Of a DNA stretch of 33,842 nucleotides, positions 1-33,842 are shown piece by piece; positions within the stretch are counted from its first letter, which is position 1; the number at the start of each line of letters is the position of its first letter. A program made the position numbers and the translations under genes. The stretch comes from Altererythrobacter xiamenensis (lineage in GTDB: Bacteria > Pseudomonadota > Alphaproteobacteria > Sphingomonadales > Sphingomonadaceae), in assembly GCA_945906905.1 (NCBI GenBank), contig CAMDSM010000002.1:1-33842 (forward strand). The letters run 5' to 3'. The notes beneath the pieces were generated by a model, which saw nothing but the letters and a program-made list of their open reading frames with translations, was not told the DNA's origin and searched no databases.

Positions 1-2058
1 GGTCGAACAGCCGAGCGCGAGGCCGAGCGCGAACACGATACCGCCCTCGATCTGTTGCAGGGCAATGTCGCGATTGAGCACACGGCCGATGTTCACCGCC
101 GCCGAAATTTCCTCCACCCCCAGCCCGTGCTCACCCGCTCCGGCGCGGGCGACAATGGCGATGCGGGCAGTGGCCCCGCCGATTGTCATCCGGTGGCAGG
201 CGATCCCCTGGCCCGTGCCGCGCGCACCGCCGTCCCACTCACCCAGCCGCGCCGCGCGTTGCAGGCAATCGACCAGCAACGGATCACTGCCGAGCATCGA
301 GATGCGAAAGCTCATCGGCTCAAACTGGCCCCTGAGCGCCACCTCGTTGATGAAGCTCTCCATCATGAAACAGGTCAGGCCATGGGCATTGCCGCGCATC
401 CGGCCGGCCGGCAACGGCAGCTCGACCGGTATATGATAGAGCGCCATATTGGCGATGCCATAGGGCGGGTCGAGCCCTTCCAGCGCCATTGGATCAGCCG
501 ATCCGCTCACCGCATCAATCGCCGCCCAACTGGTCAGGTTGTCAAACAGACGGTGACCGAATTCCAACGCGGCGGGCGGCGTAGCGACGCGCGCACGTAG
601 CGCGGCGATCCGTCCATCGGGGGTCAACTGCGCGCCGATCAACCCGGCGGCGGGCGGGCGCGGTTGCAAGCACAATTGTTCCTCGCCCCGGCTCCACGTG
701 AGCTGCACCGGACGCTCAAGCTCGCGCGCGATCAGGGCCGCTTCGATGGCGTGGTCGTGTTCCAGCCGCCGGTCAAAACTGCCGCCTGCGGGCATCGGAT
801 AGAGCACCACATCGGCGAGGCTGAGGCCAATCGCCTTGCCCGCCGCCGCCCGCGCCGCTTCGGGTGCCTGGCTCGCCATCCACAGTTCCAGCCTTCCGGC
901 GACCAGCCGCGCGGTAACGCTGGCGGTCTCGACCGTGGCATGGACCACTGGCGCAATATCGAAACGCAGCGCGAAGCTGGGCGTATAGGCGCTGTCACCC
1001 TCGCCGCGCTGGTGCAGAATCACGCCCTTGCCGCGCCGCACCGCATCATCGAGCGCGGCCTCAATCCGTTCGGTGCGGACCATTTTTTCGGCGGCAAAGC
1101 GCGGGTTCATCGCAGTCAGTGCCTGTTCGGCGGTCCACCAGTCGGTCGCCGCCGTGGCCAGCCAGCGTTTGCCGCGCACCACGCCGACCAGCCCGCGCAT
1201 TCCGCTGACGTTTTGCACGTCATAGCCGACCAGCTCGGCCTGATCACGCGGCCCGTGGCGGATCGCAGCGTGGACCATGTCCGGCAGGCGGACATCGCCT
1301 GCGAAAGTCCACGAGCCATCGACCTTGCTCGGCAGATCGAGCCGGGGGAAGGCGAGTTCGGGCAAGGCATCGCCCGCAACCTCGGCATCGGCAGCCGAAG
1401 CGGGATCGCGCGGCGCTTGCGGCCGCAACGGCGGTGGATCGGGGGCTTCGTAGTCCGCCGCCTCCAGCGCCAGTTCAGCAAAACTCAGCCGCTGTTCGCC
1501 GTGCAGCACAAAGCCACCATCGGCCTCGCATTCCTCCCAGCCCACACCCCAGCGCGTCGCCGCGGCCATTTGCAGCATCGCGCGGGCCGAGGCCGCGGCG
1601 AGGCGGCAGGGCATTTCATAGGCGGCCATGCTCAGGCCTTCTGCCGTGGCGCTGAAGCGCTCCCCCTCGGCCCAGCGGCGCAGGAAATAATCGTCCGGCT
1701 CATCATTCAGCGCGGCAATGCGCGGGCGCCACAATTCGTGCCAGTGGGCAGCCAGCGGCAGATTGGCATAGGCCCCGCTGACCGGAGCGGGCTCGACCGC
1801 CATCTGCCGCCAATCCGCCCCCAGCTCCATAGCCACCACTTGCGGCAGCAGGGTGGTGATGCCCTGCCCCATTTCCAGCTGCGGCACGGCCACGGTAATC
1901 ACACCATCGGAGGCAATCTTGAGCCAGGCGTCAAATGCCACCTCACCCGCAAGCGGAGTCAGCGGACTGTCAAACCGGCGCGGCAGCAGCGAGAATACCA
2001 CCAGCAGGCCGCCGCCAGCCGCAGCCCCCGTCAACAGTCTGCGCCTGCTCAGCTTCAA
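1..2058 (-). CDS. Xanthine dehydrogenase-family molybdopterin-binding subunit (IorB-like), 3'-truncated by window edge
   Basis: Hand translation of the minus strand gives one open frame of about 686 codons that runs off the left edge, which explains its absence from the ORF track. The N-terminus carries a Tat-like signal (SRRRLLTGAAAGGG then a hydrophobic run). It is followed by typical large-subunit Moco stretches such as LEMGQGITTLLP and QIEGGIVFALGLALG. The family is periplasmic aldehyde or isoquinoline-type oxidoreductases that hydroxylate a carbonyl or N-heterocycle using a Mo-cytosine dinucleotide cofactor and a separate 2Fe-2S subunit. The substrate cannot be told. The start must be TTG at 2058: an in-frame TAG lies six codons upstream, no ATG or GTG lies between, and AGAGGAG precedes it. 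The catalytic C-terminal Glu lies outside the window. It lies 36 bp downstream of the Mrp gene on the same strand. No 2Fe-2S partner is visible here. The family is sure; the function is not. Confidence 0.85.
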   Translation of the reverse strand, partial: MKLSRRRLLTGAAAGGGLLVVFSLLPRRFDSPLTPLAGEVAFDAWLKIASDGVITVAVPQLEMGQGITTLLPQVVAMELGADWRQMAVEPAPVSGAYANLPLAAHWHELWRPRIAALNDEPDDYFLRRWAEGERFSATAEGLSMAAYEMPCRLAAASARAMLQMAAATRWGVGWEECEADGGFVLHGEQRLSFAELALEAADYEAPDPPPLRPQAPRDPASAADAEVAGDALPELAFPRLDLPSKVDGSWTFAGDVRLPDMVHAAIRHGPRDQAELVGYDVQNVSGMRGLVGVVRGKRWLATAATDWWTAEQALTAMNPRFAAEKMVRTERIEAALDDAVRRGKGVILHQRGEGDSAYTPSFALRFDIAPVVHATVETASVTARLVAGRLELWMASQAPEAARAAAGKAIGLSLADVVLYPMPAGGSFDRRLEHDHAIEAALIARELERPVQLTWSRGEEQLCLQPRPPAAGLIGAQLTPDGRIAALRARVATPPAALEFGHRLFDNLTSWAAIDAVSGSADPMALEGLDPPYGIANMALYHIPVELPLPAGRMRGNAHGLTCFMMESFINEVALRGQFEPMSFRISMLGSDPLLVDCLQRAARLGEWDGGARGTGQGIACHRMTIGGATARIAIVARAGAGEHGLGVEEISAAVNIGRVLNRDIALQQIEGGIVFALGLALGCST

Positions 2059-2094
2059 CGCCCTTGTGCTCCTCTAGACCCGTTTAGACTGCGC

Positions 2095-3063
2095 TTATGT
2101 GCGCTTAGCGTCCAGCCAATCCGCCAATTTTGCCGCAATCGCAGCGAATACCGCGCCTTGCTCGCTATTGTTGGCGGCGGGCGGCTGGCCGGTGTCGCTG
2201 GCAATGCGGATCGCCATATCCAGCGGCACCCGGCCAAGGAAGGCATGGCCCATGTGCGCGGCAGCGGCCTGTCCACCGCCGCTGCCGAACGGATTGCTCA
2301 CCTCGCCGCAGTGCGGGCAGGCGTATCCGGCCATATTCTCGACCATTCCCACCACCGGAATCCCGGCCTGCGTGAACAGGTCAATCGCGCGGGTGGCATC
2401 GATCAACGCCAGATCTTGCGGAGTGGTGACGATCACCGCGCCATCGGGCTTGAACTTCTGCATCATGGTCAGCTGGACATCGCCGGTGCCGGGCGGAAGA
2501 TCGACCAGCAGCAGCTCGGCATCGCCCCAGTCGGCCTCCATCATCTGCGTCAGCGCCTGGCCGACCATCGGCCCGCGCCAGGCAATCGCCTTGCCGCCTT
2601 CGACCAGCTGCGCCATCGACAGCAGCCGCACGCCAAATTCGCTTTCCACTGGAATCAGCATATTGCCCTCGGCGCGAGGTTTTCCGCGCGCCGGATCGAG
2701 CAGCATCACTTGGCTCGGGCCATAGATATCGGCATCGACCACGCCCACCTTGCGACCCATGCCCGCCAGCGCCACCGCCAGATTGGCCGTCAATGTCGAC
2801 TTGCCAACCCCGCCCTTGCCCGATCCGACCGCGATGATCCGGCGTTTGACCCGCTCCGACATCAGCGCCACCCGCACCTCGGAAACGCCGGGGACGGCGG
2901 CCACGGCCACTTCCAGTTCCTTCTGCAATTGCGTTGCCGCGCTGCGACCCAAGGCCCCGGCATCGGCGATGATCGTGGCCACGCCATCAACAAATTTGAC
3001 CGACCGGACCATGGCGGAAAGTTCGCTGGGAATGGCTTGCTGGATGATTTCTATGCTGCTCAT
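2095..3063 (-). CDS. apbC: Mrp/ApbC-family iron-sulfur carrier P-loop ATPase
   Basis: This 322-aa protein has a degenerate MIP18/DUF59-like N-terminal domain (about residues 1-70) and then a deviant Walker A motif, GKGGVGKST, at about 82-90. It also has the MRP signature DADIYGPS, DLPPGTGDVQ and a CPHC cysteine pair near residue 240, which in this family bridges a labile 4Fe-4S cluster between two subunits. Members act in the cytoplasm as scaffold or carrier proteins that deliver Fe-S clusters to apo-enzymes. Length and domain order are normal. The start (ATG, MSSIEII) is the first in the frame. It is transcribed divergently from hflK across an 84-bp gap and is followed 36 bp later by the molybdoenzyme gene. 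Co-transcription is plausible because that enzyme family depends on Fe-S partners, but this is inference. Confidence 0.93.
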   Translation of the reverse strand: MSSIEIIQQAIPSELSAMVRSVKFVDGVATIIADAGALGRSAATQLQKELEVAVAAVPGVSEVRVALMSERVKRRIIAVGSGKGGVGKSTLTANLAVALAGMGRKVGVVDADIYGPSQVMLLDPARGKPRAEGNMLIPVESEFGVRLLSMAQLVEGGKAIAWRGPMVGQALTQMMEADWGDAELLLVDLPPGTGDVQLTMMQKFKPDGAVIVTTPQDLALIDATRAIDLFTQAGIPVVGMVENMAGYACPHCGEVSNPFGSGGGQAAAAHMGHAFLGRVPLDMAIRIASDTGQPPAANNSEQGAVFAAIAAKLADWLDAKRT

Positions 3064-3147
3064 CGCGCCCTGCTAGCGGCAGAAGTGCAGGCGTGCAGCG
3101 AAAATTGCGCAGCCTTCCCCTGTTTTTTGCCGATTTGGCCCCTATAG

Positions 3148-4389
3148 ATGTTCTCTATGGAGAGATCAGGGTCAAGATTGAGCGAATTGTTCGGACGCAT
3201 CGGGCTGGCAATGGCCGGCAAACGCAACCCCTGGGGCACTCCCCCGGGCGGTGATGGCGGCGATGGCAGTGATAGCCGTGGCAGTCCTGAGGGCGAACAG
3301 CCGGCGGAACCCGCAGCGGAGGGTAATGACGATGCCCCGCGCGGCCCGCGCAATCCGTGGCAACCCGCTGGTGGCGGGGGCAGTGGTGGTGGGGGCGAGC
3401 CTGATCGCCCGCGGCGCTCGGCCTCGATCGAGGATCTGTTCCGCCAGCGTGGCCCCGAAGGCCCGCGCAAGGGCGGCGGCGGTCCGCGCGGCCCCAATTT
3501 CCGCCTGCCTGAACGCCCCGGCGGCGGCAGCTGGCTGCCGCTGATAGTGGGCGGTGTGGCGGTGATCTGGCTGTTTGTATCCTCGGTCCATTTCATCCAG
3601 CCGCGCGAGCAGGCCGTGGTCACATGGTTTGGCGGGCGGTTCTCTCACACGCTCAATCCCGGCACCAATTTCACCATGCCGTGGCCGGTCCACACGGTGG
3701 ACGTGGAAAGCGTCAGCGACATTCGCCTTGAACGCATTCCGGACGGCAACGAGGAAAAGCTGATCCTCACCGCCGACCAGAACCTGGTCAACCTGAGCTA
3801 TCTGATCCGCTGGAACATTTCGGACCTGTCGCTCTATCGCTTCCAGCTGGAGCAGCCGAACGAAACGATGCGCGAAATCGGCGAAGCGACGATGCGCGCA
3901 GCGGTAGCTGAACAGACTCTCGACCGGGTGCTGACCGGCGAAGGCCGTGCGGCGATCGAAGGCCAGGTGATGACCAATATGCAGGCCATCCTCGATGCCT
4001 TCCATTCGGGCATTCAGGTGCAGGGCGTTGAAATCGGCCGCACCGACGCGCCCGAAGAAGTGATCGAGAGCTTCAACGACGTGCTCGCTGCCCGCCAGGA
4101 TGCCGAACGTAATATCAACGATGCCCGCCGCTTTGAGCAGCAAGTGCTGGCTCAGGCGCAAGGCGATGCCACAGCCTTCAACAATATCTATGCCGAGTAT
4201 CGCCTGGCCCCCGAGGTCACCCGGCGCAGGCTCTACTACGAAACCATGGAGGCCGTGCTGTCACGCACCGACAAGACTATCGTCGAAGCAGCTGGTGTGA
4301 CCCCCTATCTGGCACTGCCCGAACTGCGCCGCCGCGCGGCAGCGTCTGCCGCGCCAGCACCTGCTGCCTCCGCCACAGGAGGGCAGTAA
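3148..4389 (+). CDS. hflK: FtsH protease activity modulator HflK
   Basis: HflK is an inner-membrane SPFH/Band 7 protein that with HflC forms a large periplasm-facing cage around FtsH and modulates its proteolysis. The 413-aa ORF has a long Gly/Pro-rich disordered N-terminus (GGGGSGGGGEPDRP) and one transmembrane segment at about 129-150 (WLPLIVGGVAVIWLF). The Band 7 domain follows (REQAVVTWFGGRFSHTLNPG), then an Ala/Arg/Glu-rich helical region and an Ala/Pro-rich tail. The start is uncertain. ATG 3148 has no clear Shine-Dalgarno sequence, ATG 3157 and TTG 3178 are in frame, and many HflKs begin close to the GKRNPWG motif. hflC begins one base after the stop, so the pair is an operon, and the HtrA gene follows. 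Confidence 0.95.
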   Translation: MFSMERSGSRLSELFGRIGLAMAGKRNPWGTPPGGDGGDGSDSRGSPEGEQPAEPAAEGNDDAPRGPRNPWQPAGGGGSGGGGEPDRPRRSASIEDLFRQRGPEGPRKGGGGPRGPNFRLPERPGGGSWLPLIVGGVAVIWLFVSSVHFIQPREQAVVTWFGGRFSHTLNPGTNFTMPWPVHTVDVESVSDIRLERIPDGNEEKLILTADQNLVNLSYLIRWNISDLSLYRFQLEQPNETMREIGEATMRAAVAEQTLDRVLTGEGRAAIEGQVMTNMQAILDAFHSGIQVQGVEIGRTDAPEEVIESFNDVLAARQDAERNINDARRFEQQVLAQAQGDATAFNNIYAEYRLAPEVTRRRLYYETMEAVLSRTDKTIVEAAGVTPYLALPELRRRAAASAAPAPAASATGGQ

Positions 4390-4390
4390 C

Positions 4391-5224
4391 ATGTGGGAAA
4401 CGCACAAGTCCTCGATCATCGCGGTCGGTGTTGCGCTGGTCGTTCTACTCGCCTCGCTGGTGATCGTGCCCGAGACGCATCAGGGGGTGAAAATCCGCGC
4501 CGGCCAACCGGTCGAAGTGATCAACCGCTTCGATCCAAGCCAACCTTATGGCCGGACCGGAGCGGGCCTGTGGTATCGCATCCCGCTGTATGAACGCATC
4601 CAGATGGTCGACCGCCGCGTGCTCGATCTGGAGATGGAACGGCAGGAAGTGCTGGCGATCGATCAGCAGCGGCTGGTGGTCGATGCCTATGCCCGCTTCC
4701 GCATCATCGATCCGGTGCTGATGGTCGAACGCGCCGGGACCGAGGGCCAGCTGCGCGCCGCGCTGCTGCCGATCATGAACTCTGCGCTGCGGCAGGAACT
4801 GGGCCGCCGCACTTTCGCCAGCCTGCTCACGCCCGAGCGCGGCAATGCCATGACCAACATCCGCACCGCGCTCGATCGACAGGCGCGGCAATATGGCGCG
4901 CAGATCCTCGATGTGCGGATCAAACGGGCCGACTTGCCCGATGGCACACCGCTGGAAGCCGCCTTCAGCCGGATGGAATCGGATCGTCAGGAAGAGGCCG
5001 AGACCATTCGTGCAGGCGGCCGGCGCGATGCCCAGATCATCCGGTCCGAGGCAGAAGCCGCCGCCGCGCGGACCTATGCCGATGCCTATAACAAGGACCC
5101 GGAGTTCTACGACTTCTACCGCGCCATGCAGTCCTATCGCCGCACGTTCGAGACCGGCGAGGGTGAAAGCTCGATCATCATGAGCCCGGACAACGAATAT
5201 CTGCGTCGTTTCCGGGGCGGTTGA
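4391..5224 (+). CDS. hflC: Protease modulator HflC
   Basis: This is the 277-aa SPFH partner of HflK. It has an N-terminal membrane anchor (about residues 8-27, SIIAVGVALVVLLASLVIVP) and a Band 7 domain beginning ETHQGVKIRAG. The segments VDRRVLDLEMERQEVLAIDQQ and DVRIKRADLP are typical of HflC. The C-terminal half is a charged helix (RQEEAETIRAGGRRDAQIIR) that ends in the usual DFYRAMQSYR region. It starts one base after the hflK stop, which implies translational coupling and roughly equal production, as the hetero-oligomeric cage requires. Length and order are normal for alphaproteobacteria. I see nothing unusual. Confidence 0.96.
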   Translation: MWETHKSSIIAVGVALVVLLASLVIVPETHQGVKIRAGQPVEVINRFDPSQPYGRTGAGLWYRIPLYERIQMVDRRVLDLEMERQEVLAIDQQRLVVDAYARFRIIDPVLMVERAGTEGQLRAALLPIMNSALRQELGRRTFASLLTPERGNAMTNIRTALDRQARQYGAQILDVRIKRADLPDGTPLEAAFSRMESDRQEEAETIRAGGRRDAQIIRSEAEAAAARTYADAYNKDPEFYDFYRAMQSYRRTFETGEGESSIIMSPDNEYLRRFRGG

Positions 5225-5248
5225 GGACGGACAATCCGGGCGTAATCC

Positions 5249-5297
5249 CCTGAACCGAACAAGACCGACTACATTTGTCGTTCAATGGCGGTTCAGG
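5249..5297. promoter_or_regulatory. Perfect 9-bp inverted repeat upstream of htrA
   Basis: CCTGAACCG (5249-5257) is repeated exactly in inverted orientation as CGGTTCAGG (5289-5297) around a 31-bp spacer. Inside it a CGAAC (5256-5260) lies 18 bp before CGTT, which resembles but does not match the alphaproteobacterial general-stress sigma (EcfG) pattern GGAAC-N16/17-CGTT. It sits in the 131-bp gap between hflC and the HtrA start. It may be an operator, a stress promoter or a leader hairpin. The sequence alone does not decide. Confidence 0.4.
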
Positions 5298-5355
5298 CGC
5301 GCTCGGCTCGAACGGGCCAGGCAGATGGGCCAGGGGGCACATCAATAAGATAAGG

Positions 5356-6873
5356 ATGAACAAGGACGTGAAGCCAGTGCGCTATTCTTACGGCATCACC
5401 TCGGCCCTGCTTAGTGGCGTGGCCGCCCTCTGCCTGCTCACCAGCCTGCCTGCGGGCGCGCAGGAAGCCCAGCATGAGCAGCTGCGTGGCAGCAGCCGGG
5501 CCGTGCCAGTGGCGGGCGCGCCTGCCAGTTTTGCTGAACTGACTACAACGCTGATGCCCGCAGTGGTCAACATCTCCGCCCGCCAAAGCGTGCCCGTCAC
5601 CGAAGATCCGCGCCCCAATGGTCCGCGCGTAGAGGCGGTTGCGCTGGGATCGGGCTTCCTGATTTCTGCCGATGGCTATCTTGTCACCAACAACCATGTG
5701 GTCCACCCCGATCCCCGCGCGCGGCTGCTGACCTTGTCGGTCACTCTGGCCGATGGCACAGAATATGATGCCGAGCTGGTTGGGCAGGACGAGGCCAGCG
5801 ATCTGGCCGTGCTCAAGATCACCCGCCCGCGCGCCTTCCCGTTTGTGGCATTTGGCGATTCGGACCGGGCACATGTAGGCGATTGGGTAGTCGCCATCGG
5901 CAATCCCTTCGGCCTTGATGGCACGGTAACCAGCGGGATTATCTCCGCGCTCAACCGCTCCACCGGCAGCCGCGGCGCCTTTGATCGCAGCATCCAGACC
6001 GATGCCAGCATCAATTCGGGCAATTCGGGTGGTCCTTTGTTCGACATGGCCGGGCGGGTGATCGGCATCAATCGCTTCATCCTGTCGCCTTCGGGCGGCA
6101 ATATCGGCATCGGCATGGCCATCCCGGCGTCCGACGCTGAACCCATCGTGCGCCAGCTGATCAGCGGCGAGCCAATCCAGCGCGGCTTTATCGGCGTGCA
6201 GATTGACGCGGTAGACGAGGATTTTGCCGAGGCGCTGGGAATTGCTGAAAACAGCGGTGAATTCATCCAGTCGGTGCAGCCCGGCCAGCCCGCCGCCGCG
6301 GCCGGCCTACAAGCAGCCGATGTGGTCACATCGGTCAATGACGAGGATATTACCCGCGACCGCAGCCTGTCCTATATCGTCAGCAATATCCGCCCAGGCA
6401 CACGCGTGCCGCTGGTCTATGTCCGCGATGGGCAGGAACGGCGCACCACCGTTACCGTGGGTCGCCGCCCGAGCGAGGACGACCTGCGCGCAGGCCAACC
6501 CGAAACCTTTGATCCCGCGCAGGAAGGCGCGGATCAGCTGGAACCAGGCCAGGGACGCGGGGCGTCCGAAGTCGTAATGGGCCTGCGGGTGTCGGCAATC
6601 ACGCCCATTATTGCGCGCGGCCTTGGTGCCGGGCCAGAAATGGCTGGCGTGGTGGTTCTGGCGGTCGATCCCACCGCCGATGCCGCCCGCAAGGGGCTGG
6701 TGCGCGGCTTTGTCATCCATGCGGCCAATGGCAAGCCGGTGAGCACGCCCGAGGAACTGGAGGCGGTGGTTATCGCCGCCATGGCCGCCGATCGCGACGC
6801 CGTCCTGCTGCGTATCAGCGCTCGCGGCCAGCCCGAACGCTCAGTGCCGGTGCGCTTGCGCAGCCCGGGTTGA
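5356..6873 (+). CDS. degP: Do/HtrA-family periplasmic serine endoprotease with two PDZ domains
   Basis: This protein degrades or refolds damaged proteins in the periplasm. I place the start at ATG 5356, preceded by AAGATAAGG, rather than at TTG 5275 of the track. This gives 505 aa with a signal peptide ending near LPAGAQA-type residues (about 36). The trypsin-like domain shows the full triad: His114 (NNHVVHP), Asp149 (ASDLAVLKI) and Ser224 (SGNSGGPLFD). PDZ1 is at about 300-390 (RGFIGVQIDAVDED, GDGS-type loop) and PDZ2 at about 415-500. Placement directly after hflKC groups membrane and periplasmic protein quality control, a common alphaproteobacterial order. The 131-bp upstream gap with an inverted repeat suggests a separate, possibly stress-responsive, promoter. 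DegP and DegQ cannot be told apart here. Confidence 0.94.
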   Translation: MNKDVKPVRYSYGITSALLSGVAALCLLTSLPAGAQEAQHEQLRGSSRAVPVAGAPASFAELTTTLMPAVVNISARQSVPVTEDPRPNGPRVEAVALGSGFLISADGYLVTNNHVVHPDPRARLLTLSVTLADGTEYDAELVGQDEASDLAVLKITRPRAFPFVAFGDSDRAHVGDWVVAIGNPFGLDGTVTSGIISALNRSTGSRGAFDRSIQTDASINSGNSGGPLFDMAGRVIGINRFILSPSGGNIGIGMAIPASDAEPIVRQLISGEPIQRGFIGVQIDAVDEDFAEALGIAENSGEFIQSVQPGQPAAAAGLQAADVVTSVNDEDITRDRSLSYIVSNIRPGTRVPLVYVRDGQERRTTVTVGRRPSEDDLRAGQPETFDPAQEGADQLEPGQGRGASEVVMGLRVSAITPIIARGLGAGPEMAGVVVLAVDPTADAARKGLVRGFVIHAANGKPVSTPEELEAVVIAAMAADRDAVLLRISARGQPERSVPVRLRSPG

Positions 6874-6886
6874 TCCGGGCAAGCGC
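6852..6886 (+). terminator. Hairpin spanning the htrA stop codon
   Basis: GCCCGG (6863-6868) pairs with CCGGGC (6875-6880), and the outer GCGCTT (6852-6857) pairs with AAGCGC (6881-6886) with a 5-nt bulge. The loop GTTGAT contains the htrA stop codon. There is no U-tract after it on the plus strand, so it is at best an imperfect terminator or a 3'-end stabilising stem. Confidence 0.4.
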
Positions 6887-6899
6887 GTCAAAAAGCGCT

Positions 6900-7391
6900 C
6901 TAGGCAGCCTGCTTGCCGGTTTCCGGCGCGGTGCTCCATGGCGCTGTTCCAACCGTGCCAGCGGCATCGCCAGCAGTCGTAGCGGTTGCCAGGCACACCA
7001 GCGTTTCACCCAGCGTCCGCGGCCCGAACAAGGCCCGCATCGGCAACCACAAGGGCGCTGTCAGCAGACGGCGCAGCGGCGTGGCAAAGGATGCGGTGGT
7101 CTCGACCATTTCGCAAGCAAAGCCGCATTCCTCAAGCATCAACGGCAATTGGCCGGCAGAAATGGCCGAAATATGCCGCTGGCTGCGATAGTTCTTTACG
7201 CCAAAGCCCCACAATTCACCCGTGGGCATGAATCTTATCCGGCCCTCGAAGAAGCCGATATTGGGGGTTGAAAGCACCAGCTTTCCACCTGGCTTGAGCA
7301 AAATGCGGCACTGTCTGAGGAAGTCTCGCGGATCGTCGAGATGTTCGATGGTTTCGGCAGCTGTCCCAGACCGGTGATGGCCGCGCGGCAC
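6900..7391 (-). pseudogene. SAM-dependent methyltransferase, C-terminal fragment lacking the cofactor-binding N-terminus
   Basis: The readable protein enters a class I methyltransferase fold at ETIEHLDDPRDFL, followed by LLKPGGKLVLSTPN (motifs II/III) and a plausible C-terminal half. The region that should come before it, including the glycine-rich SAM-binding motif I (E/DxGxGxG), is absent. The first dozen codons from ATG 7391 (MPRGHHRSGTAA) do not resemble the family. Instead they are the complement of the plus-strand fragment that starts here. A full-length relative would need roughly 70-120 more N-terminal residues. I infer loss of the 5' end at about 7355-7372. The stop (TAG at 6900-6902) is 26 bp from the htrA stop, a normal convergent arrangement. 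It is probably non-functional for methyl transfer. A very divergent start cannot be excluded without a search. Confidence 0.65.
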
Positions 7392-7615
7392 TGGCCCGCA
7401 GGCTGGCCGAGCAAGGCCACTGGCAGACCAATTTCATCGCGATTGCTGCCACATATCTGCCCGCAGAAAACTATGCCGACACAATAGTGCGCGCACAGGC
7501 ACTGGGTGCTCCGCTCGATTGTGGCAGGCTGCAGCAGGCGGTCACTCTGTTGCAACAAGCCGGAGCAGAGGCGGCGGCGGCGCGCTTTTGGCCGGGGGAA
7601 TGTCCGGCGGGTTGA
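7358..7615 (+). pseudogene. Unrecognised gene, C-terminal fragment without a start region
   Basis: The plus frame ending at TGA 7613-7615 reads as credible protein for about 85 codons (GRAALARRLAEQGHW, YLPAENYADTIVRAQALG, VTLLQQAGAEAAAARFWPGE). It is Ala/Leu/Gln-rich and helical, like the tail of a TPR or alpha-solenoid protein. Its stop lies three bases from the lptA stop, as expected for an ordinary convergent neighbour. Going upstream, sensible sequence ends near 7358-7372, exactly where the opposing methyltransferase fragment also loses its 5' part. No start codon with a ribosome site precedes it. I do not recognise the family. The reading as a truncated remnant rests on the shared breakpoint. 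Confidence 0.5.
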
Positions 7616-7618
7616 AAC

Positions 7619-8221
7619 CTAGTTCCGCTCGGGAACCGCAAATGTGCCCGACACGCGCCCGCCGCGGCTTTGCCCGGCCACGCCTGATCCGCCGCCATCG
7701 ACGCTCGACAAGCCGGTGTTGAGATCAATAACCAGCCGCCCGCCGTTGAGATTATCACCGCCGCGGCGCAAGACCACGCCGCCGGTCAGGATGATCACCT
7801 TGCGGTTGAAATCATAGATCCCGGCAGACCCGCTCGCCCGCTCATCCCCGCGCGTAACCACGACCCCGCCGGTGGCATCGACACGGCTGATCGTCAGCGC
7901 GCCGCTGTCATCATAGGCGATGGTGGTCCGTTCGGCTGTCAGCTGCATGTCACCCTGGCGGATCTGCACCCCGCCCGACAGGACAACGCGGTTCTGCCGG
8001 TCCTGCAATTCAATCCGGTCGGCCTCAAAGCTGACCGGCTGATTGGTGTTGAACCCGCCCAGCGCCTGTGCCCCGGCCATCGAGCCAAAGCCCAAGGCCG
8101 CCACTGCCCCCGCCAGCGCACCAGCGGCAAGACCGCGCCGGGCCAGTTGGCCGAGCGAGAGGCGTGGGTGTTCCATGGCGCCCAGCGATAGCCGATCAGC
8201 GCGGGCAAGCAAGCGGATCAT
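7619..8221 (-). CDS. lptA: LPS transport periplasmic protein LptA (OstA-like)
   Basis: LptA forms the periplasmic bridge that carries lipopolysaccharide from the LptBFGC complex to LptDE. The 200-aa product has a hydrophobic export segment (about residues 30-52, AAGALAGAVAALGFGSMAGAQA). The OstA/LptA beta-jellyroll begins NQPVSFEADRIELQDRQNRVVLSGGVQIRQGDMQLTA in outline, with the repeated G-V-x-(I/V) strands of the family. The ORF starts at ATG 8221, which overlaps the lptC stop by four bases (ATGA), giving strong translational coupling. An internal ATG (MEHPRLS) would still leave the export signal. The gene order rnd-lptC-lptA on one strand is compact and typical of sphingomonads. Confidence 0.88.
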   Translation of the reverse strand: MIRLLARADRLSLGAMEHPRLSLGQLARRGLAAGALAGAVAALGFGSMAGAQALGGFNTNQPVSFEADRIELQDRQNRVVLSGGVQIRQGDMQLTAERTTIAYDDSGALTISRVDATGGVVVTRGDERASGSAGIYDFNRKVIILTGGVVLRRGGDNLNGGRLVIDLNTGLSSVDGGGSGVAGQSRGGRVSGTFAVPERN

Positions 8222-8898
8222 TGGTTCACTCCGGGCAATCGGGTTGGCAATTGGCGCGGCAAATGCAGCTGGCCGGGCACCATCCGCAGCCGCGCATTGC
8301 CGATCAGCGACAGGTTGCGCCCGGGCAGGTCGGCCCGGAACTGGTCGGCGGCAAAGGCACCCGCCGGGATCGTCCCTTCGACCCGCCCGCGCCCGGTGAG
8401 CACTTGCGCGGGCAGATCGACCAGCACGTTGCGCGCGGTCAGGCTGTAGCCATCGGCAGCGGTGAACGAGATCGCCCCGGGGATCGCCACCTGCTCACGC
8501 TCGATATCATAGGCACCGCCCGCCGCGCTCAGCACCGCCGGGCCATCGGGCAGGACAATCCGGGCGACCAGATCGCGCATTTCCACCGTGGGCACGCGGT
8601 TGCTCACCTGCACCGCATCGCCCGCCGAAAGCGAGAACGGGCGGCCGCTGGCATCGACGCCGCGATACATGGCATTGTCCATCCGCAGCCGATCTTCGGC
8701 AATCGCCACCTTGTTGCGATCGAGCAGGAACGACAGTTCTCCGCGCGGAGACAAAGGCGTAATCAGCATCATCGCCGCCACCACGCCGACCAGCGCCGGC
8801 AGCACCACGGCCGCGGCGCGCACGGCCCGGTCAAGCCCAGAGCCGGGCGCGGCATAGGCCTGGCGGCGATTGCGGATGGTATCGGCTTGGAGCGTCAT
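8218..8898 (-). CDS. lptC: LPS export system protein LptC
   Basis: LptC is a bitopic inner-membrane protein that receives LPS from LptFG and passes it to LptA. The product has an N-terminal membrane helix (about residues 27-47, AVRAAAVVLPALVGVVAAMML) and a periplasmic jellyroll of LptC/DUF1239 type (SAGDAVQVSNRVPTVEMRDLVARI, GAYDIEREQVAIPGAISF). I place the start at ATG 8898 (MTLQADTIRNRRQ, 226 aa). The 20-residue extension up to ATG 8958 overlaps the end of rnd and has no hydrophobic or conserved character. Its stop overlaps the lptA start by ATGA. lptB and lptD are not in the window. Confidence 0.85.
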   Translation of the reverse strand: MTLQADTIRNRRQAYAAPGSGLDRAVRAAAVVLPALVGVVAAMMLITPLSPRGELSFLLDRNKVAIAEDRLRMDNAMYRGVDASGRPFSLSAGDAVQVSNRVPTVEMRDLVARIVLPDGPAVLSAAGGAYDIEREQVAIPGAISFTAADGYSLTARNVLVDLPAQVLTGRGRVEGTIPAGAFAADQFRADLPGRNLSLIGNARLRMVPGQLHLPRQLPTRLPGVNQ

Positions 8899-8924
8899 GG
8901 CCTTGGTCTGTTGTCCCAGCGAGA

Positions 8925-9542
8925 TTACTCGTGGCTGAAGATGTCCTTGTCGATCCATCCGGCGATGTCGAGCAGGGCGCGCGCGGGCAGGAATTCATAG
9001 CACGCCTGCGCCAGCTCCAGCCGCCCTTCGCGTTCCAGCCGGGGGATCAATATATCGCGCAAGCGGTGGAGATAGCGCACATCGCTGGCGGCATATTCGC
9101 GCTGCGCATCGCTGAGCACGGGCGCGCCCCAATCGCTCGATTGCTGCTGCTTGGACAGATCTTCGCCCAACAACTCGCTGACCAGGTTTTTCAGCCCGTG
9201 GCGATCAGTATAGGTGCGCGTCATCTTGCTGGCGATCTTGGTGCAGAACACCGGGGCGGCCATAACGCCGAGATAAAAATGGATCGCCGCCAGATCGAAG
9301 CGGGCAAAGTGATAGAGCTTGATCCGCGACGGATCGGCCAGCACCGCCTTGAGGTTGGGCGCATCAAACTTGCTGCCCTTGGCAAAGCGCACCAGATGCT
9401 CATCGCCGCGCCCGTCGCTGATTTGCAGCAGGCACAGCCGATCACGGTGCGTGACAAGCCCCATGGTCTCGGTATCGACCGCAACCGGGCCGGGGGCCAG
9501 CACATCGGCGGGCAGGTCTTCTTCGTGGAAATAGACAGTCAT
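8925..9542 (-). CDS. rnd: Ribonuclease D-type 3'-5' exonuclease
   Basis: This is a cytoplasmic DEDDy-family exoribonuclease involved in 3' trimming of stable RNAs. The about 205-aa protein shows the metal-binding residues in order: DTE in AVDTETMGL (Exo I), the Asp of YHFARFDLAAI (Exo II), and YxxxD in YAASDVRYLHRL (Exo III). It lacks the C-terminal HRDC domains of E. coli RNase D (about 375 aa). Short, exonuclease-only proteins of this length are usual in alphaproteobacteria. The start could be ATG 9551 (MAAMTVYF) or ATG 9542 (MTVYFHEE). The second matches the usual N-terminus better. It leads the rnd-lptC-lptA run and is divergent from ung. Confidence 0.9.
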   Translation of the reverse strand: MTVYFHEEDLPADVLAPGPVAVDTETMGLVTHRDRLCLLQISDGRGDEHLVRFAKGSKFDAPNLKAVLADPSRIKLYHFARFDLAAIHFYLGVMAAPVFCTKIASKMTRTYTDRHGLKNLVSELLGEDLSKQQQSSDWGAPVLSDAQREYAASDVRYLHRLRDILIPRLEREGRLELAQACYEFLPARALLDIAGWIDKDIFSHE

Positions 9543-9584
9543 AGCGGCCATGCCTTAGGCGGATTGATGAACAAGGGGAAGTGT

Positions 9585-10268
9585 ATGATGGCACAGGCGG
9601 TTCCTGCAAGCTGGCGCACGGCGCTTGAGCCCGTGCTGGCCAGTGCCGAGGCGCGGGGGCTGGCCGATTTCCTGCGCGCCGAGGAGGCTGTGGGCCGCAC
9701 GATCTATCCGCCGAAAGGGGCGCGGTTGCGGGCCTTGGACCTGACGCCGCTGGACGAAGTGAAAGTCGTGATCCTGGGGCAGGATCCCTATCACGGGCCG
9801 GGGCAGGCGCATGGTCTGTGCTTCTCGGTGCCGCCAGGGGTGCGCAAGCCGCCGTCGCTGGTCAATGTGTTCAAGGAACTGCACGCCGATCTGGGGATCA
9901 CGCCGCCCGAACACGGCAATCTGGAAGGCTGGGCGGCCCAGGGCGTGCTGCTGCTCAACACCGTGCTGACGGTAGAGGCGGGGAAACCCGGATCGCACCA
10001 AGGGCAAGGCTGGGAGGCGATCACCGATGCCGTGGTGGCCGCTGTTGCCGCGCGGGCGGGGCCTTGCGTTTTTATACTGTGGGGCAGCCATGCGCAGAAA
10101 AAGGCCCGGGCCATCGCCGGGCTGGTCAACGGCCCGCATCTGCTGCTGCAATCGGCGCACCCCAGCCCGCTGTCGGCCTATCGCGGCTTCTTTGGTTCCA
10201 GACCGTTCAGCCAGACCAATGCCTTTCTGCAAAGCCAAGGCCGTGGGGCGATTGATTGGCGGTTGTGA
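9585..10268 (+). CDS. ung: Uracil-DNA glycosylase (family 1)
   Basis: Ung removes uracil from DNA to start base-excision repair. The 227-aa protein contains the catalytic water-activating loop GQDPYHGPGQAHGLCFSV (about residues 65-82). It also has the NTVLTVEAGKPGSH region and the DNA-intercalating Leu loop with the catalytic His in HPSPLSAYRGFFGSRPFS. The track ORF (8931-10268) is extended upstream through antisense rnd sequence. The proper start is ATG 9585 (or 9588), which follows AAGGGGAAG at good spacing; ATG 9567 is also in frame. Length matches family 1 enzymes. The dioxygenase gene follows 31 bp later on the same strand. Confidence 0.96.
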   Translation: MMAQAVPASWRTALEPVLASAEARGLADFLRAEEAVGRTIYPPKGARLRALDLTPLDEVKVVILGQDPYHGPGQAHGLCFSVPPGVRKPPSLVNVFKELHADLGITPPEHGNLEGWAAQGVLLLNTVLTVEAGKPGSHQGQGWEAITDAVVAAVAARAGPCVFILWGSHAQKKARAIAGLVNGPHLLLQSAHPSPLSAYRGFFGSRPFSQTNAFLQSQGRGAIDWRL

Positions 10269-10299
10269 ATTGGCGATAAGAGCGGTGGAGAGACTTGCC

Positions 10300-11214
10300 A
10301 TGACCATCACGATCACCCCCCTGTCCACCCGCTTCGGGGCCGAGATTTCCGGCCTCGACATCACCCGCCCGCTGGACCTCGCCACCAATGCCAAAATCCG
10401 CGCGGCGCAGGATCGCTGGGGCGTGACCGTGTGGCGCGATACCGGCCTGACCGACGCCAGCCATGTCGCTTTCAGCCGCCTGTTCGGGCTGGTGGAACTG
10501 GCCCCGCGCCACCAGGGCAAGCCGCCGCGTTTCAGCGAGCCGGAGCTGTTCGACGCCAGCAATATCGACGCCGATGGGCACATCATCGACAACGCCATGC
10601 GCCGCCTGATCAACGCCGGTAATCGGCTGTGGCATATCGACAGCTCCTATATGAACGTCCGCAGCGCCCAATCGCTGCTGCTGTGCCACGCGGCCCCGCC
10701 GGTGCCCGCGCCCACGCTGTTTGCCGACACCCGCAGCGCCTATGATGATCTGCCCCAGGCGATGAAGGCCCGGATCGAGGGGCTGACCGCGCGCCATTGC
10801 TATTTCTACAGCCGCATGAAAGCAGGCTACCCGACCAGCGAGGAGGAGCTCGACCGGATGCCGCACGCGCAACAGCCGCTGGTGATGGAGCACCGCGCCA
10901 GCGGGCGCCGCGCGCTTTATCTTGGCAATCATGCGCGCGATATCGTGGGCATGACCCGCGAGGATGGCCGCGCGCTGATTGACGAGCTGAACACCTGGAC
11001 CACGCAGGATCGCTATGTGATCGAAGTCGATTACAGCACGGGCGATATGAGCATCTGGGACAACCTTTGCACCATGCACCGGGCGGGCGATTTTGACGAC
11101 ACCGCCTATGCCCGTGACATGCGCCGCACCACTATCCGCGAGGCCGGAGTGGCGGCGGCCGAAGACCACTTCACCACCATGTTCGCCGCCTCAAAACGTG
11201 TGGCGGAGGGCTGA
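10300..11214 (+). CDS. TauD/TfdA-family Fe(II)/2-oxoglutarate-dependent dioxygenase
   Basis: The 304-aa protein belongs to the taurine/2,4-D dioxygenase family. The iron-binding facial triad is visible as HID at about 112-114 (LWHIDSSY) and a distal His in CTMHRAGDF. The oxoglutarate-binding Arg is in MRRTTIRE. LWHIDSSYMNVRSAQSLLL resembles TfdA-type enzymes, which hydroxylate aryloxyalkanoates or similar small acids to break C-O, C-S or C-N bonds. The true substrate cannot be read from sequence. The start is ATG 10300 after GGTGGAGAGA. The track start at 10027 lies inside ung in another frame. It sits 31 bp after ung and is probably co-transcribed without functional linkage. A hairpin follows the stop. 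Confidence 0.92.
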   Translation: MTITITPLSTRFGAEISGLDITRPLDLATNAKIRAAQDRWGVTVWRDTGLTDASHVAFSRLFGLVELAPRHQGKPPRFSEPELFDASNIDADGHIIDNAMRRLINAGNRLWHIDSSYMNVRSAQSLLLCHAAPPVPAPTLFADTRSAYDDLPQAMKARIEGLTARHCYFYSRMKAGYPTSEEELDRMPHAQQPLVMEHRASGRRALYLGNHARDIVGMTREDGRALIDELNTWTTQDRYVIEVDYSTGDMSIWDNLCTMHRAGDFDDTAYARDMRRTTIREAGVAAAEDHFTTMFAASKRVAEG

Positions 11215-11216
11215 AG

Positions 11217-11247
11217 CTTTAGGAAAGCGGGTTGCCCGCCGCTAAAG
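11217..11247. terminator. Hairpin between convergent dioxygenase and M13 peptidase genes
   Basis: CTTTAG (11217-11222) pairs with CTAAAG (11242-11247), enclosing GCGGG (11227-11231) and CCCGC (11235-11239) around a TTG loop. It starts three bases after the dioxygenase stop. No clear U-run follows, so it is a terminator-like stem and not a textbook intrinsic terminator. The rest of the gap to 11315 shows nothing. Confidence 0.5.
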
Positions 11248-11315
11248 TGTGCCGAGTGTAAAACCGCTCATTTCAGGGCCAAGCAATTTCAAGGACGTTG
11301 AACGACCAGAATACA

Positions 11316-13418
11316 TCACCAGATCGAAACGCGCTGTTCGGGCGGCAAATACAGCGGATCGCCGGGGCTGACATCGAAAGCGGCATACCAGGCGTCGATC
11401 TGCCGCACCGCATTGTTGACGCGGAAATCGTCGGGCGGATGGCTGCCATTGATCATCTGCCCACGCTGCGCCTCGGGCCGCCATTGCGAACGCCAGATCT
11501 GCGCAAAGCCGAGGAAAAACCGCTGGTCGCCGGTCAGCCCGTCGATCACCGGAGCTTCCACGCCGTTCAGCGACAGGCGATAGGCACGATAGGCCATTTG
11601 CAAGCCCACGACGTCGCCCAGCGTCTCGCCCATCGCCTGCCCCGGAGTGAGGCAAATCTCGCCATCAGCGGTGCAATATTGCGCGATCAGCGTGGCCATG
11701 CGGGCTTGCAGCGCTTCAAACCCGTCGCGGTCGGCATCCTGCCACCAGTTGCGCAGCGTTCCGGTGCCGTCAAAACTCGCGCCCTGATCGTCAAAACCGT
11801 GGCCAATCTCGTGACCAATCACCGCGCCAATCGCGCCGTAGTTCACCGCTGGATCAGCTTGAGCATTAAAGAATGGCGCTTGCAGGATCGCGGCGGGAAA
11901 GACGATCTGGTTGAACGGCGGCATGTAATAAGCGTTCACTTCTTGCGGCAGCATTGCCCATTCCATCCGGTCAACCGGCTGATCCAGATCAGCCAGCTGA
12001 TCGGCCTGCGCCCACGCACCCGCGCTGACCCGGTTGGCCAGCGGCCGGCCGGGCGCGATCACAAGTCCGTCATAATTTTCGAACTCGGCCGGATAGCCGA
12101 TCTGGGTGGTGAAGCTATCGAGCTTGGCGACCGCCTCGGCCAGCGTCTGGGGGGTCATCCAGTCATTCTCGCCCAGATCCTGCCGCATCGCGCGCAGCAG
12201 ATTGGCGACCAGCGCATCCATCTGCGCCTTGCTGGCGGGCGGGAAATTGCGGGCGACATACATCGCGCCCAATTGCTCACCCAGCAGCGATTCAGCCTCG
12301 CCGATAGCGCGCTTCCAACGCGGACGCTGCTCGCTCTGGCCGCCCAGCACGGTGCCGAAGAAGGCAAAGTCGGCATCATCCACCTCGCGCGGCAGCACCG
12401 AGGCGTAAGCCGACAGGAACCGCACCGCCATCCACGCCTTGATGTTGGGCAAAGGGGTCTGGGCCAGCAAGTTCATCATCGCGGGCAGACCGCCGCCCAT
12501 CATCGCCAGCTGATCGGGCGTCAGGCCCAGCTCGGTCACTTCAGCATCGGTCGGCAGCAATTGCGCGGCCAAAAATCGCTGCTGATCGCCAAAGCCGCCA
12601 GCGTTGAGCATCGCCTCAACCGGAAATTGCGGGGCCAGAGCCACCAGCTGATCGCGGCTCAGTTCGTTATAAGTCAGCTCGGGGATGCGGAACATCTGGC
12701 TGTCCCATTCCAGCTGGGCCACCTGATGTTCAAAATCGTACACTACGCTGGCCGCCTGCGCCGGATCGGCATAGCCAGCCTGCCCCAGCATGAAGCTGAG
12801 GAATTCCATATAGGCGGCGCGGATTTCCAGATTGCGCGCGCTATCGACCAGATAATAATCGCGATCGGGCAGCCCCATGCCGGAAAAACCCACCGCCGCG
12901 ACGTGGGCATTGGGGTCCATATCATCGATAGTAACGCCTGCAGAAACTGGCGCGGGAATGCCGGGCTGGGTCGACAAGGCCACCAGCGCGGTCAAATCAG
13001 GCGCAGCGTAGATTTCGCGCAAGTATGGATAGGCAGGCGCAAGGCCAGCTGCATCGATCGCCGCTGTATCGAAAAAGGCCTGATAGGCATCGACCAGCCG
13101 CCGCTCGGGCGTGCCCGGCGCGGGATTGGCGGCGACCATTTCGGCCATCAAGGTCTCGACATCCGCGATTGCGCCATCAGACAGCATGTCGAAGGCGCCA
13201 TAGCGCACACGGTCTGCCGGGATCGGATTGGCCGCCAGCCAGCGCGCATTGACATAGGCGTTGAAATCCGCGCCGGGATCGATCGCGGGATCAAGCTGAT
13301 TGGTGTCGACGCCCCAGGTGCCAAAGCTCATCGTGGGTGCTTGATCTTGCGCCACAGCGGGCAGCGCGGCAGCAAGCGCTATGGCGGAAATGCTGGTGGT
13401 GAGAATCTGGCGGATCAT
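11316..13418 (-). CDS. M13-family (neprilysin/PepO-like) zinc metallopeptidase
   Basis: This is a secreted or periplasmic zinc endopeptidase that cuts short peptides. The about 700-aa protein starts with a signal peptide (MIRQILTTSISAIALAAALPAVAQ). The long M13 N-domain follows, then the catalytic signatures: NAYYMPPFNQIVFPAAIL, the zinc helix HEIGH in VIGHEIGHGFDDQG, and the third ligand and Asp in GETLGDVVG. The C-terminus YLPPEQRVSIW fits the family's RCxVW-like end. ATG 13421 and ATG 13418 are adjacent. The GAGGG ribosome site is only 3 nt from the first but 6 nt from the second, so 13418 is preferred. It lies 104 bp downstream of the ABC exporter gene on the same strand, and no functional link is evident. 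Confidence 0.95.
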   Translation of the reverse strand: MIRQILTTSISAIALAAALPAVAQDQAPTMSFGTWGVDTNQLDPAIDPGADFNAYVNARWLAANPIPADRVRYGAFDMLSDGAIADVETLMAEMVAANPAPGTPERRLVDAYQAFFDTAAIDAAGLAPAYPYLREIYAAPDLTALVALSTQPGIPAPVSAGVTIDDMDPNAHVAAVGFSGMGLPDRDYYLVDSARNLEIRAAYMEFLSFMLGQAGYADPAQAASVVYDFEHQVAQLEWDSQMFRIPELTYNELSRDQLVALAPQFPVEAMLNAGGFGDQQRFLAAQLLPTDAEVTELGLTPDQLAMMGGGLPAMMNLLAQTPLPNIKAWMAVRFLSAYASVLPREVDDADFAFFGTVLGGQSEQRPRWKRAIGEAESLLGEQLGAMYVARNFPPASKAQMDALVANLLRAMRQDLGENDWMTPQTLAEAVAKLDSFTTQIGYPAEFENYDGLVIAPGRPLANRVSAGAWAQADQLADLDQPVDRMEWAMLPQEVNAYYMPPFNQIVFPAAILQAPFFNAQADPAVNYGAIGAVIGHEIGHGFDDQGASFDGTGTLRNWWQDADRDGFEALQARMATLIAQYCTADGEICLTPGQAMGETLGDVVGLQMAYRAYRLSLNGVEAPVIDGLTGDQRFFLGFAQIWRSQWRPEAQRGQMINGSHPPDDFRVNNAVRQIDAWYAAFDVSPGDPLYLPPEQRVSIW

Positions 13419-13522
13419 CATGGTCCCTCATGAATTGGCAGAACGACGCTTTAGCGCCGTCACCAGTCAAGGCGAAGCTGTTGATCGGTTTCACATGATA
13501 CTTCGTCGAATTTCTGGGTCGA

Positions 13523-15310
13523 TTAAAGCGCCGCATCATCGAACTGGAGTGAGGCGAGCCTGGCGTAAAGCCCGCCGTGGGCGATCAGGCTGGCGTGATC
13601 GCCCTGCTCGACGATCCGACCGCCATCGAGCACCACGATCCGGTCTGCCGCGCGCACGGTGGCGAGGCGGTGGGCGATGACGATCGTGGTGCGGTTGGCC
13701 ATCAGCCGGTCGAGCGCCTGCTGCACCAGCCGTTCGCTCTCGGCATCCAGGGCGCTGGTCGCTTCATCGAGCAGCAGGATCGGCGCATCACGCAGCAGCG
13801 CGCGGGCAATCGCCACCCGCTGGCGCTGGCCACCCGAAAGCCGCGCGCCGCCTTCGCCAAGGAAGGTGTCGAGGCCCTGCGGCAGGTCGCGCAGGAAGGT
13901 CTCGGCATTGGCGGCGCGGGCCGCATCCCAGATCGCCTCCTCGCTCGCTTCCCACGCGCCATAGCGCAGATTGTCGCGGGCATTGGCGGCAAACAGCGTG
14001 CCTTCCTGCGGCACCAGCGCCATGCGGGAGCGGATGGCGGAGGGATCGGCCTGCGTCAGCGGCACGCCGTCCATCTTCACCGTGCCGACCTGCGGATCAT
14101 AGAATCGTTCGGCCAGCTGGAAGATGGTCGACTTGCCCGCGCCCGAAGGGCCAACGATGGCCACCGTTTCGCCCGGTTCCACCGTCAACGTGAAGCCGTC
14201 GAGCGCCTTATCGGTTAGCCGGGTGGGGTAGCTGAAGGTAACATTGTCGAACGACAGGCTGCCGCGCGGCGGCTCGGGCAGCGCCACGGGCCGTGAGGGC
14301 GGGGCGATGGCGGGCTTTTCGTTGAGCAATTCATTCAGGCGGCTGGCCGCCCCCGCACCGCGCAGCAGATCGCCGTAAACCTCTGCCAGCGCGCCGAAAG
14401 CACCAGCCACCAGCACGCCTGTGAGCACGAAAGCAGCGATGGTGCCGCCGGTCAGTGTGCCATCGGCCACCTGCATCGCCCCGCGCCACATCACCGCAAT
14501 GATCGCCCCGAAAATCAGCGCGATCACCAGTGCGGTCATGCCAGAGCGCAGCATGATCCGGCGTTTGGCGGTGTTGAACGTGGCCTCGACACTGTTTGAG
14601 AAGCGGACGACCTCGCGCGGCTCCTGATTGAAGCCCTGAACGATCTTCATGGCGCCCAGCACTTCGGCCACTTGCGCCCCGACATTGGCCACCTGATCCT
14701 GGCTTTCACGGCTGACCTTGCGCAAGCGGCGACCAAAAAAGATGATCGGGACAATCACCAGCGGTATCGCCACCACCATCAGCAGCGTTAGCTTCGGGGC
14801 CAGAACGATCATATAGCTGAGCCCACCCAGCGCCATGATCGAATTTCGCAGAGCGATCGAGATGGTGGTTCCGACCACCACTTCGATTTGGGCTGTATCA
14901 GCAGTCATGCGGCTGGAAATCTCGTTCGGCGAATTCTCCTCGAAGAAGCCGGGAGAAAGGCGCAGCAGGTTTTGTTGCACCGCCAGGCGGATATCCGCCA
15001 CCACCCGTTCGCCCAACATCGAGACGAAATAGAACCGGCAGGCGGTCCCCAGAGCCAAGACCAGTGCAACCATGAAAAGCATACGAAACCAGCGGTTGAT
15101 CTCGGCAGGATTGGCCCCTTGCGCAAAACCGGAGTCGATCACCCCGCGAAAATAGGCCGGGATCGCCAGCGTGGCAGCGGCTGTCACCACCAGCGCCACC
15201 CCGGCCAAGGCGATCAGCCCGGGATAGCGGGCAGCAGCCGCAAAGATCATGCCCAGCGGGCCGATGCTGCTGGCGGGTTCGACGGCGACTTTGGTGGATG
15301 ATCTGGCCAT
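13523..15310 (-). CDS. MsbA-like ABC exporter, fused permease and ATPase
   Basis: This inner-membrane half-transporter works as a homodimer. The about 595-aa protein has an ABC transmembrane domain (about residues 28-320, six predicted helices) and a nucleotide-binding domain. The latter has Walker A GPSGAGKST, the signature LSGGQRQRVAIARALL, Walker B ILLLDEATSALD and the H-loop IVIAHRLATV. Its layout matches the lipid A/multidrug exporter group common in alphaproteobacteria. The substrate is not determinable, and although lipid flipping is possible, no lipid A gene is adjacent. The start is ATG 15310 (MARSSTKVAVEP). The 37-residue track extension to 15421 reaches into the divergent promoter region and is rich in Cys and Ser without family likeness. 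It is divergent from phaZ. Confidence 0.92.
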   Translation of the reverse strand: MARSSTKVAVEPASSIGPLGMIFAAAARYPGLIALAGVALVVTAAATLAIPAYFRGVIDSGFAQGANPAEINRWFRMLFMVALVLALGTACRFYFVSMLGERVVADIRLAVQQNLLRLSPGFFEENSPNEISSRMTADTAQIEVVVGTTISIALRNSIMALGGLSYMIVLAPKLTLLMVVAIPLVIVPIIFFGRRLRKVSRESQDQVANVGAQVAEVLGAMKIVQGFNQEPREVVRFSNSVEATFNTAKRRIMLRSGMTALVIALIFGAIIAVMWRGAMQVADGTLTGGTIAAFVLTGVLVAGAFGALAEVYGDLLRGAGAASRLNELLNEKPAIAPPSRPVALPEPPRGSLSFDNVTFSYPTRLTDKALDGFTLTVEPGETVAIVGPSGAGKSTIFQLAERFYDPQVGTVKMDGVPLTQADPSAIRSRMALVPQEGTLFAANARDNLRYGAWEASEEAIWDAARAANAETFLRDLPQGLDTFLGEGGARLSGGQRQRVAIARALLRDAPILLLDEATSALDAESERLVQQALDRLMANRTTIVIAHRLATVRAADRIVVLDGGRIVEQGDHASLIAHGGLYARLASLQFDDAAL

Positions 15311-15404
15311 ATGCGCCAAGCGCCTAGCCCAATTGTTCGCCCGAAAGAAGCTGCCGCAGGTCACAAATTGTCGTGCGGGAGGCAAATGCACCAACAAACT
15401 GCTT

Positions 15405-15420
15405 TTGCTGCATTGCAACA
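15405..15420. promoter_or_regulatory. Candidate PhaR-type TGC-N3-GCA box upstream of phaZ
   Basis: TTGCTGCATTGCAACA contains TGC-ATT-GCA (15409-15417) about 40 bp before the PHB depolymerase start. PhaR-type repressors of PHA metabolism in alphaproteobacteria are reported to bind TGC/GCA-rich dyads of this spacing. The match, the short distance and the gene's function make it a reasonable operator candidate. It is an inference from a very short motif. Confidence 0.35.
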
Positions 15421-15455
15421 TGCCCTAGGCTGGCGCCACACAACCAAGGATCGCT

Positions 15456-16679
15456 ATGCTCTATTCCGCCTATGAAATGCACCGGCAGGTAATGAATGCG
15501 GCCAGCAACTGGGCGAATGTCAGCGCGCAATTGCTGTCTAACCCGGCGCTGCCGATGGGTTATTTCGGGCTTGGCCCGGCGATGGCATCCGCGCTCAAGG
15601 TGTTTGCCCATGTCTATGAGGAGCGCGGCAAGCCCGCGTTCAACATCGATGCGGTGAAGATCGGCGGCAAGTCATTTGCGGTTGCCGAGCAGGTGCTGGC
15701 GCACAGGCCATTCGGCGCGCTCAGGCATTTCAAACGCGAAGGCCTGCCAGCCGACGCCCCCAAACTGCTGATCGTGGCCCCGATGAGCGGACACTATGCC
15801 ACGCTGCTGCGCGGAACGGTGGCGCGGATGGTCGAAAATCAGGAAGTGTGGATCACCGATTGGGCCGATGCCAAGCTGGTGCCGCTATCGGCAGGCAGCT
15901 TCGATCTGGACGACTATATCGACTACCTGATCGAATTCCTGCGCGAGATCGGTGAGGGCACCCATATGCTGGCGGTATGCCAGCCATCGGTGCCAGCCTT
16001 CGCCGCAGCCGCCGTGATGGGGGCCAATAACGATCCTTGTCGTCCGGCCTCGCTCACCATGATGGGCGGTCCAGTGGACACCCGCGCCAGCCCGACCAGC
16101 GTCAACGATGTGGCGATGGACAAGCCGCTGGCCTGGTTTGCCAACAACGTGATCGCCACCGTTCCGCTCCCCCATCCCGGAGCGGGCCGCAAGGTCTATC
16201 CCGGTTTTCTGCAATTGGCCGGCTTCATTTCGATGAACCTGCAAAGCCATATGCTGAGCCATTACGAGATGTTCAAGCACCTCAACGTCGGCGACCATGA
16301 CAGCGCCGAGGCGACACGCAAGTTCTACGACGAATACCTCTCGGTCTGCGACATGACGGCCGAATTCTATCTCCAGACGATCGAGCACGTGTTCCAGGAA
16401 CATTCGCTGCCGCGCGGACTTTTTGTCCATCGCGGCAAAGTGATCGATCTCGGGGCCATCCGCGACACTGCCTTGCTGGCGATCGAGGGTGAGGAGGACG
16501 ATATCTCAGGAATAGGCCAGACCCGCGCCGCGCTCGACCTGGCCACGCATCTGCCGCCCGAACGCAAGAAATACCACCTCGCCCCGGACGTGGGCCACTA
16601 TGGCATCTTCAACGGCTCAAAATGGCGGACAAAGATTGCCCCGGTGGTGGAAGCCTGGATGCGCCAGAACGCGCGCTGA
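15456..16679 (+). CDS. phaZ: Intracellular poly(3-hydroxybutyrate) depolymerase
   Basis: PhaZ hydrolyses stored PHB granules in the cytoplasm to feed carbon back to metabolism. The 407-aa protein fits the intracellular PhaZ family in length and ends (MLYSAYEMHRQV at the start, GHYGIFNGSKWR near the end). The lipase-box position is occupied by cysteine, Cys175 in AVCQPSVP, as in the Cupriavidus necator PhaZ1 group, so the nucleophile is Cys and not Ser. The likely Asp is in EGEEDDISG and the His in DVGHYGIFNG. There is no signal peptide, which agrees with an intracellular role. It is divergent from the ABC exporter, with a possible PhaR site upstream. Its TGA directly abuts the stop of the convergent DUF4126 gene. 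Confidence 0.94.
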   Translation: MLYSAYEMHRQVMNAASNWANVSAQLLSNPALPMGYFGLGPAMASALKVFAHVYEERGKPAFNIDAVKIGGKSFAVAEQVLAHRPFGALRHFKREGLPADAPKLLIVAPMSGHYATLLRGTVARMVENQEVWITDWADAKLVPLSAGSFDLDDYIDYLIEFLREIGEGTHMLAVCQPSVPAFAAAAVMGANNDPCRPASLTMMGGPVDTRASPTSVNDVAMDKPLAWFANNVIATVPLPHPGAGRKVYPGFLQLAGFISMNLQSHMLSHYEMFKHLNVGDHDSAEATRKFYDEYLSVCDMTAEFYLQTIEHVFQEHSLPRGLFVHRGKVIDLGAIRDTALLAIEGEEDDISGIGQTRAALDLATHLPPERKKYHLAPDVGHYGIFNGSKWRTKIAPVVEAWMRQNAR

Positions 16680-17315
16680 TCAACCCGCAGGCGGTGCAGG
16701 CTCAGTTGCCGCGCTGATCCGCCAGAACAGGCGGTGCAGCAGCCGCCGCGCCAGCACCAGCAGCCACAGGCACAGGGCCAGCACCAAGGCGCCAACGCCA
16801 ATCGCCGCCGCCGGATAATCATAGGCCAGATAGAGCAGGCCCACGGTCGCCACATCCTCCACCCCTGATACCGCCACATTGCTGACCGGTTCGGGACTGG
16901 TGTTGACCACCGCGCGTGCGCTGGCCTTGCCGCCGTGGGCGATCAGCGCCCCGCCGCCGCCCAGCAGGAAGGCCGCGACCTGCATCACCGGATCGCCCGG
17001 ATCGACAATCGCCAGTGTCAACAGCGCCCCACCGATAGGCCGCACCAAAGTGTGCACCGTATCCCACGCGCTATCGAGCCACATAATCTTGTCAGCGAAA
17101 AATTCGCAGAACGCCCCCACCCCGGCGATACCCATCACCCAAGGGTTGGCCAGAACTTGTAAACTATCGAGATGTTCGGGGAGCGGCACCATTCCGGTGC
17201 GCATGGCTATGCCCGTGGCCAGCACCACCAGATACAGCCGCCAGCCGGCCAAAAGGCTGGCGCTGGTGGCGATGCCGAGGATCTCGACTATCCCCAGGGC
17301 GGGTGTTGCATCCAT
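16680..17315 (-). CDS. DUF4126-family integral membrane protein
   Basis: The 211-aa protein matches the DUF4126 pattern: an N-terminal ILGIATSASLLAGWRLYLVVLATG segment in which small residues dominate, the loop EFFADKIMWLDSAWDTVHTLVRPIGG, and several hydrophobic helices (about 12-35, 62-80, 95-120, 150-195). The family is widespread and of unknown function. A channel-like or DoxX-like role would be speculation. It ends in a Pro/Ala tail. Its stop codon lies immediately beside the phaZ stop (TGATCA), so the two genes are convergent with no gap. It is 46 bp downstream of the O-glycosylation ligase on the same strand and could be the last gene of that transcript. Confidence 0.88.
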   Translation of the reverse strand: MDATPALGIVEILGIATSASLLAGWRLYLVVLATGIAMRTGMVPLPEHLDSLQVLANPWVMGIAGVGAFCEFFADKIMWLDSAWDTVHTLVRPIGGALLTLAIVDPGDPVMQVAAFLLGGGGALIAHGGKASARAVVNTSPEPVSNVAVSGVEDVATVGLLYLAYDYPAAAIGVGALVLALCLWLLVLARRLLHRLFWRISAATEPAPPAG

Positions 17316-17361
17316 GAGGTTTAGTCTATGCGCAAGGGAGGCGCTTTGTCGAGTGGCAGGC

Positions 17362-18732
17362 TCAAACCGCCACGGCAGCCTTGGCCGGCCCTCGTCTTGC
17401 GCGGCTAAACTGCGCCTTCAACTCCGGCCCCTCAACCCGCCGGACATAGGACCACAGCCCGCATTGCAGCCCCACCAGCATGAACAGGAACGGCTGATAG
17501 GCAATCCCCACAAAGGCCGCGCCCGCCAGATAGACTAGGTGCGCCTGTTGCAGCGCAGTCGCCAGCCCCGCCTGCCAGCTGCCCCGATTGGAATCGCGAC
17601 GCTGGAACCGGCGGCGCAGCTTTTCCATCTGCCACAGCCCCAGCAATTGCAGCCACAGCCACAGGCCAAGCCCGATCCAGCCCTGTTCACCCAACATCTC
17701 GAAATAGGATGAGTGATAGGCCCGCGCCTCCTCGGTCACTTCGCGGAATTCCACTTGGCTGTTGCCAGCCTCGCCCGTGACCACGCGGGTCTGATAGGTG
17801 AAGCTGTTGGCGCGAAAGGCATCAAAGCCGCCACCCATCGGATGATCGCGGACATAGTCGAGCGTCCAGCCCCACACCGCCAGCCGGGTGGAGGCCGACT
17901 GATCGCCTTCATAACCGCCGATGGTGCCCATCCGCTCGACATAGCTTTGCGGCAGGAACGGCACTGCCGCCATCATCGCCAGCCCCGCCAGCCCGAGATA
18001 GACAAACCGATAACGCACCGATCGCAGCATCACCACGCCCAGCACGCCAAGGCACACAAGCCCCGTGCGGGCCGAAGTGCCGACCGGGATCAGCATACAG
18101 GCAAAGATTAGCCCGGCGGTAAAAGCGGTTACCATCCAGCCCGGTTTGAACAATGTGCCATGCCGCGCCAGCCACAGCGCCAGCGGAATAATCGCAATCG
18201 CCACGCAGGAGATGATCGAACCTTCGTAGAGGCCCGAATTCTCGTCCACCAGCAGGCTCAAGGTGGCATAGCCACCGCCGCCAAAAATGGTTTTTACCCC
18301 GCCGTTGATGGTGATCGTGCCCACCGCCAGCACGATGAACAGCACCGCCGCCTCAATCCTCAGCTTGGTCCGCAAGGTCAGCGGCAGGAGCGAGGCAAAG
18401 ACCAGCGCCTTCCACACCCAGTCCCACTTCTCCCACGCCGAATCCTGAAACTGTGCGCCCAGCGTAGTCATCCCGCACCAGGCCAGCAGCGCCAGAATCA
18501 GACCTTGGCGCAAGGTAAAGCGCGCATCGGACTTGGCATCGAGCAGCAGCCAGCCGGCAAAGGCAGCGACAAAAGCGATCAGCGACAATTGCAGGCTCTG
18601 GATCAGACCCCAGCCGATTTTCTGCGGGGCGACGATATCAATATAGACATAAGCCAGCACCCAGATGAAAGGGCGCTTGATCCCCAGCAAAAGCAGCAGG
18701 CCAATAAAGCCGAGCAGGGCGAAATCGAGCAT
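17362..18732 (-). CDS. Putative O-glycosylation ligase, exosortase A-associated (Wzy/WaaL-like)
   Basis: The 456-aa polytopic protein has about ten hydrophobic segments. Its N-terminal region (LLLLGIKRPFIWVLAYVYIDIVAPQ) is typical of the exosortase A-associated O-glycosylation ligase family (TIGR03097 type, DUF5935 N-terminus). The O-antigen ligase loop follows with STRLAVWGWTLDYVRDHPMGGGFDAF and AYHSSYFEMLGEQGWIG. Such proteins are thought to transfer lipid-linked glycans to PEP-CTERM proteins or to join surface polysaccharides, acting on the periplasmic face. I place the start at ATG 18732 (MLDFALLGFIG). The 41-residue track extension is really the antisense-frame overlap with the small upstream ORF. 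GACTGAGGCG supplies the ribosome site, four bases after the upstream stop. The function is predicted by family only. Confidence 0.9.
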   Translation of the reverse strand: MLDFALLGFIGLLLLLGIKRPFIWVLAYVYIDIVAPQKIGWGLIQSLQLSLIAFVAAFAGWLLLDAKSDARFTLRQGLILALLAWCGMTTLGAQFQDSAWEKWDWVWKALVFASLLPLTLRTKLRIEAAVLFIVLAVGTITINGGVKTIFGGGGYATLSLLVDENSGLYEGSIISCVAIAIIPLALWLARHGTLFKPGWMVTAFTAGLIFACMLIPVGTSARTGLVCLGVLGVVMLRSVRYRFVYLGLAGLAMMAAVPFLPQSYVERMGTIGGYEGDQSASTRLAVWGWTLDYVRDHPMGGGFDAFRANSFTYQTRVVTGEAGNSQVEFREVTEEARAYHSSYFEMLGEQGWIGLGLWLWLQLLGLWQMEKLRRRFQRRDSNRGSWQAGLATALQQAHLVYLAGAAFVGIAYQPFLFMLVGLQCGLWSYVRRVEGPELKAQFSRARRGPAKAAVAV

Positions 18733-18736
18733 CGCC

Positions 18737-18910
18737 TCAGTCCTGTCCCGCGTCTTTGGTACCCTTAGGCGTCGTTTCGGCCTGTTTGCGGCGCCAGCGC
18801 TGCGGGGGCTTTTCGCCGCCCTCCTCGTCCAGTTCACCGCGAGACAGCATGGCAATGGCCGCGCAGGCCATCAGTCCATGCGTCAGGGCAAGGGTGAGCA
18901 CATCGATCAT
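18737..18910 (-). CDS. 57-aa micro-protein upstream of the XrtA-associated ligase (not in ORF track)
   Basis: The minus strand encodes ATG at 18910 to TGA at 18737, beginning MIDVLTLALTHGLMACAAIAML. This is one short hydrophobic helix (about residues 4-22) followed by a highly charged tail (ELDEEGGEKPPQRWRRKQ, ending GTKDAGQD). It falls below the track's 60-aa cut-off. It is supported by its position: the stop lies four bases before the ligase start and contributes to that gene's ribosome-binding site, and the coding sense is protein-like with a membrane-then-cytosol pattern. It may be a small membrane accessory of the ligase. I do not recognise a family and saw no motif. No strong Shine-Dalgarno sequence precedes its own ATG. 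Confidence 0.6.
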   Translation of the reverse strand: MIDVLTLALTHGLMACAAIAMLSRGELDEEGGEKPPQRWRRKQAETTPKGTKDAGQD

Positions 18911-18913
18911 CGC

Positions 18914-18934
18914 ACTGCCGTCCTATCAGGCAGT
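18914..18934. repeat. Short inverted repeat in the divergent XrtA-locus promoter region
   Basis: ACTGCC (18914-18919) and GGCAGT (18929-18934) form a perfect 6-bp dyad with a 9-bp spacer. They lie in the 66-bp gap between the divergent micro-protein and glycosyltransferase genes. TTGACG at 18937-18942 could be a -35 element for the plus gene, but no convincing -10 follows. It is a possible shared operator and weak on its own. Confidence 0.3.
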
Positions 18935-18976
18935 CATTGACGCGCCGTTAAACATGTCGTGGCACTAATGCAGGCC

Positions 18977-20206
18977 ATGACCCGCGTGCTCCACGTCCTC
19001 GATCACTCGCTGCCCTTGCACAGCGGATACACCTTCCGCACCCGCGCGATCCTGCATGCACAAGCGGGTATGGGGCTGGAGGTGCGCGGGATCACGGGCT
19101 TGCGGCATATGGCTCAGGGGCCGGATATCGAGCAGGCAGAAGGCCTTACCTTTCACCGCACGCGGGGCGGTGCCAGCGGACCACCTGCTTATCGCGAATG
19201 GCGCGAGGTGGCCGCTCTCACCGATGCGATCTGCGCGCTGGCAGTCGACTGGCGGCCCGATGTGCTCCACGCCCATTCGCCCGCCTTGTGCGGCCTTGCT
19301 GCCGTTCGCGCGGGCAAGCGGCTGGGCATTCCGGTGGTTTATGAAATCCGCGCTTTCTGGGAGGATGCTTCGGTTGGCAATGGCACCGGGCAAGCCGGAT
19401 CGCTCAGATACCGCCTCACCCGCGCCCTGGAGAACCATGTGGTCGCTCAGGCTGACCGCGTGGTGACGATTTGCCACGGCTTGGCTGACGATCTGTTGGC
19501 GCGCGGCGTGGCGGCAGGCAAGTTGTCGATCATGCCCAATGGTGTCGATCTGGAACTGTTTGGCAATCCGGTGCCGCGCGATCCGGCGCTGGCTGATGAG
19601 CTGAAACTGGGAAATGGCCCCGTGATCGGCTTTATCGGCAGCTTTTATGACTACGAAGGGCTGGACGATCTGGTGTCAGCCATGCCGCTGCTGTTGCAGA
19701 GCCATCCCGATGCCCGGCTGCTGCTGGTGGGTGGAGGGCCGATGGAGGGGGCGATCAGGGCGCAAGTGCTCGCCTCGCCCGCCGCCCACGCGATCCGCTT
19801 TGCCGGACGGGTGCCGCACGGCGAGGTCGAACGCTATTATGCGCTGGCCGATATCATGGCCTATCCGCGCAAGGCCAGCCGCCTGACCGATCTGGTCACG
19901 CCGTTGAAGCCGCTGGAAGCCATGGCGCAGGGTAAACTTGTCGCCGCCAGCGATGTCGGCGGACACCGCGAGTTGATGACCCATGGGCTGACCGGCAGGC
20001 TATTCGCGCCCGATGATCCTGCCGCCTGCGCCGCCTCGTTGGCCGAACTGCTCGACCAGCGCGGCGAATGGAACACCATGCGCACGGCCGCGCAAAACCA
20101 TGTTCGCGACCATCACGATTGGGCGCGCAATGCACAGCGTTATCAAGACGTTTACCAAATCCTGTTAGCCGGATCGGTGAATAGCCGGAACAGCAAAGCC
20201 GCCTGA
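18977..20206 (+). CDS. Exosortase A-associated glycosyltransferase (GT4, TIGR04063-like)
   Basis: This is a cytoplasmic or membrane-peripheral GT4 retaining glycosyltransferase that builds surface glycan on a lipid carrier. The N-terminus TRVLHVLDHSLPLHSGYTFR is the hallmark of the PEP-CTERM/XrtA-associated glycosyltransferase family. It is followed by DVLHAHSPALCGLAAV and the C-lobe nucleotide-sugar site. That site comprises IGFIGSFYDYEGLDDL, PRKASRLTDLVTPLKPLEAMAQG and the E(x7)E-type segment there, close to the GT4 consensus. Start candidates are GTG 18959, ATG 18968 and ATG 18977. The last gives the canonical MTRVLHVLDH start (409 aa). Its stop overlaps the next gene by one base (TGATG). 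It stands divergent from the O-glycosylation ligase, so the pair likely serves one pathway. The acceptor and sugar are unknown. Confidence 0.92.
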   Translation: MTRVLHVLDHSLPLHSGYTFRTRAILHAQAGMGLEVRGITGLRHMAQGPDIEQAEGLTFHRTRGGASGPPAYREWREVAALTDAICALAVDWRPDVLHAHSPALCGLAAVRAGKRLGIPVVYEIRAFWEDASVGNGTGQAGSLRYRLTRALENHVVAQADRVVTICHGLADDLLARGVAAGKLSIMPNGVDLELFGNPVPRDPALADELKLGNGPVIGFIGSFYDYEGLDDLVSAMPLLLQSHPDARLLLVGGGPMEGAIRAQVLASPAAHAIRFAGRVPHGEVERYYALADIMAYPRKASRLTDLVTPLKPLEAMAQGKLVAASDVGGHRELMTHGLTGRLFAPDDPAACAASLAELLDQRGEWNTMRTAAQNHVRDHHDWARNAQRYQDVYQILLAGSVNSRNSKAA

Positions 20207-22176
20207 TGGGCAGCTTGCTTGGGGAAATCGGCGCTGGACAGGACTTATACGTGGCTAGTCTCGCAGACAATTACGGGGTGAAGGGCAAGGTGGCGAAAGC
20301 CCCGATCAGCACCCATCCCGCATTTCCTTTCATTGTCGCGCTGTGGTTTGCCGCCCTGTTGGGGATGGGCAGCCTGGTGGTGCCAGTGGAACTGATCGAG
20401 CAGATCGCGGTGTCCACCGGCATTGCCACCGTGGTTCCGGCCACTGCCCCGCCGCTGGGCTTTACGGCCCGCTCGCTGATTGCGCTGTGCTTCACTGGCG
20501 CGGGCGCGCTGGCAGGATTGCTGATTGCCCGCCGGATTGGCAAGCTCCACGCGCCCGAAACGGGCCGCCGCTATCCGGCAGGCGCAGACCGGAACGGCGC
20601 GCGCAGCCCGATTTCGGCCCATGCTGAACTTGGTTCCGAAGGGCTCGACGGGCACCGCGGCTCGCGTCGCCCGGCGATCCAGCCGAAGGGCCGCCGCTCG
20701 CTGGCGATCGATGATGACCACGGCCCAAGCGAACTGCTCGATTTCGCGCCTTTACCGGGCAAGCGCGTGGACCAGAATGTCAGCTCGCTGGAATTGCTTG
20801 ACCTCAACGCCCGCGAAATCGCCCCCGAAGCCTGGGGTGCCCACACTTTCGATGAAGACGAACTGGAACTGACCGAGGACGATCTGGTGGCCGATGGACC
20901 GTTTTCCCGGTCGCTGCCGCAAAACCAATATGCTGGCGCCCAAATTGCTGAAGCTGTCCCCGGCTTCCAGACCTTTGCCGACGATAGCGGAGATGCAACG
21001 ATGGATGACAGGCCGCCCTTCAGCATGCCAGTTGGCAACCTGAGCACCTCCACCGCCCGACCATTGCCTGAACGACAGGAATTCCGCGCTCCGCCAGCCG
21101 CCGTTTTCGAACCGACCTGGAGCGACGAGGACGAGCTGCCCGCGCCAGAGCCAGTTGCCGAGACGTTTCCAGCAGCGGACGCCGAACCGCTGAGCTTCTC
21201 TCCGCCATCGATGGCCCGCTTTCAAGCGCCCGCCGCGATGGATTTTGCCACCAGCGAAGAGATCGAGGATACCGCACCGATGTTTGAAAACCACGAGCAG
21301 TTCGCTGGCCCGGTTGCCGATGGTCCCGAACCTGTGAATTCCGCGCTCGACAATCTGGGGCTGGTGCAACTGGCCCAACGACTGGGCAATTCGATCGAAC
21401 GCCGCCGAGATCTGCAGGCGGCCCGCGCGCTGCTGACCCCAAAAAGCGCGCCCGTGGCAAGTCTGGCTGAGGACCTTGAAGCCGCAGCACCTGCCGAGGC
21501 CGCAGAAGCCATGGCCGCCTATTTCGCCAGCCCGGTCGCACCTGCCCCTGCCGAGGCCTTTGAAGCCGGACCGTTTGACGCCGAGCCTACCTTTGACGAC
21601 GAGCCAGAAGAGGCTGAGCTTGTGGCAGAACGGCAGATGTTCCGGCCCGTCGCCGACACGTCCTTCACCCCCGCACCAGTCGCCTATCGCCCGCTGGAAG
21701 GTTTCGCCCAGTTCGATCCCGCAGGAGATGACGGCGAAGAAGACGACGATGGCGACATCGCCGATCTGGCCGCATCGTTCTCGTTGCCGCTCAACCGCCA
21801 GCCTGCCGCGCCCCCGGCTTTTGCCGCCCCGCAATTCGCCCCGCAATTTCCTGCGCCGACGGAGCCTCACCCAACCGCTCAAGCGGAATTGGAGGACGAG
21901 AAGGACTATGGCTCGCTGCTGGCGCTGCGCAATCCGTTCCACGAGCGCACCGAAGTGTTCGTGCGGATCGAGGACGAGCCCGAAGCCGGTGATGCAATCG
22001 GTCAGTCCGCCGTGGTATTCCCGGCCGAAGCCCCCATGCCCGTGCCTTCACCGACAGCGGGCTCCGTGCCCACCCAATGGGCCAGCCAGCCCGCCGCTCC
22101 GGTCGATAGCGAAGAGAATGAGCGGGCCTTGCGAGAGGCATTGCTCAACCTGCAACGGATGAGCGGAGCCGCTTAG
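20206..22176 (+). CDS. Unknown 656-aa membrane-anchored, acidic, largely disordered protein
   Basis: I do not recognise a named family. The N-terminus (about residues 40-63 and 88-112) has two hydrophobic segments, FPFIVALWFAALLGMGSLVVP and ARSLIALCFTGAGALAGLLIA. A short basic stretch follows (RRPAIQPKGRRS). The remaining about 500 residues are acidic and Pro/Ala/Glu-rich, probably disordered, with islands that look conserved: SSLELLDLNAREIAPEAWGAH, DNLGLVQLAQRLGNSIERRRD, EDEKDYGSLLALRNPF and ENERALREALLNLQRM. ATG 20206 overlaps the glycosyltransferase stop by one base. GTG 20251 (VASLADNYGV, after GGACAGGAC) is an equally good start. The coupling suggests a role with the XrtA glycosylation pathway or the envelope, perhaps as a scaffold whose long cytoplasmic tail carries short binding motifs. 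That is inference from context and composition. Confidence 0.8.
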   Translation: MGSLLGEIGAGQDLYVASLADNYGVKGKVAKAPISTHPAFPFIVALWFAALLGMGSLVVPVELIEQIAVSTGIATVVPATAPPLGFTARSLIALCFTGAGALAGLLIARRIGKLHAPETGRRYPAGADRNGARSPISAHAELGSEGLDGHRGSRRPAIQPKGRRSLAIDDDHGPSELLDFAPLPGKRVDQNVSSLELLDLNAREIAPEAWGAHTFDEDELELTEDDLVADGPFSRSLPQNQYAGAQIAEAVPGFQTFADDSGDATMDDRPPFSMPVGNLSTSTARPLPERQEFRAPPAAVFEPTWSDEDELPAPEPVAETFPAADAEPLSFSPPSMARFQAPAAMDFATSEEIEDTAPMFENHEQFAGPVADGPEPVNSALDNLGLVQLAQRLGNSIERRRDLQAARALLTPKSAPVASLAEDLEAAAPAEAAEAMAAYFASPVAPAPAEAFEAGPFDAEPTFDDEPEEAELVAERQMFRPVADTSFTPAPVAYRPLEGFAQFDPAGDDGEEDDDGDIADLAASFSLPLNRQPAAPPAFAAPQFAPQFPAPTEPHPTAQAELEDEKDYGSLLALRNPFHERTEVFVRIEDEPEAGDAIGQSAVVFPAEAPMPVPSPTAGSVPTQWASQPAAPVDSEENERALREALLNLQRMSGAA

Positions 22177-22227
22177 GTCGCGCATCGCCAAGCACAAATC
22201 GGCCAATTCAGGCCCCGTGTGGATTGG

Positions 22228-22250
22228 CAGTAGGGCATTTTGCCCTGCTG
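22228..22250 (+). terminator. Terminator-like hairpin between the unknown gene and gltB
   Basis: CAGTAGGGC (22228-22236) pairs with GCCCTGCTG (22242-22250) over an ATTTT loop, a nine-pair stem with one G-U, followed by TTGATCTT. It lies 52 bp after the 656-aa gene's stop and separates that unit from gltB. The rest of the 228-bp gap (22177-22404) shows no clear gene. It should hold the gltB promoter, but I could not assign one. Confidence 0.6.
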
Positions 22251-22404
22251 TTGATCTTGCCAAATCCCATTCCTGTCTCCAAGGGCGATCATCGCGACAT
22301 TTTCGATATGCGCCCACGCCGGGTGAGTCGCGTTTCGCTGCCTGCTTTGCGCTGGTAACGGGGCGCGCGCAGCTATCGGCCTGAGTGAGACGGGAACTAA
22401 AGAG

Positions 22405-27048
<4,644 letters not shown>

Positions 27049-27058
27049 GAATTATCCA

Positions 27059-28495
27059 GTGGGCAAGGAAACAGGTTTTCTCGAACTCGACCGCCAGGAT
27101 CGCACCTATGGCGATCCCAAGGAGCGGCTGCATCACTATAAGGAATTCGTGATCCCGCACGCCGAGGGCGCGCTGCGGGCGCAGGCCTCGCGGTGCATGA
27201 ATTGCGGCATTCCCTATTGTCACACCGGCTGTCCGGTGAACAACATCATCCCCGATTGGAACCATCTGATCTATGAGGGTGATTGGCGCACTGCGCTCGA
27301 AGTGCTGCATTCGACCAACAATTTCCCCGAATTCACCGGCCGCATCTGCCCCGCTCCATGCGAGGCGAGCTGCACATTGAACCTCACCGATCAGCCGGTG
27401 ACGATCAAGAGCATCGAATGCGCCATCGTCGATCGCGGGTGGAAAGAAGGCTGGATTGAGCCGCAGGTTCCGGCCCGCAAGACTGGCAAGAGCGTGGCCG
27501 TGGTCGGCTCTGGCCCGGCAGGCATGTCCGCGGCTCAGCAATTGGCGCGTGCGGGCCATTCGGTGACGCTGTTCGAGAAGTCTGACCGGATCGGCGGATT
27601 GCTGCGCTATGGCATCCCCGATTTCAAGATGGAAAAACATCTGATCAACCGCCGCGCGGTGCAGATGGAAGCCGAAGGCGTGACCATCCGCACCTCGACC
27701 GAGGTGGGCGTCGATGTCTCGATGAAGTCCTTGAAGGAAAACTTCAATGCCGTGGTGATGGCAGGCGGCGCGGAAGAAGCACGCGGGCTGACCATTCCGG
27801 GCGCGGAATTGCCCGGCGTGCGGATGGCGATGGAATTCCTCACCCAGCAGAACAAGCGCAATGCGGGCGACAATGAAGAACGCGCCGCGCCGCGCGGAAC
27901 GCTCACCGCCACGGGCAAAGACGTGATCGTGATCGGCGGCGGCGATACCGGCAGCGATTGCGTGGGCACGTCCAACCGCCAGGGCGCACGCTCGGTCACC
28001 CAGATCGAGATCATGCCGCAGCCCCCGGTGCACGAAAACAAGCTGCTGACCTGGCCCGACTGGCCAATGAAGCTGCGCACATCGACCAGCCATGACGAAG
28101 GCGTAAACCGCGATTGGGCGGTGCTGACCAAGGAAGTGGTCGGCGAAGGTGACACCGTCACCGGCCTCAAATGCGTCCGCGCCGATTGGTCTGACGGGCG
28201 GTTGACCGAAGTTCCCGGCAGCGAATTCACCATTCCGGCCGATCTGATCCTGCTGGCAATGGGCTTCACCGGCCCGCGCAAGGCCGGAATGATCGACCAG
28301 TCACTTGTGGAACTGGACAGCCGCGGAAATGTGCTGGCAGATACGCAGGATTACCGCACTTCCGATGCGCAAATCTGGTCCTGCGGCGACATGCGGCGCG
28401 GGCAATCACTGGTAGTCTGGGCCATCCGCGAAGGCCGCCAATGCGCGCGCGCAGTAGATGAGGCGCTGATGGGTGTTAGTGAGCTTCCGCGGTAG
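27059..28495 (+). CDS. gltD: Glutamate synthase small subunit
   Basis: GltD supplies electrons from NADPH through FAD and 4Fe-4S clusters to GltB. The N-terminus carries the cluster cysteines ([26 protein letters not shown]). It is followed by an FAD-binding motif [13 protein letters not shown] (about residue 150), [13 protein letters not shown] and the NADPH-binding [13 protein letters not shown] (about residue 295). The C-terminus has the FAD segment [17 protein letters not shown]. The start is GTG 27059 (478 aa), placed 7 nt after AGGAA that overlaps the gltB stop region. The 18-residue track extension reads inside gltB. Length and order are normal. The genes form the usual gltBD operon, producing an alpha-beta holoenzyme. 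Confidence 0.97.
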
Positions 28496-28517
28496 AGGAT
28501 AGGATGGCTTGACTCGA

Positions 28518-28543
28518 CCGCCCGCCTTGTCGCAGGCGGGCGG
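28518..28543 (+). promoter_or_regulatory. Strong GC hairpin abutting the uppP start
   Basis: CCGCCCGCC (28518-28526) pairs perfectly with GGCGGGCGG (28535-28543) around TTGTCGCA. ATG 28545 follows one base later, so the 3' arm covers the place where a ribosome-binding site should be. There is no U-run, so it is unlikely to be an intrinsic terminator of gltD. Confidence 0.5.
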
Positions 28544-28544
28544 C

Positions 28545-29357
28545 ATGGACACCACACTCACCGCGATCCTGCTCGGCATTGTCGAGGGGCTGACCGAATT
28601 CCTCCCCGTATCCTCCACCGGCCACCTGATCCTGGCCGCAGAGCTGTTTGGCTATGACGCGGCCGAATGGGCGATGTTCAATGTGGTGATCCAACTGGGG
28701 GCGATTCTGGCGGTGGTCTATCAATATTGGGGCACCTTCTGGTCCGCTGGGATGGGTGTGCTCAAACTGCAACCGGCGGGCCTTCGTTTTGCCCGCAATG
28801 TGCTGCTGGCCTTCGTGCCAAGCGCGGTGCTGGGGCTGGCGCTGAAGGACTATATCGACGTGATGCTCGGCAGCCCTTCGGTGGTCGGCTGGGCGCTGAT
28901 CGTGGGCGGGGTGGCCATTCTGGGGATCGAGAAAGTGGCCAAACCGGGCGCGGAAACATCTGTCGCCGATCTGCCGCTGCGCCAGGTTATCGGTATCGGC
29001 CTTGCCCAATGCACCGCCATGATCCCCGGCATCAGCCGCTCGGGCGCGACCATCATGGGGGCGCTGGCGCTGGGGGTGAACCGCAAGACCGCCGCCGAAT
29101 TTTCGTTTTTCCTCGCCGTGCCGACGATGATCGGGGCGACCACGCTGGAACTGTGGCAGAAGGGCGACGAGCTGGTGGCAGGCACAGCGCGGGTCGGCTG
29201 GTGGGAGATCGCGGTCGGTTTCGTGGTCAGCTTCATCGTGGCGCTGGTGGTGATCCGGCTATTCGTGGCCTTTGTCAGCCGCCGCAATTTCGCGCCCTTT
29301 GCGTGGTACCGGATTGTGATCGGCGCTGTGGCGGTGGGCTGGCTGGCCCTGCGTTAG
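28545..29357 (+). CDS. uppP: Undecaprenyl-diphosphate phosphatase UppP/BacA
   Basis: UppP dephosphorylates undecaprenyl pyrophosphate so that the lipid carrier can be reused for peptidoglycan and surface glycan synthesis. It also gives bacitracin tolerance. The 270-aa polytopic protein shows both signature regions, GIVEGLTEFLPVSSTGHL (residues about 10-27) and PGISRSGATIMGAL (about 160), plus the usual eight or so membrane helices. The start is ATG 28545 (MDTTLTAILL), the canonical N-terminus. An in-frame TTG at 28509, preceded by GAGGATAGGA, would add 12 residues and put the hairpin inside the coding region. It follows gltD by 49 bp on the same strand. Its carrier-recycling role also serves the XrtA-type glycan pathway upstream, though that link is indirect. 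Confidence 0.96.
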   Translation: MDTTLTAILLGIVEGLTEFLPVSSTGHLILAAELFGYDAAEWAMFNVVIQLGAILAVVYQYWGTFWSAGMGVLKLQPAGLRFARNVLLAFVPSAVLGLALKDYIDVMLGSPSVVGWALIVGGVAILGIEKVAKPGAETSVADLPLRQVIGIGLAQCTAMIPGISRSGATIMGALALGVNRKTAAEFSFFLAVPTMIGATTLELWQKGDELVAGTARVGWWEIAVGFVVSFIVALVVIRLFVAFVSRRNFAPFAWYRIVIGAVAVGWLALR

Positions 29358-29453
29358 GGATTTTTCGCTGTTGATGAAACGTGCACAAAATCTGTTGCCT
29401 TCGCCAGAAATGCGCTAAGCGAACTTTCGAAGGGGCGCCTAGCCCATTCATCG

Positions 29454-29473
29454 GGGGCGGCCATTGCCGCCCC
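29454..29473 (+). terminator. Stable hairpin with short T-rich tail between uppP and the lipoprotein gene
   Basis: GGGGCGGC (29454-29461) pairs with GCCGCCCC (29466-29473) over CATT and is followed by GTTTCTT. It may terminate uppP read-through. Because it lies only 21 bp before the next ATG, it may instead be a leader structure of the lipoprotein mRNA. The remaining 29358-29453 stretch is AT-richer than its surroundings and probably holds the lipoprotein promoter, which I could not pinpoint. Confidence 0.5.
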
Positions 29474-29494
29474 GTTTCTTGAAGGGGAAATATC

Positions 29495-29719
29495 ATGAAG
29501 AAGATTATTGCTGTCGCTGCTGCCGCCGTTCTGACCATGGGCGTTGCTGCCTGCGCCGAAGAAGCTGCTGAAGCTCCTGCTGAAGAAGCTGCTATGGAAG
29601 AAGTCGCTCCGGTTGAAGCCGTTGTGGAAGAAGCTGCCGTCGAAGGCGAAGCTGTTGTGGAAGAAGCCGCCGTTGAAGGCGAAGCCGCAATGGAAGAAGC
29701 CGCCGCTCCGGCCGAATAA
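29495..29719 (+). CDS. Small acidic Ala/Glu/Val-repeat lipoprotein
   Basis: The 74-aa product has a signal peptide (MKKIIAVAAAAVLTMG) and a lipobox VAAC with Cys20 as the acylated residue. The mature part of about 55 residues is almost only Ala, Glu, Val and Pro (EEAAEAPAEEAAMEEVAP), strongly negatively charged. It includes an exact 11-residue repeat VVEEAAVEGEA twice. Residue +2 is Ala, so outer-membrane sorting is expected. GAAGGGGAAA before ATG 29495 is a good ribosome site. It is a monocistronic gene with terminator-like stems on both sides. Its function is unknown. The composition suggests an extended charged tail for cation binding, steric shielding or envelope spacing, but nothing in the sequence proves this. 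Two similarly built lipoproteins are encoded convergently next to it. Confidence 0.85.
   Translation: MKKIIAVAAAAVLTMGVAACAEEAAEAPAEEAAMEEVAPVEAVVEEAAVEGEAVVEEAAVEGEAAMEEAAAPAE
29621..29686 (+). repeat. Two tandem 33-bp in-frame repeats inside the small lipoprotein gene
   Basis: 29621-29653 and 29654-29686 are near-identical 33-bp copies (three synonymous differences), each encoding VVEEAAVEGEA. A third, degenerate partial copy follows (AMEEAAAPAE). The unit is a multiple of three, so copy-number change would lengthen the protein without a frameshift. Confidence 0.85.
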
Positions 29720-29763
29720 TCGACCGAAGCAGGCAAGGCTTTCGGGCCTTCTGGCAAAGAATT

Positions 29764-29793
29764 GGGCCGGTTCCGCCATCGCGGGGCCGGCCC
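29764..29793. terminator. Bidirectional terminator between convergent lipoprotein genes
   Basis: GGGCCGG (29764-29770) pairs with CCGGCCC (29787-29793). Inside, CCGC and GCGG form a further four pairs over a CATC loop, and TTGTCTATTCT follows. It sits 44 bp after the plus lipoprotein stop and 4 bp from the stop of the minus gene. A smaller stem AAGGC/GCCTT (29735-29750) precedes it. Confidence 0.65.
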
Positions 29794-29797
29794 TTGT

Positions 29798-30016
29798 CTA
29801 TTCTATCGCTGCTGTAGGCGCAGCCGATTCGCCCGGCTCAGTGCCCGGTTCCACCAACACTTCGTTAGGCAGGCGTTGCTGGTCGAGCATTTCGGCAGCC
29901 TGATCGAGGGCCTTGGCCTCGCCAACAGTCACTCCGCCGGGTCCGGGATCGGTGTCCGCCTCACCGCAGCCGCTCAGCACAGCAAGCACGCCGAGCATGA
30001 GTGCGGCGCGAATCAC
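29798..30016 (-). CDS. Small lipoprotein of unknown function
   Basis: The 72-aa product starts with a short signal peptide and a clean lipobox (MLGVLAVLSGC, Cys17, then Gly). The mature region is Glu/Asp/Pro/Gly-rich with one predicted helix (EAKALDQAAEMLDQQRLP). The start is GTG 30016, which overlaps the stop of the upstream lipoprotein gene by four bases (GTGA), implying translational coupling. The internal ATG (MLGVLAV) would also leave the lipobox intact. I do not recognise a family. The helix EAKALDQAAEMLDQQ is less degenerate than the low-complexity tails of its neighbours and may be the functional part. Confidence 0.8.
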   Translation of the reverse strand: MIRAALMLGVLAVLSGCGEADTDPGPGGVTVGEAKALDQAAEMLDQQRLPNEVLVEPGTEPGESAAPTAAIE

Positions 30017-30297
30017 TCCGCAGCGGCTTCAGGGGTTTCGGCGGCAACAGGTGCATCGGCGGCCACCATCGCCTCGGCACTGTCGGCGGCTTCAACCGCT
30101 GCTTCTTCAGCGGTCGCTGCCTCTTCGGTCAGCGCAGCGGGATCGGCCACCGGCGCGGGCGCGGCCGACATCGCTTCATCAGCGGGCACCTCGACATTGT
30201 CGGCCAGCGCATCTTCCGAGGCATCGGTGGCCGAGCCGCAAGCGGCCAGAATCATCGCCGAAGTGGCAGCAAAAGCGAATTTGAAGGTCTTGGTCAT
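30013..30297 (-). CDS. Ala/Glu-rich low-complexity lipoprotein
   Basis: I place the start at ATG 30297 (MTKTFKFAF), preceded by AAAGGAG at 9 nt. The track extension to 30561 is antisense to recQ. The 94-aa product has a signal peptide and lipobox LAAC (Cys20, then Gly). A mature tail dominated by Ala, Glu, Asp and Val follows (ALTEEAATAEEAAVEAADSAE), again highly acidic. It resembles the plus-strand 74-aa lipoprotein in composition, but the exact sequence differs. Its function is unknown. It is the first gene of a two-gene unit with the 72-aa lipoprotein (GTGA overlap) and is divergent from recQ. Confidence 0.82.
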   Translation of the reverse strand: MTKTFKFAFAATSAMILAACGSATDASEDALADNVEVPADEAMSAAPAPVADPAALTEEAATAEEAAVEAADSAEAMVAADAPVAAETPEAAAE

Positions 30298-30366
30298 GGC
30301 TTTGGGCTCCTTTGAGGTAGCTTTAGCCCAGCATGGAGGGGAATAAAATCGGCAAAACACAAGCCG

Positions 30367-30381
30367 CACCGGGTTCCGGTG
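30367..30381. repeat. Short hairpin in the recQ leader
   Basis: CACCGG (30367-30372) and CCGGTG (30376-30381) form a perfect 6-bp stem over GTT, 29 bp before the recQ start, in the 112-bp gap divergent from the lipoprotein gene. It may be a leader stem or chance in GC-rich DNA. Confidence 0.25.
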
Positions 30382-30409
30382 GCCGCGCCTGTGTGCCAAG
30401 TCAGCTTCG

Positions 30410-32224
30410 ATGGGCTCCACCGCTTCTCCAGACCTCATTGCCCCTGCAACCGCACATGCCGCGCTGCGCCATGTGTTTGGCTTCGAGCATTTTCGCGGCG
30501 TGCAGGAACAGGTAGTGGCGCGGGTGCTGGCGGGGCAATCGGCGCTGGCGATCATGCCCACGGGCGCGGGAAAATCGCTGACCTATCAGCTGCCCGCCAC
30601 GCTGCTGGAGGGCACCTGCGTGGTGATATCGCCGCTGATCGCGCTGATGCACGATCAGCTGCGCGCCGCCCGCGCCAACGGCATTGCCGCCGCCGCGCTC
30701 ACCAGCGTCGATGCCGATTGGCGCGAGACAGTCGACGCCTTCCGCGCTGGGCAGCTCGATCTGCTTTATGTTGCCCCTGAACGCGCCAGCCAGCCAGCCT
30801 TCCGCGAGCTGCTGGAGCAGGGCCGAATCGCCCTGTTCGCGGTGGACGAGGCGCATTGTGTATCCGAATGGGGCCACGATTTCCGCCCCGACTATCGCTT
30901 GCTGCGCCCGCTTCTGGATACCTTCGCCGAAGTGCCCCGCCTGGCGCTGACCGCCACCGCTGATGCCCATACCCGTGCCGATATCCTTCACCAGCTGGGT
31001 ATTCCTGAAGCCGGGATGGTGGTGGCAGGTTTTGACCGCCCCAATATCAGCTATGCCATTCGCCCGCGCGATGGCGCCTTGCAGCAATTGAAGCGCCTGT
31101 TGGCCGAGCAGCCCGGCCCCGGCATCATCTACGCCCAGACCCGCGCGCAGGTGGAGCGGCTGGCCGAGCAGCTGAGCGCGGGCGGGCGCAGCGTCTTGCC
31201 TTATCACGCCGGGCTCGATCCGCAGGTCCGCTCAGCCAATCAGGCAGCTTTTGTGGCGAGCGAGGACATGGTGATGGTCGCCACGGTGGCTTTCGGCATG
31301 GGGATCGACAAACCCGATGTGCGGTTTGTCGCCCATGCCGGCACCCCCAAGTCGATCGAGGCTTATTATCAGGAAACCGGCCGCGCGGGCCGCGATGGCG
31401 ATCCGGCGACGGCGGTGATGCTGTGGGGCGCCGACGACTTCGCCCGCGCCCGCAGCCGTCTGTCCGAAGTGGAGGAGCACCGCCGCGCGGGCGAACGCAC
31501 CCGGCTCGATGCGCTGGCCGCACTGGTCGAAACCGCCGGCTGCCGCCGCGCAATCCTGCTGCGCCATTTCGGCGAGGATCCGCCAGCCTCCTGTGGCAAT
31601 TGCGACAACTGCCTTGAGGCCCCCGGCGTGACCGACGCCACCGAGGCGGCGCGCAAGCTGCTCTCGGCGGTCTTTCGCACCGGGCAGAGCTTCGGTCTGG
31701 GCCATCTGGAAAAAGTGCTCACCGGGGTGTCGGACGAACGGGTGCTGCAACGCGGGCACGACAAGCTCAGCGTGTTCGGGATCATGGACAGCGTTGAGGC
31801 CGCGGTTTTGCGCGGTCTGGCCCGGGCACTGCAGGCGCGCGGCACGCTGGTGGTTACCGAGCATGGCGGTCTGGCGCTGGGCGGCGATGCCAAGGCGATC
31901 CTCAAGGGCGATCTACCGGTGCTGATCGTGGTCCCGCCAAAACGCGAATCTGGGCGCGAGACTGGCCGCAAGCGGCGTGCGGGCACTACCGCCGTGCTCA
32001 ACCCGGAAAATGATCCGTTGTTCGAAGCCTTGCGCGCGCTGCGCCGCGAGCTGGCCAAAGAGGCAGCCGTGCCGCCCTATGTCGTGTTCCACGATGCCAC
32101 CTTGCGCGACATGGCCCATGCCCGGCCGACCACGCTGGAGCAGCTGGGCGCGATCCCCGGCATTGGGGCGAAAAAGCTCGAAGCATACGGTGAGGCATTT
32201 CTGCGGGCAATTCGCCAGCACTGA
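30410..32224 (+). CDS. recQ: ATP-dependent DNA helicase RecQ
   Basis: RecQ is a 3'-5' DNA helicase that acts in recombination and stalled-fork repair. The 604-aa protein has Walker A in MPTGAGKSLTYQLP (about residue 50) and the DEAH box with the RecQ aromatic loop in VDEAHCVSEWGHDFRPDY (about 145). It also has helicase motifs IV-VI, including FGMGIDKPDVRFVAH and QETGRAGRDGD. The zinc-binding cysteines follow in CGNCDNC, then the winged-helix RQC region (about 420-500) and a C-terminal HRDC domain (ALRALRRELAKEA, LGAIPGIGAKKLEAYGEAFLRAI). Length and domain order match E. coli RecQ. ATG 30410 gives the normal short N-terminus. The last gene unit of the window starts 68 bp later. Confidence 0.97.
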   Translation: MGSTASPDLIAPATAHAALRHVFGFEHFRGVQEQVVARVLAGQSALAIMPTGAGKSLTYQLPATLLEGTCVVISPLIALMHDQLRAARANGIAAAALTSVDADWRETVDAFRAGQLDLLYVAPERASQPAFRELLEQGRIALFAVDEAHCVSEWGHDFRPDYRLLRPLLDTFAEVPRLALTATADAHTRADILHQLGIPEAGMVVAGFDRPNISYAIRPRDGALQQLKRLLAEQPGPGIIYAQTRAQVERLAEQLSAGGRSVLPYHAGLDPQVRSANQAAFVASEDMVMVATVAFGMGIDKPDVRFVAHAGTPKSIEAYYQETGRAGRDGDPATAVMLWGADDFARARSRLSEVEEHRRAGERTRLDALAALVETAGCRRAILLRHFGEDPPASCGNCDNCLEAPGVTDATEAARKLLSAVFRTGQSFGLGHLEKVLTGVSDERVLQRGHDKLSVFGIMDSVEAAVLRGLARALQARGTLVVTEHGGLALGGDAKAILKGDLPVLIVVPPKRESGRETGRKRRAGTTAVLNPENDPLFEALRALRRELAKEAAVPPYVVFHDATLRDMAHARPTTLEQLGAIPGIGAKKLEAYGEAFLRAIRQH

Positions 32225-32230
32225 TACCAC

Positions 32231-32258
32231 TTGCAATGGCCACCAAATCACGTAAATA
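32231..32258 (+). promoter_or_regulatory. Probable promoter of the SPFH operon
   Basis: TTGCAA (32231-32236) and TAAATA (32253-32258) are spaced by 16 bp, a fair sigma-70-type pair. They lie immediately after the recQ stop and about 35 bp before the SPFH start. The -10 element lies inside the 20-bp palindrome. The transcription start would be near 32265. Confidence 0.4.
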
Positions 32259-32272
32259 TGATATCATATTTA
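32253..32272. promoter_or_regulatory. Perfect 20-bp AT-rich palindrome, probable operator
   Basis: TAAATATGATATCATATTTA reads identically on both strands over all 20 bases and is strikingly AT-rich in a GC-rich genome. A further half-site ATATCA (32272-32277) gives a second, overlapping dyad TGATAT-N7-ATATCA. It covers the likely -10 and start site, eight bases before the GGAGG ribosome site of the SPFH gene. This is the classical position for a repressor. The ribbon-helix-helix protein in the same operon is the natural candidate binder. Confidence 0.7.
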
Positions 32273-32292
32273 TATCAGATGGAGGGTATGGC

Positions 32293-33204
32293 ATGGCCGA
32301 AATTTCCAATGGCATGAACATCAGTCAGGAACGGCCCGCGCGCACGTTCAGCGGCTATGTGATGGCCGGTGTGATCCTTTTGGTGCTGGGGTTGATCGTC
32401 ACGGCATTTGTGCAGTTCTTCAGCGGCCCGATGAAAGACCCGGACGCGGGCAGGTTGGTGGTCAGTCTCATCGTCCTGATTCTGCTCGAACTGCTGCTGT
32501 TCAGCGGCTTTTACATGATCCAGCCCAACCAGGGCCGGGCGATCACGCTGTTCGGATCCTATCGCGGCACCGATCGCACCACCGGCCTGCGCTGGGTGTG
32601 GTTCTGGATGGGCAAGACCAAGATCTCGATGCGCGCCAACAACCTCATCTCCGACAAGATCAAGGTCAACGATCTGCGCGGCAATCCCATTGAAATGGCC
32701 GCCCAAGTAGTGTGGCGCGTGGTCGATACAGCGCAGGCCTTGTATGATGTCGATGACTACAAGGCCTTCGTCATGGTCCAGATTGAGGCGGCAGTGCGGA
32801 CCATCGGCTCGCGCTACCCCTATGACGATTTCGCCCATGCCGAAGTGACCTTGCGCGGGAACCACGATCAGGTTGGGGCGGAATTGCGCACAGAACTGAT
32901 CGCCCGGTTGCAAACCGCCGGGATCACGGTCGACGAATGCGGCTTTACGCACCTGGCCTATGCCCAGGAAATCGCCGGGGCCATGCTGCGCCGCCAGCAG
33001 GCCGAAGCGGTGGTCGCCGCGCGCAAGACCATGGTCGAAGGCGCGGTTGGCATGGTGGAAATGGCGCTGGAGCTGCTCAGCGCCAAGAACGTGGTTCATC
33101 TGGACGATGAACGGCGCGCGGCCATGGTCAGCAATCTGATGGTGGTGCTGTGTGGTGACCGCGACACCCAGCCCGTGGTCAATGCTGGATCGCTGTATCA
33201 GTAA
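32293..33204 (+). CDS. SPFH/Band 7-domain membrane protein
   Basis: The 303-aa protein has two N-terminal hydrophobic segments ([21 protein letters not shown] and [22 protein letters not shown]). A Band 7 domain follows, starting [23 protein letters not shown] and continuing [24 protein letters not shown] and [23 protein letters not shown]. It differs clearly from HflK and HflC in this window and resembles free-standing bacterial SPFH proteins of the flotillin/stomatin sort, which organise membrane domains. The start is ATG 32293, 7 nt after GGAGG. The 19-residue track extension runs through the palindrome. The RHH gene follows after 12 bp and the flavin monooxygenase overlaps that, so this is one operon. 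The physiological role is unknown. Confidence 0.9.
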
Positions 33205-33216
33205 GGCGGACGCGGC

Positions 33217-33456
33217 GTGCCACTTCCTCCTAAGCCGAATCTGGCGAAAAAAGCCTTCCCGTTGCGGATAGACCAGCCACTGTATGACGCGGTGGAACGG
33301 CTTGCTGCAGCAGACCTTCGTTCGGTAAACGCCGAATTGGAGGTGCTGCTGCGCGAGGCGCTGGGGCGGCGCGGGATCAGGGTTGCAGTGGGCGAACGCG
33401 CGCCGCGTGGACGACCGCCGAAAGGTGGGGCACCGAAGGGGGAAGTAACGCAGTGA
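33217..33456 (+). CDS. Arc-like ribbon-helix-helix DNA-binding protein
   Basis: This small protein of 79 aa starts at GTG 33217 with AAGGCGGA before it. FPLRIDQPLYDAVERLAAADLRSVNAELEVLLREAL (quoted in part: FPLRIDQPLYDAVERL) fits the Arc/CopG fold. The beta strand KAFPLRI inserts into the major groove, helix A follows, and the RSVNAELEVLLREAL segment matches the typical R-S-x-N-x-E helix B. The C-terminal tail is basic and Gly/Pro-rich (GRPPKGGAPKG). No toxin gene is adjacent, so an antitoxin role is not supported. It is likely the autoregulator of this operon through the upstream palindrome, which is inference. Its stop overlaps the next start (GTGA). Confidence 0.8.
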   Translation: MPLPPKPNLAKKAFPLRIDQPLYDAVERLAAADLRSVNAELEVLLREALGRRGIRVAVGERAPRGRPPKGGAPKGEVTQ

Positions 33457-33842
33457 AATTCGGCATTTTTGACCATGTTGACGATAGCGGCCTGCCCTTA
33501 GCCGATCACTATGCCGCGCGGCTGGAGATGGTGGCGGCCTATGAGCGGGCGGGGTTCCAAGCCTATCACGTGGCCGAACATCACGGCACGCCTCTTGGCT
33601 CTGCGCCGTCACCAGCGGTCTATCTGGCCGCGGTCAGCCAGCGCACCACCTCGCTCAGGTTTGGCCCGCTGGTGTTCTTGTTGCCGCTGTATCATCCGCT
33701 GCGCCTGATCGAGGAGATCGCCATGCTCGATGCCTTGTCGGGCGGGCGGCTGGAATTTGGCTATGGCCGCGGCATCTCGCCGATCGAGATGGGCTTTTAC
33801 GGCGTCGATATGACCGAGCAGGCCGATCGCGCCGCCGAAACG
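33453..33842 (+). CDS. LLM-class (luciferase-like) flavin-dependent oxidoreductase, 3'-truncated by window edge
   Basis: The frame from GTG 33453 is open for exactly 130 codons to the window end, so it is missing from the ORF track. The translation starts MKFGIFDHVDDSG and contains AGFQAYHVAEHHGTPLGSAP and FGPLVFLLPLYHPLRLIEEIAMLD. It continues with LSGGRLEFGYGRGISPIEM, the flavin-binding TIM-barrel core of bacterial luciferase-like monooxygenases. Such enzymes use reduced FMN (or F420 in some groups) with O2. The substrate is unknown. Its start overlaps the stop of the RHH gene by four bases (GTGA), which shows translational coupling. The remaining two thirds of the protein lie outside the window. 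Confidence 0.9.
   Translation, partial: MKFGIFDHVDDSGLPLADHYAARLEMVAAYERAGFQAYHVAEHHGTPLGSAPSPAVYLAAVSQRTTSLRFGPLVFLLPLYHPLRLIEEIAMLDALSGGRLEFGYGRGISPIEMGFYGVDMTEQADRAAET

Follow-up and report, generated by a model that had tools for sequence, protein, structure and literature searches.

Two truncated genes beside lptA in Altererythrobacter xiamenensis as the probable scar of a deleted exopolysaccharide locus

The window, i.e., the whole stretch of 33,842 nucleotides analyzed here, represents the entire contig C2 of an Altererythrobacter xiamenensis assembly (G000; 2.73 Mb, 261 contigs, 87.5% complete), which is fragmented, about one eighth of the genome being missing. Between htrA and lptA it carries two open frames on opposite strands, both directed away from a common point and both apparently devoid of their 5' ends, and this raises the question of what has cut two neighbouring genes at once. 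An earlier note on this DNA considered one deletion to be the simplest cause and proposed that a divergent module of two genes might recently have been lost, together with the promoter they shared. The features needed for the analysis are as follows.

3148..5224, plus strand: a gene pair which we take to be hflK-hflC, upstream of htrA, with hflC-htrA adjacency as in relatives
5275..6873, plus strand: htrA, Do-family serine protease with two PDZ domains, intact, the methyltransferase remnant being 26 bp away
6900..7358, minus strand: remnant of a class I SAM methyltransferase of ~249 aa, of which ~146 C-terminal residues are left (C-terminal part of PF13489/PF08241)
7350..7363, no strand: junction, from codon comparison with the methyltransferase of two relatives (G004/G015) and nine plus-gene homologues
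7361..7615, plus strand: remnant of the gene hereafter called the plus gene, which encodes ~235 aa at full length and here retains its final ~80-85 codons, start codon gone
7619..8221, minus strand: intact lptA (LptD_N/LptA domain), which relatives carry in convergent orientation to the plus gene
8218..8958, minus strand: lptC-like gene, the order lptA-lptC-rnd being kept in relatives
8925..9551, minus strand: presumably an rnd-like ribonuclease D gene, a conserved right-flank neighbour (order by tblastn)

The minus-strand open frame spans 6900-7391, and its match to PF13489 (Methyltransf_23, E 2.6e-9; Pfam search) is limited to profile positions 87-161 of 164, so that the C-terminal half of a Rossmann domain is present, which fits the class I methyltransferases of this family. 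Full-length homologues were revealed in Alteraurantiacibacter aestuarii JCM 16339 (G004; 249 aa, C3:290678-291427, 66% amino acid identity to the remnant) and in Altererythrobacter sp. KTW20L (G015; 248 aa, contig C12, 60% identity), both among the relatives compared, the latter being the closest relative of G000 by hflC, htrA and ftsK identity. Alignment to these two proteins confirmed the statement of the earlier note that the fragment starts at ETIEHLDDP (pattern E[TV]IEHLDDP) without motif I: this point corresponds to residue ~104, and the first ~103 residues are gone. The SAM-binding motif I (DxGxxxG; ILDxGAYTGALISRL, LDLGAYTG in G004) is located upstream of the junction in the full-length protein and is thus absent from the frame, which, judging from the sequence, would be a gene remnant and not a functional member of the family. 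The methyltransferase gene was found in only three of the 40 genomes of the genus; in A. aestuarii it lies within an exopolysaccharide (EPS) locus, at a distance of 25 kb from the plus gene, to which it is antiparallel, while in KTW20L it stands outside the EPS locus, on a contig other than that of the plus gene. Its rarity and its other location in KTW20L mark it as an accessory gene.

The plus frame, as had also been noted, begins mid-protein and stops three bases from the lptA stop codon (TGA at 7613-7615, lptA stop codon at 7619-7621); no ATG, GTG or TTG occurs in it upstream of a GTG near 7487. The full-length protein (~235 aa) possesses an N-terminal hydrophobic anchor and weak similarity to TPR_16, and the NCBIfam search gave no match for it. 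The gene is present at full length in most genomes of the genus, G000 not being one of them. It is convergent with lptA and, where both genes were on the stretch examined, adjoins it in nearly every relative; upstream, an O-antigen ligase (Wzy_C) overlaps or abuts it, the plus gene being the last gene of this operon. In G000 the adjacency of the plus gene and lptA is preserved, and the ligase is absent. The window further contains, near gltB and some 10 kb away from lptA, a DUF5935/Wzy_C O-antigen-ligase-like gene together with a glycosyltransferase (17362-20206); this ligase belongs to a different family than the lost one. In another genome (G008, contig C27; L291 3365-3907) the plus gene beside lptA seems to lack its C-terminal ~60 residues, and the gene may therefore decay in more than one way.

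Codon-by-codon comparison with the full-length relatives showed that both homologies end within 7350-7363 and that no sequence has been inserted between them; the exact base is beyond resolution at the divergence of the homologues compared. The view that both genes are 5'-truncated at one shared breakpoint is thereby upheld, and the relatives, checked for the same short genes as possible contrary evidence, carry full-length ones. No repeat and no promoter-like or terminator-like site was detected at the junction. A search of the rest of the G000 assembly (87.5% complete) for the N-terminal half of the methyltransferase and for that of the plus gene was negative in both cases.

As for the age of the truncation, the pN/pS of the methyltransferase is 0.34 for the remnant versus A. 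aestuarii and 0.43 for the intact pair, the plus remnant has diverged no more than the intact copies have among themselves, and neither remnant has gained stops or frameshifts. This constraint and integrity of the frames indicate that the loss is probably recent relative to the divergence of the species. Of the proposed recent loss of a divergent module, the recent loss is probable, the remnants being no more diverged than intact copies, and the module is not supported: the methyltransferase and the plus gene are adjacent in no relative examined, and the plus gene terminates the ligase operon. GC and GC3 of the intact genes are much alike on both sides of the junction, which makes a join with DNA of a distant organism unlikely.

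In relatives the operon formed by the O-antigen ligase and the plus gene closes an EPS locus of 22-38 kb, which nearly all of them have beside lptA and the far end of which is an initiating sugar transferase (PF02397 / TIGR03025), with a Poly_export protein and a BY-kinase inside; the sugar transferase, ligase and plus gene occur on one contig within ~22-38 kb in at least 16 genomes of the genus. A concatenated query composed of the export protein, BY-kinase, sugar transferase and ligase yielded no matches in G000, and the same query matched 11 of 11 control relatives, three less complete genomes included. These results are suggestive of the locus being gone from G000, an absence which incompleteness of the assembly could also explain. 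The intact EPS locus of A. aestuarii (G004:C3:265-306 kb) resembles the window in having both genes, antiparallel and with the plus gene beside lptA, but in it nothing has been deleted, and htrA lies next to PBP1A on a different contig. In that genome one deletion of ~25.5 kb (C3:~265.5 kb to ~291.0 kb) would reproduce the orientation of the junction and both truncations. The unit lost is better described as the EPS locus than as a two-gene divergent module. In one further genome (G042, contig C10; L290 5307-14194) only ~5.4 kb of the EPS locus lies between the ligase and the sugar transferase, the latter having a one-base frameshift, as one C is lacking from a C run, either by mutation or through a sequencing error.

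The left flank tells of another event. The order hflK-hflC-htrA is conserved, but in 15/15 relatives the gene facing htrA is PBP1A, behind which come msrB and a glutathione-S-transferase-like gene. In G000 these three genes are located on contig C67, where PBP1A faces ftsK, both genes being complete (the region where they meet is L154 5779-10400); the downstream neighbour of ftsK differs among relatives, which gives this side of ftsK the look of a rearrangement point. G000 is separated from its relatives by at least one large rearrangement at the htrA/PBP1A boundary, as is seen independently on two contigs. The adjacency of htrA and the methyltransferase was considered as an ancestral state and rejected, since it occurs in 0/15 relatives, PBP1A following htrA there. 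The idea that a simple deletion brought htrA and lptA together from their ancestral positions was likewise rejected: in complete relatives the two genes are ~0.4-1.2 Mb apart, and with hundreds of kilobases of chromosome between them the deletion must have been accompanied by one or more further events. One deletion, the simplest cause according to the earlier note, remains the best single explanation of the junction, though a second rearrangement, at htrA, has to be added.

Considering these data, we regard it as probable that the junction is a real chromosomal scar, and that a deletion between the methyltransferase and the antiparallel plus gene removed the EPS locus. An illegitimate (non-homologous or short-microhomology) deletion would have fused the methyltransferase at codon ~104 to the antiparallel plus gene at codon ~150, taking out everything between them: the initiating sugar transferase, the Wza-type export protein, the BY-kinase, glycosyltransferases and the O-antigen ligase. 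Both remnants, stripped of promoters and starts, would be non-functional leftovers. The deletion would be one event in the own lineage of G000, in which the methyltransferase presumably stood inside the EPS locus, as in A. aestuarii, and a separate rearrangement, which split htrA from PBP1A and brought the latter beside ftsK, would have put htrA on the far side.

Scars of the same type, in the sense that in G000 a truncated gene is joined to the plus gene/lptA border and the intervening EPS genes are absent, were detected at this border in other genomes.

G006, contig C3 (L289 ~8729-9387): sugar transferase fragment and decapitated plus gene
Scar A, positions of the join: L067 (G005) ~3644; L286 (G010) ~2120; L287 (G012) ~8732; L066 (G015) ~10237; L288 (G045) ~9793

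In G006 (99% complete, 9 contigs) the sugar transferase, of which ~98 N-terminal residues can be aligned, is fused to a plus gene lacking its first ~110 residues, beside lptA. This scar is independent of that in the window and represents the same kind of decapitation: the two share the lptA border, a plus gene without its N-terminus, a gene fragment as the partner (in G006 that of an EPS gene, in G000 that of the methyltransferase, which stands inside the EPS locus in A. aestuarii and elsewhere in KTW20L) and the absence of the EPS locus from there. They differ in that the left partner in G006 is the same-strand initiating sugar transferase and not the antiparallel methyltransferase, and that htrA is uninvolved.

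In scar A (G005, G010:C17, G012:C2, G015:C23, G045:C1) the sugar transferase breaks off after ...KG[DE]MS. There the final ~33 codons of the ligase are attached in a different frame, and the point of attachment is nearly the same nucleotide in each of the five cases (ATGAGY followed by the SxxDYPLRN codons). Behind the join, G012, G015, G045 and G010:C17 have an intact plus gene and then lptA, but on the G005 contig the plus gene does not have lptA as its neighbour. What scar A shares with G000 is that the locus from the sugar transferase to the border of ligase and plus gene is missing; it differs in its intact plus gene and in the out-of-frame fusion of the sugar transferase with the ligase tail. 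The truncated N-terminus of the sugar transferase still appears constrained (omega 0.09, G010 versus G012). In Bac_transf trees built for both halves and for the last 90 columns the five scar A copies sit beside different intact copies; one vertical origin was therefore rejected, and the join arose or spread more than once, possibly by horizontal transfer with mosaic recombination. Microhomology at scar A (SLVG / SLVD codons) was also considered and rejected, as it does not match the out-of-frame joins observed. The frameshift in G042 mentioned above lies near the scar A codon and was set aside as unrelated to it, being a missing C in a C run. Two contigs of G010, C17 (L286 1-1285) and C4 (L292), share 99.4% identity as far as the lptA stop, beyond which their plus genes differ, an EPS locus following on one contig and the scar on the other; they may be alternative alleles, a duplication or a mixed sample.

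Of the other explanations, the one that survives best is a chimeric contig, in which the assembler or a chimeric read joined two distant loci (htrA with the methyltransferase, and the plus gene with lptA), both genes being intact in the cell. The fragmented and incomplete state of the assembly and the 0.4-1.2 Mb between the two halves in complete relatives speak for it; nevertheless, we hold it to be unlikely, because the missing N-termini and the EPS genes were found nowhere else in the assembly, a k-mer assembler would have had no misleading repeat at the junction, and the orientation and the partners match a deletion on the A. aestuarii map. Moreover, high-quality genomes show scars of the same type, and the independent contig C67 mirrors the displacement of htrA. 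Still less credible is an inversion or translocation, according to which the breakpoints would be one end of a balanced rearrangement with the N-terminal halves joined elsewhere, the EPS loss being separate or an artefact of incompleteness. Large rearrangements in G000 are indeed evidenced by the htrA/PBP1A and PBP1A/ftsK changes, and the order and orientation of htrA, the plus gene and ftsK in G011, G002 and G014 might let two inversions yield the present adjacencies; yet the reciprocal junction, with both N-termini together, is not in the G000 assembly, and the EPS genes were not found in it either.

It appears equally doubtful that the lptA border of the EPS locus is a recombination hot spot, at which a dedicated or sequence-directed mechanism would repeatedly excise the locus, giving scar A at almost one nucleotide in at least four lineages and the junction in the window as another product. 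Finally, the interpretation of the two frames as natural short genes, i.e., as a minimal methyltransferase-like protein and a short secreted one, each having a start of its own, is highly improbable and was rejected on the basis of the full-length homologues, which reach far beyond the junction in both directions: although a GTG at 7391 could start a 163 aa product in the minus frame, this product lacks the SAM-binding motif, and the plus frame has no usable start.

Deletion of the EPS locus, which we favour, has parallels in capsule and EPS loci of other bacteria, which may be bounded by a conserved chromosomal gene and lost or exchanged as a block; the case of G000 differs from them in the junction without a repeat and in lptA as the border gene. 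An open-access literature search found no description of an EPS locus bordered by lptA or of its loss. The scar in G000 is of a familiar kind, and it is lifted somewhat by the repeated breakage of this border across the genus, with near-identical scar A junctions in separate lineages. Loss of a surface-polysaccharide locus alters biofilm formation, phage sensitivity and resistance to grazing. A readable scar separates such loss from plain absence, and with several scars at one border in one genus the repeated loss of EPS becomes countable and can be tested on the tree.
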